Of a stretch of 64,000 nucleotides of DNA, positions 1-64,000 are shown one piece after another. Within the stretch, counting starts at the first letter, position 1. Each line of letters opens with the position of its first letter. The DNA is taken from positions 62,001-126,000 of the forward strand of contig JAHDQO010000012.1 of NCBI GenBank assembly GCA_018433765.1, in the 5' to 3' direction. The DNA comes from Tissierellales bacterium. Its GTDB lineage: Bacteria > Bacillota > Clostridia > Tissierellales > Sedimentibacteraceae. Made by a program: the position numbers and the translations under genes. The notes beneath the pieces are model-generated. The model did not search any database. It was not told the DNA's origin and saw only the letters and a program-made list of their open reading frames with translations.

Positions 1-303
1 ATGACAAAAGGATTTGATGTATTAGATACAGAAGAAGAGTTTGATGTAATTAAAAAAGTAGGACCCGGTGGACAGTATTTACAAGAAATGCATACAGCAA
101 TGAATTTCAGAAAAGAACATTATACTGCAAAGTTATTTAACAAAGCAGGATATGAAATGTGGGCAAATTCTGGATCACCATCTGTATTGGAAAATGCAAG
201 TAAAGAGGTCAAGAAAAGATTAGAAGGACATAAAAATATAGAAAATACTGAAGTACAAGAAAAAATATTAAAAAGATATTTAGATGGATATAAGATAAAT
301 TAA
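1..303 (+). CDS. MttB-family corrinoid-dependent methyltransferase, C-terminal part (partial)
   Basis: This is the last 100 residues of a trimethylamine/glycine-betaine methyltransferase (MttB) family protein; the gene continues beyond the left edge, so the ATG at base 1 is very probably internal. The segment has the family's typical tail: a DVIKKVGPGGQYL stretch, HT...FRKEHY, then LFN and YEMW. Full-length members are about 480 residues and transfer a methyl group from a quaternary or tertiary amine to a cognate corrinoid protein, which is exactly the gene 33 bases downstream. The substrate cannot be told, because the catalytic barrel (and any pyrrolysine codon) is off the window. The family call is fairly sure, the substrate unknown. 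Confidence 0.8.
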   Translation: MTKGFDVLDTEEEFDVIKKVGPGGQYLQEMHTAMNFRKEHYTAKLFNKAGYEMWANSGSPSVLENASKEVKKRLEGHKNIENTEVQEKILKRYLDGYKIN

Positions 304-335
304 AATTATAAATTATTATGGAGGAAAAATCAAAC

Positions 336-962
336 ATGTTAAATAAAATATATGATGCTATGATGAACGGAGATATTGCGTCAATAGGTCAGTTAACGAA
401 AGACGCTTTAGATGAAAATATTGTGCCTAAAACAATTATAGATGACGGACTTTTAAGAGCAATGAATGAAATTGGAGAATTATTTAAAAATGGAGAACTA
501 TTTGTTCCAGAAGTATTAATGAGAGCTCAAGCCTTAAACATGTCGATGCAAATACTTGAACCATTGTTAAAGGAAGGAGATATAGATAAGAAAGGCAAAA
601 TCGTAATGGGAACAGTTAAAGGTGACCTTCATGATATAGGTAAAAATCTTGTTATTTTAATGCTTGAAGGTGCAGGATATGAAGTAATTGATCTCGGTGT
701 AGATGTATCAGAACAAAAAATAATTGATGCAGTAAAAGAGCATAATCCTGATTTTATAGCAATGTCTGCAATGCTTACAACAACTATGGTTAATATGGAA
801 AAATGCATAGAAGCTATAAAAGGTGAAGGATTATATGATAATTTGAAGGTATTAGTTGGAGGTGCTCCTGTAACAAATACTTTTGCTGAAAAAATAGGTG
901 CATACTATTCTTCAGATGCTTCATCAGCAGTTGAGCTTGCTAATCAATTGATTGCATCATAA
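336..962 (+). CDS. methyltransferase cognate corrinoid protein (MttC/MtbC family)
   Basis: This B12-binding protein carries the methyl group between the MttB-type enzyme encoded upstream and a second methyltransferase. It has an N-terminal helical cap of about 80 residues (starting MLNKIYDAMMNGD) and a Rossmann-type cobalamin domain with the DxHxxG signature DLHDIG at about residues 97-102, where His99 would be the lower axial cobalt ligand; GGAPV near the C-terminus is also typical. At 208 residues it has normal family length. An in-frame ATG at 318 was rejected because the GGAGG ribosome site (320-324) overlaps it; that site serves the ATG at 336. It is the last gene of its transcript, followed at once by a terminator. 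Confidence 0.93.
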   Translation: MLNKIYDAMMNGDIASIGQLTKDALDENIVPKTIIDDGLLRAMNEIGELFKNGELFVPEVLMRAQALNMSMQILEPLLKEGDIDKKGKIVMGTVKGDLHDIGKNLVILMLEGAGYEVIDLGVDVSEQKIIDAVKEHNPDFIAMSAMLTTTMVNMEKCIEAIKGEGLYDNLKVLVGGAPVTNTFAEKIGAYYSSDASSAVELANQLIAS

Positions 963-970
963 AAAACAAA

Positions 971-1009
971 AAACCTTCTTAGCTGTTATAAATTAAGAAG
1001 GTTTTTTTA
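971..1009. terminator. bidirectional intrinsic terminator
   Basis: AACCTTCTTA (972-981) pairs with TAAGAAGGTT (994-1003) around a 12-nt loop. It is followed by T residues on the plus strand and preceded by an A-run that gives a T-run on the minus strand. It lies between two converging genes and can end both transcripts. Confidence 0.9.
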
Positions 1010-1011
1010 TT

Positions 1012-1569
1012 TTATTTGAGTATATTTTCTCCAAGTGAAATTACTTTATTTATAGTGTAAATGTCTTTAGAGACATCATTTTTTTCAAATGCTCTACAGT
1101 AAACATAATCAACTGCTTCTATTCCTAAATAACTCCACATATCTTGAAAGCTTCTTAAGGCATTTACAGCACCTGAGGTATATGGGTCGCTAGCTGCATA
1201 AGCCATAATTATTCCAATTTTTATATTTTCAAAAGCTTCCTTACCTTTTCCTAATAAAATTGCATAAAGCCTGTCTATAAATAATTTAGTTTGAGCAGAC
1301 ATATTAAACCAATAAATAGGAGTAGCAATGATCATTCCATCACAGCTTAAAATTTCATCATATATTTTTGCCATATCATCATTTATTACACATGTTCCTA
1401 CCTTTTCACAAAATCTACAGCCTTGACATGGTTTTATATCCATCTCATTAAGTGTATATGTTATAGTTTTACCACCTATTTTTTCAATTCTTTCTTTACA
1501 TTTATCTGCTAAAAAATTTGTATTGCCTTCCCTTCTTGGACTTCCTTTTATAATTAATATCTTCTTCAT
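1012..1569 (-). CDS. iron-sulfur flavoprotein / NADPH-dependent FMN reductase family
   Basis: This 185-residue flavodoxin-fold protein starts with the FMN phosphate-binding loop KGSPRREGNT (about 8-17) and has a compact cysteine cluster C48-x2-C51-x2-C54-x5-C60 that in this family binds a [4Fe-4S] cluster. The segment ATPIYWFNMSAQTK is the second conserved FMN-binding loop. Such proteins are cytoplasmic electron carriers or reductases in anaerobes. It is the most downstream gene of the minus-strand group that holds the reductive activator of corrinoid proteins, so it could supply low-potential electrons to that system; this is inference from position only. The downstream terminator is shared with the converging corrinoid-protein gene. 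Confidence 0.85.
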   Translation of the reverse strand: MKKILIIKGSPRREGNTNFLADKCKERIEKIGGKTITYTLNEMDIKPCQGCRFCEKVGTCVINDDMAKIYDEILSCDGMIIATPIYWFNMSAQTKLFIDRLYAILLGKGKEAFENIKIGIIMAYAASDPYTSGAVNALRSFQDMWSYLGIEAVDYVYCRAFEKNDVSKDIYTINKVISLGENILK

Positions 1570-1635
1570 TAATACATTCCTTTCACTAACTTTACTATTT
1601 ATACCTTTCTTTTTATCTTAATTTTTAACGGTTAA

Positions 1636-3150
1636 TCAAAATCCCATATTTTCTATAAAATAATTATTAAATCTCTTATCCATTGATAATTCAACATATC
1701 TACATTTATTGATAATTTGATAGACTTTATCTCTTGAACTAGTGTTTAGTAGATATTTAACAGCTCCACCAAGAGAACTGTTACCAACTGTTTCAGACTT
1801 ATCTTTCATAGCTGAAGGTATAATTCCAACCTTACATGCGTTTTCTATATTAATATGTTTTCCAAATCCTCCTGCTAGATAAAGCTTCTCAATTTCGTTT
1901 ATATTAATACCTGCTTCATCTAGTAAAACCTTTATACCTGAGTATATTGCAGATTTTGCAAGCTGTACTTCTCGTATATCTTTTTGGTAAAAACTGATAT
2001 CTTTTGTTATTTGAATCTTCTTATTTTCTAATTTACCGGTTTCATTAATTAGAGAATTTTTAATTACTTCTGCCGTTATATCTATGATTGCAGAACCGCA
2101 TATTCCTACAGGTTCTTTATTGTTAATGGTATTATATTTTATTTCTTTATCTTCAATTTTTATATTACATATAGCTCCATCTATACTTCCGACTCCATCT
2201 TTTATACATGCTCCCTCAAATGCTGGCCCTGCTGCTGCAGATGCACAGTAAATATTTTTACCATTAGATAGAACTATTTCTCCATTTGTTCCAAGGTCTA
2301 TAAATAATATTTTTTTATCTATTAATTCTTTACCTAAAAAATACATTCCAGATGTAATATCAGCACCAATATAAGCAGAAACACATGGAAGTAGAATTAC
2401 TTTAGAGTTCAAATAACTGCTGAATAAATCACAGTATTTATAAGTTTTCATATCCTTATAAGTGGCTGTAAATGGACTTACAGCTAATTCATGTGGGTTA
2501 AGGTTTTGTAAAATGTACAGCATAGTAGTATTTCCAACAATAATAATATCTCCTATTTCATCACTAGATATTTTATTCTTTATACAACATTCTTTTATTG
2601 AGTTATCAATATTATCGACTATTAGCTTTGTTAATGTATTAGTTTTGCTATTATTTATATAATCAATTCTGCTGATTACATCAGCACCATACTGCTGTTG
2701 TGGATTAAGGAAGGTTTTATTGTATATAATTTCACCTGTACATAAATTTAAAAAAGCTATTGCAACGGTAGTAGTACCTATATCAACAGCTATACTATAT
2801 TTCTTGTTTGAAGATATTACTTTATTATATAATTTTTTAACATCAAAATCAGATAAAATATTATAATTTTTTTTATCATTTATTTCTATTATCATGCCAT
2901 CATCAGGTTTATGTAGACATGACAATCTTATGCCACTGTTTAATTCTGATTCTGACAGGTGCTCTTTTTCTAATTTGGTAGCTACAGGTATTTTAGTTAA
3001 TATTTTTATTTTACATTTACCACATGTTCCGTTACCACCGCATAAGGCAGGAATATTAAAACCATTTTTACGTAAAATTTCAAGAAGAGTAGTTGTTTCA
3101 TCTATTTTAATTGATTTTTCTATGTTTTTGTTTTTTACTATTATATTCAT
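1636..3150 (-). CDS. RACo-type ATP-dependent reductive activator of corrinoid proteins (ASKHA, DUF4445)
   Basis: The 504-residue protein has an N-terminal plant-type [2Fe-2S] ferredoxin domain (C37-x5-C43-x2-C46 and C78), a linker, and a C-terminal ASKHA ATPase region (AVDIGTTTVAI near 120, VGNTTM, FIDLGTNGE, LAGGFGKHINI). This architecture belongs to the RACo/RamA-like enzymes that use ATP to return accidentally oxidised Co(II) corrinoid protein to active Co(I). RamA has different iron-sulfur centres, so RACo is the closer match. The context, a corrinoid methyltransferase locus, fits. In-frame upstream codons (TTG at 3171, ATG at 3162) sit on or in the AAAGGA ribosome site, so ATG at 3150 is taken as the start. 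Confidence 0.9.
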   Translation of the reverse strand: MNIIVKNKNIEKSIKIDETTTLLEILRKNGFNIPALCGGNGTCGKCKIKILTKIPVATKLEKEHLSESELNSGIRLSCLHKPDDGMIIEINDKKNYNILSDFDVKKLYNKVISSNKKYSIAVDIGTTTVAIAFLNLCTGEIIYNKTFLNPQQQYGADVISRIDYINNSKTNTLTKLIVDNIDNSIKECCIKNKISSDEIGDIIIVGNTTMLYILQNLNPHELAVSPFTATYKDMKTYKYCDLFSSYLNSKVILLPCVSAYIGADITSGMYFLGKELIDKKILFIDLGTNGEIVLSNGKNIYCASAAAGPAFEGACIKDGVGSIDGAICNIKIEDKEIKYNTINNKEPVGICGSAIIDITAEVIKNSLINETGKLENKKIQITKDISFYQKDIREVQLAKSAIYSGIKVLLDEAGININEIEKLYLAGGFGKHINIENACKVGIIPSAMKDKSETVGNSSLGGAVKYLLNTSSRDKVYQIINKCRYVELSMDKRFNNYFIENMGF

Positions 3151-3185
3151 AGTTTGATACATTCCTTTCAATTACTTTAGTAATA

Positions 3186-3815
3186 TTATTTTTTATATGG
3201 ACAATCTTCTCTGGTACACTGACTGCAATCATGGTCTACAACAGATTCTGGTATATTTTTATCTATACCATATAGGAATAAAGTAGATTTTTCAGGAATA
3301 ATCATGTAACTTTCAGTTAAATGTGCATTTATTTTTGCTGTTTTTTTTAGTTCATTCATAATAGTTGTTTGAAACTTAATATCAAAACCGCATTCTCCGG
3401 GAGAATATCTTTTTGTTAAATTATAATTATCTTGTTTTACTAAGTTTTTTATATTTTGATACATTTGTCGTGATGAGCTCATAACAATTTCATCACTTAT
3501 TGCATTTAATAAATATCCTTCTAAATATTCGTCATTTGAAAAACATTTATTAATTACATCAATTGATTTTTTACCAACTGATGTAAAGCAGTAAGCTATC
3601 TTTTCACATTCATCTATATTTTTAATGTTAAAAGTATAATTCTTATCATTTATAACATACAAAGATTCAAAATCAATTATATTATCTATGTCTTTTAATT
3701 GGCTATCAAAAATTTTAGATATACTTTCATAAGCAGGTGAGTTAGAATTTATTTTCATTCGTTTAAAAATTAAATCTTTATCAATAATTATTTCAGGTTT
3801 GAATTTTACTAACAC
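3186..3815 (-). CDS. MetH activation-domain-like protein with C-terminal cysteine motif
   Basis: This 209-residue protein resembles the S-adenosylmethionine-binding activation domain of cobalamin-dependent methionine synthase: it keeps KRYSPGECGF (compare RYSPGY in MetH) and LTESYMIIPEKS (compare LTES-M-P in MetH), but as a stand-alone protein. Its tail adds C197-x2-C200-x4-C205, which could bind a metal or iron-sulfur cluster. In MetH this domain remethylates inactive Co(II); stand-alone relatives are common next to corrinoid methyltransferases, where a reactivation role is likely but not proven for this gene. The start is GTG at 3815, six bases after GGAGG. It lies between the activator gene and the CobW GTPase gene on the same strand. 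Confidence 0.8.
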   Translation of the reverse strand: MLVKFKPEIIIDKDLIFKRMKINSNSPAYESISKIFDSQLKDIDNIIDFESLYVINDKNYTFNIKNIDECEKIAYCFTSVGKKSIDVINKCFSNDEYLEGYLLNAISDEIVMSSSRQMYQNIKNLVKQDNYNLTKRYSPGECGFDIKFQTTIMNELKKTAKINAHLTESYMIIPEKSTLFLYGIDKNIPESVVDHDCSQCTREDCPYKK

Positions 3816-3835
3816 CTTTAGCCTCCATTTTTTTA

Positions 3836-4756
3836 TTAGCTTTTTATTGACAATTTACTGTTGAAATATTTGTTCCATTCTTTTGTTACTCTGCTAATAA
3901 TTTTAATTCCAACAGATGAAATAATAACAATTTCGGTGCTTTTAATTTGATTATTCCACGGTGTAAGATTTATCTGATTACCTACTACACTAACTTCAAA
4001 TATTCCTTCAGTGGTATTGACAAATCCTTTTATCCTATATGTATCTAAACAAATATTTTCTAAAAATTTTACAAATTCTTCTTTTTTGATTTTTTCATTA
4101 ACAGTAATTATTATTGATTTTGGTCTAGTTTCTCTTGTATTTGTAGTTTCTGAAAAACCAGTATTTGAGTAGTGTAAATTTGATATAATATCCTTTACCT
4201 TTGCACAACAAAAAGATGTTTTATAAATATAAGTATTGCAATTTAATTTTTTTATTTCTATTACTATTTTATTTATTTTATCTTCATTTTGCAAATCAAT
4301 TTTATTTATTATAACTGCATTACTATATTGTATTTGTCTCGAAAGTGCAGGTAATAACTTATATTGCTTTAAAAAATATAATGAATCAATAATACATATA
4401 GAACCTAAGTAATTAATTTCTTTAGTACTCAATTTCTTAGTAATATCAAGTATATTTTCCATATTTGAAGGATCTGCCAGTCCAGTAGATTCTATGAAAA
4501 GATAGTGAATATCATGTTTTGTAAATTCAGCGATTGCTTGTATAAAATTGTCTTTAATACAGGCGCAAAAAATAGACCCATTATTTAATTCTATCATATC
4601 AAAATTATCATTTTTAATTAAAGTTCCGTCTATTCCTTTTTCACCAAATTCATTCATTATTACTCCAATTTTTTTATTGCTAAATTCTTTCAATAAATTT
4701 GATAAAAAAGTGGTTTTTCCAGAACCTAAAAATCCCGTTATTAAAATTAAATTCAT
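3836..4756 (-). CDS. CobW/HypB/UreG-family GTP-binding protein (COG0523)
   Basis: This is a G3E GTPase of about 306 residues. The Walker A loop GFLGSGKTT is at about 8-16 and ESTGLADP is the switch/Walker B region; NKIDL acts as the NKxD guanine-specificity motif. The family's metal-binding CxCC motif appears here only as CAC followed by Ile (GSIFCACIKD), so one cysteine is missing. A C-terminal CobW_C-like domain follows. COG0523 proteins deliver metals, and some sit with cobalamin or corrinoid genes; the partner here is unknown. ATG at 4756 is placed 10 bases after AAAGGAGG; a GTG directly before it (4759) is an equally usable start. Confidence 0.85.
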   Translation of the reverse strand: MNLILITGFLGSGKTTFLSNLLKEFSNKKIGVIMNEFGEKGIDGTLIKNDNFDMIELNNGSIFCACIKDNFIQAIAEFTKHDIHYLFIESTGLADPSNMENILDITKKLSTKEINYLGSICIIDSLYFLKQYKLLPALSRQIQYSNAVIINKIDLQNEDKINKIVIEIKKLNCNTYIYKTSFCCAKVKDIISNLHYSNTGFSETTNTRETRPKSIIITVNEKIKKEEFVKFLENICLDTYRIKGFVNTTEGIFEVSVVGNQINLTPWNNQIKSTEIVIISSVGIKIISRVTKEWNKYFNSKLSIKS

Positions 4757-4784
4757 CACAAAAAAACCTCCTTTCTCTTTTTAA

Positions 4785-4948
4785 TAACTAGTGATTAGTA
4801 ACGAATAACATAAATGCAGTTGATAGTTAATAGTTTATCTCAATTCAATATGCTTTACGTAAGTAAAGTTATCATAACTTTTCACTTTTACATTTTAACT
4901 ATTATCTATATAAAGGTTTCTCGTTATTCATTCTTTCATCTTTCGTTT
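4785..4948. repeat. intergenic mosaic palindromic repeat, locus 1
   Basis: The gap holds pieces of the dispersed repeat family described under findings: an 'aactag...aacgaataac' module, a 'gttgatagttaatag' module, the core hairpin GCTTTACgtaaGTAAAG at 4852-4868, a 'cttttcacttttacatttt' module and a 'ttctcgttattcattc' module. No coding potential was seen. Confidence 0.7.
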
Positions 4949-5905
4949 CTAAAGTACGTATTCAGCGTCTAGTAACAAATCTTTAATTTTCGAGGGTGTT
5001 AAACCTCTGCTTTTTTCAGTTTCGGATAGTGTGTCTCTTGGATTGGCACCTGATTCTGCATAAAGTTGATTAACTCCACCGAGTAAACTACAGGGGATTG
5101 TTTCATGTGCATTCATTCCACGGTGAGGTCTTGAAACTAATCTAGTAACCGCTGCAATTTTTGTCAATTCTAATGCAGAAATTTGACCGTACTTTTCCAA
5201 TGGATTTTTATATATAAGAATTCTTCTCATTACAGCCATTACTCCAACTTTATATTTTCTTGCTCTAAGCATTTCTTTAACTATCTGTTCGTAGCTGTGC
5301 TCAGGACCTATTGGTTCAACACAGTAATATAATTCTAATCCAGCTTTAACAATATTATCAAGTGTTTTTATTCTGGTTTCAGGCTTAACTTCTGTATCAA
5401 TCCCTTCATTTAATCTGCAAATATGATATGCTCCTGTAAAACCTACATTTTTAAGCTCTTTTGCTGTATCTAAATCAAAGTCTCCTATATTAGCAACTAA
5501 TCTAGTATTACTTGGTATAACATTTCTAACTTTTTTTCCAATTTCAATAAATCTGTTTATATCGTAGTCTGCTGTAGTCATTAAAAATAAATCATCAATT
5601 CCCTCTTTTGTAAGATTTATAGATTCATTTATAATAGTATCCGTGTCTTTAACCCATGTATTATCAAGGGAATAATGGTCTTTACCCATAGAACAGAATT
5701 TACAATTAACTGAACAGGGCTCTGCATTTAATCCTATTTGTGCAAATATATAACCCTTATTGTTAAATTCATTTCGTGTAAGATAATTAGCTGTATTTAA
5801 TAATTCATAAAATTTATTTGAACCATTTTTTATATTTAATAGACATAATCCATCTTCTTTAGTTAATTCTTCATTATTCAAAGCTTTCTTAAATAATCCT
5901 CGCAT
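4949..5905 (-). CDS. BioB/PylB/HydE-like radical SAM protein of unknown function
   Basis: This 318-residue radical SAM enzyme has the [4Fe-4S] motif C64-x3-C68-x2-C71 within AEPCSVNCKFCSMGKDH. The barrel has biotin-synthase-like features: VANIGDFD, a conserved YHICRLNEG strand and YYCVEPIGPEHS (compare BioB and PylB). It lacks clear biotin-operon neighbours and lies in a corrinoid methyltransferase locus, so a role in cofactor or substrate processing there is possible. PylB (methylornithine synthase) is a relative, but no pylC, pylD or pylS gene is in view. The start is ATG at 5905, eight bases after AAGGAG; an upstream in-frame codon at 5932 lacks a ribosome site. Confidence 0.75.
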   Translation of the reverse strand: MRGLFKKALNNEELTKEDGLCLLNIKNGSNKFYELLNTANYLTRNEFNNKGYIFAQIGLNAEPCSVNCKFCSMGKDHYSLDNTWVKDTDTIINESINLTKEGIDDLFLMTTADYDINRFIEIGKKVRNVIPSNTRLVANIGDFDLDTAKELKNVGFTGAYHICRLNEGIDTEVKPETRIKTLDNIVKAGLELYYCVEPIGPEHSYEQIVKEMLRARKYKVGVMAVMRRILIYKNPLEKYGQISALELTKIAAVTRLVSRPHRGMNAHETIPCSLLGGVNQLYAESGANPRDTLSETEKSRGLTPSKIKDLLLDAEYVL

Positions 5906-5949
5906 AATAAATCTCCTTAAAATAATTCCCAACTCTAAATTATATATAA

Positions 5950-5971
5950 GACAGCAGTTAAATCTGCTGCC
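5950..5971 (-). repeat. distal copy of the duplicated terminator hairpin (target duplication, copy 1)
   Basis: This 22-bp sequence, identical to 6125-6146, has a CAGCAG/CTGCTG stem. Read on the minus strand it is followed by a TTATATATAATT tract. It is taken as half of a long target-site duplication made when the 153-bp element inserted. Confidence 0.75.
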
Positions 5972-6124
5972 TCAGGCTATTGACAAACCCGAATTTCATC
6001 GTTGTTGCCTCAATCGAGAATGCTCACGTATTTCTATATATGCTCCGCTTACTCGCTTTCGGCACGCCTCGAACTTCGAGCTTCTCAAAAGCCTGTCATC
6101 TTGTTGACTTTGTCAACAATCTGA
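5972..6124 (+). mobile_element. 153-bp terminal-inverted-repeat element, copy 1
   Basis: The element begins TCAGGCTATTGACAAA and ends with the reverse complement of TCAGATTGTTGACAAA: a 16-bp imperfect terminal inverted repeat with 13 of 16 positions matching. It is flanked on both sides by the same 22-bp terminator hairpin (5950-5971 and 6125-6146). It has no open reading frame, so it would be non-autonomous. Internal hairpins: CGTAT/ATATG (6027-6031 with 6038-6042), CTCGAA/TTCGAG (6068-6080) and TTGTTGAC/GTCAACAA near the 3' end. A second copy at 40197-40349 has the same length and about 143 identical positions. Confidence 0.85.
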
Positions 6125-6146
6125 GACAGCAGTTAAATCTGCTGCC
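6125..6146 (-). terminator. terminator hairpin of the URO-D/thioredoxin gene (proximal duplicate)
   Basis: CAGCAG (6127-6132) pairs with CTGCTG (6139-6144) 38 bases after the stop codon of the minus-strand gene that ends at 6184. The original T-tract appears to be separated from it by the inserted element and now follows the other copy at 5950-5971. Confidence 0.6.
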
Positions 6147-6183
6147 TTTGAATTTTTAATTTTGCTTTTTAAATTGTGTATTT

Positions 6184-7536
6184 TTAAATTACCTTATCAA
6201 TTTCTTCGAACAATTCTTTTCTACTTGGTATTATTGAAGCCCATTTAAGTTTACCATTAATATATATTGAAGGTAAATTCTTAACTCCCATTTTTTTAGT
6301 TCTTGCTATATCTTCTTTAACTGTGTATTTGTATTCTACAACTTCAATCTTATCTCCATAATGGTCAGCTGCAACTAAAGCAGAATTTAACATGTAGGTA
6401 CAAGCTGCACATGTTTTAGCATCTAGAGTAAAAACTTCTACAAGTGGATTTGAAAGATTTTCATAATCAGGTAATTCAACTTCTATATCAATATCATCAA
6501 AAGCTTCATAATTTTTAACCATCTCTCTTACTTCGTTAGTTTGTCTTACAGCCTGGGCGACAGCTATTGTATTTTCTATTGGTATATCATATGGCATATC
6601 GCATCCGGGAGCAATTATTAAATTATGATTGTCCATATTGTCAATTAAGTCTACAACATATTTCATATTGTCCTGCTGATTACCATAAAGCATAGTAGTT
6701 GTGAGAGGAATATTTCCACCTATTGTAATATTATATTTATCCGTTATTTCTTTAGCTTTTTTTATATCAACGTTTTCATCTATAGAAATTGAATCAGGAT
6801 TAGTTTTACACATAACATCCATTTGAACAGTTGCATTACCACAAACAAAGAATGAAGAAAAAGCTCTTTTATTTCTTATATAGTCAAATACTGCTGTAAA
6901 AGATTCAGAAAGCATAGATTCAAAATGGTCTGGAGATACTTGACTTACAAGTGGATCAACTACAGCTATTACATCCATACCTGCGTCTACATAATAGTCA
7001 GTCATTTTACAGCATACTTCTGCACAGTATGAAACTAAATCTTTAACATATTGCTCATCCATAATCATGTCCATAAATATTTCACTGCCTCTTAAATGAG
7101 AAGCTAATGTAAAAGGTCCGCAAATTAGTCCGTATAATGCAGTCTCATTACCTATTTGAGCTTTAATTCTTTTCATTACATCTAAAATCATTGGGATTCT
7201 TCCTGATTGAGCAGTTGGTATTTTGCATTTACATGGTATCTTTTTTTCTCCCTGTAAAGGATGACTCATTACTGACGGTGGATTATCTTTTGCCCATAAA
7301 AGTTGACAACCCATTATTTCAGCTTCTATTTGTAAATCAAATATAATAGGCATTCCATCGGGAGTATAGAGCTTGTTTACTTCTAATAGAGATTCGTATA
7401 ATTTATCTCCATCTTTTAATACTTCTTCAGCGGTATATCCTTTTAATTTACCAGCATGAACTCCTGCAAATGGTATCCAAGGCACTCTTTCTGTTTTTTC
7501 ATGACGTAATGTTTTAAGTATTAATTCTTTTCCCAT
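6184..7536 (-). CDS. URO-D/MtaA-family corrinoid methyltransferase fused to a thioredoxin-like domain
   Basis: Residues 1 to about 355 form a uroporphyrinogen-decarboxylase-fold methyltransferase like MtaA/MtbA/CmuA, which move a methyl group from a corrinoid protein to an acceptor thiol or to tetrahydrofolate. Conserved segments are YGLICGPFTLASH, VVDPLVSQVSP and IAPGCDMPYDIPIENT (Cys312). The usual zinc motif HxC is FVC here (Phe230, Cys232), so one ligand is replaced. Residues from about 363 to 450 form a thioredoxin-like domain with CAAC (376-379) and the cis-proline segment NLPSIYING. The fusion suggests thiol chemistry on the acceptor or redox control. The start is ATG at 7536, five bases after GGAGG; the ATG at 7548 overlaps that site. 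Confidence 0.85.
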   Translation of the reverse strand: MGKELILKTLRHEKTERVPWIPFAGVHAGKLKGYTAEEVLKDGDKLYESLLEVNKLYTPDGMPIIFDLQIEAEIMGCQLLWAKDNPPSVMSHPLQGEKKIPCKCKIPTAQSGRIPMILDVMKRIKAQIGNETALYGLICGPFTLASHLRGSEIFMDMIMDEQYVKDLVSYCAEVCCKMTDYYVDAGMDVIAVVDPLVSQVSPDHFESMLSESFTAVFDYIRNKRAFSSFFVCGNATVQMDVMCKTNPDSISIDENVDIKKAKEITDKYNITIGGNIPLTTTMLYGNQQDNMKYVVDLIDNMDNHNLIIAPGCDMPYDIPIENTIAVAQAVRQTNEVREMVKNYEAFDDIDIEVELPDYENLSNPLVEVFTLDAKTCAACTYMLNSALVAADHYGDKIEVVEYKYTVKEDIARTKKMGVKNLPSIYINGKLKWASIIPSRKELFEEIDKVI

Positions 7537-7844
7537 TTTATCCTCCATATAAATTATGTATTTTTTTACTGTGATAACATTTTCATATATTGACTTGTTT
7601 TTATTATTATTTATTGATAATATAATACCAAATAAAAATGTTAATTTTTTGTATGGATTTAAGTAGTTTTTGTAATTTTTTTGTCGGTTTATTTACAAAA
7701 CATTCATTTTTGTTAATTTTATATAATTTTTATTGTAAAAAATTTATTTTTTTTTGTAATTTTATGCACGACTAGCTTGTTTATTTAGGTTTAAAGATAT
7801 AGTAGTTATTGTAATCAGATTAATATTTTAATAGAGGTAATATT
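7537..7844. promoter_or_regulatory. divergent intergenic region, corrinoid locus / PocR-AraC regulator
   Basis: This 308-bp gap lies between the divergent URO-D/thioredoxin gene and the regulator gene. It is very T-rich on the plus strand (about 7640-7770) and contains a repeated TTTTTTGTAATTTT-like segment near 7670 and again near 7750. Binding sites for the adjacent AraC-type regulator are expected here, but I cannot point to a clear operator or promoter. Confidence 0.35.
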
Positions 7845-9101
7845 ATGAATAGAACTTTAATAGAAGAGAAAAAATCAAATATAGAAGAAATGAAAAAAAT
7901 TATTGATGCATTTAGTTATTCAACTGAAGTACCTGTAACTATTTTTGATAAAAACATGTCTATAATATGTTCAAGTAAAGATGATAATAAAATATGTTTA
8001 TTTTTTGATTCATATGCTAAGGAAAATAGTAACTGCCTTGATAACTTGAAGTTTTCTAGTGAAGTAGCTTCACGTTTAGGAGAACCATATATTTTTACAT
8101 GTTCATCAGGATTAGTGAATATAGCAATAGCAATTTTAAAAGATGGAGAATTTAACGGTGTTTTTATAGCTGGGCCTATTATTATGAATTCTCTAGAGTC
8201 TTATATGATTAAGGATTTGTTTACTGTTCATTCTGTATCTCCTGATGTTTATTCCAAAATAATTATATTCTTGAGAAATTTGAAAATTTTCACTCCAAAA
8301 CAAGTCAATCATTTATCTTATTTATTATACAGAGCAGTTTTAAGTTTATATAATGAAGCAGAGGATTATACAAAACTAAGTATGAAAAGTAAACAGCAGG
8401 CAAAAATAGGTGAAAAAATATATGAGTATAAAAAAAATGAACAGCAAATAGTTTATCCATATGATAAAGAAAAAATTTTAATTGAAAAAGTAAAAGCTGG
8501 AAACAGTAAAGAAGCACAGGAAATCCTAAAATCTATACTCAATGAAATCCTACTTATTGAAGGAGGTAACATAGAAGTCATTAAAGCAAGAGTATTAGAA
8601 TTATGTACTATTTTATCTAGAGCTTCTGTTGAAGGGGGTGCTTCACTGCAAAAAATTTTTGGACTTAATTTTGATTTTATTACTTCTCTTAGCAAGATAG
8701 ACAATCTTCAAGACTTATGTTCATGGACTGTAAAGATTATTGACAATTTTATTGATAATGTATTTGGCAGTATTTATTCTGGCAGCTCGTATATAATAAG
8801 TCAATCGGTACATCATATTAATTCAAACTATATGAACAGATTGACGCTGAAAAAACTTGCTGATTATCTTCATATCAATGAATCATATTTATCAAAACTC
8901 TTTAAAAAAGAAATGGATACAAATTTTTCAGATTATTTAAATAGTGTTCGTATTAAACGTAGTAAAGAACTATTAAAAAATTCAGATATGTCAATACTAG
9001 ATATTGCTCTTTATGTAGGATATGATAATCAAAGTTATTTTACTAAGGTTTTTAAAAAAATGACAGGTATTACACCAAAAAAATATCGTGATAATAAGTA
9101 A
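7845..9101 (+). CDS. AraC-family regulator with PocR sensory domain
   Basis: The 418-residue protein has an N-terminal PocR-type ligand-sensing domain (about 15-170; VTIFDKNMSIICSS, CLDNLKFSSEVA, YIFTCSSGLVNIAIAI) and a C-terminal AraC double helix-turn-helix (about 315-415; LTLKKLADYLHINESYLSKL and the family signature DIALYVGYDNQSYFTKVFKK). PocR domains sense small ligands such as propanediol in cobalamin-linked regulons, and related regulators sit beside corrinoid methyltransferase genes. It is divergent from the URO-D/thioredoxin gene, so it probably activates that gene group in response to the methyl donor; this is inference. The ATG follows AGAGGT with normal spacing. Confidence 0.9.
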   Translation: MNRTLIEEKKSNIEEMKKIIDAFSYSTEVPVTIFDKNMSIICSSKDDNKICLFFDSYAKENSNCLDNLKFSSEVASRLGEPYIFTCSSGLVNIAIAILKDGEFNGVFIAGPIIMNSLESYMIKDLFTVHSVSPDVYSKIIIFLRNLKIFTPKQVNHLSYLLYRAVLSLYNEAEDYTKLSMKSKQQAKIGEKIYEYKKNEQQIVYPYDKEKILIEKVKAGNSKEAQEILKSILNEILLIEGGNIEVIKARVLELCTILSRASVEGGASLQKIFGLNFDFITSLSKIDNLQDLCSWTVKIIDNFIDNVFGSIYSGSSYIISQSVHHINSNYMNRLTLKKLADYLHINESYLSKLFKKEMDTNFSDYLNSVRIKRSKELLKNSDMSILDIALYVGYDNQSYFTKVFKKMTGITPKKYRDNK

Positions 9102-9132
9102 TGGAAATTTCACGTAAGTAAAATTTCCATTT
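9102..9132. terminator. palindromic terminator between converging genes
   Basis: TGGAAATTT (9103-9111) pairs with AAATTTCCA (9124-9132) around a loop ACGTAAGT-like core. The loop resembles the core of the dispersed repeat family (TTTACGTAAGTAAA), so this may be a decayed copy acting as a terminator for both converging genes. There is no strong T-run. Confidence 0.5.
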
Positions 9133-9159
9133 AAACTTAGAATCTTATTTTTAAATTTT

Positions 9160-10644
9160 CTAAAGATTATAAATAACTGAGTATTTTTTATTAAGGTAAT
9201 TCAGGTAATGTTTTGCTTTTAATTTTTCACCTGTTGTTTTTACTAATAATTCTGTAGGGGTATATACTCTACCGTATTGATGAATGTTTTCTTTTAACCA
9301 AGAATTTAAAGGCTTAAAGTTACCTGTTTCAATTTCCTTATAAACATTAGGAACATCTTTTAACAATGTATTTAAGTATTGTCCTCCGTAAACATTACCT
9401 AAAGTATAGCTTTGGAAAAATCCTACTGCACCAAGAGCCCAATGAATATCTTGAAGAACACCTTCTCTATCATTTTTTATATCAAGTCCTAAATATTCTT
9501 TATATTTTGCATTCCAGACTTCTCTAATATCATCAATTTTTATTTTTTCTTCTATAATGTCTTTTTCTATTTCAAATCTTATTATTGGGTGTAAATTATA
9601 TGTGACTTCATCTGATTCAATTCTTTTGTAGTAAGGTTGTACAATGTTTATTGATTTGTAGTATTCTTTCAGACTTATATCTTTAAAATATGGTAATCTT
9701 TTTTGAAGTTCTGGATAGAAATATGAGCAGAATTCAATGCTTTTACCAATTATGTATTCATAAAATAATGCTTGAGATTCGTGGAGTGAACCAGAAAGTC
9801 CTCCCCATAAGCCTAATTTAGCTACTTTATCAGAAGAATTTAATGCATATATGGCATGTCCACTTTCGTGAATAGTTCCGTAAATGTTTTTAAAATTGCT
9901 GTAGTTTGCAGTTATTCTACAGTCTCTTGGGCCTATAGTAGATGTATATGGATGTAAAACTTCTCCATAAGCACCTGATTGTGAATCATAACCCATTGTT
10001 TCTACTACATGTTTAGCGAAATCAATAAGATCATTCTTTTCATATTCTAAATTTTCAAATATGTCATTTATTTTTACACTGCTGGATTGAATTTGTTTAA
10101 TTAATTTGATTATTCCAACTTTTAGTTCATCAAAAACTTCAGTTATTTCTTCAACAGTTAAATCCATCTCGTATTGTTCAACTAGACCGTTCATTAAATG
10201 TCCATTGCAATTAGAATGTTCTGCAATCTTTTTATTAATGTTAATTATATCTTCTAAGTAAGGTTTAAATATTTCAAAATCAGATTTTTTATAAGCTTCG
10301 TGCCAAGCCGCTTGAGCTTGTACAGTTAATTTATCTAGTTGTTCCATAAGATTAGTGGGCATTCTTTGTATTCTTTTAAGCTGACTAAATATAGATTTAT
10401 GAATGTCATCTTTAATTTCATTGTTGTCGAAATATTCTATTAACTTTACTGCGTCTTTTGAAGTTAACATGTTAAAATGTTGTGATGTAATAAAACCTTG
10501 AACTTCGCTTCTATAGTCTACCCCGTTTGAAGGTAAACCTACCCATTGATCCCAACCTAACAAGCCTCCCAAAGACATGTAATAACCGTTCTTTATTGAT
10601 AGTTCTTCTAGTTTTTTAATGTTTTGTTCATATAAACTGTTCAT
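9160..10644 (-). CDS. M32 family metallocarboxypeptidase (thermostable carboxypeptidase Taq type)
   Basis: This cytoplasmic zinc carboxypeptidase of 494 residues, the usual M32 length, removes C-terminal amino acids from peptides. The zinc site HESGH is at 259-263 in GTIHESGHAIYAL, with the downstream helix SGSLHESQALFYEY supplying the third ligand Glu. HPYTSTIGPRDCRIT is the family's conserved substrate-binding strand (HPF-x-DxRIT in relatives). Other conserved parts are LGWDQ near residue 30 and RYE-like segments near the end. The ATG follows AAAGGAG at good spacing. It is a single-gene unit, converging with the PocR regulator. Confidence 0.92.
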   Translation of the reverse strand: MNSLYEQNIKKLEELSIKNGYYMSLGGLLGWDQWVGLPSNGVDYRSEVQGFITSQHFNMLTSKDAVKLIEYFDNNEIKDDIHKSIFSQLKRIQRMPTNLMEQLDKLTVQAQAAWHEAYKKSDFEIFKPYLEDIININKKIAEHSNCNGHLMNGLVEQYEMDLTVEEITEVFDELKVGIIKLIKQIQSSSVKINDIFENLEYEKNDLIDFAKHVVETMGYDSQSGAYGEVLHPYTSTIGPRDCRITANYSNFKNIYGTIHESGHAIYALNSSDKVAKLGLWGGLSGSLHESQALFYEYIIGKSIEFCSYFYPELQKRLPYFKDISLKEYYKSINIVQPYYKRIESDEVTYNLHPIIRFEIEKDIIEEKIKIDDIREVWNAKYKEYLGLDIKNDREGVLQDIHWALGAVGFFQSYTLGNVYGGQYLNTLLKDVPNVYKEIETGNFKPLNSWLKENIHQYGRVYTPTELLVKTTGEKLKAKHYLNYLNKKYSVIYNL

Positions 10645-10739
10645 AATATACTCCTTTCAAATAAGATAAAGTTTAAAGAAGAAATTTAAAGTTAATGGTA
10701 TTTAAATAGAGTCTATTTCTAAATGTTAACTATACACAT

Positions 10740-10769
10740 ATAATACCATATTTTGTTTATATGTGTAAA
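10740..10769 (-). promoter_or_regulatory. promoter with flanking inverted repeat, upstream of the M32 gene
   Basis: On the minus strand, TTTACA (10769-10764) and TATTAT (10745-10740) are separated by 18 bp. A 10-bp inverted repeat, ACACATATAA (10734-10743) and TTATATGTGT (10757-10766), overlaps both boxes, so a repressor could bind there. The same palindrome lies downstream of the EamA gene and could alternatively be that gene's hairpin, but no T-run follows it. Confidence 0.4.
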
Positions 10770-10799
10770 TATTTAGCTACTATTCAAAGCTATTAAATT

Positions 10800-11681
10800 T
10801 TATGATGATATTTTAGAGGTATTATTTTTTTTAGTAAGCAAAATTACAGAAGTTATTATGAGTATACAACCTATAATAGTTTTAATAGTTATAGATTCTT
10901 TTAATATTAAGAAACCTAAAATTGTACTAGTAATAGGCTCAAAGGTGCTTAATATAGATGCTGTAGAAGGGCCTATATTTTTAATACCGATTTGCAAGCT
11001 TATTACTGCTACTACAGCAGTAATAATGGAAACAATAAAAGAAAAAAACCATGCAGAAATAGTTAAATCAAATTTGATCTGATTATTTAATGAACCAAAT
11101 ATAAAAACAAATGTAGATGCAAGAATAGATAAATAAAATGTAAGTTTAAATGGATTCATATCCTTAACATTGCTTTTTGAAATATAAATCATATAAAATG
11201 AATAAGTACAACCTGAAAATAACGATAAAAAAACACCTCTTAAGTCAGTTGTACTGTTATTCTCAAAAAATAAAAAAATACCTAAAACTGATAGCATCAA
11301 AGCTAGTATTTTACTTTTGGTTATTTGTTCATTGAAAAATAGAATGCATATAAAAGTTACTATTAATGGATAAACAAAATGTATTGTAGTTGCCATACCA
11401 ACTGATATATAATTATAAGATAGATATAATAATAAAGTAGTTAAACTATAACCAAAAATACCTAAAAGAATTAAAGGAAGAATATTTTCTTTAGATATTT
11501 TTAAACTAATTCTATTAAATTTCAAGTACAAGTATAATATAAAAATAGCAAAAAAACTTCTTAAAAAAGTTAGTGTATAAGCATTACAATTACCTTTATA
11601 TGCAAATACAGCTAAGATTGGCATTATTCCAAATGATATTGCTGATAAAATTGTAAAAAAAACACCTTTTGATTTATTCAT
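10800..11681 (-). CDS. EamA/DMT-family membrane transporter
   Basis: This 293-residue protein has about ten hydrophobic helices in two EamA repeats (about 5-140 and 148-285), the drug/metabolite transporter layout. Recognisable spots are the GIMPILAVFAYKG first helix, the YNYISVGMATTIHFVYPL end of repeat 1 and the matching IGPSTASILSTFEPITSTIL in repeat 2. Such proteins export amino acids or other metabolites across the cytoplasmic membrane; the substrate cannot be read from sequence. It is preceded by a 293-bp AT-rich gap and appears to be transcribed alone. Confidence 0.85.
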   Translation of the reverse strand: MNKSKGVFFTILSAISFGIMPILAVFAYKGNCNAYTLTFLRSFFAIFILYLYLKFNRISLKISKENILPLILLGIFGYSLTTLLLYLSYNYISVGMATTIHFVYPLIVTFICILFFNEQITKSKILALMLSVLGIFLFFENNSTTDLRGVFLSLFSGCTYSFYMIYISKSNVKDMNPFKLTFYLSILASTFVFIFGSLNNQIKFDLTISAWFFSFIVSIITAVVAVISLQIGIKNIGPSTASILSTFEPITSTILGFLILKESITIKTIIGCILIITSVILLTKKNNTSKISS

Positions 11682-11884
11682 AATTCTTTTTCCTTAGTAT
11701 TTTTATGTGAAAAAATTTAATTAAATCTAATTGACAAAAGTAGTATATATCACAAAATGTAATAAAGCAAGATGCAAAAAAATTTACTTATATAATAAAT
11801 TATAATTAAAGTTGAAAGCTATAAAATTTATAGTTATTATTAGAGTAATAGATTATTTGCAGATTATATAATTTATTTAAAATA

Positions 11885-11913
11885 TTGCTGTAATTTTATA
11901 ATAATACTAAAAT
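11885..11913 (+). promoter_or_regulatory. candidate sigma-A-type promoter for the lipoprotein gene
   Basis: TTGCTG (11885-11890) and TAAAAT (11908-11913) are 17 bp apart, about 60 bp before the next start codon. The surrounding 11682-11974 gap is very AT-rich, and I see no other feature in it. Confidence 0.4.
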
Positions 11914-11974
11914 AAAAATATATTATTTGAATAAAATATTATAAGTAAAATAAACAAAGGGGGAATAAATATAT

Positions 11975-12922
11975 ATGAAAAAAACTATAATTATTTGTAT
12001 TATCATAGCTTTATTTTCTACAGGCTGTGGAACTATTGAACGTATTGAAAGAGATGTACAAGTAAGTGCATCTGACAATAATATTTCTGAAGAGGTAGAT
12101 AAATTAACTGTAGAATCAATTGAAAAAGACAAAGAAATAAAACAATTAAAAGACAAAATTGACATATTATCAGAAAAGATCAATGATTTAGAAGATACTA
12201 ATAGTGATATTACTAACCAGTTAGTTTCAACGGAAGAAATAGTACAAACCATTAACGAGTTCTTTAATGGATATCCTGACTTTTATATTGAGACAGGGAA
12301 GCTAGAAGATATAAATACATATTTAAAGGGATTAAATACGTCATATTTAAAATTTAATAAAGAAATAAATGTATTAGACAGTAAGATTAATGATAATATT
12401 ATATTTATAACTACAGATTTCTTGAATCTAGAACAAGAAGTGTATATATGGGAACAAGGACAAACAAAGCCTATACTTGTTCCAAATAGTGATTTTTTTA
12501 ATGGTAGTTATAAATGGTTAATAGAAGACGAGTATATTATACTTGATTGTGGTACATCTGAGATAAGAGATAAAAAAATAATAGATGTTAATAAAAAAGA
12601 AGTTATTAGCGAATTCAAATGTTTCAATAATGAATATCTTATACCTGATACAACATATTTCATTTTAAACACACCTAGTGAAAATACTAAAGATGAATTG
12701 TCTAAGGATTTATCAGTATATAATTTTATTACAAATAAATATGAAGTAATAGAAAAAGCTGATGATTTAAAAGATTGGCAATTTAATATAGATGAGTCTA
12801 ATAATAAAGTTATTATTAAAACATATTACGAAGAAAATGAAATAAATTATAACATTGAAAAAACAATTGACTTAGATAATTTTGTTGAGATATATTGCAA
12901 TACAAATGAAGAAAACAATTAA
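11975..12922 (+). CDS. lipoprotein with coiled-coil stalk, function unknown
   Basis: This 315-residue protein starts with a lipoprotein signal: charged MKK, a hydrophobic run, and the lipobox FSTGC with the modified Cys at 18. Residues about 35-85 are predicted by eye to form a coiled coil (KLTVESIEKDKEIKQLKDK, then DILSEKINDLEDTN). The remaining 220 residues are mixed strand-like sequence (YIWEQGQTKPILVPNSD, YIILDCGTSEIRDKK) that could form a small propeller or beta domain; I recognise no family. It would be anchored outside the cytoplasmic membrane. Its start follows AAAGGGGG. No operon partner is evident. Confidence 0.75.
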   Translation: MKKTIIICIIIALFSTGCGTIERIERDVQVSASDNNISEEVDKLTVESIEKDKEIKQLKDKIDILSEKINDLEDTNSDITNQLVSTEEIVQTINEFFNGYPDFYIETGKLEDINTYLKGLNTSYLKFNKEINVLDSKINDNIIFITTDFLNLEQEVYIWEQGQTKPILVPNSDFFNGSYKWLIEDEYIILDCGTSEIRDKKIIDVNKKEVISEFKCFNNEYLIPDTTYFILNTPSENTKDELSKDLSVYNFITNKYEVIEKADDLKDWQFNIDESNNKVIIKTYYEENEINYNIEKTIDLDNFVEIYCNTNEENN

Positions 12923-13122
12923 TAATTATTATATTGTTATTATGTATTGGTTAAAAATTAGAAACTGTGGATAACTGCTAGTATGATTAGTTTATATTGA
13001 ACGTAAGGGAGTGAAATAAATACAATTATTGTTGAGTATTTAATCTAAATAAATATTAATTTAGATATTTTGCATGTTTACAAGTTTTAAAGATAATATT
13101 ATTAAAAAAGGAGAGATTAAAA

Positions 13123-13623
13123 TTGAATACTATTGATATTAGAAGAAGTATAAGAAAATACGAAGATAGGAAAATAGAGAAAGGTAAAATAGAAAAGATA
13201 CTTAGAGCAGCAATGCAAGCACCATCTGCTCATAATCAACAGCCTTGGGAGTTCATAGTTGTAGAGGATAAAGAATTACTCAGTACAATATCTAAAATGC
13301 ATAACTATTCTGCTATGATTGCAAATGCAGGTTGCGCAATAATTCCGGTAGCTAATAAAGATTATATTAAAGAACCTGACTTCTGGCAGCAAGATATGTC
13401 AGCCGCAGTACAAAATATTTTATTAGAGGTAGTGGAACAAGGTCTTGGTGCCGTTTGGGTAGGTGTAGCACCAAAAGAAAATTTAATGTTATATTTGAAA
13501 AGAATATTTGGTTTGCCGGAAGATATAATTCCATTTGCTATAATACCAATAGGATATACTGAAAGGCAAAATAAATTCAAAGATAGATTTGATGAAAGAA
13601 GAGTTCATTATAATAAATGGTGA
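13123..13623 (+). CDS. nitroreductase-family FMN protein
   Basis: This 166-residue protein has the typical nitroreductase N-terminus, RRSIRKYEDRKIEKGKIEKI, followed by AAMQAPSAHNQQPWEFIVV (FMN contact) and, later, VEQGLGAVWVGVAP and IPIGYTE. Such enzymes use FMN and NAD(P)H to reduce nitro compounds, quinones or other acceptors. The start is TTG at 13123, correctly spaced after AAAAGGAGAG. It is a single gene between an orphan lipoprotein gene and a diguanylate cyclase gene, so context adds nothing on substrate. Confidence 0.9.
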   Translation: MNTIDIRRSIRKYEDRKIEKGKIEKILRAAMQAPSAHNQQPWEFIVVEDKELLSTISKMHNYSAMIANAGCAIIPVANKDYIKEPDFWQQDMSAAVQNILLEVVEQGLGAVWVGVAPKENLMLYLKRIFGLPEDIIPFAIIPIGYTERQNKFKDRFDERRVHYNKW

Positions 13624-13791
13624 TTAAAATTTTTCATATATTATAAATTTGCAATTATTAATTTTAAAAAAAACGTAAACTACCGATAAATAATATAGAA
13701 GATATTTCGTTAATTATTAATTACAATTTAGTAATATATTGAAATACTGCTTATACATAGTATTACTAAAAATAAAATACAAGGAGGTTTT

Positions 13792-15003
13792 ATGCATAAG
13801 CAGAAGAAAGCTTTAATAAGGATATTGATATTTTGTATTATATCCTTTTACTGTGCAGACGTAATTGCCTATTATTTAACTAAAAAAATAGTTTATCAGT
13901 ATATTGAATCTGACATTTTAAATCATGCAAATACTGCTTCTTTATTAGTTGATACAGAATTAGCTAATCAGATCATAAAAAATCAAGATATTAATTCAAA
14001 TCTATATTTAGATTCAATAGCTGACTTAGTAAGATTTCACAAATCGTTTAACAATATAGAGTATCTGTTTACTTTAAAAATAATTAATGGAGAGTTATAT
14101 TATTTTTTAGATACTTCTACGATATTATTAAAAGATACTTCTAGTTATACAGCAAGAAATGTTTTTGATTTTTATGAGCAGCCACAAAGATTTCAAAAGA
14201 GAATAATAGATGGAATAAATAGTTCTGGAAGTTATGTTGACCTTAATGTTGATTTTGAATATAATGGTAAACGTTATATGTCGGCTTTTTCAGCCATATA
14301 TGATAAAAATAAAGAAATTGATTCCATTGTTGGTATATATATAGATTATGAACGTTATGATCAAATAATGATAAATATACTCAAATATTTCTATGGTATA
14401 GGAATAATATTTACTATTTTGTTTTTAATATTTAGTTTAATTGCAATTAAACAATTTAATCATTTTCAAAAACTTGAACAAAAATATATTGATGATTTAG
14501 AATTTTCAGCAAATCATGATTATTTAACTAAGCTGTATAATAGAAAAACTTTTCATAAAAAACTTGAATACGTTTTTAAGAGTAAGAAAAAAGGTGCATT
14601 TATTGAAATGGATATTGATGATTTTAAGAAAGTAAATGATAAGTATGGTCATATAAAAGGTGATGAAGTTTTAGTTGCAATATCACAGAAAATGGACAAT
14701 ATACTTAAAAACTTAGGATTGGAATATTTAATATTTCGTTGTGGTGGAGAAGAATTTTCTATTATATATTTAACTGATTATAATAGAGGTATAGAAATTG
14801 CTGAAAAGATTAGAGAATCAATAGAAAATATAGTCTTTGATAATAAATTTAATGTAACTGTTAGTATGGGAATATCCAATATTTCAGATTATGATGATAT
14901 CAAAAAACTCATAAATGATACAGATTTAAAAATGTATGCTGCAAAAGCACAAGGCAAAAATAAAGTTGTATCAAGAATAGATAAGATAAAAGTTAAGAGT
15001 TAA
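13792..15003 (+). CDS. membrane diguanylate cyclase with extracellular sensor domain
   Basis: This 403-residue protein has a transmembrane helix at about 8-28, an extracellular sensor region of about 170 residues, a second helix at about 200-222 and a C-terminal GGDEF domain (about 235-400). The active-site loop reads RCGGEEF and the metal/substrate segment MDIDDFKKVNDKYGH is intact, so it should make cyclic di-GMP. I do not find the RxxD inhibitory site upstream of the GGEEF loop, so product inhibition may be absent. The sensor resembles Cache-type domains in position and size only. The start follows AAGGAGG. The signal it senses is unknown. Confidence 0.88.
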   Translation: MHKQKKALIRILIFCIISFYCADVIAYYLTKKIVYQYIESDILNHANTASLLVDTELANQIIKNQDINSNLYLDSIADLVRFHKSFNNIEYLFTLKIINGELYYFLDTSTILLKDTSSYTARNVFDFYEQPQRFQKRIIDGINSSGSYVDLNVDFEYNGKRYMSAFSAIYDKNKEIDSIVGIYIDYERYDQIMINILKYFYGIGIIFTILFLIFSLIAIKQFNHFQKLEQKYIDDLEFSANHDYLTKLYNRKTFHKKLEYVFKSKKKGAFIEMDIDDFKKVNDKYGHIKGDEVLVAISQKMDNILKNLGLEYLIFRCGGEEFSIIYLTDYNRGIEIAEKIRESIENIVFDNKFNVTVSMGISNISDYDDIKKLINDTDLKMYAAKAQGKNKVVSRIDKIKVKS

Positions 15004-15105
15004 AAGTGAAAAGTTTATGGTAGCTTTACTTGTGTAAAGCATATTGAATTGAGAATGGAGAAATGAGAATTAAAGGAAGTAATGAAAAAGTATCAATAAC
15101 GTAAT
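15004..15105 (+). repeat. intergenic mosaic palindromic repeat, locus 2
   Basis: It contains a 'gtgaaaagtttatggta' module, the core hairpin GCTTTACttgtGTAAAGC (15023-15040) and the 'attgagaatggagaaatgag' module, in the same order as in other copies of the family. Confidence 0.7.
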
Positions 15106-15140
15106 AGGTATAAAGTAATTTTAGTATTATGCACTTAATA

Positions 15141-15190
15141 TCGTACGAAATTTGACAAAAATCGAACGTTAACGTAAAATAATCGTACGA
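15141..15190 (+). promoter_or_regulatory. promoter with three 21-bp-spaced operator-like palindromes
   Basis: TTGACA (15152-15157) and TAAAAT (15175-15180) are 17 bp apart. The palindrome TCGTACGA occurs at 15141-15148 and 15183-15190, and a related TCGAACGT at 15162-15169 lies in the spacer; the three begin exactly 21 bp apart. The last one touches the ribosome site of the Phd-Uma2 gene. This is the arrangement expected for autorepression by that protein. Confidence 0.8.
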
Positions 15191-15200
15191 GGTGATTAGT

Positions 15201-15953
15201 ATGGAGTATAAAGACTGTAAAAATTTGATTACGGCTACGGAACTTAAAATGAATTTAGGTAAATATTTAGATTATGTAATTGATAATCATGAGGTAGTTA
15301 TAACTAAGAATGGAAAAAAGTCAGCTAGACTCACACCTTACATTACAGATATCGAACGATATCTATTTGTTAAAGAAGAGGCACTTGACTATCAGTATGG
15401 TGGAAAAAAAGTATCATATGAAGAATTTATGGAAATTTATGAAAAAAGTGATCTAAGGATGGAGTTTATCAATGGTGAAATAATTATTTTAGGTTCACCG
15501 AATGTTTACCATCAAGACATTTCAGGAAAGCTTTACACAATATTACAAGAGTTTCTAAAAGGAAATAAATGCAAAATTTATTATGCACCATTTGATGTTA
15601 CTTTTAATAAAAAAGATTTTAAAGAACCTGATGTTATGCAGCCAGATTTATTAATTGCTTGTGACATAGACGAAGCTGTTAATGAAAAAGGACGTTATAT
15701 GGGAACTCCATCTTTTGTTGTAGAAATTTTGTCTCCTAGTACGAGGTCAAGAGATATGGTTGATAAATTAAATACTTATATGATATCAGGTGTAAAAGAA
15801 TTTTGGATTATTGATCCAAAAGATAAAACAGTTTTAGTTTATGGTTTTAAAAATTTCAAAATTGATGAATTTACTTCTTATAAGTTAGGGGATACTGTAA
15901 AATCATATTTTTTCAATAACTTAGAAGTTTATACTAATGATATATTTAATTAA
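15201..15953 (+). CDS. Phd/YefM antitoxin-like domain fused to a Uma2 (DUF820) nuclease domain
   Basis: The 250-residue protein joins two known modules. Residues about 8-50 (ITATELKMNLGKYLDYV, then EVVITKNGKKSARLTPY) match the Phd/YefM DNA-binding fold of antitoxins. Residues about 75-250 form a Uma2 PD-(D/E)xK domain: DLRMEFINGEII, the EPDVMQPDLL strand, then VEILSPSTRSRDMVDKL with the catalytic-type E, D and K, and EFWIIDP. Uma2 proteins are putative endonucleases without a settled role. The N-terminal module suggests that the protein binds its own promoter, where three palindromes lie. ATG at 15201 follows GAGGTGATT; an in-frame GTG at 15192 is within that site. Confidence 0.85.
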   Translation: MEYKDCKNLITATELKMNLGKYLDYVIDNHEVVITKNGKKSARLTPYITDIERYLFVKEEALDYQYGGKKVSYEEFMEIYEKSDLRMEFINGEIIILGSPNVYHQDISGKLYTILQEFLKGNKCKIYYAPFDVTFNKKDFKEPDVMQPDLLIACDIDEAVNEKGRYMGTPSFVVEILSPSTRSRDMVDKLNTYMISGVKEFWIIDPKDKTVLVYGFKNFKIDEFTSYKLGDTVKSYFFNNLEVYTNDIFN

Positions 15954-15960
15954 AAATTTA

Positions 15961-15995
15961 AAACAACCTCCAAGTGCTAGATTTGGAGGTTGTTT
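15961..15995. terminator. bidirectional intrinsic terminator
   Basis: AAACAACCTCCAA (15961-15973) pairs with TTGGAGGTTGTTT (15983-15995) around a nine-base loop, between the converging Phd-Uma2 and livF genes. Confidence 0.88.
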
Positions 15996-15998
15996 ATT

Positions 15999-16703
15999 CT
16001 ATCCACCTAAATAGGCTTTCTTAACTTTTTCGTCGTTTAGTAATTCTTTAGTAGTACCTTGCATTATTATTTTTCCTGTTTCAAGAACATATCCTCTATG
16101 AGCTATTTGAAGTGCTCTATTAGCATTTTGTTCAACTAATAAGATTGTTGTTCCAGCTTTATTAATACTTGTTATTATATCAAATATTTCATCTACAAGT
16201 ATTGGTGCTAGTCCCATAGAAGGTTCATCCATAAGTATGAGCTTAGGTCTTGACATAATAGCTCTACCTATAGCAAGCATTTGCTGTTCGCCACCGCTTA
16301 ATGTACCTGATACTTGTTTGCTTCTTTCCTTTAATCTAGGAAATCTAGTAAAAACCATTTCTAAATCTTCACGAATTTCTCTTTCATCTTTTCTAATATA
16401 TGCACCCATTTGCAGATTTTCCAATACAGTCATTTTAGAAAATACTCTTCTTCCTTCTGGAACATGAGCCATTCCCATATCTATGATTTGATGAGCTGGG
16501 ATTTTTGAAATGTTTTCATTATTGAATTTAACAAGGCCGCTTACAGGAGTTAGTATTTTTGATATTGTTTTAAGAATTGTAGTTTTGCCTGCACCATTTG
16601 CACCTATGAGAGTAACAATTTCTCCTTGCTTCACATCAAAACTTAAATCTTTGATTGCATGAATTTTACCGTAAAAAACATTAATATCTTCAACTCTTAG
16701 CAT
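15999..16703 (-). CDS. livF: branched-chain amino acid ABC transporter ATP-binding protein LivF
   Basis: This 234-residue ABC ATPase has Walker A GANGAGKTT (about 33-41), signature LSGGEQQML and Walker B LILMDEPSMGLAP, the last being characteristic of LivF. Short total length and the ending EKVKKAYLGG also fit. With LivG it forms the cytoplasmic ATPase pair that drives uptake of leucine, isoleucine and valine or related amino acids and amides. It is the last gene of the liv operon; its ATG follows AGGTGATAAA, and a strong terminator lies just downstream. Confidence 0.95.
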   Translation of the reverse strand: MLRVEDINVFYGKIHAIKDLSFDVKQGEIVTLIGANGAGKTTILKTISKILTPVSGLVKFNNENISKIPAHQIIDMGMAHVPEGRRVFSKMTVLENLQMGAYIRKDEREIREDLEMVFTRFPRLKERSKQVSGTLSGGEQQMLAIGRAIMSRPKLILMDEPSMGLAPILVDEIFDIITSINKAGTTILLVEQNANRALQIAHRGYVLETGKIIMQGTTKELLNDEKVKKAYLGG

Positions 16704-16711
16704 TTTATCAC

Positions 16712-17470
16712 CTACTCTCCTAAGTATACTTTAATTACATCAGGATTGTTCTTTATTTCTTCAGGTAATCCCTTTGCAATAATTTTACCATGATCAACAA
16801 CTACAATTCTTTCGCATATACCCATTACAAGGTTCATATCATGTTCAATTAATAGTATAGTTATATTAAATTTATCTCTAATAAAGTGTATAGTGTCCAT
16901 TAATTCATAAGTTTCTTGTGGATTCATTCCAGCTGCTGGTTCATCTAACATTAAGATTTTTGGATTTGTTGCCAAACCTCTAGCTATTTCAAGTTTTCTT
17001 TGTTTTCCATAAGGAAGATTTTTAGCTAGTGTATTAGCATAATCCTGCATGTCAAATATTTTTAAAAAGTCTAGTGATTCTTGATGAGCCTTTTTCTCTT
17101 CTTTCCAATATCTTTTTGTTCTAAATATTCCTTCTAAAGTACTATATTTCATTTCATTGTGATAAGCTATTTTTATATTATCTATAACTGAAAGATTTTT
17201 AAATAATCTAATATTTTGAAATGTTCGTGCAGCACCTTGTTTTACAATTTCATAGGGCTTTTTACCTACAATACTAACACCATCTAGCTTTATATCTCCT
17301 TCAGTAGGCCTATAAACTCCAGTTAACATATTAAAAATAGTAGTTTTACCAGCACCGTTAGGACCTATAAGACCAACAAGTTCATGTTCATTGATTGATA
17401 TATTAAAATTGTCAACGGCTCTAAGACCGCCAAATTGAATTGCTAATTCAGTAGTTTGTAATATAGCCAT
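16712..17470 (-). CDS. livG: branched-chain amino acid ABC transporter ATP-binding protein LivG
   Basis: This ABC ATPase has Walker A GPNGAGKTT, the LivG-type signature LPYGKQRKLEIARGLA and Walker B ILMLDEPAAGMNP; the family's long insert between the Q-loop and signature is present (RLFKNLSVIDNIKIAYHN). It is the partner of LivF, eight bases away. The livM stop codon lies next to the start: ATG at 17470 is one base past it and nine bases after the G-run ribosome site; an earlier in-frame ATG at 17479 would overlap that site and livM. Confidence 0.95.
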   Translation of the reverse strand: MAILQTTELAIQFGGLRAVDNFNISINEHELVGLIGPNGAGKTTIFNMLTGVYRPTEGDIKLDGVSIVGKKPYEIVKQGAARTFQNIRLFKNLSVIDNIKIAYHNEMKYSTLEGIFRTKRYWKEEKKAHQESLDFLKIFDMQDYANTLAKNLPYGKQRKLEIARGLATNPKILMLDEPAAGMNPQETYELMDTIHFIRDKFNITILLIEHDMNLVMGICERIVVVDHGKIIAKGLPEEIKNNPDVIKVYLGE

Positions 17471-17471
17471 A

Positions 17472-18476
17472 TTATTCATCCCCCTTTATTTCTTTTCGCG
17501 GTGAGATAATTTGATTATACCTCAGCTTATGAAGGAAAGATGACAATGAAAATTCTTTTGTTCCAAATATTCCTTGAGGTCTAAATATCATCATTACTAC
17601 AAGAATAAATGAGTAAATTAGCATTCTGTAGTTAGCAAATTCTCTTAAAGCTTCAGGTAAAATGGTAAGAATTATTGCTGCAATAATAGAACCAGTAAGA
17701 CTTCCCATTCCGCCAAGAACTACAATTACTAGAATTTCAACAGATTTCATAAACCCAAAGGTTTTAGGATCTAAAAACGCAAGATGATGAGCATAAAGTC
17801 CTCCACCTATTCCAGCAAAAAATGCGGCAATAGCAAATCCTAATACCTTGTATTTTGTTGTTTGGATACCCACTGCTTCTGATGCTATTTCATCTTCTCT
17901 AATTGATATAATAGCTCTTCCTTGTCGAGAGTGAGTAAGAGCATATAATATTCCTACAACAATTATTGTTATCCAAAATACATTATCAAAGTTAGCTATT
18001 CTAGGTATACCAGTAAATCCTTGTGCTCCACCTGTTATTGATTTCATATTATTTATTATAACTCTTATTACTTCACCAAATCCAAGAGTTATAATACCAA
18101 GATAGTCACCTCTTAACCTTAATGCAGGTATACCAATTGCTATTCCTACTATTCCAGAAAATATTCCTGCGACGAGTAGTGAAATTACCAGCATGAGAGT
18201 GTCTGGTAGACCTGAGGATTTAAGTGCAACCGCAGTTATTGCAGATACATAAGCTCCGACAGCCATAAAACCTGCATGACCTAGTGCAAGCTGTCCAAGA
18301 AAACCAGTCGCCAAGTTTAGACTAGTTGCTAGGATAATATTTATACAAATGAAAATAACTATACTTATATGATATCTATTGAGTACATTTCCACCAATTA
18401 ATAATTTAAGTATCAAATAAATTGATAATATTCCTACAATATTTAATAAGTAGCTTTTTTTTATATTATCTTTCAT
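17472..18476 (-). CDS. livM: branched-chain amino acid ABC transporter permease LivM
   Basis: This 334-residue integral membrane protein has about nine to ten hydrophobic helices and the LivM hallmarks ATSLNLATGFLGQLALGHAGFMAVGAY (start of core), RLRGDYLGIITLGFGE and GGMGSLTGSIIAAIILTILPE. It forms the transmembrane channel with LivH. The C-terminal tail FRPQGIFG is the usual end of the permease, extended here by about 35 polar residues. It is two bases from livH and next to livG, all in one operon. Confidence 0.95.
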   Translation of the reverse strand: MKDNIKKSYLLNIVGILSIYLILKLLIGGNVLNRYHISIVIFICINIILATSLNLATGFLGQLALGHAGFMAVGAYVSAITAVALKSSGLPDTLMLVISLLVAGIFSGIVGIAIGIPALRLRGDYLGIITLGFGEVIRVIINNMKSITGGAQGFTGIPRIANFDNVFWITIIVVGILYALTHSRQGRAIISIREDEIASEAVGIQTTKYKVLGFAIAAFFAGIGGGLYAHHLAFLDPKTFGFMKSVEILVIVVLGGMGSLTGSIIAAIILTILPEALREFANYRMLIYSFILVVMMIFRPQGIFGTKEFSLSSFLHKLRYNQIISPRKEIKGDE

Positions 18477-18478
18477 GG

Positions 18479-19357
18479 CTACACCTTCTCTCTTTCGTTC
18501 TTACCCAATATACCAGTAGGTTTAACGATGAGAACAATAATAAGTATTCCAAAAACAATAGCATCAGACCACTGGCTTGATATATAAGCTTTTGAAATTG
18601 TTTCAATCATGCCTATAACAAAACCACCTAACATTGCACCTGGCAGTAATCCTATTCCTCCCAAAACAGCTGCAACAAATGCTTTTAATCCTGGCATAAT
18701 TCCCATTGTCGGGTATACTTGTGTATATGCAATACTATATAAAACACCACCAAATGCTCCTAGAGCTGAACCTATAGCGAAAGTTAGTGATATTGTTCTG
18801 TTAACATTTATCCCCATGAGTATGGAGGCTTCTTTATCTTGTGATACCGCACGCATTGCTTTTCCGGGCTTTGTTTTTTTAATAAATTGGTCTAATAAAA
18901 TCATAAAAATTACGGAAAGTAATATTGTAACTATTGTAACGGTTCCTATTTGTAAGTTTCCTATTAGAATTGGCTGTTTTGGTATTATTGCAGGCATTAC
19001 TTTAGGTTCTGGCTTAAATACAACTAGAGCAAGATTTTGTAAAAATAAACTAATTCCAATTGCCGTTATAAGAGCAGAGATTCTTGGAGCATTTCTTAAA
19101 GGTTTATAAGCTACATATTCTATAGATAAACCAAGTATGGCTGCAATGAGCATAGATACTATTAATACCATATAAAAAGGCATTCCTATAGTAACAGCAG
19201 TTACGAATGCAAAATATGCACCCATCATCATTATTTCACCGTGAGCAAAATTAATAAGCTTAATAATACCATAAACCATTGTATATCCAAGTGCAATTAC
19301 AGCATATATACTACCTACAGATAAACCGTTAATTAACTGCTGTAAAAATAATGTCAA
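18479..19357 (-). CDS. livH: branched-chain amino acid ABC transporter permease LivH
   Basis: This permease of about 292 residues has the LivH signature N-terminus, QLINGLSVGSIYAVIALGYT and MVYGIIKLINFAHGEIMMMG, and the later KAFVAAVLGGIGLLPGAMLGG. About eight transmembrane helices are visible. The chosen start is TTG at 19357 (TLFLQQL...), which sits seven bases after GGAGGAGG; upstream in-frame codons up to 19381 overlap that ribosome site. It follows livK after a 94-base gap holding a hairpin. Confidence 0.93.
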   Translation of the reverse strand: MTLFLQQLINGLSVGSIYAVIALGYTMVYGIIKLINFAHGEIMMMGAYFAFVTAVTIGMPFYMVLIVSMLIAAILGLSIEYVAYKPLRNAPRISALITAIGISLFLQNLALVVFKPEPKVMPAIIPKQPILIGNLQIGTVTIVTILLSVIFMILLDQFIKKTKPGKAMRAVSQDKEASILMGINVNRTISLTFAIGSALGAFGGVLYSIAYTQVYPTMGIMPGLKAFVAAVLGGIGLLPGAMLGGFVIGMIETISKAYISSQWSDAIVFGILIIVLIVKPTGILGKNEREKV

Positions 19358-19390
19358 TTTGGTTCCTCCTCCCACTATCAATAAAATAAC

Positions 19391-19419
19391 TGTAGGAGAA
19401 ATATAATATCTCTCCTACA
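19391..19419 (-). terminator. attenuator-like hairpin between livK and livH
   Basis: TGTAGGAGA (19391-19399) pairs with TCTCCTACA (19411-19419). On the minus strand the stem is followed by GTTATTTTATT, a weak T-tract. This position, just after the binding-protein gene, is where ABC operons often reduce transcription of the membrane genes; that role is inferred. Confidence 0.55.
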
Positions 19420-19451
19420 ATGATAATTAATATTAATGGTTTTATAATTTA

Positions 19452-20606
19452 TTATTCTACACTTACTTTACCAGCTAGTTTATGTTCACCATTAACTATT
19501 TGAATAACAGAAATACTCTTTGTCGGGTCTCCGTTCTCATCAAATGTAATATGTCCTGTAACACCATCAGTAGAGATGTTTGATAATTCTTCAACTATAG
19601 CTGATGATTCTGTAGAACCAGCATTTTTGATTGCTTCTGACATTATTTTTGTAGCATCATATCCTAAAGCAGCAAGTGCATTAGGTGACATATCATAAGT
19701 TTCTTCAAACTTAGTTATAAAATTCTGTACTAATTCTGATGGGTCATTTTTAGAATAATGGTTTATAAAATAGTGACCTTCTGCAACGTCAGCATAGTCA
19801 GCTTCTATTCCATCCCATCCATCTACACCAATACAAACAACATCTATTCCTAATTCTTTAACCTGTGTCAATATTACTCCTACTTTAGCATAATAATCAG
19901 GTATAAACAAAACATCCGGTTTTTTATCAGCTATTTTAGTCAAAATGGTTCTAAAATCTGTATCTGTATCTGCATAACCTTCGAAATTAGTTATTTCACC
20001 TAAATCAGAATATTTTGTTTTGAAAGCTTCTGCAATACCTTCTGAATATGCACTTTCGAGATTGTATATTACTGCTGCTTTTTTAGCTCCTAAATCTTCT
20101 GCTGAAAATACAGCTGCAGTTTCACCTTGATATGGGTCAGTAAAACAAGCCCTAAAAATATTAGGAGCATTTAAAGTAACGTCAAGGTTTGTAGCTGTAG
20201 GAGTTAAAACAGGTATTCCATCTCCAGCAGCAATTTCTTTAATACTTAAAGTTGTTCCGCTAATAGTACAACCTATCAAAGCTGTGATATTATCTTGATC
20301 TCTTAACTTATTATAAGCATTAATAGCTTCTGTTTTATCAGCTTTACTATCATATGATATAATTTCAATCATTTTTCCATCAATACCACCAGCATCATTT
20401 ATTTCTTCAGCTGCTAATTTTGCAGCATTGTTAACACCGATTCCGTATTGACTAATTTCACCAGTTAAAGGTGCAATTACTCCAAGCTTTATTACATCAG
20501 CTTCTGCATCTGTATTACCATTTTCATCACCTTTACATGATGTTAATGAAAGCATAGAAATAATTAATAATGTTACTAATGTAAAAATTGTTAATCTTTT
20601 TTTCAT
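19452..20606 (-). CDS. livK: branched-chain amino acid ABC transporter substrate-binding lipoprotein LivK
   Basis: The 384-residue protein has a lipoprotein signal (MKKRLTIFTL, hydrophobic run, LTSC with modified Cys24), then a periplasmic-binding-protein type I fold: IKLGVIAPLTGEISQYGIGV, IDGKMIEIISYDSKAD, ALIGCTISGTTLSI and VLTPTATN. It captures the amino acid outside the membrane for LivHMGF. Which amino acid or amide it prefers cannot be told. The start is ATG at 20606, eight bases after GGGAGG; the in-frame TTG at 20624 overlaps the ribosome site. It is the first gene of the liv operon, with a 122-bp leader gap after argD. Confidence 0.94.
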   Translation of the reverse strand: MKKRLTIFTLVTLLIISMLSLTSCKGDENGNTDAEADVIKLGVIAPLTGEISQYGIGVNNAAKLAAEEINDAGGIDGKMIEIISYDSKADKTEAINAYNKLRDQDNITALIGCTISGTTLSIKEIAAGDGIPVLTPTATNLDVTLNAPNIFRACFTDPYQGETAAVFSAEDLGAKKAAVIYNLESAYSEGIAEAFKTKYSDLGEITNFEGYADTDTDFRTILTKIADKKPDVLFIPDYYAKVGVILTQVKELGIDVVCIGVDGWDGIEADYADVAEGHYFINHYSKNDPSELVQNFITKFEETYDMSPNALAALGYDATKIMSEAIKNAGSTESSAIVEELSNISTDGVTGHITFDENGDPTKSISVIQIVNGEHKLAGKVSVE

Positions 20607-20728
20607 AATAATTTCCTCCCTCAAAAAAATTATATATCCAACATCATATTATATTTTTGTATTCAAATCAACAAATATTTTTAATTAACATAAATTACAA
20701 TAAAAAATACTATTGATTATATGCATTT

Positions 20729-21904
20729 TTAAAGCAAATCATCTAAAATAGTAATTGCTTTATTTATTTCATCTTTGGTTATAATTAAAGGAGGAACAAA
20801 TCTAATAACATTATTGCCAGCTCCTACAATTAAGAGACCATTTTTCATAGCATTAGTTACAATATCTTTTATGTTACAGTTAATTTCAATACCCTGCATT
20901 AGTCCAATACCTCTAACATTTGTTATGCATGAATGGTTTAGCTGTAATTTCTTTAAATTATCATTTAAATATTTACCAACTTCCTTTATATGTTGCAGCA
21001 ATCCATTGTTTAATAATTCATTTAGAACTACTTTAGAACCAGAGCAAACGACAGGGTTACCTCCAAAGGTGGAAGCATGATCTCCGGGTTCAAAACCATT
21101 AGCTATTTTATCTTTAGCAAGCATAGCTCCTATAGGCAGTCCAGCTCCTAAACCTTTTGCTAATGTAACAATATCTGGAACAACATCGTAATATTGATAT
21201 GCAAATAATTCTCCTGTTCTTCCAACACCGCATTGAACTTCATCGAAAACTAATACAATATTTTCTTTACTGCACAGCTTTCTAACATTTTGCAAAAATT
21301 CCTTTTCAGCAGGAATTATTCCTCCTTCACCTTGTATAGGTTCTATGATTACCGCACATGTTTTTTTAGTAACTAATTTTTCAACAGATTCAAAATTATT
21401 AAATTCAGCATATTTTATTCCAGGTAATAATGGTGATAAGCCTTTTTGATACTTAGTTTGTCCAGTTGCTGTTATTGCAGCAATAGTTCTTCCATGAAAA
21501 GATTGTTTCATAGAGATTATTTCTACGCATTCTTCATTCTTAAATTTTTTAGCATATTTTCTTGCTAATTTTATAGCAGCTTCATTTGATTCAGCACCAC
21601 TGTTACAGTAAAATACTTTATCTAAGTCACTGTTTTTAGTAAGTATTTCTGCAACTTCAATTGATGGTTTATTCCAGTATAAATTTGAGCAGTGGTTAAA
21701 TTTACTAAACTGATTAATGACAGCAGTATTATATTTCTTATTATTATAGCCAAGGCAGTTAACTGCTATTCCTGAAACAAAATCAATGTATTCTTTCCCT
21801 GTATCATCTTTAACTACAACTCCATTTCCTTCTTTATATACTAAAGGAAATTGTGAGTAAGTTTTCATTACAACTTTTTCTCCTCTTTTAATCCAATTAT
21901 TCAT
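20729..21904 (-). CDS. argD: acetylornithine aminotransferase
   Basis: This class III PLP aminotransferase of 391 residues has FYCNSGAESNEAAIKLARK (cofactor phosphate site), SFHGRTIAA, VIIEPIQGEGGI, VFDEVQCGVGRTG and the lysine loop TLAKGLGAGLPIGA, where the Lys forms the Schiff base. It converts N-acetylglutamate semialdehyde to N-acetylornithine in arginine synthesis; many ArgD proteins also act in lysine synthesis. It is last in the argCJBD order, 277 bp of repeat away from argB. ATG at 21904 follows GGGAGG. The liv operon begins just downstream on the same strand. Confidence 0.95.
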   Translation of the reverse strand: MNNWIKRGEKVVMKTYSQFPLVYKEGNGVVVKDDTGKEYIDFVSGIAVNCLGYNNKKYNTAVINQFSKFNHCSNLYWNKPSIEVAEILTKNSDLDKVFYCNSGAESNEAAIKLARKYAKKFKNEECVEIISMKQSFHGRTIAAITATGQTKYQKGLSPLLPGIKYAEFNNFESVEKLVTKKTCAVIIEPIQGEGGIIPAEKEFLQNVRKLCSKENIVLVFDEVQCGVGRTGELFAYQYYDVVPDIVTLAKGLGAGLPIGAMLAKDKIANGFEPGDHASTFGGNPVVCSGSKVVLNELLNNGLLQHIKEVGKYLNDNLKKLQLNHSCITNVRGIGLMQGIEINCNIKDIVTNAMKNGLLIVGAGNNVIRFVPPLIITKDEINKAITILDDLL

Positions 21905-21924
21905 TAAAAAACCTCCCTTTTAAT

Positions 21925-22178
21925 AAGATAAGAGATAAAAGTTAAAAGTGTAAAGTTATGGTAGTTTTACTAAACGTAAAACAGTAATAAATTGAAAGTT
22001 AAAAGATAAAAACTAAGCATTTTGTATAAGTGATTCACATTATATCTAAGATTTCTTTTTATTTTAATTTGTTTTACGTAAGTAAAACTTCTATAACTAT
22101 TCACTTTTATCTTTACACTTTTATCTTTTTTGCTTTACGTAAGTAAAGCTTCCGCAACTTTTCACTTTACACTTTTAA
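21925..22178. repeat. intergenic mosaic palindromic repeat between argB and argD
   Basis: The gap is almost wholly repeat: a 'gataaaagttaaaagtgtaa' module, core hairpin GTTTTACtaaacGTAAAAC (21964-21982), core GTTTTACgtaaGTAAAAC (22071-22088), core GCTTTACgtaaGTAAAGC (22132-22149), and reverse-oriented 'acttttaacttttatctta' modules at the argB-proximal end. The outer modules are inverted copies of each other, so the whole gap could fold into one long hairpin. Confidence 0.8.
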
Positions 22179-22181
22179 CTT

Positions 22182-23024
22182 TTATCTTATGAAATTCGTT
22201 CCTATACCTTTATCAGTGAAAATTTCGCATAATAGACTATGATCTATTTTTCCATCTATTATATGTACTCTGTTTACACCTTTTTCTACTGCTTCAATAC
22301 AGTTTTGAACTTTAGGTATCATTCCGCTGCTTATTATGCCATTTTCTATTAGTTTTTTTCCTTCTGACACTGTAATTTTTGAAATAAGTGAATCTTTGTC
22401 ATTTATATTTTTTAGAACTCCTCTCACATCTGTAAGAAAAATTAACTCTGCTGCTTTTAAAGATACAGCGAGACTAGAGGCAGCAAAATCAGCGTTAATG
22501 TTATAGGTTCTTCCTATACAGTCTGTACCAATTGGCGCAATTACAGGTATAAAATCATTACTAATTAGCGTATTGATTAGTTTTGTATTCGTTTTTTGTA
22601 TATCTCCTACTAAACCTAAATCTTCATTATCTATTATTTTTTGCTTTGTTACGAATGTATGTCCATCTTTTCCTGTTATTCCTACAGCATTGACACCTTT
22701 AATTTGCAGTTTATTTACAATATTTTTATTAATTTTACCTGCTAAAACCATTTCAGCAGTTTCCATAGTAATTTCATCAGTAACTCTTAGTCCTTTTATA
22801 AACTTAGTTTTAATACCGAGTCTATCAAGCATTTGATTAATTTCATTACCGCCGCCATGAACAATAACAGGTTTCATACCTAAGTGCTTCATTAAAACTA
22901 TATCCTGCATTAAACAATTATCAATTTCTGAATTATTCATTATGCTTCCACCATACTTTATAATAATGATTTTGCCAGTAAACTTTTCAATTAAAACTTT
23001 AGACTTTTCAAATAAATTAATCAT
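22182..23024 (-). CDS. argB: acetylglutamate kinase
   Basis: The 280-residue amino-acid-kinase-fold enzyme phosphorylates N-acetylglutamate. Seen are KYGGSIMNN (phosphate loop), VIVHGGGNEINQML, ITGKDG, the NINADFAASSLAVSLKA nucleotide/acetylglutamate site and FLTDVRGVL. The usual N-terminal helix that makes arginine-sensitive hexamers is not evident beyond about 20 residues, so feedback control cannot be judged. It is third in argCJBD; repeats flank it on both sides. The start follows AAAGGA. Confidence 0.95.
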   Translation of the reverse strand: MINLFEKSKVLIEKFTGKIIIIKYGGSIMNNSEIDNCLMQDIVLMKHLGMKPVIVHGGGNEINQMLDRLGIKTKFIKGLRVTDEITMETAEMVLAGKINKNIVNKLQIKGVNAVGITGKDGHTFVTKQKIIDNEDLGLVGDIQKTNTKLINTLISNDFIPVIAPIGTDCIGRTYNINADFAASSLAVSLKAAELIFLTDVRGVLKNINDKDSLISKITVSEGKKLIENGIISSGMIPKVQNCIEAVEKGVNRVHIIDGKIDHSLLCEIFTDKGIGTNFIR

Positions 23025-23040
23025 AATAATTTCCTTTCTA

Positions 23041-23180
23041 TAAAAACTAGTAACTAGTAACGAATAACGAGTAACATTGTTGAAACTAGTCCCTAGTTTC
23101 TTATATTTTTTTGTTTTACATAAGTAAAACTTCCATGTTTCTCGTTACTCGTTTTTCGTTTCTCGTTTAAATTGCTTAAG
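23041..23180. repeat. intergenic mosaic palindromic repeat between argJ and argB
   Basis: It contains an 'aactagtaacgaataacgag' module, the core hairpin GTTTTACataaGTAAAAC (23113-23130), and an inverted 'tctcgttactcgtttttcg' module. The outer modules are mutually complementary. Confidence 0.75.
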
Positions 23181-23184
23181 CAAT

Positions 23185-24405
23185 TTAACTTCTATATTCT
23201 CCGTTAATTCTTACGTATTCATAGCTTAGATCACAGCCCCATCCAACAGCTTTTTCTGTTCCATCTTGAAGTTTAATATGAATAACTATTTCTTCAGCTT
23301 TTAATACTTCTGCTGCTATTTCTTCATCAAAAATTATGGGAGTACCACAATCCATTAGTGTTATATTGCCAAATTTACTTTTAAACTTAATAGTAACTTT
23401 ATCTTGGTCAAATTTTGCTCCGGAATAACCCATAGCACACATGATACGGCCCCAATTTGCATCTTCGCCAAAAAAAGCAGTTTTAACTAGGCTTGAATTT
23501 AATATGGATTGACATAAAATTTTACTATCTTCTTTGGAACAAGCCCCGTGTATTTGTACTTCAATAAATTTGCTTGCACCTTCACCATCTTTAACAATCA
23601 TTTTTGCAAGTTCTTTATTAACAACATCTAAAGCTTCTTTAAATTTATAATAGTCATCGTTTTTACAATTTATTATATTGTTTTCAGCTTCACCATTAGC
23701 CATAATACAAACCATATCATTTGTGCTTGTGTCTCCATCTACAGAAATCATATTATAACTATCATTTGTACTGCATTTTAGTGCATTAATCAACATTTCC
23801 CGGGAAATGTTGACATCAGTCGTCAAGAAACTAAGCATAGTAGCCATGTTTGGGTGTATCATACCTGAACCTTTTGCCATTCCTCCTATTTTGACTGTTT
23901 TACTATCAATTTCAAAAGAAACAGAAATTTCTTTACTGACAGTATCTGTTGTCATGATTGCAGCAGCAGCTGAAACACTTGCTTGTCTATTACTGCTTAA
24001 ACAATGGTGTGAATTCTTAATACCTAATTCAATTTTATCTATAGGCAGTATAGTTCCTATAACACCAGTCGAAGAAGTAATTACTTCTTCTGATTTTAAG
24101 TTTAAACATTTAGCCAAAGTATCAGCCATAGTTTGATTATCAACAATACCTTTTTCACCTGTACATGCATTTGCGTTTCCGCTATTAATAACAACAGCAT
24201 GGATTTTATTTTTATTATTAAAAATTTCTATATTTCTAATAATAGGAGCAGCTTTAACTATATTTTTTGTAAAAACTCCTGCCCAAACGGCAGGCTTTTC
24301 TGTATATATAATTGCTAAGTCTTTCTTTTTACTTTTAAGACCAACATGTTTTCCAACCGACTGAAAACCTTTAGGTTCAGTTATTCCTGTATGTAAAACT
24401 TTCAT
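23185..24405 (-). CDS. argJ: glutamate N-acetyltransferase / amino-acid acetyltransferase
   Basis: This 406-residue ArgJ recycles the acetyl group from acetylornithine to glutamate and, in bifunctional forms, also makes acetylglutamate from acetyl-CoA. The self-cleavage site is visible in GMIHPNMATMLSFLTTD, where the Thr of ATM becomes the N-terminal nucleophile of the beta chain; SSTGVIGTILP forms the oxyanion region and GEDANWGRIMCAMGYSGA is conserved. Whether it is bifunctional cannot be read from sequence; no argA or argE is in the window. It is second in argCJBD. Confidence 0.95.
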   Translation of the reverse strand: MKVLHTGITEPKGFQSVGKHVGLKSKKKDLAIIYTEKPAVWAGVFTKNIVKAAPIIRNIEIFNNKNKIHAVVINSGNANACTGEKGIVDNQTMADTLAKCLNLKSEEVITSSTGVIGTILPIDKIELGIKNSHHCLSSNRQASVSAAAAIMTTDTVSKEISVSFEIDSKTVKIGGMAKGSGMIHPNMATMLSFLTTDVNISREMLINALKCSTNDSYNMISVDGDTSTNDMVCIMANGEAENNIINCKNDDYYKFKEALDVVNKELAKMIVKDGEGASKFIEVQIHGACSKEDSKILCQSILNSSLVKTAFFGEDANWGRIMCAMGYSGAKFDQDKVTIKFKSKFGNITLMDCGTPIIFDEEIAAEVLKAEEIVIHIKLQDGTEKAVGWGCDLSYEYVRINGEYRS

Positions 24406-24429
24406 TATTATTTCTCTCCTTTATATTTT

Positions 24430-24586
24430 ATTAACCACAGAAGGACACTTCTATAGTTAATAGTTAATAGTTGATAGTGTATAGTTAGTGGTTAATTTAC
24501 TCATTTCTTCGTAAATTTTATTAATTAATGTTTTACGTTAGTAAAACTTCCATAACTTTTCACTTTTATCTTTTATTTTTTATCTT
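24430..24586. repeat. intergenic mosaic palindromic repeat between argC and argJ
   Basis: It contains an 'accacagaaggacactt' module, 'agttaatagttgatag' modules, an 'aatttactcatttcttcgtaa' module and the core hairpin GTTTTACgttaGTAAAAC (24530-24547), followed by 'cttttcacttttatctttta'. Confidence 0.75.
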
Positions 24587-25627
24587 TTAAGGAAACAAGG
24601 GTATCCTTTTTAATCCTGTTGTTTCTTTTAGATTAAATAAGATATTCATATTTTGAACTGCTTGACCTGCAGCTCCTTTAACTAAATTATCAATGGCTCC
24701 TATAACGATAATTCTATTTGTTCGCTTATCAATTTTAAAATTGATATCTATATAATTTGAACCTTTAACCCATTTAGTATTAGGAAATACTTCTTTAGGT
24801 AGTAATCTAATAAAATGTTCATATTTATAGTATTTTTCATAAATACTTTTAACTTCATCGTAGTCTAGCTCTTTGTTTAACTCTGCATAAGCTGTTACAA
24901 GTATGCCTCTATTCATAGGTACAAGATGCGGAGTAAATACTATATTAAAATTTTCTTTTGCTAAGTAACTTAATTGTTCTTCTATTTCAGGAGTATGTCT
25001 ATGTGAAGCTATTTTATAAGCTTTTACAGATTCGTTACATTCAGCATAATGTGTATTAAGATTAACTCCTCGGCCGGCTCCCGATACTCCTGATTTAGCA
25101 TCTATTATAATACTTCTATTGTTAATTACGCCTTCTTTTACAAGAGGTGCAAGAGATAAAATACTGCAAGTTGTATAACAACCAGGATTAGCAACTAAAG
25201 AAGAATTTTTAATTAACTCTCTATTTAATTCGCATAAACCATAGACTGCGTATTTAAGTAAAGATGTATTTTTGTGCTCAGTATTATACCAATCTTCATA
25301 AACTTTATTATCTTTAAATCTATAATCAGCACCTAAATCTATTATTTTAAACTTTCTTATAAATTCTTGAGTAATTATTTCTGAAGCTAATCCATGAGGA
25401 AGAGCTATAAAAAGCACATCTAAATCTAAATTGTTAAAATCTAAATAATTATCTTTACAATTAACACTAGTAATATTGAAATAATTTCCATAAACTTGTC
25501 TTAATGGTTTACCTCCATAAGATCGTGATGTAACAAAAGAAACTTCAACTTCTGGATGATTTAACAAAAGACTAAAAAGTTCTTGACCTGCATAACCAGT
25601 TACTCCTATGATACCTGCTTTAATCAT
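24587..25627 (-). CDS. argC: N-acetyl-gamma-glutamyl-phosphate reductase
   Basis: The 346-residue NADP-dependent reductase has GVTGYAGQELFSLL (nucleotide loop, about 8-21), the catalytic cysteine in LVANPGCYTTCSI, and the GVSGAGRG plus HRHTPEIEEQL substrate segments. It makes acetylglutamate semialdehyde in arginine synthesis. It is the first gene of argCJBD; a promoter lies just upstream. The start codon follows GTGAGGTGTTAAT. Confidence 0.96.
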   Translation of the reverse strand: MIKAGIIGVTGYAGQELFSLLLNHPEVEVSFVTSRSYGGKPLRQVYGNYFNITSVNCKDNYLDFNNLDLDVLFIALPHGLASEIITQEFIRKFKIIDLGADYRFKDNKVYEDWYNTEHKNTSLLKYAVYGLCELNRELIKNSSLVANPGCYTTCSILSLAPLVKEGVINNRSIIIDAKSGVSGAGRGVNLNTHYAECNESVKAYKIASHRHTPEIEEQLSYLAKENFNIVFTPHLVPMNRGILVTAYAELNKELDYDEVKSIYEKYYKYEHFIRLLPKEVFPNTKWVKGSNYIDINFKIDKRTNRIIVIGAIDNLVKGAAGQAVQNMNILFNLKETTGLKRIPLFP

Positions 25628-25666
25628 ATTAACACCTCACTGTAATTATATAAAATATATTCTATA

Positions 25667-25694
25667 ATTATACACAAATTTGAAATAAAATCAA
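25667..25694 (-). promoter_or_regulatory. candidate promoter of argCJBD
   Basis: On the minus strand, TTGATT (25694-25689) and TATAAT (25672-25667) are 16 bp apart, ending 40 bp before the argC start. The flanking AT-rich segment could hold an ARG box for ArgR, but none is clear enough to place. Confidence 0.5.
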
Positions 25695-25850
25695 GAGTTA
25701 TTTTTGAAAAATAATATTATATTATTAAATAAAAAGTTTTGAAAATAGATTTAACTAGTATCAACAATTGTATCTTAAACAAAATTAAGTACATCATAAT
25801 AATATGTATAATTATGCACTATGGTACTGCTGCTTTCTATAAAATAACAC

Positions 25851-25880
25851 TTGACTTTAGAACAAATAGTATATTAAAAT
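25851..25880 (+). promoter_or_regulatory. candidate promoter of the cbi operon
   Basis: TTGACT (25851-25856) and TAAAAT (25875-25880) are 18 bp apart, about 30 bp before the riboswitch aptamer. Confidence 0.5.
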
Positions 25881-25907
25881 GAGGTATAAAATTAAATATT
25901 TGTTCAG

Positions 25908-26235
25908 TTAAAGGTCTTTCTTTATGAAAGCTAAGAGGGAAAGTGGTGAGAAACCACTGCAGCCCCCGCTACTGTGAATAACGATAGACATACTACTACA
26001 GTTGATAGTTAACAATTGATATTTGATATTTAATGGATAATTTTCTGGCGAAAATATTTAGAAATTTGCTATATAGAGCAAATGTACATTTAATTATCAA
26101 TTATCAACTTTCAATTATCAATTATTAAGTGCCACTGATATTTAATATTGGGAAGGTTAGTATGTCATATGAGTTTGAGCCAGGAGACCTACCTTTATCT
26201 AAGAGATATTACTGCTTCGGTGGGAGGTAGGTTGT
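25908..26235 (+). ncRNA. cobalamin riboswitch controlling the cbi operon
   Basis: Conserved aptamer parts appear in order: GGTGAGAAACCACTGCAGCC CCCGCTACTGTGA (25945-25977), GCCACTG (26131-26137), GGGAAGG (26150-26156) and the B12 box GAGCCAGGAGACC (26177-26189), closed by CTTCGGTGGGAGGTAGG. About 135 bases of repeat DNA sit between the ACTGT segment and GCCACTG. A terminator follows at 26256-26281, so cobalamin binding should stop transcription before cobB. Confidence 0.93.
25995..26128 (+). repeat. repeat insert inside the first cobalamin riboswitch
   Basis: The arms 'agttgatagttaacaattg' and 'tatcaattatcaactttca' are imperfect inverted copies of the dispersed 'ttgatagttgatagtt' module; the middle holds an 'attttctggcgaaaat' hairpin. 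The insert occupies a variable peripheral stem, so the aptamer core is intact. A homologous insert is in the second riboswitch. Confidence 0.75.
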
Positions 26236-26255
26236 ATATTAGTATGATATATATT

Positions 26256-26281
26256 CACACCGCTTGCCGGTGTGTTTTTTG
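26256..26281 (+). terminator. riboswitch expression-platform terminator
   Basis: CACACCG (26256-26262) pairs with CGGTGTG (26268-26274) and is followed by six T. It lies between the B12 aptamer and cobB. Confidence 0.85.
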
Positions 26282-26332
26282 TTTATTACATATATACCTA
26301 GTAATTTACTTTATAGAAAGAGTGTGATATAT

Positions 26333-27715
26333 ATGCCTTCAGGAATTATGATAGCAGGTACTAATAGTGGAGTAGGAAAAACTACTATTTCAATGGGAAT
26401 TATGGCAGCTTTGTCTGAGCAAATGATAGTACAGCCGTATAAAGTTGGGCCTGATTATATAGATCCAGCATACCATACATTTATAACAAAAAGAAAAAGC
26501 AGAAATCTCGATTCATGGATGATTAAAGATGAGCATATTAAATATTTATACAATAAAAATTCAATAGACAGTGACTTTAGTGTGGTTGAAGGCGTGATGG
26601 GACTATATGATGGAGCAGAAGTGGGGAGCGATATAGGCAGTACAGCCAAAATTGCAAAAATCCTTAAGTTACCTGTAATTCTTGTGGTAGATGGTAAAGG
26701 AATTTCACAAAGTATTGCTGCAGTAGTAAAAGGATATAGAGATTTTGATACTAAAGTAAATATTAAAGGAGTAATCTTTAATAATGTAAGTGGAGAAATG
26801 CATTACAATCTTTTAAAAAAATCGGTTGAAATGTATACAGGATTAAAGGCATTTGGATATTTGCAAAAGGACAGTGATATTAAGCTACCAGAAAGACATC
26901 TAGGATTAGTCCCTTCATGTGAGCAAAAAGAACTAAGTGAGGTTTTTAGCAAACTGTCTGCTCTAGTAAAACAAACTATAGAAATATATGAACTTATAAA
27001 ACTTGGAAAAGAATATAATACCAAAATTGTAGAAAGTAACGGAGCAGCAATTAATAAAGTTCAAAATGTGAGATTAGGCATAGCTTATGATGAAGCTTTT
27101 AATTTTTATTATCATGACAATATAGAGCTATTAGAAGAAATGGGTGTTGAAATAGTCAAATTCAGTCCAATTAATGATGAAAGACTACCTGAAAATATTG
27201 ACGGCTTAATGTTTGGCGGCGGTTTCCCTGAAGTTTTTTCAAAAGAATTAGAGAAAAATGCTTCAATGAGAAAAGATATAAGATTAAAGCTTGAACAGGG
27301 AATTCCATATACAGCTGAATGTGGAGGGTTGATGTACTTATGTAAATCAATTTCTGACTTTGATAATAACGAATTTAGTATGGTAGGGTGGCTTAATGGC
27401 AAAGCTTATATGACTAAACGACTTCAAAGATTTGGATATGCAGAATTAGAATTAATGAAAGATTGTGTTTACGGTGCAAAAGATAAAAAAATAAGAGTAC
27501 ATGAATTTCACAGGTCAAAAGTTGAAATTAAAGATGATAATAAAATATATAGTCTGAGAAAAATAAGAGAAAATAAAGTAATAAAAGAGTGGACATGCGG
27601 TTACGCAAAAGGAAATGGAGTAGGAGCTTATGCTCATTTACATTACTACTCAAATCTAGACTTTCCAAATGCGTTAGTTAAGACTATGGACAAATTTAAA
27701 AAAGGCAAATTATAA
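26333..27715 (+). CDS. cbiA: cobyrinate a,c-diamide synthase (CbiA/CobB)
   Basis: This 460-residue amidotransferase uses glutamine and ATP to amidate the a and c side chains of cobyrinate. The N-terminal domain has a P-loop-like GTNSGVGKTT (about 9-18) and KVGPDYIDP; the C-terminal class I glutaminase domain (about 260-460) has the nucleophile in YTAECGGLMYL and GFPEVF. The start is ATG at 26333; an upstream in-frame TTG at 26264 falls inside the terminator hairpin. It is the first gene of the cobalamin operon, directly under the riboswitch. Confidence 0.94.
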   Translation: MPSGIMIAGTNSGVGKTTISMGIMAALSEQMIVQPYKVGPDYIDPAYHTFITKRKSRNLDSWMIKDEHIKYLYNKNSIDSDFSVVEGVMGLYDGAEVGSDIGSTAKIAKILKLPVILVVDGKGISQSIAAVVKGYRDFDTKVNIKGVIFNNVSGEMHYNLLKKSVEMYTGLKAFGYLQKDSDIKLPERHLGLVPSCEQKELSEVFSKLSALVKQTIEIYELIKLGKEYNTKIVESNGAAINKVQNVRLGIAYDEAFNFYYHDNIELLEEMGVEIVKFSPINDERLPENIDGLMFGGGFPEVFSKELEKNASMRKDIRLKLEQGIPYTAECGGLMYLCKSISDFDNNEFSMVGWLNGKAYMTKRLQRFGYAELELMKDCVYGAKDKKIRVHEFHRSKVEIKDDNKIYSLRKIRENKVIKEWTCGYAKGNGVGAYAHLHYYSNLDFPNALVKTMDKFKKGKL

Positions 27716-27721
27716 ATAAAA

Positions 27722-27848
27722 AAACAATACCACGGAAGAACACAGAAAGACACGGAACGTAAAACGAGTGATGAGAAACTAGGAACGAGAAACAAGGATA
27801 GTTTTTACACCATGTTACTAGTTATTCGTTACTATTTACTCGTTTAAA
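27722..27848. repeat. intergenic mosaic palindromic repeat between cbiA and cbiC
   Basis: An 'accacggaagaacacagaaa' module, an 'acgagtgatgagaaactagg' module and its inverted partner 'ttactagttattcgttactat' make up the gap. Confidence 0.7.
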
Positions 27849-27866
27849 ATAAAGAAGGTGAATAAA

Positions 27867-28493
27867 ATGGAAAAATATATAGTGAATCCTTATGAGATAG
27901 AAGAAAAAAGTATGGAAATTATTGAGTCAATAATGGATGATGCAGATAAATTTAATTCTGACGAGTTAAAGGTTGTAAAAAGGATAATACATACTACAGC
28001 TGATTTTGAATATTCAAAACTAATTAAATTTAATAATGAGCCTATTGAGAAATGCAAACAGTTACTTTCTTCAGGATGTAAAATATATGCAGATACTGAA
28101 ATGATAAAAGTTGGAGTAAATAGGATAAAATTAAAAGAGCTTGGATGTGAAATATGCAATTATGTTCATGATGATGATGTAAGAATTACTGCAAAAGAAA
28201 AGGGTATTACCAGATCAATGGCTTCAATTGAAAAAGCCGTTTTAAATAATGATATTAAAATATTTTTAATCGGCAATGCACCTACTGCATTATATAAACT
28301 TATAGAATTATTTGAAGGTGCTAATAAAGTTCCACCGCTAATAATTGGTGTACCTATAGGATTTGTAGGTGCAGCAGAATCAAAAGAAGAACTTACAAAA
28401 AGGGAGAACATACCTTTCATTACTATAAGAGGTAGAAAAGGTGGAAGTACTGTAGCTGTATCAATTATAAATGCTATTTTGAAAATGATATAA
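27867..28493 (+). CDS. cbiC: cobalt-precorrin-8 methylmutase
   Basis: This 208-residue enzyme moves the C11 methyl group to C12, giving cobyrinate. Conserved parts are IHTTADFEY with the catalytic His, the DTEMIKVGV segment, IGNAPTAL and GVPIGFVGAAESKEEL, all hallmarks of CbiC/CobH. ATG at 27867 is used; the GTG at 27858 overlaps the AGAAGG ribosome site. It lies between repeat-filled gaps in the cbi operon. Confidence 0.95.
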   Translation: MEKYIVNPYEIEEKSMEIIESIMDDADKFNSDELKVVKRIIHTTADFEYSKLIKFNNEPIEKCKQLLSSGCKIYADTEMIKVGVNRIKLKELGCEICNYVHDDDVRITAKEKGITRSMASIEKAVLNNDIKIFLIGNAPTALYKLIELFEGANKVPPLIIGVPIGFVGAAESKEELTKRENIPFITIRGRKGGSTVAVSIINAILKMI

Positions 28494-28496
28494 AAA

Positions 28497-28690
28497 AAGA
28501 GAAACGAGTAACGAAGAACTAGTAACATCGAAGCTTTACTTGCGTAAAGCAATTAAAACAAGAAACGAGCGATGAGAAACTAGAAATATGGATAGTTTTT
28601 ATGAATAAAAAACTTAAATAATAATCAAAATAAATTTTCTTTTAGAAAATTTATACCATGTCGTTATTCGTTACTAATCCCTCGTTTAAA
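28497..28690. repeat. intergenic mosaic palindromic repeat between cbiC and cbiD
   Basis: It holds 'gagaaacgagtaacgaagaa', the core hairpin GCTTTACttgcGTAAAGC (28533-28550), 'ttttcttttagaaaattta' and 'tcgttattcgttactaatcc'. An in-frame ATG inside the last module (28658) gives a false early start for cbiD. Confidence 0.75.
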
Positions 28691-28702
28691 AAGGATTTTG
28701 TT

Positions 28703-29818
28703 ATGTTAGATAGATTTATTGAAAAAAAGGGAAAAAAATTGAGATATGGATATACTACTGGTTCTTGTGCAGCAGCGGCTGCTAAAGCAGCAGTTAATAT
28801 GCTTTATAATAATAAAATTATAAATAATATAAGTATTGATACTCCTAAAGGATGGAACATAGATTTAGAATTATGTGATATTCAAATGGATAAAGAATCT
28901 GTAAGCTGTGCTGTTATAAAAGATAGCGGAGATGATCCAGATGTAACAAATGGCATAAAAATATACGCTAAAGCAAAAAGAGCTGAAAAAGGAATTGAAA
29001 TAACTGGTGGTAAAGGGGTTGGAACAGTAACTAGAAAAGGACTTTCTGTATCTGTAGGTAATCCAGCAATAAACCCTGTACCTATGAAGATGATAATATC
29101 TGAAGTGAAAAAAGTACTTCCTATTAACGGAGGAGTATGTGTGGAAATATCTATTCCAAAAGGTGAAGAGATAGCTAAAAAAACTTTTAATCCTAAACTA
29201 GGGATTGTAGGAGGTATATCTATAATAGGTACAACTGGAATTGTAGAGCCGATGTCAGAAGAAGCTTTAAAGGAATCTTTGGCGTTAGAACTTTCTATGT
29301 TAAAAGCTGAAGGATATAAAAAAGCAGTATTTGTACCTGGAAATTATGGAAAAGATTTTGCAGTTAAGCTTGGTCTTAATAATAAATATTTTATAAAAAC
29401 TAGTAATTATATTGGTTATATGCTTGATAAAGCAAAAGAAACAGGTATAGAAAAAATATTATGGATAGGTCATATAGGTAAATTGTCAAAAGTTGCAGGA
29501 GGAATATTTCAAACTCACAGCAGTTATGCAGACTGCAGAATGGAGATAATAGCAGCCTACTGTGCTTTAATAGGTTGTAATCCTAAAGTCATTAGAAAAA
29601 TTTTAAACTGTATTACAACGGATGAATCTATAGAAATTATAAAAGCTAACAAATTAGATGATGTATTTAACATATTAGCAAATAAAATTTCTTTAAGATC
29701 AAGAGTAAGAACTTATAATGATATAGAAATAGAAGCAGTTGTTTTTTCTAATGAGTTTGGAATTCTAGGAAAAAGTGAAAAAGCAGATATGCTTCTGGAG
29801 GAATTTTTAAATGAATAA
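28703..29818 (+). CDS. cbiD: cobalt-precorrin-5B C1-methyltransferase
   Basis: The 371-residue CbiD uses S-adenosylmethionine to methylate C1 of the corrin ring after ring contraction. It starts with the family pattern LRYGYTTGSCAAAAAKAA and has KDSGDDPDVTNG, GVGTVTRKGL, NPAINPVP and GTTGIVEPMS. ATG at 28703 follows AAAAGGA; the upstream ATG lies in repeat DNA. The gene overlaps cbiE by eight bases, which argues for translational coupling. Confidence 0.96.
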   Translation: MLDRFIEKKGKKLRYGYTTGSCAAAAAKAAVNMLYNNKIINNISIDTPKGWNIDLELCDIQMDKESVSCAVIKDSGDDPDVTNGIKIYAKAKRAEKGIEITGGKGVGTVTRKGLSVSVGNPAINPVPMKMIISEVKKVLPINGGVCVEISIPKGEEIAKKTFNPKLGIVGGISIIGTTGIVEPMSEEALKESLALELSMLKAEGYKKAVFVPGNYGKDFAVKLGLNNKYFIKTSNYIGYMLDKAKETGIEKILWIGHIGKLSKVAGGIFQTHSSYADCRMEIIAAYCALIGCNPKVIRKILNCITTDESIEIIKANKLDDVFNILANKISLRSRVRTYNDIEIEAVVFSNEFGILGKSEKADMLLEEFLNE

Positions 29819-30434
29819 GATAAATATATTAGGACTTGGTCCGGGAAACAAAGATTATATATTACCAGTAACTTTAAAAAAAATACAAAATTCTGACGTA
29901 ATAATAGGAGCAAAAAGAAATATAGATAGTTTAAATTTTGTAAATAAAGAAGTTATAATATTAAAATCTAATCTAGATGAAATAATAAATTATATAAACA
30001 AAAATAAAAGCAATAAAAAAATAAGCATTGTAGTATCAGGTGATACAGGATTTTACAGCTTGTTGAGATTTGTAAAAAAACATGTACCATTAGAAGAATT
30101 AACTATTATACCGGGCATAAGTTCTATGCAGTATCTGTTTGCAAAGATAGGACATACTTATGAAGATGCACATTTGACTAGTTTACACGGCAGAAATAAT
30201 GATTTTATACAAAAAGTAAAAGAATATGATTTAGTTGGAATATTAACAGATAATGTATGGACACCAGCTTCAATAGCAAAATCTTTAGTAAAAAATAATA
30301 TTATAAATAAATATATATATGTAGGAGAAAAATTATCTTACGAAGATGAGAAAATAACTAAAATGACAATAGAAGAAGCGACAAAATATGAGACAGATAA
30401 TATTAATATAGTAATAATAAGCACACAAAATTAA
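29811..30434 (+). CDS. cbiE: cobalt-precorrin-7 C5-methyltransferase
   Basis: This 207-residue SAM-dependent tetrapyrrole methylase has the LGLGPGNKDYI N-terminal loop, VSGDTGFYSLL, PGISSMQYLFAKIG and SLHGR typical of CbiE. It methylates C5 of the precorrin. CbiE and CbiT are separate proteins here, as in many anaerobes, instead of the fused CobL. It overlaps cbiD at its start, where GGAGG is inside the cbiD coding end; a 217-bp repeat gap follows. Confidence 0.94.
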   Translation: MNKINILGLGPGNKDYILPVTLKKIQNSDVIIGAKRNIDSLNFVNKEVIILKSNLDEIINYINKNKSNKKISIVVSGDTGFYSLLRFVKKHVPLEELTIIPGISSMQYLFAKIGHTYEDAHLTSLHGRNNDFIQKVKEYDLVGILTDNVWTPASIAKSLVKNNIINKYIYVGEKLSYEDEKITKMTIEEATKYETDNINIVIISTQN

Positions 30435-30439
30435 AAATG

Positions 30440-30630
30440 ATGGTGGCTTTACTGACGTAAAGCATTGACAAAAGTCATCCTGAGCGCTAGTCGAAGGATA
30501 TTGAGTTAAATTAAGTAGATAATTTTCCGTGTTTTTCCGTGTAATTCAGTGGTGAATCAAAAAATTTACGAAGAATGAGTAAATTATCATTGTTATTCGT
30601 TTTTCGTTACTAATTACTCGTTTATAATAC
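30440..30630. repeat. intergenic mosaic palindromic repeat between cbiE and cbiT
   Basis: It contains the core hairpin GCTTTACtgacGTAAAGC (30446-30463), then 'gtcatcctgagcgctagtcg' plus 'aaggat' (30474-30500), 'ttttccgtgtttttccgtgt', 'tttacgaagaatgagtaaat' and 'ttattcgtttttcgttacta'. The CATCCTGAGCG...GTCGAAGGAT piece resembles repeats I know from many unrelated bacterial genomes. Confidence 0.75.
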
Positions 30631-30651
30631 AATGAAAGGAATGAATTTTTT

Positions 30652-31236
30652 ATGGTAGAGAATGCTTCTTATGGTATAGAAGATGAGTTGTTTATAAGAG
30701 GAAAAGTTCCTATGACTAAGTCTGAAATACGAGCAATAACAATAAGTAAACTTAAGCTTACTAGAGAAAGCAGGGTTTTAGATATAGGAGCTGGAACAGG
30801 TTCTATATCAATTGAATGCGGTATTGCTTGTGATAAAGGTAGAATATACTCTGTAGAAAGAAACCAAGAAGGTATAGATTTAATTAATAAAAATATTGAA
30901 AAATTTAAACTAAAAAATATAGAGGTAATACATGGAACAGCTCCAGAAGCATTTAAAAACATTAAGAAAATTGAGAGAGTAATAATAGGCGGAAGTGGTG
31001 GAAAATTAGAGAGTATTTTTGAATGGTTTAACGACAATATCCAAAAAGAAAGTATAGTAGTAGCTAACTTTATTACAATAGAAAATTTATATAAAGCTGT
31101 TAAACTTTTTAAGAAATATAAATATAAAAACATAGAAGTAGTACAAGCTTCAATATCAAAAAGTAAAAATATAGGCGATTTAACCATGCTGATCGGTAAC
31201 AACCCTGTGTTTATTGTAACAGGCAATAAGAAATGA
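30652..31236 (+). CDS. cbiT: cobalt-precorrin-6B C15-methyltransferase (decarboxylating)
   Basis: This 194-residue class I methyltransferase has the VLDIGAGTGSISIE SAM loop (about 40-53), the N-terminal DELFIRGKVPMTKSEIRA typical of CbiT, and IIGGSGGKLESIF. It methylates C15 and removes the C12 acetate carboxyl group. The ATG follows GAAAGGAATG at good spacing. It acts next to CbiE, whose gene lies 217 bp upstream. Confidence 0.95.
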   Translation: MVENASYGIEDELFIRGKVPMTKSEIRAITISKLKLTRESRVLDIGAGTGSISIECGIACDKGRIYSVERNQEGIDLINKNIEKFKLKNIEVIHGTAPEAFKNIKKIERVIIGGSGGKLESIFEWFNDNIQKESIVVANFITIENLYKAVKLFKKYKYKNIEVVQASISKSKNIGDLTMLIGNNPVFIVTGNKK

Positions 31237-31365
31237 GAAACTAGGAACGAGAAACAAGGATAGTTTTTATAAATAAAAACTTTTAATATTTTAAATTAAT
31301 AAATTTTCTTTTAGAAAATTTGCACCATGTTACTAGTTGCTCGCTACTACTTACTCGTTTTAAAC
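31237..31365. repeat. intergenic mosaic palindromic repeat between cbiT and cbiF
   Basis: 'gagaaactaggaacgagaaa', 'ttttcttttagaaaatttgc' and 'ttactagttgctcgctacta' modules are in inverted arrangement. The gap resembles that between cbiC and cbiD but lacks the GCTTTAC core. An ATG inside it (31320) gives a false start for cbiF. Confidence 0.7.
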
Positions 31366-31382
31366 TAAAATTGGAGGTAAAA

Positions 31383-32138
31383 ATGGCAAAGGTTTATTAT
31401 ATTGGAGCAGGGCCTGGAGATCCTGAACTCCTAACTATAAAAGGTAAAAAAATAATAGATAATGCAGATGTAATAATATATGCTGGTTCGTTAGTAAATC
31501 CAGAAGTTTATGCAGATAAAAAACAAAATGCTTCAGTATATAATAGTGCCAGCATGACATTAGAAGAAGTTATGCAGGTAACAATGGATGCTGTAAAAGA
31601 AGACAAAATAGTAGCAAGAGTACATACAGGAGATCCAAGTATTTATGGAGCAATAAAAGAGCAAATAGATGTACTTGAAATTAACGAAATAGAATATGAA
31701 GTTATACCGGGAGTAAGCTCATTTACAGCTGCTGCGGCAGCAATAAAGAAAGAATTTACACTGCCTAGTATATCTCAAACAATTATATGTACAAGGCTAG
31801 AAGGAAGAACTCCAGTGCCAGAGAAAGAGAACTTAGAAAAATTGGCAGAGCATAAGGCTAGCATGGCAATATTTTTGTCAGTTCAAATGATAGAAGAAGT
31901 AGTTGAAAGATTGATAAAACATTATAAACCTAGCACACCTATAGCAGTAATACAAAGGGCAACATGGCCAGACCAAAAAATAGTTTTAGGAACATTAGAA
32001 AATATTGCAAAAAAAGTAAAGGAAGAAAAAATAACAAAAACAGCACAAATACTTGTTGGAGACTTTATTGACTGTGAGTATGAATTATCTAAATTATATG
32101 ATAAAGATTTTTCACATGAATACAGGGATGCTAAATAA
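31383..32138 (+). CDS. cbiF: cobalt-precorrin-4 C11-methyltransferase
   Basis: The 251-residue tetrapyrrole methylase has VYYIGAGPGDPELLTIKGKK (N-terminal loop), YAGSLVNP, ARVHTGDPSIYGAI, PGVSSFTAAAAA and TRLEGRTPVPE, matching CbiF/CobM. It adds the C11 methyl group. ATG at 31383 follows GGAGG by five bases. cbiG starts on the base after its stop codon. Confidence 0.95.
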   Translation: MAKVYYIGAGPGDPELLTIKGKKIIDNADVIIYAGSLVNPEVYADKKQNASVYNSASMTLEEVMQVTMDAVKEDKIVARVHTGDPSIYGAIKEQIDVLEINEIEYEVIPGVSSFTAAAAAIKKEFTLPSISQTIICTRLEGRTPVPEKENLEKLAEHKASMAIFLSVQMIEEVVERLIKHYKPSTPIAVIQRATWPDQKIVLGTLENIAKKVKEEKITKTAQILVGDFIDCEYELSKLYDKDFSHEYRDAK

Positions 32139-33158
32139 ATGAAGTGGGCAGTAATTACTTTATCCAAAAAAAGTTTAGAATTAGCATTAGTTATAAAAAG
32201 TGAAATACATGAAATAGATATATATACAATGCCTAAGTATATAAAGCATGGAGTGAAACCTATAGAAGGTGGACTTAGAAAATTTAATAAATTTCTGTTT
32301 GAAAATTATGATACGTTAGTGTACATAATGGCGGCAGGTATAGTAGTCAGGGATATATCTCCATACTTAAAACATAAATCTCTCGATCCAGCAGTATTAG
32401 TCCTTGATAATAATGGACAATATGTAATAAGCCTTTTATCAGGACATTTAGGTGGAGCTAACGAAAAAGCAAAATATTTAGCTGATGCAATAGGAGCAGT
32501 TCCTGTTATCACAACAGCGTCAGACACTAATAATAAATTAGCAGTAGACATGATTGCTAAAAAATATAATTTAGTTATTACTAATTTTCAGAAAGCAAAG
32601 GAAATTACTTCACTTATAGTGAACGATTATAAAGTAGGAGTTATTTCAGATATTAATTTTCAAGAAAAACTTCCTAGCAACATGGCTGTTATAGATTCAC
32701 AAAATGAAAATGTTGAAGGAATAATATATATATCTAACAAAGAAAGAGTAATTTTAGAGAAAAATTTTGTACAACTTATACCTCAAAATATAATTATAGG
32801 AATAGGGTGTAGAAAAGGAACAAGATCAGATAATATAACTGGTTTTATAGATGAAAATTTAGAAAAATTAAATATATCAAAACGAGCTGTTAATAAGATA
32901 GTTTCTATAGATGTGAAAAAGTCAGAAGAAGGAATTATAAGAACTGCTGAAAAATACAGAGTAGAATTTAAAACATATAATTATAAAGAAATAAAAGAAG
33001 TAGAAGACCTGTTTCAATGTTCTGAATTCGTAAAGAATACTGTAGGAGTAGGAGCAGTATGCGAACCAACAGGTTACTTAGCATCAAACAAAGGTAAATG
33101 TTTGTTACCCAAGACAGCAAAAGATGGAATGACACTATCTATTTGGGAAACAAAATAA
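32139..33158 (+). CDS. cbiG: cobalt-precorrin-5A hydrolase
   Basis: This 339-residue CbiG opens the delta-lactone and releases acetaldehyde, a step of the anaerobic (early cobalt) route. Conserved parts are AAGIVVRDISPYLKHKSLDP, LLSGHLGGANEKA, ATTASDT-like TTASDTNNKLAVD and the C-terminal domain IIGIGCRKGT ... VGVGAVCEPTGYLAS. Its presence shows that the pathway is the cobalt-early one. It directly abuts cbiF and is followed by a 254-bp repeat block. Confidence 0.95.
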   Translation: MKWAVITLSKKSLELALVIKSEIHEIDIYTMPKYIKHGVKPIEGGLRKFNKFLFENYDTLVYIMAAGIVVRDISPYLKHKSLDPAVLVLDNNGQYVISLLSGHLGGANEKAKYLADAIGAVPVITTASDTNNKLAVDMIAKKYNLVITNFQKAKEITSLIVNDYKVGVISDINFQEKLPSNMAVIDSQNENVEGIIYISNKERVILEKNFVQLIPQNIIIGIGCRKGTRSDNITGFIDENLEKLNISKRAVNKIVSIDVKKSEEGIIRTAEKYRVEFKTYNYKEIKEVEDLFQCSEFVKNTVGVGAVCEPTGYLASNKGKCLLPKTAKDGMTLSIWETK

Positions 33159-33162
33159 AACA

Positions 33163-33392
33163 TTACCACGGAAGGACACGGAAGACACGGAAAATAAATA
33201 AGATAAAAGTGTAAAGTTAAGGTAGCTTTACTAAAGTAAAGCATAGTGAATTGAGAATGGAGAAATGAGAAATGAGAATTGATGGAAGTTTTACTAACGT
33301 AAAACATTAAGTAAATGAGAAACTAGTTTTTCGTTTTAAGAGGTGCGAAGCACTTTTCAGTGATATTCCGTGTATTTCCGTGGTTAATTATA
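33163..33392. repeat. intergenic mosaic palindromic repeat between cbiG and cbiH
   Basis: This is the most complete nested copy: an outer pair 'accacggaaggacacggaag' and 'tccgtgtatttccgtggt'; inside it a 'gataaaagtgtaaagttaag' module, core GCTTTACtaaaGTAAAGC (33225-33242), 'attgagaatggagaaatgag', core GTTTTACtaacGTAAAAC (33288-33305) and 'ggtgcgaagcacttttcagt'. Confidence 0.8.
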
Positions 33393-33412
33393 AAAAAAAG
33401 TGAGGTTTTAGC

Positions 33413-34138
33413 ATGATTTATGTAATAGGAACAGGACCGGGGTTAGAAGACTACATGTCTTTAAGAGCTATTGAAGCTGTTAAGGATTCAGATATAATTA
33501 TTGGGTATAAAACATATATTAATCAGATAAAAGGCTTATTAAAAGATAAAGAAGTGTATTCAGCTGGCATGAAAAAAGAAATAGACAGATGTAAAAAAGC
33601 ATTGGAATATGCATTACAAGGTAAGAAGGTAGGATTAGTTAGTGGTGGAGATGCTGGGGTCTATGGTATGGCTGGTATAATGCAGGAGATAGCATTAGAA
33701 CATTCTAAAAAAGTACAAATAGAAGTTATTCCGGGAATTACTGCTGCAAATGCGGCAGCTGCTTCATTAGGTGCACCAATTATGCATGACTATACTGTAA
33801 TAAGCTTGAGTGATCTTTTAACAGAATGGTCATTAATAGAAAAGAGACTAGAATGCGCTGGACAAGGCGATTTTGTAATAGCTTTATATAACCCAAAAAG
33901 TAATGGGAGAAGAGAGCATATACAAAAGGCAAGAGATATCTTGCTAGAATATAAAGATAAAAATATTCCAGTAGGAATAGTAAGAAATGCTAAAAGAGAA
34001 AAAGAAGAAATTGAAATAACAACATTAGAAAAGATGTGTGAATCTGAAATAAATATGTCAACAATGATTATCATAGGAAATTCAAAAACTTATGTTGCTA
34101 ATGGAAGGATGATAACTCCAAGGGGGTATAAATATTGA
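33413..34138 (+). CDS. cbiH: cobalt-precorrin-3 C17-methyltransferase
   Basis: The 241-residue ring-contracting methylase has IYVIGTGPGLEDYMSLRA-like N-terminal loop, LVSGGDAGVYGMAGIM, IPGITAANAAAASLGAP, HDYTVISLSDLL and FVIALYNPKSNGRRE, all typical of CbiH/CobJ. It methylates C17 and contracts the ring. It overlaps cbiJ by four bases, suggesting coupling. Confidence 0.95.
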   Translation: MIYVIGTGPGLEDYMSLRAIEAVKDSDIIIGYKTYINQIKGLLKDKEVYSAGMKKEIDRCKKALEYALQGKKVGLVSGGDAGVYGMAGIMQEIALEHSKKVQIEVIPGITAANAAAASLGAPIMHDYTVISLSDLLTEWSLIEKRLECAGQGDFVIALYNPKSNGRREHIQKARDILLEYKDKNIPVGIVRNAKREKEEIEITTLEKMCESEINMSTMIIIGNSKTYVANGRMITPRGYKY

Positions 34139-34875
34139 TACTCGTCTTTTCTGGAACAAAAGAAGGAAGAAGCATAGTGAAGGAACTTCTTGAAAAAGGA
34201 TATAAAGTAATTATATCTACTGCAACAATATATGGAGCAGAATTAATACAAAAAAGTAGCAACCTTGAAATTATGTATGGAAAATTGGATGTAGAAGAAA
34301 TAAAAGAATTAATAAAAAAGAGAGAAATTAAGACTATAATTGATGCAACACATCCATATGCTCAAAATATATCAAGAAATATAATATCTGTATGCAAGCA
34401 GACAAAAACTAAGCTTATTAGATATGAAAGACCTTCATTGAATATAAATGAATTAAAAAGATTTGATTCATATGAAGAAATATGTAAATTTCTAAATTTA
34501 AAGAGTGATAATATTTTATTAACAACAGGAAGTAATAATATACAAGAAATCACAGAACGAATTGACAAAAAAGAAAGACTTTATGTAAGGATTCTTCCAG
34601 CAGTGAAGTCATTAGAGACAGCTAGACAAGCAGGTTTAAAGCCTAAACAAATAATAGCAATGCAGGGCCCATTTACAAAAGAATTAAATAAAGAACTTTA
34701 TAGACAGTTTGATATTAAATATATAGTTACTAAAGACAGTGGATATGAAGGAGGACTACAAGAAAAAGTTGATGCAGCTTTAGAACTAGGCATTGATATT
34801 TTAATGTTAAATAGGCCTAAGATTAGTTATATTAATGTATGTAATTCAATAAGAGAAATATTAGAAAAGATATAA
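34135..34875 (+). CDS. cbiJ: cobalt-precorrin-6A reductase
   Basis: The 246-residue reductase begins ILVFSGTKEGRSIVKEL and has IIDATHPYAQNISRN, YERPS, LLTTGSNNI and IVTKDSGYEGGLQEKVDAA, matching CbiJ/CobK. It reduces the C18-C19 double bond with NADPH. The start is TTG at 34135, inside the TTGA overlap with the cbiH stop; AGGGGG lies just upstream. It is the last gene before the second riboswitch. Confidence 0.93.
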   Translation: MILVFSGTKEGRSIVKELLEKGYKVIISTATIYGAELIQKSSNLEIMYGKLDVEEIKELIKKREIKTIIDATHPYAQNISRNIISVCKQTKTKLIRYERPSLNINELKRFDSYEEICKFLNLKSDNILLTTGSNNIQEITERIDKKERLYVRILPAVKSLETARQAGLKPKQIIAMQGPFTKELNKELYRQFDIKYIVTKDSGYEGGLQEKVDAALELGIDILMLNRPKISYINVCNSIREILEKI

Positions 34876-34904
34876 AATTAAGTACTTTATTTGAAAACTA
34901 AATA

Positions 34905-35217
34905 TGTTACAGGTGCCTTATAAGGTGAAAAGGGAAATCGGTGAAAATCCGTTGCAGCCCCCGTTACTGTAAATAACGATAGGTACACTAATATAGTTGA
35001 TAGTTTATAGTTGATATTTTGATAGTTAATGGTTAATTTTCTAACGAAAATTTATTTAATTTAATATTTGCGAGCAAATATACATTTAATTATCAATTGT
35101 CAATTATCAACTATCAATTAATAGAAAGCCACTGATTTAAATTGGGAAGGCAGTGTACCAGATGAGTTATGAGCCAGGAGACCTGCCTGTAAAAATTCAT
35201 GACTTCGGTGGGAAGGA
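34905..35217 (+). ncRNA. cobalamin riboswitch controlling the btuFCD-like genes
   Basis: Conserved parts in order: AGGTGCC (34911-34917), GGTGAAAATCCGTTGCAGCC CCCGTTACTGTAA (34940-34972), GCCACTG (35128-35134), TTGGGAAGG (35142-35150) and the B12 box GAGCCAGGAGACC (35171-35183). As in the first riboswitch, about 130 bases of repeat sit between ACTGT and GCCACTG. A terminator follows at 35255-35280. Confidence 0.92.
34993..35125 (+). repeat. repeat insert inside the second cobalamin riboswitch
   Basis: Arms 'atagttgatagtttatagtt' and 'aattatcaactatcaatta' are inverted copies of the 'ttgatagttgatagtt' module. The centre 'attttctaacgaaaat' and the 'gcaaatatacatttaattat' part match the insert of the first riboswitch closely. 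Confidence 0.75.
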
Positions 35218-35252
35218 AATTGAAAATAAGTAAATATTATTATTTCGATTTA

Positions 35253-35285
35253 AACCTTATCCATTACGGATAGGGCTTTTATATA
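35253..35285 (+). terminator. riboswitch expression-platform terminator
   Basis: CCTTATCC (35255-35262) pairs with GGATAGGG (35268-35275), one G-T pair, followed by CTTTTATAT. It lies just before the binding-protein gene. Confidence 0.7.
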
Positions 35286-35311
35286 TTAATTGTAAAATTA
35301 GGAGGAGACTT

Positions 35312-36376
35312 ATGAAAAAGTTTAAAAAAATTATTACACTATTTTTAGTTGTTGCTATGGTATTAAGTTTTACAGGATGTCAACAAAACAAACCAGCATC
35401 TGAAGACAATCCAAATAATGAACAACCTGAAAATACACCTAGTGAAGAACAAAGTTCTTCTAATGAATTTGAAAATTTATACCCAGATTTTATTTTAGAT
35501 GAAACAAATGAAACCGTTACTTACTTAGACTGGGAAGGCGAAAAAACATCTATTACTAAGAAGCCAAAAAAAGTAGTGGTTCTTTATAATTCTATACTTG
35601 ATTTATGGTATCTTGCTGGAGGAGAAGCTATAGCAAGAGTAAAAGGGACTACAAATGTGCCTGAAGCTGCTATGGATATAACTAATTTAGGCACTTGGAA
35701 TAAAATAAGCATTGAGGCACTTTTAGCATTGGAACCTGACCTTGTTATATTGACTCATAACTCAGATACACAAAGAGAATTTAGAGAAGTTTTAGCACAA
35801 AATGGTGTAGAGTATGCTGTTATAGATACAAGTACAAATGCGTATGAAGCATTTCAAAAAAACCTATATTTATTCTGTAAAGTACTAGGAAATGAAGATA
35901 TTTATAAGAGTAAAGTAAAAAGTATTATAGACCAATGTCAAACGACAATAGAAAAAGTAAATACCGTAGAAGAAAAACCAGACGTTGCAGTTTTATTCTC
36001 AACAAGTAAATCAGTGCAAACTGAAACTGAAAATTCATTAACTGGAGAAATGATTTCTTTACTTGGGGCTAAAAATGTTGTTGAAGCAGAAGATATTCCG
36101 ATAAAAGGTGAAACACGTATTAATTTTAGTATGGAAATTTTAGCAGCAAAAGATCCTGAGTACATTTTAATTTGTACTATGGGTGATATTGAAAAATGTA
36201 AAGAAAGAATTTCAAGTGAAATAGAGTCAAGTTCAGCATGGTCTACATTAACAGCTGTTAAAGAAGGAAGAGTTTATTATTTACCAAAAGAGTATTCTGT
36301 TTACAAACCTAATGCCAAATATCCAGAAGCATTTGAATATTTAGCAAAAATTATTTATCCTGAGGTATTTAATTAA
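35312..36376 (+). CDS. btuF: cobalamin-type ABC transporter substrate-binding lipoprotein
   Basis: The 354-residue protein has a lipoprotein signal (MKKFKKIITL, hydrophobic core, FTGC with Cys23), a low-complexity acidic/proline linker (about 28-52), and a helical-backbone TroA/BtuF-type binding domain: KPKKVVVLYNS, VKGTTNVPEAA, NLGTWNKISIEALLALEPDLVI, and a late EGRVYYLPKEYSVY. The family also carries siderophores and haem; the riboswitch directly upstream argues for cobalamin or a precursor. GGAGGAGA precedes the ATG. It is the first gene of the importer operon. Confidence 0.88.
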   Translation: MKKFKKIITLFLVVAMVLSFTGCQQNKPASEDNPNNEQPENTPSEEQSSSNEFENLYPDFILDETNETVTYLDWEGEKTSITKKPKKVVVLYNSILDLWYLAGGEAIARVKGTTNVPEAAMDITNLGTWNKISIEALLALEPDLVILTHNSDTQREFREVLAQNGVEYAVIDTSTNAYEAFQKNLYLFCKVLGNEDIYKSKVKSIIDQCQTTIEKVNTVEEKPDVAVLFSTSKSVQTETENSLTGEMISLLGAKNVVEAEDIPIKGETRINFSMEILAAKDPEYILICTMGDIEKCKERISSEIESSSAWSTLTAVKEGRVYYLPKEYSVYKPNAKYPEAFEYLAKIIYPEVFN

Positions 36377-37435
36377 ATGGATGAAAAATCATTAAGAAAT
36401 GATTCTATTAAAAAAATTGAAGAGTCTATAATAACTGCTAAGAAAAAGACAGTATATAAGATGACTATCATTTTAATATTTACTGTTTTTGTAGTAGTTA
36501 GTTTTTTACTAAGTATAAGTTTAGGAGCATATCATGTTCCAATTAAAGATGTAATAAAAGCTATCTTTACAGATACAGAAGGATTAAATAGGAGTATTAT
36601 CTGGAATATAAGAGTGCCGAGAACCTTAGTAGCAGCATTAGTAGGTGTTTGCCTGTCACTTTCAGGAGGAATTCTCCAAGGGGTTATGAGAAACCCCTTG
36701 GCATCACCTAATATTATTGGTGTTTCCTCTGGTGCAGGATTAGTTGCTACAATTTGTATAGTTTTAATGCCTCAATATGAGAACTTATTAACACCATTTG
36801 CATTTATAGGAGCGTTACTTACTACAATAATAATTTATTTAATTTCATGGAAAAATGGTATACATCCATTAAGGATGGTTTTAGCAGGAATAGCAATTTC
36901 ATCGCTTCTTAGTGCTCTCATTAATTTAATACTTATATTTTTTCCAGATAGAGTACATGATACGTTAGGATTTACTATTGGAAGTTTATCTGTTAAAAAT
37001 TGGACAGATTTTAATATGCTGTGGCCTTATGCTCTTTTTGGATTTTTACTATCATTATTAGTATCAAAAAGATTAAACATTCTTATGTTAGGTGATGAAA
37101 TAGCTACAAGTTTAGGTATAAACGTAGAAAAGACAAGATTTGGGTTGATTGCAGTAGCAGCATTTTTAGCAGCTAGTGCAGTTAGTATAGTTGGCTTGTT
37201 AGGATTTGTAGGATTGATAGTTCCGCACACAGTAAGGCTTGTAATAGGATCCGATTATAGATATCTTTTTCCTGCAAGTGCTCTATTTGGAGCTGGACTA
37301 GTAATGTTTTGTGATACTGTTGCAAGAACTATAGCAGATCCATTAGAACTTCCTGTAGGTATCATCATGTCAATATTAGGAGTACCATTTTTCTTATATC
37401 TTCTAAGAGGAGGAATTAAAAATGTTAAAAGTTAA
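36377..37435 (+). CDS. btuC: FecCD/BtuC-family ABC transporter permease
   Basis: This 352-residue permease has about ten helices. The typical segments are IIWNIRVPRTLVAALVGVCL, LSGGILQGVMRNPLASPNIIG, GVSSGAGL and VGLLGFVGLIVPHTVRLVIG, and near the end GTVARTI-like DTVARTIADPLELPVGI. A charged N-terminal extension of about 30 residues precedes the first helix. It starts on the base after the binding-protein stop codon; GAGG is inside that gene's end. It forms the membrane channel for the presumed B12 importer. Confidence 0.92.
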   Translation: MDEKSLRNDSIKKIEESIITAKKKTVYKMTIILIFTVFVVVSFLLSISLGAYHVPIKDVIKAIFTDTEGLNRSIIWNIRVPRTLVAALVGVCLSLSGGILQGVMRNPLASPNIIGVSSGAGLVATICIVLMPQYENLLTPFAFIGALLTTIIIYLISWKNGIHPLRMVLAGIAISSLLSALINLILIFFPDRVHDTLGFTIGSLSVKNWTDFNMLWPYALFGFLLSLLVSKRLNILMLGDEIATSLGINVEKTRFGLIAVAAFLAASAVSIVGLLGFVGLIVPHTVRLVIGSDYRYLFPASALFGAGLVMFCDTVARTIADPLELPVGIIMSILGVPFFLYLLRGGIKNVKS

Positions 37436-38282
37436 TTCTTTATCCTTAAAATATGATAATACCACTATTATAGATGATATTACTTTTAATGTTGAAAAAA
37501 GGTCAATTACTACAATCATAGGTCCGAATGGATGCGGCAAATCAACATTGCTAAAAGCATTATCTAAAAATAAAAAAATTAATAAAGGTTCAATAGTTAT
37601 TAATTCTACTAACATTGAACAAGCTAGTCCTAAAGCTCTAGCTAAAAAGGTATCTATACTTCCTCAAAATCCTATTGTTCCAAATGATTTTACTGCAAGA
37701 GATTTAGTAGAATATGGAAGATATCCTCATTTAGGATGGACTGGAAGATTAAAAAAACATGATTATGAAATTATTGATTGGGCTATTAGGAAGGTGCGAA
37801 TTGAACATCTACAGCATAGGAAAGTCATGACAATGTCAGGAGGAGAAAGACAGCGAGCTTGGATAGCCATGGCATTAGCACAACAGCCAGAATTTCTATT
37901 ACTAGATGAACCTACCACTTATTTAGATATATGCTATCAGTTTGAAGTGTTAGAACTCATTAAAAAGCTTAATAAATCAATAAATTTAACCATAATAATG
38001 GTTTTACATGACTTAAATCAAGCAGCGAGATACTCTGATAAGATAATAATTATTGATAAAGGTAAAATTTACAATGAAGGTTCTCCACAAGAAACAATAA
38101 CAAAAAAAGCATTAGAAGAAGTATTTAATCTTAAAGTAAAGATACTTAATGATACTGAAAATAATTGCCCATTTTTTATTCCGCTAAGTAGTAATTTAGG
38201 ATATTATGATGATTGTATTAAAGATAGTGAAACAAAGCAAGAAGTTGAAAAATACAGTAAATTAACTAAAAAAGCTATATAG
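37422..38282 (+). CDS. btuD: cobalamin-type ABC transporter ATP-binding protein
   Basis: This 286-residue ATPase has Walker A GPNGCGKST (about 33-41), the Q-loop SILPQNPIVP, signature MSGGERQRAW and Walker B LLLDEPTTYLD, the FecE/BtuD pattern. It overlaps the permease gene by 14 bases and uses AGGAGG inside it. A tail of about 30 charged residues follows the domain. A terminator lies 200 bases downstream, closing the importer operon. Confidence 0.92.
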   Translation: MLKVNSLSLKYDNTTIIDDITFNVEKRSITTIIGPNGCGKSTLLKALSKNKKINKGSIVINSTNIEQASPKALAKKVSILPQNPIVPNDFTARDLVEYGRYPHLGWTGRLKKHDYEIIDWAIRKVRIEHLQHRKVMTMSGGERQRAWIAMALAQQPEFLLLDEPTTYLDICYQFEVLELIKKLNKSINLTIIMVLHDLNQAARYSDKIIIIDKGKIYNEGSPQETITKKALEEVFNLKVKILNDTENNCPFFIPLSSNLGYYDDCIKDSETKQEVEKYSKLTKKAI

Positions 38283-38480
38283 TATAAGTCTATATTTACT
38301 TATGTATTTTTGTAAAAATTTATCTGTACATTTTTGATTTATTATGTTATATTTTCCATGTGAATAGATTAAATATAATTATATAAAAAAATTTAGTGTT
38401 TTCAACAAAAATAAAAGATAATATATACCGTTTATTTATTAATTTGTCCCCTATTTATATTTTTACATATAAATAAAAAG

Positions 38481-38528
38481 CAAATAAAACCTTTAACAAT
38501 TATGTTATAAGGTTTTATTTGTTTTTTA
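38481..38528 (+). terminator. intrinsic terminator after the B12 importer operon
   Basis: CAAATAAAACCTT (38481-38493) pairs with AAGGTTTTATTTG (38509-38521) and is followed by TTTTTT. The rest of the 38283-38663 gap is AT-rich; no other feature was seen in it apart from the GGAGG site for the next gene. Confidence 0.85.
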
Positions 38529-38663
38529 TTTAAATCAACTTATAAAATTAATTAATAAGTATGAATATTGTATGAAAAGTTGTTATTTCTATTATTTATT
38601 AAAAAGAAGTATACTATAAAGGAAAAAATTAAAAGATTAATTAATCAAAGGAGGTTTAAAAAA

Positions 38664-39749
38664 TTGAGTGAACGAAAAAAAATCATTTGTTCCGGAATAA
38701 TAATAGGTATATTAAGTGTATTACTAGTAAAATTAGGAAACCCCGCTAATATGGGTATATGCGTTGCATGCTTTTATCGTGACATAGCTGGTGCACTAAA
38801 CTTACATACTGCTGGTGTAGTACAATATATTAGGCCAGAAATTATTGGGTTTATTTTAGGTGCATTTATTGTAGCATACGCAAAAGGAGAATTTAAATCA
38901 AGAGGTGGTTCTTCACCAATTATTAGATTTATGCTTGGGTTCTTTCTTATGTTGGGTGCCTTAGTCTTTTTAGGATGTCCGCTAAGAATGATATTGAGAC
39001 TAGCTAATGGCGATTTAAATGCAGTAGTAGGGTTAGTAGGATATTTAGTAGGAATAATAATAGGTATAAAATTTATAGAAAGAGGATTTACATTAGGAAG
39101 AAATTATGAGCAAAAGAAAGCAGGAGGATATTTTATGCCTGTACTTGCAGTTATTTTGCTGATCTTTTTAATAATGAAACCTTCATTTATTGCTTTTAGC
39201 AAAGAAGGACCGGGTTCTCAATATGCACCATTATTAATTTCTTTAGCTGCAGGTCTTATTATAGGTGGAGTTATTCAAAGAACTAGACTATGTACAGCAG
39301 GTGGATTAAGAGATGTTATAATGATCAAGGATTTTCACTTGTTATGGGGACTTATAGGAATTTTTGTATTTACTTTAATCGGAAATTTGATTTTTAATCC
39401 AGAAGGGTTTAAAATAGGTTTTGAAGGTCAGCCAATAGCTCATAGTGATTCTTTATGGAATTTCTTAGGTATGGTTTTAGTAGGAATTTGTGCAGTATTG
39501 TTAGGAGGTTGTCCTCTAAGACAAACAATATTAGCTTCAGAAGGTGATCATGATTCATCAATAACTATAATGGGACTTATAGTTGGAGCTGCTTTTGCTC
39601 ATAATTTTGGTATAGCGGCAAGTCCTAAGGGAGTTGGAATGAATGGTAAGATTGCAGTTGTAGTTGGTATTATTATTGTTTTAATTACTGCATATAGTAT
39701 AACTGCTAGTCAAAATAAGAAAATAAGAAAAGTAGAGGAGGCTAAATAA
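38664..39749 (+). CDS. yedE: YedE-family selenium-trait membrane transporter
   Basis: This 361-residue membrane protein has about ten helices and paired YeeE/YedE-type cysteine motifs: GICVACFYRDIAGAL, VFLGCPLRMILRL, TRLCTAGGLRD and LGGCPLRQTILASEGD, matching the selenium-metabolism YedE group. It is thought to import a sulfur or selenium species. The start chosen is TTG at 38664 (LSERKK), seven bases after AAAGGAGG; an upstream in-frame ATG at 38568 has no ribosome site. It overlaps the next gene by one base. The trio with the TusA-like and DUF3343 genes is the usual selenium-trait set. Confidence 0.9.
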   Translation: MSERKKIICSGIIIGILSVLLVKLGNPANMGICVACFYRDIAGALNLHTAGVVQYIRPEIIGFILGAFIVAYAKGEFKSRGGSSPIIRFMLGFFLMLGALVFLGCPLRMILRLANGDLNAVVGLVGYLVGIIIGIKFIERGFTLGRNYEQKKAGGYFMPVLAVILLIFLIMKPSFIAFSKEGPGSQYAPLLISLAAGLIIGGVIQRTRLCTAGGLRDVIMIKDFHLLWGLIGIFVFTLIGNLIFNPEGFKIGFEGQPIAHSDSLWNFLGMVLVGICAVLLGGCPLRQTILASEGDHDSSITIMGLIVGAAFAHNFGIAASPKGVGMNGKIAVVVGIIIVLITAYSITASQNKKIRKVEEAK

Positions 39750-39955
39750 TGTTAGTTGATGCTAGAGGAAGATCATGCCCTGAACCTGTTGTTTTAACAA
39801 AAAAAGCAGTAGATAGTTATAAATCAGGAGATATAGAAGTTTTATTAGATGCACAAGTTGCTGTTGAAAATGTGACAAGATTTGCAAAAAACAAAGGGTT
39901 TAGCGTGAAAAAATCAGAAGAAGAAGGAGAATATAAATTAATACTTAAAAAATGA
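39749..39955 (+). CDS. TusA/YedF-like sulfur/selenium carrier protein
   Basis: This 68-residue protein has the SirA/TusA fold signature VDARGRSCPEPVVLTKKAV, with the active cysteine (Cys10) in the CPxP motif. It can carry a persulfide or perselenide between partner proteins. It corresponds to the N-terminal half of YedF; the C-terminal DsrE-like half is absent here. It overlaps yedE by one base and the DUF3343 gene by four, so the three are translationally coupled. Confidence 0.93.
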   Translation: MLVDARGRSCPEPVVLTKKAVDSYKSGDIEVLLDAQVAVENVTRFAKNKGFSVKKSEEEGEYKLILKK

Positions 39956-40176
39956 AAGATATATATTGCTTAATGACTTTTTATTCATTATCATTTGCTG
40001 TTAAATTTGAAAAAGTTCTTAAAGAAAAAGGAATAACAGTGAAGCTAATACCAGTGCCAAGAAAAATTAGCTCAAGCTGCGGATTGTCTGGAAGATTTAA
40101 TCCTGAAGAAAAAGAAAAAGTTATTCAAATTTGTAAAGATAATATGATTGAATATGAAGGTATCTATGAAATATGA
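39952..40176 (+). CDS. DUF3343 selenium/sulfur-trait protein
   Basis: This 74-residue protein has the DUF3343 pattern: YCLMTFYSLSFAVKFEKVLK then KLIPVPRKISSSCGLSGRF with a conserved cysteine (Cys43). Members sit with YedE and TusA/YedF proteins in genomes that use selenium, where they may bind or pass on Se or S; the reaction is not settled. It is the last gene of the trio; its stop codon is immediately followed by the terminator hairpin that has been duplicated around the 153-bp element. Confidence 0.88.
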   Translation: MKDIYCLMTFYSLSFAVKFEKVLKEKGITVKLIPVPRKISSSCGLSGRFNPEEKEKVIQICKDNMIEYEGIYEI

Positions 40177-40196
40177 GCATCCAAAGCATTGGATGC
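40177..40196 (+). terminator. terminator hairpin of the selenium trio (proximal duplicate)
   Basis: GCATCCAA pairs with TTGGATGC around AGCA, one base after the DUF3343 stop codon. Its T-tract is now missing, because the 153-bp element follows directly. Confidence 0.7.
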
Positions 40197-40349
40197 TTAG
40201 ACTATTGACAAACCCGAATTTCATCGTTGTTGCCTCAATCGAGAATGCTCACGTATTTTAATATACGCTCCGCTTACTCGATTTCGGCACGCCTTGAAAT
40301 TCAAGTTTCTCAAAAGCCTGTCATCTTGTTGACTTTGTCAACAATCTGA
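40197..40349 (+). mobile_element. 153-bp terminal-inverted-repeat element, copy 2
   Basis: It begins TTAGACTATTGACAAA and ends with the reverse complement of TCAGATTGTTGACAAA (13 of 16 matching). It is exactly as long as copy 1 at 5972-6124 and differs at about ten positions. Several changes keep hairpins paired: CTTGAA/TTCAAG (40293-40305) against CTCGAA/TTCGAG, and CGTAT/ATACG (40252-40267), where copy 1 has a G-T pair. It is flanked by near-identical 20-bp terminator hairpins. Confidence 0.85.
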
Positions 40350-40380
40350 GCATCCAAAGTATTGGATGCTTTTGTTTTTT
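40350..40380 (+). terminator. terminator hairpin of the selenium trio (distal duplicate, with T-tract)
   Basis: GCATCCAA (40350-40357) pairs with TTGGATGC (40362-40369), loop AGTA, followed by TTTTGTTTTTT. It differs from the proximal copy by one loop base. It retains the T-tract and so is the copy likely to terminate transcription. Confidence 0.85.
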
Positions 40381-40448
40381 ATATTTAAAAAAATTTTCTA
40401 TAATGATATAATTTACAATATAAATTTTAATATAATAGTGAGGTAAAT

Positions 40449-41225
40449 ATGCCATTTACATTTTCACATCCTGCAGTAGTATTACCTTTTGGTATTAAAC
40501 ATACTAAGTATATAAATTTAACAGCGTTAATAATAGGTTCAATGGCTCCTGATTTTGAATATTTCATACATTTTAGACCTATACAAATAGTTGGACATTC
40601 TTTTTATGGTCAATTATATTTCAACTTACCTATTATTTTAGTTTTATCTTATATATATCATTATTTAATAAAAGAACCAATAATAACAAACCTTCCTAGG
40701 CCTTATTGCAATAGATACTATTATTTAGCAAAAAAAGATTGGAAGATTAATTCGGTATTTAGATTTATTGTATTTTGTTATTCTGCACTAATAGGAACAT
40801 TTTCACATATAGTTTGGGATAGTTTCACCCATGAAACAGGTTATTTTGTTACAAAGTCTAGTTCTTTATCTATGAGTATTAATATTTTAAGCTTCGATAT
40901 ACCTGTTTATAAGATGTTACAGCATGGGAGTACTCTTTTAGGATTTATAGTTATTATTATTTATATCATTGCTATCCAAGATAAAAAAGCATTAGATTAT
41001 GTAAAAATAAAAAAGCTGAATAAAATCAAATTTTGGGCAGGTGTTTTTTTTATTAATATCATTACAATAATTTTAGTGCTTCTGTTATTAAAAGACTTTA
41101 CTTTAGGACGAGCTGTTATAACAATAATAAATGGGGGATTTATTGGAGCAGTAATTATGTCTGTAATAATACGAATAAAATCTATTATAAACAAAGAGTG
41201 TAATGAGGATATATGTAAAAAATGA
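40449..41225 (+). CDS. DUF4184 membrane protein
   Basis: The 258-residue protein matches DUF4184: PFTFSHPAVVLPF at the N-terminus, IIGSMAPDFEYFIHF, then about five hydrophobic helices and SHIVWDSFTH with conserved His/Asp residues, reminiscent of metal-dependent membrane hydrolases. The function of the family is not established. GTGAGG precedes the ATG. It is 12 bases upstream of the nucleotidyltransferase gene and could be co-transcribed with it. Confidence 0.85.
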   Translation: MPFTFSHPAVVLPFGIKHTKYINLTALIIGSMAPDFEYFIHFRPIQIVGHSFYGQLYFNLPIILVLSYIYHYLIKEPIITNLPRPYCNRYYYLAKKDWKINSVFRFIVFCYSALIGTFSHIVWDSFTHETGYFVTKSSSLSMSINILSFDIPVYKMLQHGSTLLGFIVIIIYIIAIQDKKALDYVKIKKLNKIKFWAGVFFINIITIILVLLLLKDFTLGRAVITIINGGFIGAVIMSVIIRIKSIINKECNEDICKK

Positions 41226-41237
41226 AGGAGAAGTAAA

Positions 41238-42122
41238 ATGGAAGAACATGTAGAAAAATATGAAAAATTAATTAGAAAATTTACTACATGGGCAGAAGAC
41301 ATAAAAGACATAAGAGGGGCTATAGTGGTAGGTTCTAGAGCTAGGAAAGAAACACCAGCAGATAAATGGTCAGACCTTGATTTGGTTATTTTTACAACTA
41401 ATCCTGACTATTATTTAAATAATACTAAATGGATTGAAAAAATAGAGGATTATTGGATTACTTTTATTGAAAATACTGCCGTTGGAGGTAGTAAAGAACG
41501 TCGTGTTTTATTTAAAGAAGGGTTAGATGTTGATTTCTCAATATTTACTGTGCAGATATTAAAAGAGATGATAGAAAATTATGAAATTCAGGCTGTATTA
41601 AACAGAGGTATAAGAGTTCTTATTGATAAAGATAATTTGTTTAATAATATATCTAATTCATTAGCTGATTTTGAGTTAAAATCTTCTAATATTCCATCCA
41701 TCAAAGAATTCGATAATCTTATTAATGATTTTTGGTATCATGCTGTATGGAGCAGCAAGAAATTATTACGAGGTGAGCTTTGGACAGCAAAATCATGTGT
41801 AGATGGGTATATGAAATATAAACTCATTAAATTAATTGAATGGCATGCTGTAATAAAAAAAGGTGAAGATTATGATACTTGGCATTCTGGAAGATATTTT
41901 GACGAATGGGCAGATGATAAAGTTAAAGAAGACATAATAAAATGTTTTGCACATTATAATAAAGAAGATATTAAACAAGCTTTGAATAATACAATGAGTT
42001 TGTTTAGGTGGATAGCCCTAGAAGTTTCTAGTGAATTAAATTACAAATATCCAGTGTCAGCAGACAACAAAGCTACTCAATGGATAGAAGAAAATTTAAT
42101 ACAAAATTGGGATGTGAAATAA
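41238..42122 (+). CDS. AadE/AadK-like aminoglycoside 6-adenylyltransferase family protein
   Basis: The 294-residue nucleotidyltransferase has the active-site pattern GSRARKETPADKWSDLDLVIF, with GS and the DLD metal ligands, and the family's C-terminal helical half (LIEWHAVIKKG, DTWHSGRYFDEWAD). Known members transfer AMP to streptomycin; distant chromosomal members may have other substrates. Resistance cannot be assumed. It follows DUF4184 closely and is one base from the next methyltransferase gene, so the three probably form one unit. Confidence 0.82.
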   Translation: MEEHVEKYEKLIRKFTTWAEDIKDIRGAIVVGSRARKETPADKWSDLDLVIFTTNPDYYLNNTKWIEKIEDYWITFIENTAVGGSKERRVLFKEGLDVDFSIFTVQILKEMIENYEIQAVLNRGIRVLIDKDNLFNNISNSLADFELKSSNIPSIKEFDNLINDFWYHAVWSSKKLLRGELWTAKSCVDGYMKYKLIKLIEWHAVIKKGEDYDTWHSGRYFDEWADDKVKEDIIKCFAHYNKEDIKQALNNTMSLFRWIALEVSSELNYKYPVSADNKATQWIEENLIQNWDVK

Positions 42123-42123
42123 A

Positions 42124-42930
42124 ATGGATGATGTAAAAAGATATTATGATGAAAATGCAGAAAGAGAATGGAATAGACTAAATAATCCTTATTCTAAAAT
42201 TGAGTTTAATAGTACAATTTATTTAATAGAAAAATATTTTCCAAAAACAGGACATGTTTTAGATGTTGGCTCTGGACCCGGAAGATATTCATTAGAACTT
42301 TTAAAGAAGGGATATAAAGTTTCATTATTGGATATTTCTAAAAATGAATTAACAATTGCTAAAAGAAAAATACAAGATCAGGGTTATACAGCAGAAAGCT
42401 ATCATTGTAAAAGTGCATTGGAGTTAGAATGTTTTGAAGATGAAAGTTTTGATAGCGTTTTAATAATGGGGCCACTATATCATTTGCATTCAGAAGAAGA
42501 TAGAAATAAAGTACTAACAGAATCAAAGAGAATACTAAAAGAAGGTGGAACTGCAATAATATCGTATATTAATACATGGGGAACTTTAAAGGCAAGCGTT
42601 AGAGAATTTCCAGATAGCTTTGAAGAAATAGATCATTTTGATAAGTATATAAAAGGAGATTATTTGAAGTTTTCAAGTGAAGAAAGTTTTACAGATGTAT
42701 TCTTTACGACTCCTAAAATAGCATTACAGGAAGTAAAGAAAGCAGGATTTAATTTAATATCTTATGCTGGAGCTGAGAGTTTTTTATCAGGTTTAAACAT
42801 ACAAATTGTAAATTTATATACATATATGCCTAAAATATATGAAAATTATTTAGAAAAAGCATCAGAGTATTGTGAACTTCCGCAATATAGAGATGCTACA
42901 GAACATTTACATATAATTGTTAAAAAGTAA
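42124..42930 (+). CDS. class I SAM-dependent methyltransferase
   Basis: This 268-residue protein has the SAM-binding loop VLDVGSGPGRYSLELL (about 41-56), the acidic SLLDIS strand end, and ESFDSVLIMGPLYHL, a post-I/motif II region typical of Methyltransf_11/25 proteins. The substrate is unknown; ubiE-like small-molecule methylation is the general expectation. It is one base from the AadE-like gene, which hints that both act on the same compound. Confidence 0.85.
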   Translation: MDDVKRYYDENAEREWNRLNNPYSKIEFNSTIYLIEKYFPKTGHVLDVGSGPGRYSLELLKKGYKVSLLDISKNELTIAKRKIQDQGYTAESYHCKSALELECFEDESFDSVLIMGPLYHLHSEEDRNKVLTESKRILKEGGTAIISYINTWGTLKASVREFPDSFEEIDHFDKYIKGDYLKFSSEESFTDVFFTTPKIALQEVKKAGFNLISYAGAESFLSGLNIQIVNLYTYMPKIYENYLEKASEYCELPQYRDATEHLHIIVKK

Positions 42931-42962
42931 TACTAATTTATAAAATCAAAGGAGTATAAATT

Positions 42963-43811
42963 ATGAAAGTAACAGTTTTAGTAGATAATAAAGCAAGACA
43001 TAGTTTTTATGCAGAAGATGGTTTTAGCCTTTATATAGAACATGAAGGCAAGAAAATACTTTTGGATACAGGAATGACAGATTTATTTTTAAAAAACGCA
43101 GAAAAAATGAATATTGATCTAAAAGATATTGATTATATAGTACTTTCTCATGGGCATGATGATCATGTTGGAGGATTAAATCATCTAGTAAAATATTTTA
43201 AAAATCTAGAAAATAGAAACATAGAATATAAAAAGCCTTGTATAATTTGCCATCCTTTAGCATTTAATAAAAAGTATAAAAAAATTGAAAATAAAGAAGG
43301 TATGAAATATAAAAATAATGGAATGAGAAATGAAGAAGAAATACGAGAGTTTTTTGATGTAAATGTTTCTCAAGAATCCTTCGAAATATACAACAATTTC
43401 TTTTATCTTGGTGAAATAGAAAGAAATAATGATTTTGAAAATAAGAAATCATTAGGATTTACAGAAATAGAAGGCAAAGAAATAAGTGACTTTATATATG
43501 ATGATACTGCATTAGTATATAAAACAAATGAGGGAATAGTTATTTTGACAGGATGTTCACATTCAGGTATATGTAATATTATTGAACAAGCAAAAAGAAT
43601 CTGTAATTGTGAGAAAATAATTTATGCTTTAGGTGGATTTCATTTAAGAAATCCTGAAAAAGAGGTAATGGATAAAACATGTGATTATATAAAAAATCAA
43701 GACATATCCGCATTAGGAATATGTCATTGTACTGATTTATTATCTGCAGCTGAACTCTCAAGAGTAAGTAAAATAGAAGAAATACACGTAGGTTCATATT
43801 TTGAATTTTAG
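42963..43811 (+). CDS. metallo-beta-lactamase-fold hydrolase
   Basis: The 282-residue protein has the metal motif LSHGHDDHVGG (HxHxDH type, about 59-69), FILDTG-like ILLDTGMTD before it, a late GCSHSGICNI and HLRNPEKE with further ligands. It belongs to the MBL group related to 7,8-dihydropterin-6-yl-methyl-4-(beta-D-ribofuranosyl)aminobenzene 5'-phosphate synthase-like proteins (COG1237). The function is not known; a beta-lactamase role is not implied. AAAGGAG precedes the ATG; it converges with sdaAA. Confidence 0.85.
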   Translation: MKVTVLVDNKARHSFYAEDGFSLYIEHEGKKILLDTGMTDLFLKNAEKMNIDLKDIDYIVLSHGHDDHVGGLNHLVKYFKNLENRNIEYKKPCIICHPLAFNKKYKKIENKEGMKYKNNGMRNEEEIREFFDVNVSQESFEIYNNFFYLGEIERNNDFENKKSLGFTEIEGKEISDFIYDDTALVYKTNEGIVILTGCSHSGICNIIEQAKRICNCEKIIYALGGFHLRNPEKEVMDKTCDYIKNQDISALGICHCTDLLSAAELSRVSKIEEIHVGSYFEF

Positions 43812-43815
43812 AGAA

Positions 43816-44685
43816 TTAATTTTTAATAGATGCAGCTAATTTTTTTCCTGTTTCAGAAACTGCTATACCGCCTTTAGCAGTTTCTTTTAAATTCGGATGC
43901 ATTGCCTTACCTACATTATACATAGTTTCAACAGCTTCATCAAAAGTTATAATGCTTTTTATTCCTGCTAATGCAAGGTCTGCTGAAGTCATAGCATTTA
44001 CAGTTCCAGACGAATTTCTTTTAGAACATGGTGCTTCTACAAGACCTGCTATTGGATCGCATATAAGACCCATAATATTTTTTAAAGCTATCGATGCAGC
44101 ATGTAAACTCATTTCAGGAGTACCACCTGCCATTTCAACTATACCTGCTGCTGCCATTGACGCAGCAGAACCGCATTCTGCTTGACAACCTCCTTCGGCT
44201 CCAGAAACTGTAGCGTTTATTGTAATTATTTTCCCAATACCAGAAGCTGTAAGCAGTCCTTTAATAATTTGATCTTTTGTACAATTTAAAACTTCACTAG
44301 CTGTAATTAAAGAAGCAGGTATTATTCCACTCGATCCAGCCGTTGGAGCAGCACAAATTTTACCCATAGCAGCATTATATTGCGAACATGATAAGGCACG
44401 CATCATAGCTCTATTCATAGTTTCACCGCAAACAGTTTTTTTATTTTTTATATAAGAGTTGATTTTTTTAGCTTCACCACCAATTATACCTCCTAATGTT
44501 GGTATATCATTTTCAACACAATATGAAGTTGAATTTTTCATTATATCAAATATTTCTTCAAGTCTAGATAAAATAGTATCCCTTGTTGTTTCAGTATTTT
44601 TTATTTCATCAAGCAGAACTATTTCAGATATAGGTAAAGACAGTTCATTACATTGTTTTAACAATTCTTTTCCTGTATAATACAT
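43816..44685 (-). CDS. sdaAA: L-serine dehydratase, iron-sulfur-dependent, alpha subunit
   Basis: This 289-residue subunit deaminates L-serine to pyruvate with an oxygen-sensitive [4Fe-4S] cluster. Conserved: GETMNRAMMRALSCSQYNAAMGKICAAPTAGSSGIIP, broken here into its parts CSQYNAAMGKIC and APTAGSSGI, then SGAEGGCQAECGSAASMAAA and GLICDPIAGLVEAPCSKRN; these cysteines bind the cluster. The two-gene form is usual in Clostridia. The ATG at 44685 is nine bases after AAAGGA; the upstream in-frame codons (44739, 44694) fall in repeat DNA or the ribosome site. Confidence 0.94.
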   Translation of the reverse strand: MYYTGKELLKQCNELSLPISEIVLLDEIKNTETTRDTILSRLEEIFDIMKNSTSYCVENDIPTLGGIIGGEAKKINSYIKNKKTVCGETMNRAMMRALSCSQYNAAMGKICAAPTAGSSGIIPASLITASEVLNCTKDQIIKGLLTASGIGKIITINATVSGAEGGCQAECGSAASMAAAGIVEMAGGTPEMSLHAASIALKNIMGLICDPIAGLVEAPCSKRNSSGTVNAMTSADLALAGIKSIITFDEAVETMYNVGKAMHPNLKETAKGGIAVSETGKKLAASIKN

Positions 44686-44702
44686 GCAAGTCATTCCTTT
44701 CA

Positions 44703-44905
44703 ATTTTGCTATTAACCACGGAAGCACACGGAAAAACACTGAAAAGTGCTTCGCACTTATGTAATTGATAGTTGATAGTTAATTTATTGCTTAATGCAGT
44801 AAAGTTACCATTAATTCTACATTCTCAATTCTCTATTCTCAATTCATAATGTTTTACATATGTAAAACTTCAATTAACTATCAATTGTCAATTATCAACT
44901 ATCAA
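44703..44905. repeat. intergenic mosaic palindromic repeat between sdaAB and sdaAA
   Basis: It contains 'accacggaagcacacgg', 'agtgcttcgcactt', 'attgatagttgatagttaat', 'attctcaattctctattctc', the core hairpin GTTTTACatatGTAAAAC (44851-44868) and the inverted 'aactatcaattgtcaatt' module. The last module runs into the 3' end of sdaAB. Confidence 0.8.
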
Positions 44906-45588
44906 TTATTCACATTGCTTACTGGTTCAATTTTTATTATTTTTTCTATAACTTCTAGTTGTTTTATTTTTTCTAAAATATCAGGCGATATATAATCATC
45001 TGATTCTATAATCATAGAGGCTTCGTTTCCTCTTGATTTTCTCTTTACTTTCATTGTTGCTATATTTATATTATTATTTGAAAATATAGCTGTAACATTA
45101 CTTATAACTCCTTTTTTATCTTTATATTTTGCTATTATAGTATAATATTTACCTGTTATTTGCATATCAAATCCATTAACATTAGTAATAATTACAGCAC
45201 CTCCACCTATAGATGAACCAGTTACATATGTTATATTTTCATTAGAAGAAGTTATTTCAAATTTGACAGTATTAGGATGAATTGCTCCTAAATCTTTTTT
45301 TATAAAATCTATATCAATACCTTTATTTTTTGCAATTACAAGAGAATATCTAAGATTCTCATCATGAGGTTCCATACCTAAGATACCTGCTACTAAGGCT
45401 CTATTAGTTCCGTGGCCTTTGTATGTTTCTGAAAATGAACCATGTAAATAAAATTTTACTGATTTTATATCTTTATTTGCTATATATCGTGCTATTTTAC
45501 CAAGACGTGCTGCGCCAGCAGTATGAGAACTTGATGGACCTATCATTACAGGACCTAATACATCAAATATACTATTTATTTTTTCCAT
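44902..45588 (-). CDS. sdaAB: L-serine dehydratase, iron-sulfur-dependent, beta subunit
   Basis: This 228-residue subunit has the N-terminal signature VLGPVMIGPSSSHTAGAARLG, then a C-terminal ACT domain (about 150-220; YTIIAKYKDKKGVISNVTAI), which usually binds a regulatory amino acid. It pairs with SdaAA encoded downstream. ATG at 45588 follows GAGAGGTG; upstream in-frame codon 45630 has no ribosome site. The final codons overlap repeat-derived DNA, so the C-terminus may have been remodelled slightly by the insertion. Confidence 0.93.
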   Translation of the reverse strand: MEKINSIFDVLGPVMIGPSSSHTAGAARLGKIARYIANKDIKSVKFYLHGSFSETYKGHGTNRALVAGILGMEPHDENLRYSLVIAKNKGIDIDFIKKDLGAIHPNTVKFEITSSNENITYVTGSSIGGGAVIITNVNGFDMQITGKYYTIIAKYKDKKGVISNVTAIFSNNNINIATMKVKRKSRGNEASMIIESDDYISPDILEKIKQLEVIEKIIKIEPVSNVNN

Positions 45589-45664
45589 TATACACCTCTC
45601 GTAGAATATATCTTGAAATTTAATATACAATAATAATATTAGCTTGTAAAGATGAAATTATAAA

Positions 45665-45720
45665 TAAAAAAGGCTAATAAATATGTACTACACAAAAATA
45701 ATACATACTTATTATGCCTA
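45665..45720 (-). terminator. terminator of spoIID
   Basis: On the minus strand, AGGCATAATAAGTATGTATT pairs imperfectly with the complementary arm ending TTTATTAGCCT and is followed by TTTTTTATTT. Confidence 0.7.
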
Positions 45721-45755
45721 AAAATACTTGTATCAATAAATGATTAGATCAAAAA

Positions 45756-46736
45756 TTATTCACTTATATCCTTAATTTCTATTCCAGTATAATAATGTTT
45801 CAATATCTCAATATAATTACTACCATTTTCAGCCATGCCATTAGCTCCCCATTGACTCATGCCTATACCATGACCGTATCCAGTAGTCAATATTTCAATT
45901 TCATTTCCAGATTGAACAAATTTAAAATTTGTAGAGTTAAGGTTGAAAAGTGTTCTTATATCTCTTCCTGAAACTACTATAGAGTCAATTTTTACAGTTT
46001 TCACTTTACCCCCTTCGCTTATGTCGTTTAGTATTATTTTATCTTTAAGATTATTTGCTGTAAGATTTAATTTTCCATAAGCATTATTTAATTTTGTTAT
46101 AAAATCATCAATTGAAATGTTTACTGAACCATGTAACTTTGGAGCTTCTAGTTCATAAGGGCTGTCAACACTTCTCAAATAAGGTACAGCACTTTGAAAA
46201 ACGTCTTCAGAATTTTCAGTTTTACCACCACTTGTAGAATGAAATAGAGGTTCTATTATTTTATCATCATAGACTAGAACTTCACCTTTTGTAGAATTTA
46301 CTGATTCTTCGATTTTATCCCAATATTTTTCAAACCAATCATTTGGATGTATAGATTTTAATGTTTCTTGTGAGTGCCATACTTGGCAGTGAATTCCTGT
46401 ACATATTGCAGCTTGTGGATGGTCAGGATGTCCGCTTTCATATTTTTTCAAATGATGAAGTAAATAAGTACGAGCTGTAACAGCCTGTGCTTTTAATGCT
46501 TCTATTTCAAATTCAGCGGGCATTTCTGCAGCTATAACTCCCTTTAGATACTCTTCCATTTCAATAGAGAAGTTTTCCTTTTTATTGACGTCATAGACAG
46601 TTATTGGATAAGTCTCTTCATTTAACTTGGGTTCAGATTTTTTAACATTATTTTTTTCAATGATATTTAAAGATAATGTTGGTATGAATAGCATTATTAC
46701 AAATATTAACAGAGCAAAAACTAGTATTTTTTTCAT
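45756..46736 (-). CDS. spoIID: stage II sporulation protein D (SpoIID lytic transglycosylase)
   Basis: The 326-residue protein has an N-terminal membrane anchor (about 3-22), then the SpoIID domain: MEEYLKGVIAAEMPAEFEIEALKAQA with the catalytic Glu, VTARTYLLHH, CTGIHCQVW, STSGGKTENSEDVF and the C-terminal TGYGHGIGMSQWGANGMA. It cleaves peptidoglycan during engulfment of the forespore. It is divergent from the spoIIQ-like gene, the arrangement common in Clostridia. AGGAGG precedes its ATG. Confidence 0.95.
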   Translation of the reverse strand: MKKILVFALLIFVIMLFIPTLSLNIIEKNNVKKSEPKLNEETYPITVYDVNKKENFSIEMEEYLKGVIAAEMPAEFEIEALKAQAVTARTYLLHHLKKYESGHPDHPQAAICTGIHCQVWHSQETLKSIHPNDWFEKYWDKIEESVNSTKGEVLVYDDKIIEPLFHSTSGGKTENSEDVFQSAVPYLRSVDSPYELEAPKLHGSVNISIDDFITKLNNAYGKLNLTANNLKDKIILNDISEGGKVKTVKIDSIVVSGRDIRTLFNLNSTNFKFVQSGNEIEILTTGYGHGIGMSQWGANGMAENGSNYIEILKHYYTGIEIKDISE

Positions 46737-46956
46737 TAATTCCTCCTAAATGCAAGTAATTTTAGTTATTTTTTCATAAACGGTTAAAATATCTATCTCT
46801 ATAGAATATGAAAAATTAAAATAAATAGAACTAATAGGTATTAAATTAGAAAAATTGGTAACAATACTATAAATAAGTTAATTTTGTATATAAAGTAGAA
46901 CTAAAAAATTCAGTAATACTAATGTCTGAAGTCAATTAATTTAAGGAGGTATTTAA

Positions 46957-47667
46957 TTGAAGAATAATTTTAAAAATTTAATGTCAAAATTAAAAAAAAC
47001 TTTATCAAAGTTGAAAAATAAAGATACAAGCTTTTTTATTCTTGTGTTATGTGTTTGTATTATATCTACTTCAATAATTTGGACATATTCTAAAAAAGAC
47101 AATAATGTTCCTGAACCAATATCATTAGATGAAGAAGAAGATACTGATGATAGTTTGAATGCTACTTCACTCATGAACGATTATATTAATAAAATAAAAG
47201 ATGAATATGATCAAAGTGTAAAAAAGGAAATAGAAAACTCAGGTCCTGATTTATATTCTATAGCAGCACCTTTAGCTGGAACAATAATTAAGGAGTACAG
47301 TACTGATAAACTTGTATATTTTCAAACAATAGAAGAATGGAGAGTACATACAGGCATTGATATTTCTCCTAAAGATTCTTTAAAAGTTTATTCAGCATAT
47401 AAAGGCAAAGTAGAAAAAATAAATTGTGATACTTTAATGGGTGTTGAAGTAATAGTAAACCATGGTGGAGGAATAAAAACTCTATATAGTTGTTTATCTA
47501 TATGTAAAGTAAAAGAAGGTGATGTAGTTGAGCAGGGTGACCAAATAGGAACTATTGGACAGTGTGAAGGCATTGAAATGTCTGATGGTCCACACTTACA
47601 TTTTGAAATAAGTATTGATGGAAAAACTGTAAATCCACTAGATTATTTTCCAAATGAGGAAAATTAG
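46957..47667 (+). CDS. spoIIQ: SpoIIQ-like LytM/M23 peptidase
   Basis: The 236-residue protein has a transmembrane helix at about 25-45, a short coil (about 60-90) and a C-terminal LytM domain. The metal-site residues are present: RVHTGIDIS (H-x3-D) and the GPHLHFEI motif (HxH), so it should bind zinc, as in clostridial SpoIIQ and unlike the degenerate Bacillus protein. In the forespore membrane SpoIIQ joins SpoIIIAH across the gap. The start is TTG at 46957 after AAGGAGG. Position between spoIID and spoIIID supports the assignment. Confidence 0.9.
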   Translation: MKNNFKNLMSKLKKTLSKLKNKDTSFFILVLCVCIISTSIIWTYSKKDNNVPEPISLDEEEDTDDSLNATSLMNDYINKIKDEYDQSVKKEIENSGPDLYSIAAPLAGTIIKEYSTDKLVYFQTIEEWRVHTGIDISPKDSLKVYSAYKGKVEKINCDTLMGVEVIVNHGGGIKTLYSCLSICKVKEGDVVEQGDQIGTIGQCEGIEMSDGPHLHFEISIDGKTVNPLDYFPNEEN

Positions 47668-47747
47668 GATAGAAATATGTTCTATAACAATTTGAAAAAG
47701 CATAAATATGTAAATAAGATGGTTGTTTATACCAAAGGGGGTTAGAA

Positions 47748-48017
47748 ATGAAAGATTATATAGAACAAAGAGCATTAGAAATAGCAGATTATATAATAAA
47801 TAGCAAAGCAACGGTACGACAAACTGCAAGAAAATTTGGAGTCAGTAAAAGCACTGTGCACAAGGATGTAACTGAACGTCTTCCCAAAATAAACCCTCTT
47901 GTTGCAAATGAGGTTAAAAAAGTTCTACTAAAAAATAAGGCTGAAAGGCATATAAGAGGTGGGCGAGCAACTCAGCTTAAATATAAAGAGATGAGTAAAA
48001 AAGTAAGTAATATGTAA
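47748..48017 (+). CDS. spoIIID: sporulation transcription factor SpoIIID
   Basis: This 89-residue DNA-binding protein has the helix-turn-helix TVRQTARKFGVSKSTVHKDVTERL and the basic tail AERHIRGGRATQLKYK, both typical of SpoIIID. It acts in the mother cell with sigma-E and sigma-K. The ATG follows AAAGGGGG. The order spoIIQ-spoIIID-mbl is conserved among spore formers. Confidence 0.97.
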   Translation: MKDYIEQRALEIADYIINSKATVRQTARKFGVSKSTVHKDVTERLPKINPLVANEVKKVLLKNKAERHIRGGRATQLKYKEMSKKVSNM

Positions 48018-48055
48018 AATAAAGCCGCTTTTAAAAAGCGACTTTATTTTTTTTA
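48018..48055 (+). terminator. terminator of spoIIID
   Basis: AATAAAGCCGCTTTT pairs with AAAAGCGACTTTATT (one mismatch) and is followed by T-rich sequence. The rest of the 48056-48268 interval is AT-rich, and nothing else was recognised there. Confidence 0.85.
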
Positions 48056-48268
48056 TTGTGTCTTTAATCTTATTCTTATTTTTAAACTATAAATAATACA
48101 TCTGTAACAAAAATATCTTTGAAATTACACAGTTTTTTATGTATAATAAAAATATGTAAATTTTTATTTATGTTATATTGATTAAAGTAAAATTAATACA
48201 TTTATTAATAAAGTATAATAACAATAAATTAAAATAAATAATATTTGAGTAAAGCTGTAGTAGCTGTT

Positions 48269-48298
48269 TTAACAACTGATTTAAAAATCAGCTATAAT
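48269..48298 (+). promoter_or_regulatory. candidate mbl promoter with an operator-like palindrome in the spacer
   Basis: TTAACA (48269-48274) and TATAAT (48293-48298) are 18 bp apart, with the inverted repeat CTGATTTAAAAATCAG (48276-48291) filling the spacer. A protein bound there would block the promoter; alternatively it is chance in AT-rich DNA. Confidence 0.5.
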
Positions 48299-48322
48299 TA
48301 TATAAACATAGGAGGTTGTTTT

Positions 48323-49348
48323 ATGGGTTTAAGGTCAGATATCGGAATAGATTTAGGTACTGCGAGCGTATTAGTTTACATTAAAGGAAAAGGAATTGTT
48401 TTACAAGAGCCCTCTGTAGTAGCAATTGATAAAAGTTCTGATAGAATACTTGAAGTTGGAGAAGAAGCTAGAAAAATGTTAGGGAGGACTCCTGGTAATA
48501 TTACTGCGATTCGTCCATTAAGAGAAGGGGTAATTTCAGATTTTGATATTACTGAAAAAATGTTAAAATATTTTATAAAAAAATCTATAGGAAGTACAGT
48601 ATTTAAACCAAGAGTTATAGTGTGTGTTCCTAGTGGAGTTACAGAAGTAGAAAAAAGAGCGGTATTGGATGCAAGCAATCAAGCTGGAGCTAGAAAAACA
48701 TATTTAATTGAAGAACCTGTAGCAGCAGCTATAGGAGCTGGCTTAGATATTTCAAAACCTTCTGGACATATGGTTATTGATATGGGAGGAGGAACTACTG
48801 ATATAGCAGTTATCTCATTAGGAGGTATAGTAGTTAGTCGTTCTATAAAAGTTGCTGGTGACAAATTTGATGAAGCTATCGTACGTTACGTAAGAAAAAA
48901 ATATAATGTTATGATAGGAGTAAGAAGTGCAGAAGATTTAAAAATAAGTATTGGAGCAGCATTTCCTGTTGATGAGGATAAATTTATGGAGATAAGAGGA
49001 AGAAACTTAGTTACAGGACTGCCAAAAAATTTAACAATTTCTTCAACAGATATGCTTGAAGCATTGGAAGAAACAGTTACATCTGTAGCTGATGCTGTGC
49101 ATTCAGTACTTGAAAAAACACCTCCTGAACTTGCAGCAGATATTAGTGAAAAGGGAATAGTTATGACTGGAGGCGGATGTTTATTACATGGTATGGACAA
49201 GCTTATTGCTAAGAGAACAGGAGTTCCTGTTCATATTGCTGAAGAAGCAATATCTTGTGTAGCTAAGGGCACAGGTAAATCTTTAGAATGGATTGATTCA
49301 CTTGCTGATACACTTTTGACAGATGACAGCAAAAAAGCCTATAGATAG
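48323..49348 (+). CDS. mbl: MreB-like cell-shape protein Mbl
   Basis: The 341-residue actin homologue has IGIDLGTASVLVYIKGKGI (phosphate 1), EPVAAAIGAG (connect 1), VIDMGGGTTDIAVISLGG (phosphate 2) and VMTGGGCLLHG (adenosine). It forms membrane-associated filaments that guide wall synthesis. Its place after spoIIID is typical for Mbl. ATG at 48323 is eight bases after AGGAGG; an in-frame codon at 48245 lies upstream of the promoter and is not used. Confidence 0.94.
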   Translation: MGLRSDIGIDLGTASVLVYIKGKGIVLQEPSVVAIDKSSDRILEVGEEARKMLGRTPGNITAIRPLREGVISDFDITEKMLKYFIKKSIGSTVFKPRVIVCVPSGVTEVEKRAVLDASNQAGARKTYLIEEPVAAAIGAGLDISKPSGHMVIDMGGGTTDIAVISLGGIVVSRSIKVAGDKFDEAIVRYVRKKYNVMIGVRSAEDLKISIGAAFPVDEDKFMEIRGRNLVTGLPKNLTISSTDMLEALEETVTSVADAVHSVLEKTPPELAADISEKGIVMTGGGCLLHGMDKLIAKRTGVPVHIAEEAISCVAKGTGKSLEWIDSLADTLLTDDSKKAYR

Positions 49349-49412
49349 CTAAAATGTAAGATTATACAAGTTAAACCATCTTAATATATAAACATATTGG
49401 AGCTGATATATC

Positions 49413-50282
49413 ATGAAAATAAAGAAAGCTATAATACCTGCAGCTGGGTTAGGCACAAGATTTTTGCCTGCAACAAAAGCTCAGCCTAAAGAAATGTTAC
49501 CTATAGTAGATAAACCTACTATTCAATATATAATAGAAGAAGCAATAGCATCTGGCATTGAAGATATTCTTATAATAACAGGTAGAAACAAAAGAGCTAT
49601 TGAAGACCATTTTGATAAATCATTTGAACTTGAAATGACACTTGAAAAAAAGGGTAAAGATGATTTACTGCAAATAGTAAGAAAAGTTTCAAACATGGTA
49701 AATATACATTATATTAGGCAAAAAGAACCTAGAGGATTGGGACATGCAATTCATTGTGCAAAAGCATTTATAAAAGATGAACCTTTTGCAGTTTTGTTAG
49801 GAGATGATGTAGTTGATGCAAAACAACCTTGTTTAAAGCAGTTAATTGATGCTTATGACATACATAATGGGACTATTCTTGGTGTACAAGAAGTCTCGTG
49901 GGATGATGTTGACAAATATGGTATAGTTTCAGGAAATAAATTAAATGCAAATACTTATAGTGTTGTTGATTTAATTGAGAAACCTGAAAAAGAAGTTGCT
50001 CCGACAAATATTGCAATTTTAGGGAGATATATTATTTCTCCAGAGATATTTAATATACTTGAAAAAACAGAACCAGGTGCTGGAGGCGAAATTCAATTAA
50101 CTGATGCTTTAAAAGTCTTAGCTAGTAAAGAAAATATGTATGCTTATATTTTTGAAGGTAAAAGGTATGATGTTGGAAACAAATTAGGCTTTCTTAAAGC
50201 TACAGTTGAATTTGCTTTAAAACGAGAAGATTTAAAAGAGGAATTTGGAGACTATCTTAAAAATATATTAAATAAAAAATAA
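49413..50282 (+). CDS. galU: UTP--glucose-1-phosphate uridylyltransferase
   Basis: The 289-residue enzyme has KKAIIPAAGLGTRFLPATKA and QPKEMLPIVDKPTIQYIIEEA (nucleotide site), EPRGLGHAI, AVLLGDDVVD and AGGEIQLTDAL. It makes UDP-glucose for glycolipids and wall glycans. It lies 13 bases before the region encoding phosphoglucomutase, which supplies its substrate glucose-1-phosphate, so the pair forms one pathway unit. The start follows TTGGAG. Confidence 0.96.
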   Translation: MKIKKAIIPAAGLGTRFLPATKAQPKEMLPIVDKPTIQYIIEEAIASGIEDILIITGRNKRAIEDHFDKSFELEMTLEKKGKDDLLQIVRKVSNMVNIHYIRQKEPRGLGHAIHCAKAFIKDEPFAVLLGDDVVDAKQPCLKQLIDAYDIHNGTILGVQEVSWDDVDKYGIVSGNKLNANTYSVVDLIEKPEKEVAPTNIAILGRYIISPEIFNILEKTEPGAGGEIQLTDALKVLASKENMYAYIFEGKRYDVGNKLGFLKATVEFALKREDLKEEFGDYLKNILNKK

Positions 50283-50349
50283 AGTTATAGGAGGGGTGTT
50301 AGGATATAAGACGGAGCGATTATTACAAAAGAAAGGAAGATGGGGAAGC

Positions 50350-52053
50350 ATGGGATTTATAGAAAAATATAATGAGTGGCTTAAAAGTGAGTATATAGAT
50401 GACAGCTTAAAAGAAGAATTGTATAAAATAGAAGAAGATAAGAATGAAATTGAGGATAGATTTTATAAAGACTTGGAATTTGGTACTGGAGGCATAAGAG
50501 GAAAAATAGGTGCAGGTACTAATCGAATAAATATACATACTATTGAAAAAGTAACTCAAGGATTAGCTAATTACATACATAATGAATTTAATGAAGAAAA
50601 TAGTGTAGTTATTGCATATGACTGCCGACATAAATCTAAAGAATTTGCTGAAACTGCTGCAAAGGTATTAGTTGCTAATAATATAAAAGTCTATTTATTT
50701 GATGACTTAAGATCAACTCCGGAACTTTCTTTTTCTGTAAGAAACTTAAAATGTAATGCAGGTATAGTAATTACTGCAAGCCATAACCCAGCTGAATACA
50801 ATGGGTATAAAGTATATGGAAGCGATGGGGGGCAGTTAGTTCCAAAAAAAGCAAAAAAACTAATAGATGAAATTAATCAAATTAATCTTAAAGATATTAA
50901 GAAGCCTACAGAAATTCAAAAGAGATTAATAAAATTTATTGGTGAAGATATAGATAAGAAATATATTGACCAAATCAAACATCTTAGCTTAAATGATATA
51001 AATAACAAAGAATTAAAAATAGTGTATACACCTCTTCATGGTACAGGAAGTATGCCAGTTACAAGAGTTCTTAGTGAACTTGGATATGACGTAACAGTAG
51101 TTAAGGAACAAAAAGAACCTGACCCTGATTTTTTGACAGTAGAATCTCCTAACCCAGAAGAAAGGAGTGCATTTCAGTATGCAATAAAACTTGCTTATGA
51201 AGTTGATGCTGATATAATATTAGGGACTGATCCAGATTGTGATAGAGTAGGGTTAATTGCTAAGAATAGAACTGGAAGTTATATTATGCTCAATGGTAAC
51301 CAGACAGGTGCTTTATTAATAAAATATATATTAAGTACACTAAAAGAGAAAAACGGTTTACCTGAAAATGGTGTAGTGATAAAAACTATAGTTACGAGCG
51401 AATTGGGCAGAGCTATAGCACAAAATTATAATGTTAAATGCATTGATACACTTACAGGATTTAAATTTATTGGTGAAAAAATAAAAGAAATTGAAGAAAA
51501 TAAAGATAATAATTTTATATTTGGCTATGAAGAGAGTTATGGTTATTTAGCAGGAACTTTTGTAAGAGATAAGGATGCAGTAATAGCATCAATGCTGATT
51601 TCTGAAATGGCTGCATATTACAAATCAAAAAATTCATCTTTATGTGATGAATTAGATAGTATTTACAAAAAATATGGATATTATATTGAAGAAACTCTTT
51701 CTATGAAATTCGATGGTATTTTAGGTCAAAAGAAAATTTTAAGAATAATGGACTATTTTAGAGAAAGAAAGCCTTGCCAAATTGTAGACAAAAAAGTGAA
51801 TTATGTTAAAGATTACGAAATGCAAATAACTTATAATTTAATAAATGGTGATTTTGAAAGAATTACCCTACCAAAATCTAATGTTTTAAAATTTGTTTTT
51901 GAAGGTGGGTCTTGGTTTGTATTAAGACCATCTGGTACAGAACCAAAAATTAAAATATATTTTTCAATAAATGGCTCAACATTAGAAGAATCAAAAGAAG
52001 TACTGGAAGAAGTTAAAGAAGAAATCATTAAAATGATTAAAAAAGTGGCATAA
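50350..52053 (+). CDS. pgcA: alpha-phosphoglucomutase (PgcA family)
   Basis: This 567-residue enzyme interconverts glucose-6- and glucose-1-phosphate. The active-site serine is in GIVITASHNPAEYNGYKVYG, the metal loop is GTDPDCDRVG, sugar binding GYEESYGYLAG and the phosphate-binding tail RPSGTEPKIKIY. ATG at 50350 (MGFIEKYNEWL) follows AGGAAG; a GTG at 50296 is inside a GGAGGGG run and adds an unusual 18-residue extension. It is co-directional with galU. Confidence 0.93.
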   Translation: MGFIEKYNEWLKSEYIDDSLKEELYKIEEDKNEIEDRFYKDLEFGTGGIRGKIGAGTNRINIHTIEKVTQGLANYIHNEFNEENSVVIAYDCRHKSKEFAETAAKVLVANNIKVYLFDDLRSTPELSFSVRNLKCNAGIVITASHNPAEYNGYKVYGSDGGQLVPKKAKKLIDEINQINLKDIKKPTEIQKRLIKFIGEDIDKKYIDQIKHLSLNDINNKELKIVYTPLHGTGSMPVTRVLSELGYDVTVVKEQKEPDPDFLTVESPNPEERSAFQYAIKLAYEVDADIILGTDPDCDRVGLIAKNRTGSYIMLNGNQTGALLIKYILSTLKEKNGLPENGVVIKTIVTSELGRAIAQNYNVKCIDTLTGFKFIGEKIKEIEENKDNNFIFGYEESYGYLAGTFVRDKDAVIASMLISEMAAYYKSKNSSLCDELDSIYKKYGYYIEETLSMKFDGILGQKKILRIMDYFRERKPCQIVDKKVNYVKDYEMQITYNLINGDFERITLPKSNVLKFVFEGGSWFVLRPSGTEPKIKIYFSINGSTLEESKEVLEEVKEEIIKMIKKVA

Positions 52054-52150
52054 AAAATGATAAAAATGAAAAGATAAGAGATAAAAGTTGTGGTATCTTT
52101 ATCAATTATCAGTTTTTGATTATTAATTAATAAAGACAGGTTGTGATTTT

Positions 52151-53599
52151 ATGAAAAAAAGGACACTGATTGTAGTTATCGTAAGTATGTTAATAATGTT
52201 AATATCTAACTCTTTTATATATGCGAATATTAATCCAAGTAGAGAAGAATTAGAAGAGAAGATTGAAGAAGTAGCTGTTAAAAGAGGAGTTCCAGCAGTT
52301 TTATTAAAATCTATTGCAAGAGTTGAGTCAGTATTTCAGCATTATGATGATAGTGGCAATGTATTTAGAGGAAGTTCTGGCAGTATAGGACTTATGCAGA
52401 TATATAATGCATACAATAATTTTGATACAAACAAACTTATGTATGATATAGATTATAATATTGAAGCAGGAGTCGAAATGCTTTTGAGCAAGTGGGATAT
52501 GAGTGCTGAACAGAGAGTTTCAAACGTTGGAAACATGGATCCTAATGTATTAGAAAACTGGTATTTTGCATTATGGGCTTACAATGGTTGGGTAGAAAGC
52601 AATAATCCAAATATGCTTCCTTATCATTATAGAACATGGATAAAGGATGAATCATATCAAGAATTAATTTTTATGGTAGCTGATGAAGAATATGATCAAC
52701 AAATAACAAATATAGATGCTTCTTATCTGCCTAATGCTGGACTTCCTAGCAAGAATCTTAATGTTCCTACACCTGGCGAAATTAATTATGCTGGAATTAT
52801 TCAATATAATCCAAATGATTTAGTAGAAGTTGATACTTTTAATGTTCTTAATCTAAGAGATGCTCCGTCAGGAAATGTTATTGGCAGTCTACAAAATGGA
52901 CAAATAATGACAGTACAAGAAGGTCCAAAACTTGAAAATGGATATTATTGGTATAAATTAGTAAGCCAAGATGGGGCTTTACAAGGATGGGCTGCAAGAA
53001 ATTGGCTTATTAGAGTTGGAGATACTGAAAACGGGATTTATCCATTTGAGGATTTGGCTTATAACTGGAGTCGAGATTATGTAATGAAGCTATACAATAA
53101 AGGTTTAATCAGCGGTTATTCAGAAACTTTATTTTTGCCTGATAAGTTCGTTGATAGAGAAGTGCTTAGTGCATTTATTTGTAAAGTCTTAGAATTACCT
53201 CAAGGTCAAGAAGATCAATTTAAAGATATTAATGAAATAAGCTCATGGGCTTTAGAATATCTTAATAAAGTATGTGATGCAGGTATCTTTAAAGTTGACG
53301 ATGGATTTATTAAGCCAAAAAAACAAATTAATAGAAGAGAAGCTGCTTTAATATTTTCAAGAATATTTGAAAACTATGATAATGGTTATGAACAAGCTGA
53401 AGAAGAACCTTATAAAGATGTAGAACTTAGTTTTGAGGATTTGGAAGGGCTTACTGAAGAAGAAGTTAATGCTATAAAGATAGTTTATAAAAATAATATA
53501 ATGAACGGAAAATATGAAACTTTATTTTGCCCAGAAGATTTTATTACAAGAGCAGAAGCAGCTGTAATAATGTATAGACTATTAGAAACTATAGAATAA
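52151..53599 (+). CDS. secreted lytic transglycosylase with SH3 and SLH domains
   Basis: The 482-residue exported protein has a signal peptide (about 1-26), an SLT-type transglycosylase domain (about 33-180; KSIARVESVFQHYD with the catalytic Glu, GSIGLMQIY), an SH3-like segment (about 220-295; LNLRDAPSGNVIGSLQNGQ), and two S-layer-homology-like repeats (about 300-480; YVMKLYNKGLISGYSETLFL, and NAIKIVYKNNIMNGKYETLF). It would bind the wall or S-layer anchor polymer and cut peptidoglycan. The start follows ACAGGTTGTG. A terminator follows. Enzyme specificity is inferred from the fold. Confidence 0.88.
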   Translation: MKKRTLIVVIVSMLIMLISNSFIYANINPSREELEEKIEEVAVKRGVPAVLLKSIARVESVFQHYDDSGNVFRGSSGSIGLMQIYNAYNNFDTNKLMYDIDYNIEAGVEMLLSKWDMSAEQRVSNVGNMDPNVLENWYFALWAYNGWVESNNPNMLPYHYRTWIKDESYQELIFMVADEEYDQQITNIDASYLPNAGLPSKNLNVPTPGEINYAGIIQYNPNDLVEVDTFNVLNLRDAPSGNVIGSLQNGQIMTVQEGPKLENGYYWYKLVSQDGALQGWAARNWLIRVGDTENGIYPFEDLAYNWSRDYVMKLYNKGLISGYSETLFLPDKFVDREVLSAFICKVLELPQGQEDQFKDINEISSWALEYLNKVCDAGIFKVDDGFIKPKKQINRREAALIFSRIFENYDNGYEQAEEEPYKDVELSFEDLEGLTEEEVNAIKIVYKNNIMNGKYETLFCPEDFITRAEAAVIMYRLLETIE

Positions 53600-53618
53600 T
53601 TAATAAATGTCAAAGAAA

Positions 53619-53655
53619 AGCTGGTTCCTATATTAGATAGGAGCTAGTTTTTTTT
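53619..53655 (+). terminator. terminator after the transglycosylase gene
   Basis: CTGGTTCCTAT (53621-53631) pairs with ATAGGAGCTAG (53637-53647), two G-T pairs, followed by eight T. A similar hairpin lies at 54432-54469. Confidence 0.88.
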
Positions 53656-53840
53656 ATGCACTTTGTTAATTGCGTAGCAATAGATATAATTATTTATTCA
53701 TATGTATCTGTAGATACAATTAATATAATTAAAAAGTGATATAATACAATAACAAAATTTTAACATAAATACTAAAAAATAGTTTAATTTAACACTAATA
53801 ACAACTGTCTAACTAAATATATTATAAAGGAGTGAATGAG

Positions 53841-54392
53841 ATGAAAGTATTAAATGTGTATTTATCCCTTACTGGTAATACTAAAAAAATTGCATTACAA
53901 ATTGAGAAGGCAGCTAAAGCAAATGGACACGATGTTGATACTATAGAAGTAACTAAAGATATAGACAAGGATACATTAAATTTTTTATCCTATGATTTTG
54001 TTTTTGTTGGTTCAGGTGTCTATCTATGGTTACCACCACAGGACATGATTGATTTGTGGAAAAGTTTACAAATGAAGTATGTAAAAAGTGGAGACATTAA
54101 GAGTTATGCACCAAGGAGAATTAATAAAAAAGCTGTAACATATTGCACATATGCAGGTCCTCATACTGGAATAAATGAAGCGACATCTGTACCAAAATTT
54201 CTTGGACAATTACTTGATCATTTAGGATTTGAAATTATAACGGAATGGTTTTTTGAAGGTCAATTCAACAGTAAGGATAGCTTTTATACCCAATTTAACA
54301 CTAAAGGGCGCATGGGTGATATTACAGGAAGACCAAATGAAGATGATCTAATAAGAGTAGATAATATGGTTAAAGGAATTTTGCAGGTGTAA
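53841..54392 (+). CDS. flavodoxin-family protein
   Basis: The 183-residue protein begins MKVLNVYLSLTGNTKKIALQ, where SLTGNTKK is the FMN phosphate loop, and continues with FVFVGSGVYLWLPP and TYCTYAGPHTGINE, which match the flavin-ring loops of long-chain flavodoxin-like proteins. An electron-transfer or reductase role is likely; no partner is evident. ATG at 53841 follows AAAGGAG; a GTG at 53832 overlaps it. The gene lies alone between two similar terminators. Confidence 0.86.
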   Translation: MKVLNVYLSLTGNTKKIALQIEKAAKANGHDVDTIEVTKDIDKDTLNFLSYDFVFVGSGVYLWLPPQDMIDLWKSLQMKYVKSGDIKSYAPRRINKKAVTYCTYAGPHTGINEATSVPKFLGQLLDHLGFEIITEWFFEGQFNSKDSFYTQFNTKGRMGDITGRPNEDDLIRVDNMVKGILQV

Positions 54393-54431
54393 CTAAATTA
54401 AAAGAAGTTTAACATAAGTATATAGCAGCAC

Positions 54432-54469
54432 AAGCTGGTTTTTATGTATAATAGGAGCCAGCTTTTTTA
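54432..54469 (+). terminator. terminator after the flavodoxin gene
   Basis: AAGCTGG (54432-54438) pairs with CCAGCTT (54458-54464), extended by wobble pairs, and is followed by six T. About 26 of 35 bases match the hairpin before the gene. Confidence 0.88.
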
Positions 54470-54556
54470 TTGTAATATTATAATTATTATATTAACGACA
54501 ATTTTTGATTTTAAAAAGTACCTTTTATGCATATACTAATACATAGGGGGTTATGT

Positions 54557-55111
54557 ATGCATAAAAATAGACTAGAAGTAAATTGTGAAAACAAGTTTGC
54601 TTCAATTAAAATTGGGAATTTTTTGTCTAAACATATAGTTAAAAATACTGCAATAGTCTGTATAGGAACTGATAGATGTATTGTTGATTGTTTAGGCCCT
54701 TTAGTAGGTACAATGTTAAAAAATAAAAATATAACTTTAAGAGTTTTTGGTACTCTTAAAGAACCTGTGCATGCAGTTAATTTCATAGATAAATTAGATA
54801 TAATAAATAAAAAAGGATATTCAAATATAATAGCTATTGATGCTTGCTTAAGTGAAAAAAGAAAACAGGGAATAATAGAAATAAAAGAAGGAGCGATTAG
54901 TCCTGGAAAAGGAATAGGAAAAATACTGCCTAAGATAGGAGATTTGTCAATTATAGGTATAGTTGATAAATCAGGCCTAGAATTTCAACAGCTATTACAG
55001 GAAACAAGACTCTGCTTTATTTATGAAATGGCTGAAACTATAGCTAATGGCATTGATATAGCTCTAAAAATGAATGAAGTAGATTTAAAAACAGTAGATA
55101 TGTATTTATAA
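54557..55111 (+). CDS. yyaC: spore protease YyaC
   Basis: The 184-residue protein matches YyaC, a Gpr-like spore protease family: IVCIGTDRCIVDCLGPLVGTML near residue 35, VHAVNF, IIAIDACLS and GAISPGKGIGK. The family is found in spore formers; in vivo targets are not certain. ATG at 54557 is six bases after AGGGGG; an upstream in-frame ATG at 54527 lacks a ribosome site. It converges with the large glycosidase gene. Confidence 0.9.
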   Translation: MHKNRLEVNCENKFASIKIGNFLSKHIVKNTAIVCIGTDRCIVDCLGPLVGTMLKNKNITLRVFGTLKEPVHAVNFIDKLDIINKKGYSNIIAIDACLSEKRKQGIIEIKEGAISPGKGIGKILPKIGDLSIIGIVDKSGLEFQQLLQETRLCFIYEMAETIANGIDIALKMNEVDLKTVDMYL

Positions 55112-55125
55112 ATAGGTAATAAAAA

Positions 55126-55156
55126 AATCTGACACCAGTTATATGGTGTCAGATAA
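55126..55156. terminator. bidirectional intrinsic terminator
   Basis: ATCTGACACCA (55128-55138) pairs with TGGTGTCAGAT (55145-55155), with an A-run before and a T-rich stretch on each strand, between converging genes. Confidence 0.88.
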
Positions 55157-55174
55157 ATATGCTAGAGTATGCAT

Positions 55175-57787
55175 TTAGTTTTTGTAAAATATTTCTTCAT
55201 CAGAAGTATAAAGTTCAAATGAATCATCATATTGTATATATCTTACGTTATTTTTTACAGAAACATCTTCTTCTTCACCTTCCCAAACAACAAATATGTT
55301 GTTTTCTACTGAAGCTTTTTCTAAATATTGTTCAAATACATCAAGTTCACGATTGTCATTAAACATTCTTAAACTTCCATTTAAATGAATAACAATTTTC
55401 TTATCTTTATATAACTCAAGACCTTTTATAGTCTGCCACTGCGTTATATTAGATTCATTTATACTTCCTTTAGATATATCAGTAAATATTACAATATTAT
55501 CTTTGGTTTCTTCTAATTCAGTGTCTTTTACAATTTGACCATTTTCTATTTTAAGTTTGTAATCATATTCTCCTATATCTTTAACATCTTCAATTCTAAT
55601 TAAATCTTCATAATTAGTTTCATCACATATTTTAATTTCTTTATCATCAGGTTCATATAAAGCTCTTAAATTATCTATATAAATACTTCCTGTATCTTTC
55701 ATAGTTTCGTTTATTTCTGCTAAATATACATTTTTTAGTTTCACTGGATAAGAAGCACTTTCAGGAATTTTAGCAGTTACCCATTTCCAACCTTCCCAAT
55801 CTACTGTTTCAGCAAAATCTAATTTATATAAAGTGCCTGTTCTGTCAGTAATTCTACATCTAAGCCAATGATCTTTACTATCACCGTAAACCCACATACC
55901 TACTGCTTTAGGTTTACCTTTTAGAAGTATTCCACCGTCAGCAAAGTCTACAAAAGCAATACTCTGATCTGTCATTTTAGTAAAATCATAGTTTAATTTT
56001 AATGAATAGGCTCCTTCTTTTTGCTCAGAAGATTTTTCTATACTTCCACCTGAGTTACTTGGATATTCTGAATAAGATATATTTTCAAAATCTTCAAAAC
56101 TTTCAATAGTTACAGGCTTGTATCCTACTTTAACATAAATATTTTCTACAGCTTCTCCAAATCTTGCTGTAATAGCTCCCATGTTAGAAGAGGTTCCTGC
56201 TGTGAAGATACCATTATCAACTTTACCTACTCTGTTACGATAAGACCATTTTATAACATTAGGTGAGATATAAGCAGTATTACCATCTTTATCAATACCT
56301 ATTATATCACCTAAGTCATATGTCTCTTCCTTATCTAGAATAAAGAAGTCATTTTCAAATACAAGATCTACAGGTGTATCAAAAACTTCAATTTCGGTAG
56401 AATCTGTTATATCTCCGTAAGAAGTTTCAATTTCAATCGTTCCTGTTCTAGTTGGCTTAAACTGCATGTCAGAGAATTCTCCACTTTTAGTGCTAGTTTC
56501 AAATTTCAAATTATCAGTATCTAATCCAATTTGATTGTAATATTGATCATATGCATTTACTTTAAGAGAAACATATGTGTCTTTAAATACTTTAGTATAC
56601 TCTGGTACTATTTCAATATGTTTAACTGTATCACTAATTGGAGATGTATTGAAAATTCCAAATCCATTGTCAACATTTCTTTGTTTTCCATCAGATGGGA
56701 AGTTCACAACTTTAATATTTCCATTTCTTAAGAAATCAACTCCCATTGTAGTAGAACCTCCACCATCCATGTTTACAGCTTCATAGGCTCCTAACTCTAT
56801 CATGATTTCAGCTAGCTCTTCTTGAGTAACTCCTGTATAGTTTTTGTTTCGTCCATCCACTGTTACTAGAATCATTTCAGTTTTATCTTTATTAAAACCA
56901 ACTGCAGTCCTTGGATGTCTGCCTTTAATGCTGCTATTTATTTTATAAAGCATTCCATCCTTTACAAGGTAATTAACACCACCAGCAGCCCAATTGATAT
57001 TTTCAGGACTAAAATCAAATTCATAATTAAGGTTAACATTAGTGCCTACCTGAAAAGCAGAAGCAAGTTCATCTTTTTTTATTGCACTGCATACAATTAC
57101 ATACCCATTTTTAGGTATAGTAACTGAAGGCTGGTTTATTCTTATAGCTTGTACTACATCATTTGCAACAACTATTTCTATTAATTCTCTACCAGCTGTA
57201 CTTCCTATAGATTTACTACCCCAACTGTCATTAAGTACAACAATCTCTCCTTTAAAAGCTCCTAATTTATTTACAGCTGCTACATAAAATATACTATTAT
57301 TTTGAGCTCTAAGATAAACATTAGGCTGCCATATTGATATGTCAAAATTGTTATCTTTTGTAGAGGTTATAGTAGGGTACTCATAACCCGGAGAGTTTGG
57401 AGAAGAAACTACTTGTCCATTATGAATTAAAGTTCCCATAGGAAAAGATATAGCTGTCATATTAAAGAAATCACCATTAATGCCTGCTACGGCGTTATTT
57501 GATTTCAGCATATCTGTTAAGTCAGTACGTTCAGAAATACCATTTTTATTAAATATAGGTTCTACCTTTGTATGTTCGCTAGTTAAATCTGCTCTTACAA
57601 CATTTATATTTATCCATCCTATGGATGAATATTTTTCTATATGTTCATAAGTTATTCCATCAGAAAGTCTTTCACTTTCTGTATTGTTATGTATTGTAAA
57701 AAAGTCGGATGCAAATCCCAAAGTTGAAAACAATAGAGTTAATATAACTGTAAATACAGTGAATTTTGTGAATTTTTTTAGTTTCAT
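55175..57787 (-). CDS. secreted phosphodiester glycosidase (NAGPA/DUF2233) with C-terminal beta-sandwich domain
   Basis: This 870-residue protein has a signal peptide (about 1-26) and a NAGPA-type domain (about 40-385; VAGINGDFFNM, GRHPRTAVGFNKD, ILVTVDGRNKNYTGVTQEEL, EAVNMDGGGSTTM). The middle, about 390-560, looks like Ig/invasin-like strands (YTKVFKDTYVSLKVNAYDQY, VKWSYRNRVGKVDNG-like). Residues about 565-715 resemble a carbohydrate-binding jelly roll (GAYSLKLNYDF, AVGMWVYGDSKDHWLRCRI). It probably acts on wall or exopolysaccharide phosphodiesters; the exact substrate is unknown. AAAGGA precedes the ATG. Confidence 0.88.
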   Translation of the reverse strand: MKLKKFTKFTVFTVILTLLFSTLGFASDFFTIHNNTESERLSDGITYEHIEKYSSIGWININVVRADLTSEHTKVEPIFNKNGISERTDLTDMLKSNNAVAGINGDFFNMTAISFPMGTLIHNGQVVSSPNSPGYEYPTITSTKDNNFDISIWQPNVYLRAQNNSIFYVAAVNKLGAFKGEIVVLNDSWGSKSIGSTAGRELIEIVVANDVVQAIRINQPSVTIPKNGYVIVCSAIKKDELASAFQVGTNVNLNYEFDFSPENINWAAGGVNYLVKDGMLYKINSSIKGRHPRTAVGFNKDKTEMILVTVDGRNKNYTGVTQEELAEIMIELGAYEAVNMDGGGSTTMGVDFLRNGNIKVVNFPSDGKQRNVDNGFGIFNTSPISDTVKHIEIVPEYTKVFKDTYVSLKVNAYDQYYNQIGLDTDNLKFETSTKSGEFSDMQFKPTRTGTIEIETSYGDITDSTEIEVFDTPVDLVFENDFFILDKEETYDLGDIIGIDKDGNTAYISPNVIKWSYRNRVGKVDNGIFTAGTSSNMGAITARFGEAVENIYVKVGYKPVTIESFEDFENISYSEYPSNSGGSIEKSSEQKEGAYSLKLNYDFTKMTDQSIAFVDFADGGILLKGKPKAVGMWVYGDSKDHWLRCRITDRTGTLYKLDFAETVDWEGWKWVTAKIPESASYPVKLKNVYLAEINETMKDTGSIYIDNLRALYEPDDKEIKICDETNYEDLIRIEDVKDIGEYDYKLKIENGQIVKDTELEETKDNIVIFTDISKGSINESNITQWQTIKGLELYKDKKIVIHLNGSLRMFNDNRELDVFEQYLEKASVENNIFVVWEGEEEDVSVKNNVRYIQYDDSFELYTSDEEIFYKN

Positions 57788-57914
57788 AAATATGTCCTTT
57801 CTTCAGTTTATTTAATAATAAATATTATTTAATATTCAATCTAGTTTAATAAGTTTAATCTATCACTCTCCTCCATTTTAAATTTAATTTTTAATCATTA
57901 TATATAGGTTTTCA

Positions 57915-58625
57915 TTATTTCCAAATGCTTAAATTACTTCCATTCATTAAAGAAGTTAATAATCTGTCTCGAGAGTCTGGTATATCTTTATAAATATTGT
58001 TTAGGATATGTTTAACTTCTTCTCGTTTAGTGTTTTTATCCATTGGACAAGGACTCTTAGCAATTGGAATATCATGTCTATTAACAGCGCTAATTATTTG
58101 TTTTTCTTTTAAATAGACCATAGGTCTTATATTATGTATATTTTTTCTAGACAAATACGTAACAGGTTTGAAAGTTGCTATTCTACCTTCATAAAACATA
58201 CTCAGAAAGAGGGTTTCTATAGCATCATCTGCATGATGTCCAAGAGCTACTTTATTATAACCTAATTCTTTTACTGCATCATGAAGAGCTCCTCTTCTCA
58301 TTTTTGCACATAAAGAACAGGGATTCTTTTCTTTTCTAATATCAAATACAATTTTTGCAATTTGTGTATCAACAATTTTATATGGTACATTTATTGTTTT
58401 AAAATAGTTTTCTACTTTAGGTAAATCATAATTATCAAAACCTAAATTTAGAGTAATAGCAGATAACTCATATTTAACAGGACTAAAGTTTTGAAACAGC
58501 TTTAATCCGTATAGTAAAATCATGCTATCTTTTCCGCCTGAAACTCCTACAGCTACTTTATCTCCATCTTGTATCATATTAAAATCTTGAACGGCTTTAC
58601 GAATACCTCCAAGTATTTGCTTCAT
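57915..58625 (-). CDS. ttcA: TtcA-family tRNA 2-thiocytidine synthetase
   Basis: The 236-residue PP-loop ATPase has VAVGVSGGKDSMILLYGL (about 21-38), the cluster-binding CSLCAKMRRGAL, and ALGHHADDAIETLFLSMFYEG. TtcA thiolates cytidine 32 of some tRNAs using an iron-sulfur cluster. At 236 residues it is shorter than the E. coli enzyme (about 310) but normal for Clostridia. GAGGAG precedes the ATG. It seems to be a single gene. Confidence 0.88.
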   Translation of the reverse strand: MKQILGGIRKAVQDFNMIQDGDKVAVGVSGGKDSMILLYGLKLFQNFSPVKYELSAITLNLGFDNYDLPKVENYFKTINVPYKIVDTQIAKIVFDIRKEKNPCSLCAKMRRGALHDAVKELGYNKVALGHHADDAIETLFLSMFYEGRIATFKPVTYLSRKNIHNIRPMVYLKEKQIISAVNRHDIPIAKSPCPMDKNTKREEVKHILNNIYKDIPDSRDRLLTSLMNGSNLSIWK

Positions 58626-59067
58626 AAGTAATCTCCTCTTAAATTAATAAATCAATTTTATTCACAATTTATATGCTTTACGTTAGTAAAGATACTATGT
58701 TACTAGTTTTTACTTTTCTCATTTCTTTGTTTAATTTTCACAATAGTAAAATATCCATAACTTTACACTTTTATTTAGCTTTTATCTAAATTGATTATAT
58801 CATATATTTACTGTAAAAAGATTGCATATATATTACACTTACTAATTTTGACGGAAATAAAATATAAAAGTTCAAGTATCTGTATACCTAAAAATAGGCT
58901 ATTGTGTAATGTTAGATGGAAGATTAAATTGTTATTAAGATTATAATAATAGGTATATATAAATAGAAAAATAGTGTATAATTAATATTAAATAATAAGA
59001 ATTTATGGTAGCTGTACTAATATAAAGCAGTATTACAAATTATTAATATAAAATAATGGAGAAGAAA
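58626..59067. other. 442-bp intergenic region between divergent ttcA and the exporter gene
   Basis: The ttcA side (about 58660-58795) is mosaic repeat with core GCTTTACgttaGTAAAGA (58675-58692) and 'ttacacttttatttagcttt'. A degenerate core GCTGTACtaatATAAAGC lies at 59011-59028. The middle is AT-rich without a recognised feature; promoters for both flanking genes must lie here, but I cannot place them. Confidence 0.5.
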
Positions 59068-59535
59068 ATGAGCATATTTGATGTTGTACAAGATGAGCTT
59101 ATAGTTATAATATTTTCTATGCTTCCAATTGTGGAACTTAGAGGAGGAATACCTCTGGCTATTAGTATGGGTTTTACACCTTTTACAGGTTTTTTATTAA
59201 GTGTTTTAGGTAATTTGATTCCTATACCCTTTTTAATAAAATTGTATAGACCTATTATACGATATATCGCTAGGTCGAAATTATTTGTTAAACCTGCGAG
59301 TTGGGTTGTAAAGAAAGTGGATACAAGCAGTAAAAAAGTTAAAAAATATGAATTACTGGGTCTATTTCTTTTAGTGGCTATACCACTCCCTACTACAGGT
59401 GCTTGGACAGGCTCTGCTGTAGCAGCCTTTTTAAAACTTGACTTTAAAAAGTCGTGGCTAATAGTATCTTTAGGTGTAGTAACAGCAGGAATTATAATGT
59501 TAATGCTTAGTTATTTTGGATTAATGGTTTTATAA
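59068..59535 (+). CDS. small multidrug-export family membrane protein (COG2426)
   Basis: This 155-residue membrane protein has four hydrophobic segments and the family pattern MLPIVELRGGIPLAISMGF and LLGLFLLVAIPLPTTGAWTGS, with GNLIPIPFLI. COG2426 is labelled 'small multidrug export', but transport has not been well shown. ATG at 59068 follows GGAGAAG; the earlier in-frame ATG at 59056 overlaps that site. A long hairpin follows the gene. Confidence 0.87.
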   Translation: MSIFDVVQDELIVIIFSMLPIVELRGGIPLAISMGFTPFTGFLLSVLGNLIPIPFLIKLYRPIIRYIARSKLFVKPASWVVKKVDTSSKKVKKYELLGLFLLVAIPLPTTGAWTGSAVAAFLKLDFKKSWLIVSLGVVTAGIIMLMLSYFGLMVL

Positions 59536-59611
59536 AATAACTTCTGAACTATTATAGTAATGTCAAATAATCTAATTATTTACCAACAATTTTTAACTAA
59601 TTTTATATCTT

Positions 59612-59667
59612 AGTGAAGAGAAAAACACCAGATTGATATATCTCAGTCAGGTGTTTTTCTCTTCACT
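59612..59667 (+). terminator. long hairpin downstream of the exporter gene
   Basis: AGTGAAGAGAAAAACACC (59612-59629) pairs perfectly over 18 bp with 59650-59667 around a 20-base loop. It contains T-runs within the arm but only a modest T-tract after it. A terminator is the likely role. Confidence 0.75.
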
Positions 59668-59830
59668 ATTTATTGTTTTAATTAAAATTATTTAGTACTC
59701 TTAACAATATATATTTGGTAATAAAATATATTTAAAAAAATTTGAGTAAGATTTAGAGAGATTATGGTATAATAGTTAATGTTTAGTCTCTTTTTGACAT
59801 AAACTTAAACTTATATTGTGGGGTGATATT

Positions 59831-61621
59831 ATGGAAGATAAAAATTCTACAGAGCGTAAAGGAATTATGAGTTTAATTAAAAGTAATTATATACGCAGCT
59901 ATTTTAAAAAGTATAAATATCAATATATCATAGGAATAGCAATTCTTGTTTTTATTGATATACTTCAGTTGAGAGTTCCTCTTGTCATTGGAGACGCAGC
60001 AGATGGTTTAGAATCTGGAATCATCGATATGGCTGGACTTCTTTATTATGTAAAAATATTAGCAGTGATTGGCTTGGGAGTAGCAGTCGGAAGGTTCGGA
60101 TGGAGAAGTTTTATATTTGGAACATCAAGAAGAATAGAATATGATATTAGAAATGATTTGTTTAGTCATCTTGAATTACTGTCTGTTAGATATTTTAATG
60201 AAAATAAGACTGGAGACATTATGGCACATATGACAAATGACTTAAATGCAGTTAGAATGGCAGTAGGTCCAGGAGTACTAATGATATGTGATTCGTTTAC
60301 TATCGGGTTATTAACAATAATTAATATGATTACGCAAATAGATATTAAGTTAACCATTTTAGCAGCTATACCATTAAGTCTTATTGCTATAACTATGGCT
60401 ATATTTGGTAAAGAAATGCATAGTAGATTTAAAGGTAAACAGGAAGCGTTTGCTAAAATGTCAGATTACACACAAGAAAATATTTCAGGAATAAAAGTAA
60501 TAAAAGCATTTGTTCAGGAAGCAAAAGAAATAGAAGCGTTTAAGGAAATTAACAAAAATAATTATGATAAAAATGTTCATTTACTTAAGTTATATGCGCT
60601 TATGAATCCTTATATGAGGGCTATATCAGGTGCATCTATAGCCATAGCTATTGGATATGGTGGGTATATAACAATTTTGAATGTAATTACATTAGGTCAA
60701 TTTGTAGCATTTGTACAATATTTAGGTATGCTTGTTTGGCCTATGATAGCAGTAGGTATGACTATTAATATAATATCTATGGGTTCGGCTTCACTCCAGA
60801 GAATAGAGAAGATTTTAGATGAAAAAATAGATATAAAAGATAGTGATAATGTTGAAGATATAAAGGAAATAGAAGGAAGTATTAAAATAAAAAATTTATC
60901 TTTCAAATATCCTAAATCAGATAATTATGCTTTAGAAAATGTATCATTTAATATTGAAAAAGGTCAGACTTTAGGAATAGTAGGAAGAACAGGCAGTGGA
61001 AAGACTACTTTAGTTAATTTACTGCTAAGATTGTTTGATCCTGATAGAGGAACTATCTTTATAGGAAACCATGATATTTTGGATATACCTCTTAAAACAT
61101 TAAGAAAAAACATTGGTTATGTTCCACAAGATAATTTCTTGTTTTCTAATACAATATCAAATAATATAGATTTTGGAAAGAGAAACTCATCACAAGAAGA
61201 AATAATACAATCTGCTAAATCTGCTTGTGTACATGAAAACATTAAGGAGTTTAAGCACGGCTATGAAACAATAGTAGGAGAAAGAGGAGTAACCTTATCA
61301 GGAGGTCAAAAACAAAGAGTTTCTATTGCGAGAGCTTTAATAAAAGAACCCGAAATTCTTATTTTAGATGATTCAGTTTCAGCAGTTGATACTGATACAG
61401 AAGAAAAAATTCTGTCTCATTTACATGAAAACAGAAAAGGTAAAACAAATATTATCATTGCTCATAGAATATCAACTATACAAAATGCAGATTTGATAAT
61501 AGTTTTAGATGATAATAAGATAATTGAACAAGGTAAACATGAAGAACTTATAAAAAATAAGAAATTATACAATAAACTATTTGAAAAACAACTTTTAGAA
61601 AAAGCATTAGAAGAAAACTAA
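59831..61621 (+). CDS. heterodimeric ABC exporter subunit with degenerate catalytic site (BmrC-like)
   Basis: This 596-residue ABC exporter half has six transmembrane helices (about 35-330) and an ATPase domain (about 355-590): Walker A GRTGSGKTT, signature LSGGQKQRVSIARAL, Walker B LILDDSVSAVDT. The usual catalytic Glu after Walker B is Asp here, as in BmrC/TM287-type subunits, whereas the signature is canonical. Its partner lies 289 bp downstream. Together they would export drugs or lipids-like molecules; the substrate is unknown. GTGGGGTG precedes ATG 59831. Confidence 0.92.
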   Translation: MEDKNSTERKGIMSLIKSNYIRSYFKKYKYQYIIGIAILVFIDILQLRVPLVIGDAADGLESGIIDMAGLLYYVKILAVIGLGVAVGRFGWRSFIFGTSRRIEYDIRNDLFSHLELLSVRYFNENKTGDIMAHMTNDLNAVRMAVGPGVLMICDSFTIGLLTIINMITQIDIKLTILAAIPLSLIAITMAIFGKEMHSRFKGKQEAFAKMSDYTQENISGIKVIKAFVQEAKEIEAFKEINKNNYDKNVHLLKLYALMNPYMRAISGASIAIAIGYGGYITILNVITLGQFVAFVQYLGMLVWPMIAVGMTINIISMGSASLQRIEKILDEKIDIKDSDNVEDIKEIEGSIKIKNLSFKYPKSDNYALENVSFNIEKGQTLGIVGRTGSGKTTLVNLLLRLFDPDRGTIFIGNHDILDIPLKTLRKNIGYVPQDNFLFSNTISNNIDFGKRNSSQEEIIQSAKSACVHENIKEFKHGYETIVGERGVTLSGGQKQRVSIARALIKEPEILILDDSVSAVDTDTEEKILSHLHENRKGKTNIIIAHRISTIQNADLIIVLDDNKIIEQGKHEELIKNKKLYNKLFEKQLLEKALEEN

Positions 61622-61888
61622 TAAGATAAAAGATAAAAGTTAAAAGATAAAAGTTATGGTAGCTTTACTAACGTAAAGCAGATTAAACGAGAAACGAGGA
61701 AGTAGAAACGAGTAACATGGTGGTTTTACTGATGTAAAGGTCAAAGAATTGAGAATAGAGAATTAAATGAATAAATTTTCTTTTAAAATTTAAACAATGT
61801 TACTAGTTACTAGTTACTAATTCCTCATTTGAAAGAAGTGCGAAGCACATTTCAGTGTTTTTCCGTGTATTTCCGTGGTTAATACTAT
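61622..61888. repeat. intergenic mosaic palindromic repeat between the two ABC exporter genes
   Basis: It contains 'aagataaaagttaaaagata', core GCTTTACtaacGTAAAGC (61662-61679), 'acgagaaacgaggaagtaga', core GTTTTACtgatGTAAAGG (61723-61740), 'attgagaatagagaattaaa', 'ttactagttactagttacta', 'gtgcgaagcacatttcagtg' and 'tccgtgtatttccgtggt'. Confidence 0.8.
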
Positions 61889-61910
61889 TACCGAAAGGAG
61901 TGAATATAAT

Positions 61911-63962
61911 ATGTCTAACTATAAGAGCAGTGACGAAAAGGAGTTTAGCAAATATGATGCTAAATTGATGAAAAGATTACTTAAATATGCTAAACCTTAT
62001 AGTTTTTATATAATTATTACTGTTATAATTTTGTTAGGAGTAATAGGACTTGAGTTATACCAGCCAATACTTCTTGGTAGTGCTGTTGATGATTTTATAA
62101 GCAGTTATGATAAAACTTATTCAATAGTAGATGAAACAGTAGCAGAAGCAGTACAAATAAAAGATTATTATTTAATAAAAGATAAAAATAAATTATTAGA
62201 CAATAAGTTAAAAGCTAAGGTGGTATATATAGGTGACAAATACTATTTAGTTGCTAACCTGACAAATGATGAATTAAGCAATTTAGAGATGATATTAAAA
62301 GAAAGTCAAGAAAGTATAGATAATATCAAATCAAAATATGAAGTTGCTCTATTAAATAAAGAGGATTTAAAAATAATCAGAAAAAATGATATAAGTGGAA
62401 TTACTAAACTTGCTCTAATTTATGTTGCAGTAGTAATAGTTTCAGCACTTCTATCATATGGAGCATTAATGATATTACAGATAGCAGGACAAAAAATTAT
62501 ATATAATATAAGAATGGATATTTTCTCTCATATTCAAACTTTATCTATAAGCTTTTTCAATAAATATCCTATAGGAAAACTTGTTACCAGAGTAACTAAT
62601 GATACAGAAGCATTAAATGAATTGTACACTAGCGTTATTGCAAATACATTAAAAAGTATTTTTCTATTAATTGGTGTTATTATAACAATGATTAGTTATA
62701 ATCTTAAATTGTCATTGATAACTTTTATAGTTATACCTTTTATAGTATTGTTTACATTTATATTTAGACAGGTTTCACGTAAAATATATAGAGAGATAAG
62801 AGGAAAGTTAGCATCTATAAATGCATTTATTTCTGAACATATATCAGGTATGAAAATGGTACAAATTTTTGCTGTTGAAGATAAAGTGTACAAAGAATTT
62901 GATGAAGCAAATGGTGGACTTAAGAAAGAATTTCTAAAACAGCTTAAAGCTTATAGTATTTTTAGACCATCAATGTATTTGCTAAATATAGTAGCACTTG
63001 CACTTTTAATAGGATTTGGAGGTAAAATGGTTCTTGAAGGAGCTATAACAATAGGAACAATAGTAGTTTTCCAAAGATACATAGGCAAGTTTTTTGAACC
63101 TATACAAGAACTTGCTGAACAGTTGAATGTATTGCAGTCAGCTATGGCTTCATCTGAAAGAATATTTAAATTGATGGATACAGAGCCTGAAATAAAAGAT
63201 AAAGAAAGTGCTTTAGAGCTTACTAAAATAAAAGGTGAAATTGAATTTAAAAATGTATGGTTTGCTTATAAAAAAGATGAATGGATTTTGAAAGATATAT
63301 CATTTAAAATAAACCCAGGTGAAACTGTTGCATTTGTAGGAGCTACAGGAGCAGGAAAAACAACTATACAAAATCTTATATGCAGGTATTATGATATACA
63401 AAAAGGCGAAATATTAATTGATGGAATAAATATTAATGATATAAAAATAGAAAGCCTAAGGAAAAATATAGGGCAGATGCTTCAAGATGTATTTCTTTTC
63501 ACTGGCAATATTAAAAGCAATATAAGGCTTAGAAACAACAAAATAACAGATGAAGAAATCATGAAAGCTTCTCAATATGTAAATGCAGGACATTTTATAT
63601 CAAAACTACCTAATACCTATGAAGAAGAAGTTTATGAAAGAGGAGCTACTTTTTCAGCAGGACAAAGACAGCTTTTATCATTTGCAAGAACACTAGCATT
63701 TAGACCTTCTGTATTAATTCTAGATGAAGCAACAGCTAATATAGATACAGAAACAGAAGAACTTATACAAGATGCATTAATGAAGATCATGCAAGGCCGA
63801 ACTACTTTAGTAGTAGCACATAGATTATCAACAATACAAAAAGCTGATAATATAATAGTTATGCATAAAGGCCAGATAAGAGAAACAGGTACACATCAAG
63901 AATTATTAAAAAATAAAGGAATATATTATAATTTGTATAAATTACAATATGAAAATGCTTGA
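61911..63962 (+). CDS. heterodimeric ABC exporter subunit with large extracellular insert (BmrD-like)
   Basis: The 683-residue ABC exporter half has Walker A GATGAGKTT, Walker B LILDEATANID with the catalytic Glu, and a non-canonical signature FSAGQRQLLSFART, complementary to the partner encoded upstream. Between helix 1 (about 28-50) and helix 2 (about 170-190) lies a polar region of about 120 residues, predicted to be outside the cell, as in BmrD-like subunits. ATG at 61911 follows GAAAGGAG; the in-frame codon at 61875 lies in repeat DNA. The gene ends 38 bases before the window edge. Confidence 0.92.
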   Translation: MSNYKSSDEKEFSKYDAKLMKRLLKYAKPYSFYIIITVIILLGVIGLELYQPILLGSAVDDFISSYDKTYSIVDETVAEAVQIKDYYLIKDKNKLLDNKLKAKVVYIGDKYYLVANLTNDELSNLEMILKESQESIDNIKSKYEVALLNKEDLKIIRKNDISGITKLALIYVAVVIVSALLSYGALMILQIAGQKIIYNIRMDIFSHIQTLSISFFNKYPIGKLVTRVTNDTEALNELYTSVIANTLKSIFLLIGVIITMISYNLKLSLITFIVIPFIVLFTFIFRQVSRKIYREIRGKLASINAFISEHISGMKMVQIFAVEDKVYKEFDEANGGLKKEFLKQLKAYSIFRPSMYLLNIVALALLIGFGGKMVLEGAITIGTIVVFQRYIGKFFEPIQELAEQLNVLQSAMASSERIFKLMDTEPEIKDKESALELTKIKGEIEFKNVWFAYKKDEWILKDISFKINPGETVAFVGATGAGKTTIQNLICRYYDIQKGEILIDGININDIKIESLRKNIGQMLQDVFLFTGNIKSNIRLRNNKITDEEIMKASQYVNAGHFISKLPNTYEEEVYERGATFSAGQRQLLSFARTLAFRPSVLILDEATANIDTETEELIQDALMKIMQGRTTLVVAHRLSTIQKADNIIVMHKGQIRETGTHQELLKNKGIYYNLYKLQYENA

Positions 63963-64000
63963 AAAATAAATTAAAGGATATTAATAAAAATAATACAAGT

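Follow-up and report, generated by a model that had tools for sequence, protein, structure and literature searches.

A Short Element between Two Copies of a Hairpin

The window, that is, the whole stretch of 64,000 nucleotides that was analyzed, contains two copies of a short element, each bracketed by a repeated hairpin. Copy 1 occupies positions 5973–6123 on the plus strand (151 bp), and its outermost bases are CAGG...TCTG. It lies between two identical 24-bp sequences, AGACAGCAGTTAAATCTGCTGCCT, at 5949–5972 and 6124–6147, each consisting of a 22-bp core preceded by A and followed by T. The right hairpin adjoins the 3′ end of a minus-strand gene (6184–7548; Pfam URO-D), which encodes a protein of 454 aa in which a URO-D/MtaA-like domain is fused to a C-terminal thioredoxin-like domain with a CAAC motif. 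The match of this protein to Thioredoxin_3 is slightly under the cut-off, and its full-length orthologues are found in Dethiosulfatibacter, Acetobacterium, Anaerolineaceae, and Spirochaetia.

An earlier note on this DNA had placed the element at 5972–6124 (153 bp) with 22-bp flanks. The sequence is as it described, but the boundaries have shifted: the hairpin at locus L013 is bounded by T...T on both sides and that at L032 by A...C on both sides, and thus the duplication at copy 1 takes in one extra base per side. The note was right that the two flanks are identical and that each is a hairpin. As DNA, 5949–5972 folds at −5.5 kcal/mol (z −3.2), better than all 200 shuffles of AGACAGCAGTTAAATCTGCTGCCT, and a pattern scan flags the left hairpin as a terminator-like signal of the minus strand and the right one as a terminator-like signal of the plus strand.

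The terminal inverted repeats of copy 1 are imperfect, namely CAGGCTATTGACAAACCC on the left (5973–5990, plus strand) and, read inwards, CAGATTGTTGACAAAGTC on the right (6106–6123, minus strand). Being short and multicopy, with terminal inverted repeats and no transposase reading frame, the element is a non-autonomous, miniature inverted-repeat transposable element (MITE) by the usual definition. Copy 2 lies at 40198–40348 on the plus strand, between a left hairpin at 40176–40197 and a right hairpin at 40349–40370 that is identical to it at 21/22 positions; this 22-bp hairpin is unlike that of copy 1.

Copies across the Genome

The genome is assembled as 4.19 Mb in 38 contigs, several of which end within a copy of the element. 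It holds at least 40 copies with 94–100% identity, and both flanks can be read in 32 of them. A duplicated hairpin brackets 30 of the 32, which bears out the earlier expectation, framed for this genome and its relatives, that doubled hairpins flank the element generally. At one of the exceptions, L014, the same 8-bp stem stands on either side and the loop has diverged; the other, L011, is the sole copy among the 32 without a hairpin duplication. Insertions are found in both orientations.

The hairpin sequences are unrelated and different at each site, while the body of the element is constant. The duplicated stretches have no sequence in common except for the outer A/T, nearly always A first and T last. 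They measure 18–27 bp, with odd and even lengths, and the length tracks that of arm plus loop. An exactly centered stem of at least six pairs occurs in 28/30 duplications (28 copies from this genome and 2 from the relative G001), whereas only 0.37% of length-matched intervals drawn at random from the window have one, and therefore the hairpin duplications are not due to chance. The duplications at L020 and L023 are off-center by 1–2 nt. Several palindromes reach 1–8 bp past the duplicated stretch, which indicates a joint that is close to the base of the stem but does not always coincide with it.

We also surveyed the position of 19 loci with 1.5-kb flanks. All 19 are intergenic. In 18 of them the element follows a stop codon, at a distance of 15–94 bp in 17 and of 273 bp in one. 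The outer flanks are A-rich ahead of the hairpin and T-rich behind it, as in intrinsic terminators. The doubled hairpins and this placement agree with the suggestion, made from copy 1, that the element chooses terminator hairpins. As part of the overall explanation that we favor, it is very probable on this sequence evidence that the targets are, in practice, the intrinsic terminators that closely follow stop codons.

Some loci show further variation. At L012, L014, and L021, the stems of the flanking hairpins are identical or nearly so and the loops differ; at L012 the two loops are approximately reverse complements, which would be the result of an inversion of one hairpin. L036 and L038 hold longer versions of the element (224–225 bp), likewise between duplicated hairpins. 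At L018, L002, and L037, element ends or remnants abut an occupied or former hairpin site, which suggests that the same terminator was used repeatedly.

Relatives and Empty Sites

Divergent elements, either about 75% identical or alike only at the right end, are present in G001 (2), G002 (22), G018 (1), and G024 (one end), as well as in G048, which belongs to another family of the order (4 pattern hits). Where both ends can be read, hairpin duplications flank 2/2 elements in G001, 14/14 in G002 (one with a 1-nt indel), 1/1 in G018, and 6/7 in G048.

One of the G002 insertions, L075, has AGAAACCTTGCGGTTTCT on both sides and lies between a topoisomerase-III-like and an ssb-like gene, names that were assigned by eye from the translations. 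The same gene junction occurs in 15 relatives of the same genus, and neither the element nor a doubled hairpin is present at this junction in any of the 15. In nine, the G002 hairpin (GAAACC...GGTTTC) is clearly recognizable in one copy, with both stem and loop identical in G010 and G004; three have a degenerate form of it, and three a different single hairpin. Because these relatives lack the element and have one hairpin instead of two, insertion accompanied by duplication of the hairpin is established, and the prediction that element-free relatives should have one hairpin holds at this junction. For copy 1, no strict empty site was found among orthologues of the neighboring gene in the named genomes, where gene order differs; in Dethiosulfatibacter aminovorans, the orthologue is followed by a single, different hairpin.

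These sites also bear on the idea that tandem duplication or gene conversion doubled the terminator, or that the two hairpins belong to the element itself. The few copies with identical stems and diverged loops (L012 and L014) would be in keeping with such an origin, but a hairpin that differs at every site around a constant element body is not, and the idea is contradicted by orthologous empty sites with one hairpin of the same sequence. We regard it as extremely improbable and favor insertion of a mobile element.

IS1182-Family Insertion Sequences as the Probable Mover

In G026 there is a 1.6-kb insertion sequence with the ends CAGATTGTAGACAAA and CAGAGTGAAGACAAA, bracketed by AAATAATGCAGAAATAACTGCATTATTT. 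A search with its transposase detected relatives in 75 of the 249 genomes of the order. We read 70 of these insertion sequence loci, and both ends were present in 44, of which 36 have hairpin duplications by a strict criterion; the count rises to about 39 if L131, L202, and L228 are added by inspection. The duplications measure 14–30 bp, odd and even, and here too the length tracks arm plus loop. For IS1182 itself, ISfinder reportedly lists palindromic targets and direct repeats that vary in length, the longest being about 60 bp. The three full-length transposases that were tested score 436–492 bits against NF033551 (cut-off 270) and match Pfam DUF772 and DDE_Tnp_1_6, and full-length copies with intact reading frames exist. 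At L081 in G026, an IS1182-type transposase is split into two overlapping frames of 222 and 289 aa, through either decay or programmed frameshifting. Three IS1182-type relatives from within the same family as the present bacterium (L078, L084, and L085) differ in their ends, and a duplicated hairpin is not evident around them.

Most of these insertion sequences have two distinguishable ends, one continuing as ...GACAAACCC and the other as ...GACAAAG, and the element retains this asymmetry. Its ends are identical to those of the insertion sequences at 13–17 of 18 positions, whereas the maximum among 20,000 random 18-mers was 13. The left repeat resembles the ACAAACCC end at up to 15/18 positions, and the best match (17/18) is between the right repeat and the ACAAAG end of the insertion sequence at L144. 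The element and the autonomous insertion sequences thus agree in their ends, and they agree in target choice and target duplication as well. Together, these similarities identify the element as a putative MITE derived from, or mobilized by, an IS1182-family insertion sequence.

The intergenic position at the 3′ end of genes would also be expected of a structured RNA or an immobile regulatory element. Rfam returned no match for the element up to E=1, and this reading is contradicted by the target duplications, by the empty sites, and by the ends held in common with transposase-coding insertion sequences. It hardly merits belief as an account of the element, although a secondary role as RNA is possible. 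Rather, we consider it very likely that a DDE transposase of the IS1182 family, with hairpin-forming inverted repeats as its targets, moves the element in trans.

The earlier note had attributed movement to an enzyme encoded elsewhere. The class of that enzyme can now be given, from the shared ends, as the IS1182 family, but the enzyme itself was not found intact in this assembly, where searches with PF13751, NF033551, and an IS1182 N-terminal query returned no intact transposase. The assembly does contain an 80-codon C-terminal IS1182 fragment (L035) and a weak match over 42 positions; the L035 fragment was rejected as the source of the helper, being without matching ends. Given that only these traces are present and that the contigs break at repeats, the helper may have been lost or, as a repeated sequence, may be missing from the assembly.

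Comparison with Known Systems

Targeting of stem-loops is already known for the IS1182 family (PMC5678879, PMC4923244), and both papers refer to Siguier et al. on the palindromic targets of this family. Structure-guided DDE transposition was proposed for this family from few staphylococcal insertions, with loss of the hairpin (PMC5678879, PMC4923244). IS1272 and TnSha1 of Staphylococcus resemble the present system in having an IS1182-family transposase, a stem-loop target, frequently the terminator behind a gene, no consensus in primary sequence, and insertion in both orientations (PMC5678879, PMC4923244). However, at IS1272 insertions the hairpin is lost or replaced and nothing is duplicated, whereas the present element duplicates the whole hairpin (PMC5678879, PMC4923244). 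We rejected stem-loop replacement of the IS1272 type, as the hairpin occurs twice at 30/32 copies and once at the empty site. What we describe is the complementary outcome. It is documented by independent insertions that number in the dozens, by small elements of several lineages, by full-length insertion sequences, and by syntenic empty sites.

ISPse1 and other members of the family likewise share the transposase family, a length of 1.5–1.7 kb, and short inverted repeats, but ISPse1 makes 4-bp direct repeats in place of a whole-hairpin duplication (PMC3281130). Insertion sequences that target REP sequences also insert in or beside palindromes, but their target is one conserved repeat sequence (PMC1525189); membership in that group was rejected, as the hairpins here are unrelated between sites and no target sequence is conserved. 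IS200/IS605 elements, with subterminal hairpins, no inverted repeats, and no duplication, were rejected because the element has both terminal inverted repeats and a duplication. The element resembles the bacterial MITEs covered by a review, which are 100–250 bp long, have inverted repeats, occur between genes in many copies, and are moved in trans; a term search of that review found no hairpin-duplicating or IS1182-derived group (PMC10969869).

In the literature searched, neither whole-hairpin duplication on many sites nor an IS1182-family MITE was found beyond a hypothetical pathway, drawn as an alternative to the hairpin loss of IS1272 (pathway b in Fig. 13 of PMC5678879). Both therefore appear to be new within that search, and prior mention, for instance in the main reviews of insertion sequences, is possible.

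Proposed Mechanism of Insertion

As judged by comparing the loci, the element inserts with duplication of the whole hairpin, variable in length and centered on the dyad axis, and the autonomous insertion sequences behave alike. The hairpin thus appears to be recognized as a structure, by shape rather than sequence, and the copies of the element record, on the scale of a genome, the target choice of a transposase apparently guided by DNA shape. An ordinary duplex cut with a fixed stagger of about 22 bp, with the palindrome preference arising merely from symmetric binding of a dimer, would explain the mean duplication length of about 22 bp, the centering, and the nearly constant A at the start and T at the end. 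It does not readily explain odd and even lengths that range so widely in both the element and the insertion sequences and that follow arm plus loop, nor the lack of conserved sequence beyond the outer A/T, and we think it improbable.

We give about an even chance to a route through a cruciform, which corresponds to the pathway b mentioned above. In this proposal, a clade of IS1182-type transposases would recognize the extruded four-way junction of a terminator hairpin and join the transposon ends to the 5′ foot of each stem-loop, and gap filling would then copy the hairpin onto both sides. The length of the duplication would thus be set by the structure of the DNA, and the targets would be renewed; the case for this full scheme is evenly balanced. 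Because the duplication comprises the whole hairpin and its length tracks the hairpin, what these transposases recognize is now directly testable.

Short hairpins of 6–10 bp extrude poorly from duplex DNA, and IS200/IS605 and other hairpin-using elements act on single-stranded DNA at the replication fork. By this precedent, the hairpin could be attacked as single-stranded DNA of the lagging strand during replication and not as a duplex cruciform. Duplication of a whole hairpin, however, needs a DDE enzyme that joins both transposon ends to both strands, and insertions occur in both orientations; attack on single-stranded DNA is accordingly unlikely.

Each junction retains a hairpin and one outer tract, such that a terminator-like signal stays on each side. 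Since this signal survives, the site would tolerate the insertion and remain a target. Insertion behind genes with the terminator-like signal kept would amount to a sequence-independent principle of low harm. Under the cruciform route, every event would regenerate two targets, and terminators would serve as a self-renewing safe harbor. Tandem arrays would then be possible. In G048, L096 and L103 are arrays of the form hairpin-element-hairpin-element-hairpin; unequal recombination would also produce such arrays, and they are the outcome expected of re-insertion into a regenerated hairpin.
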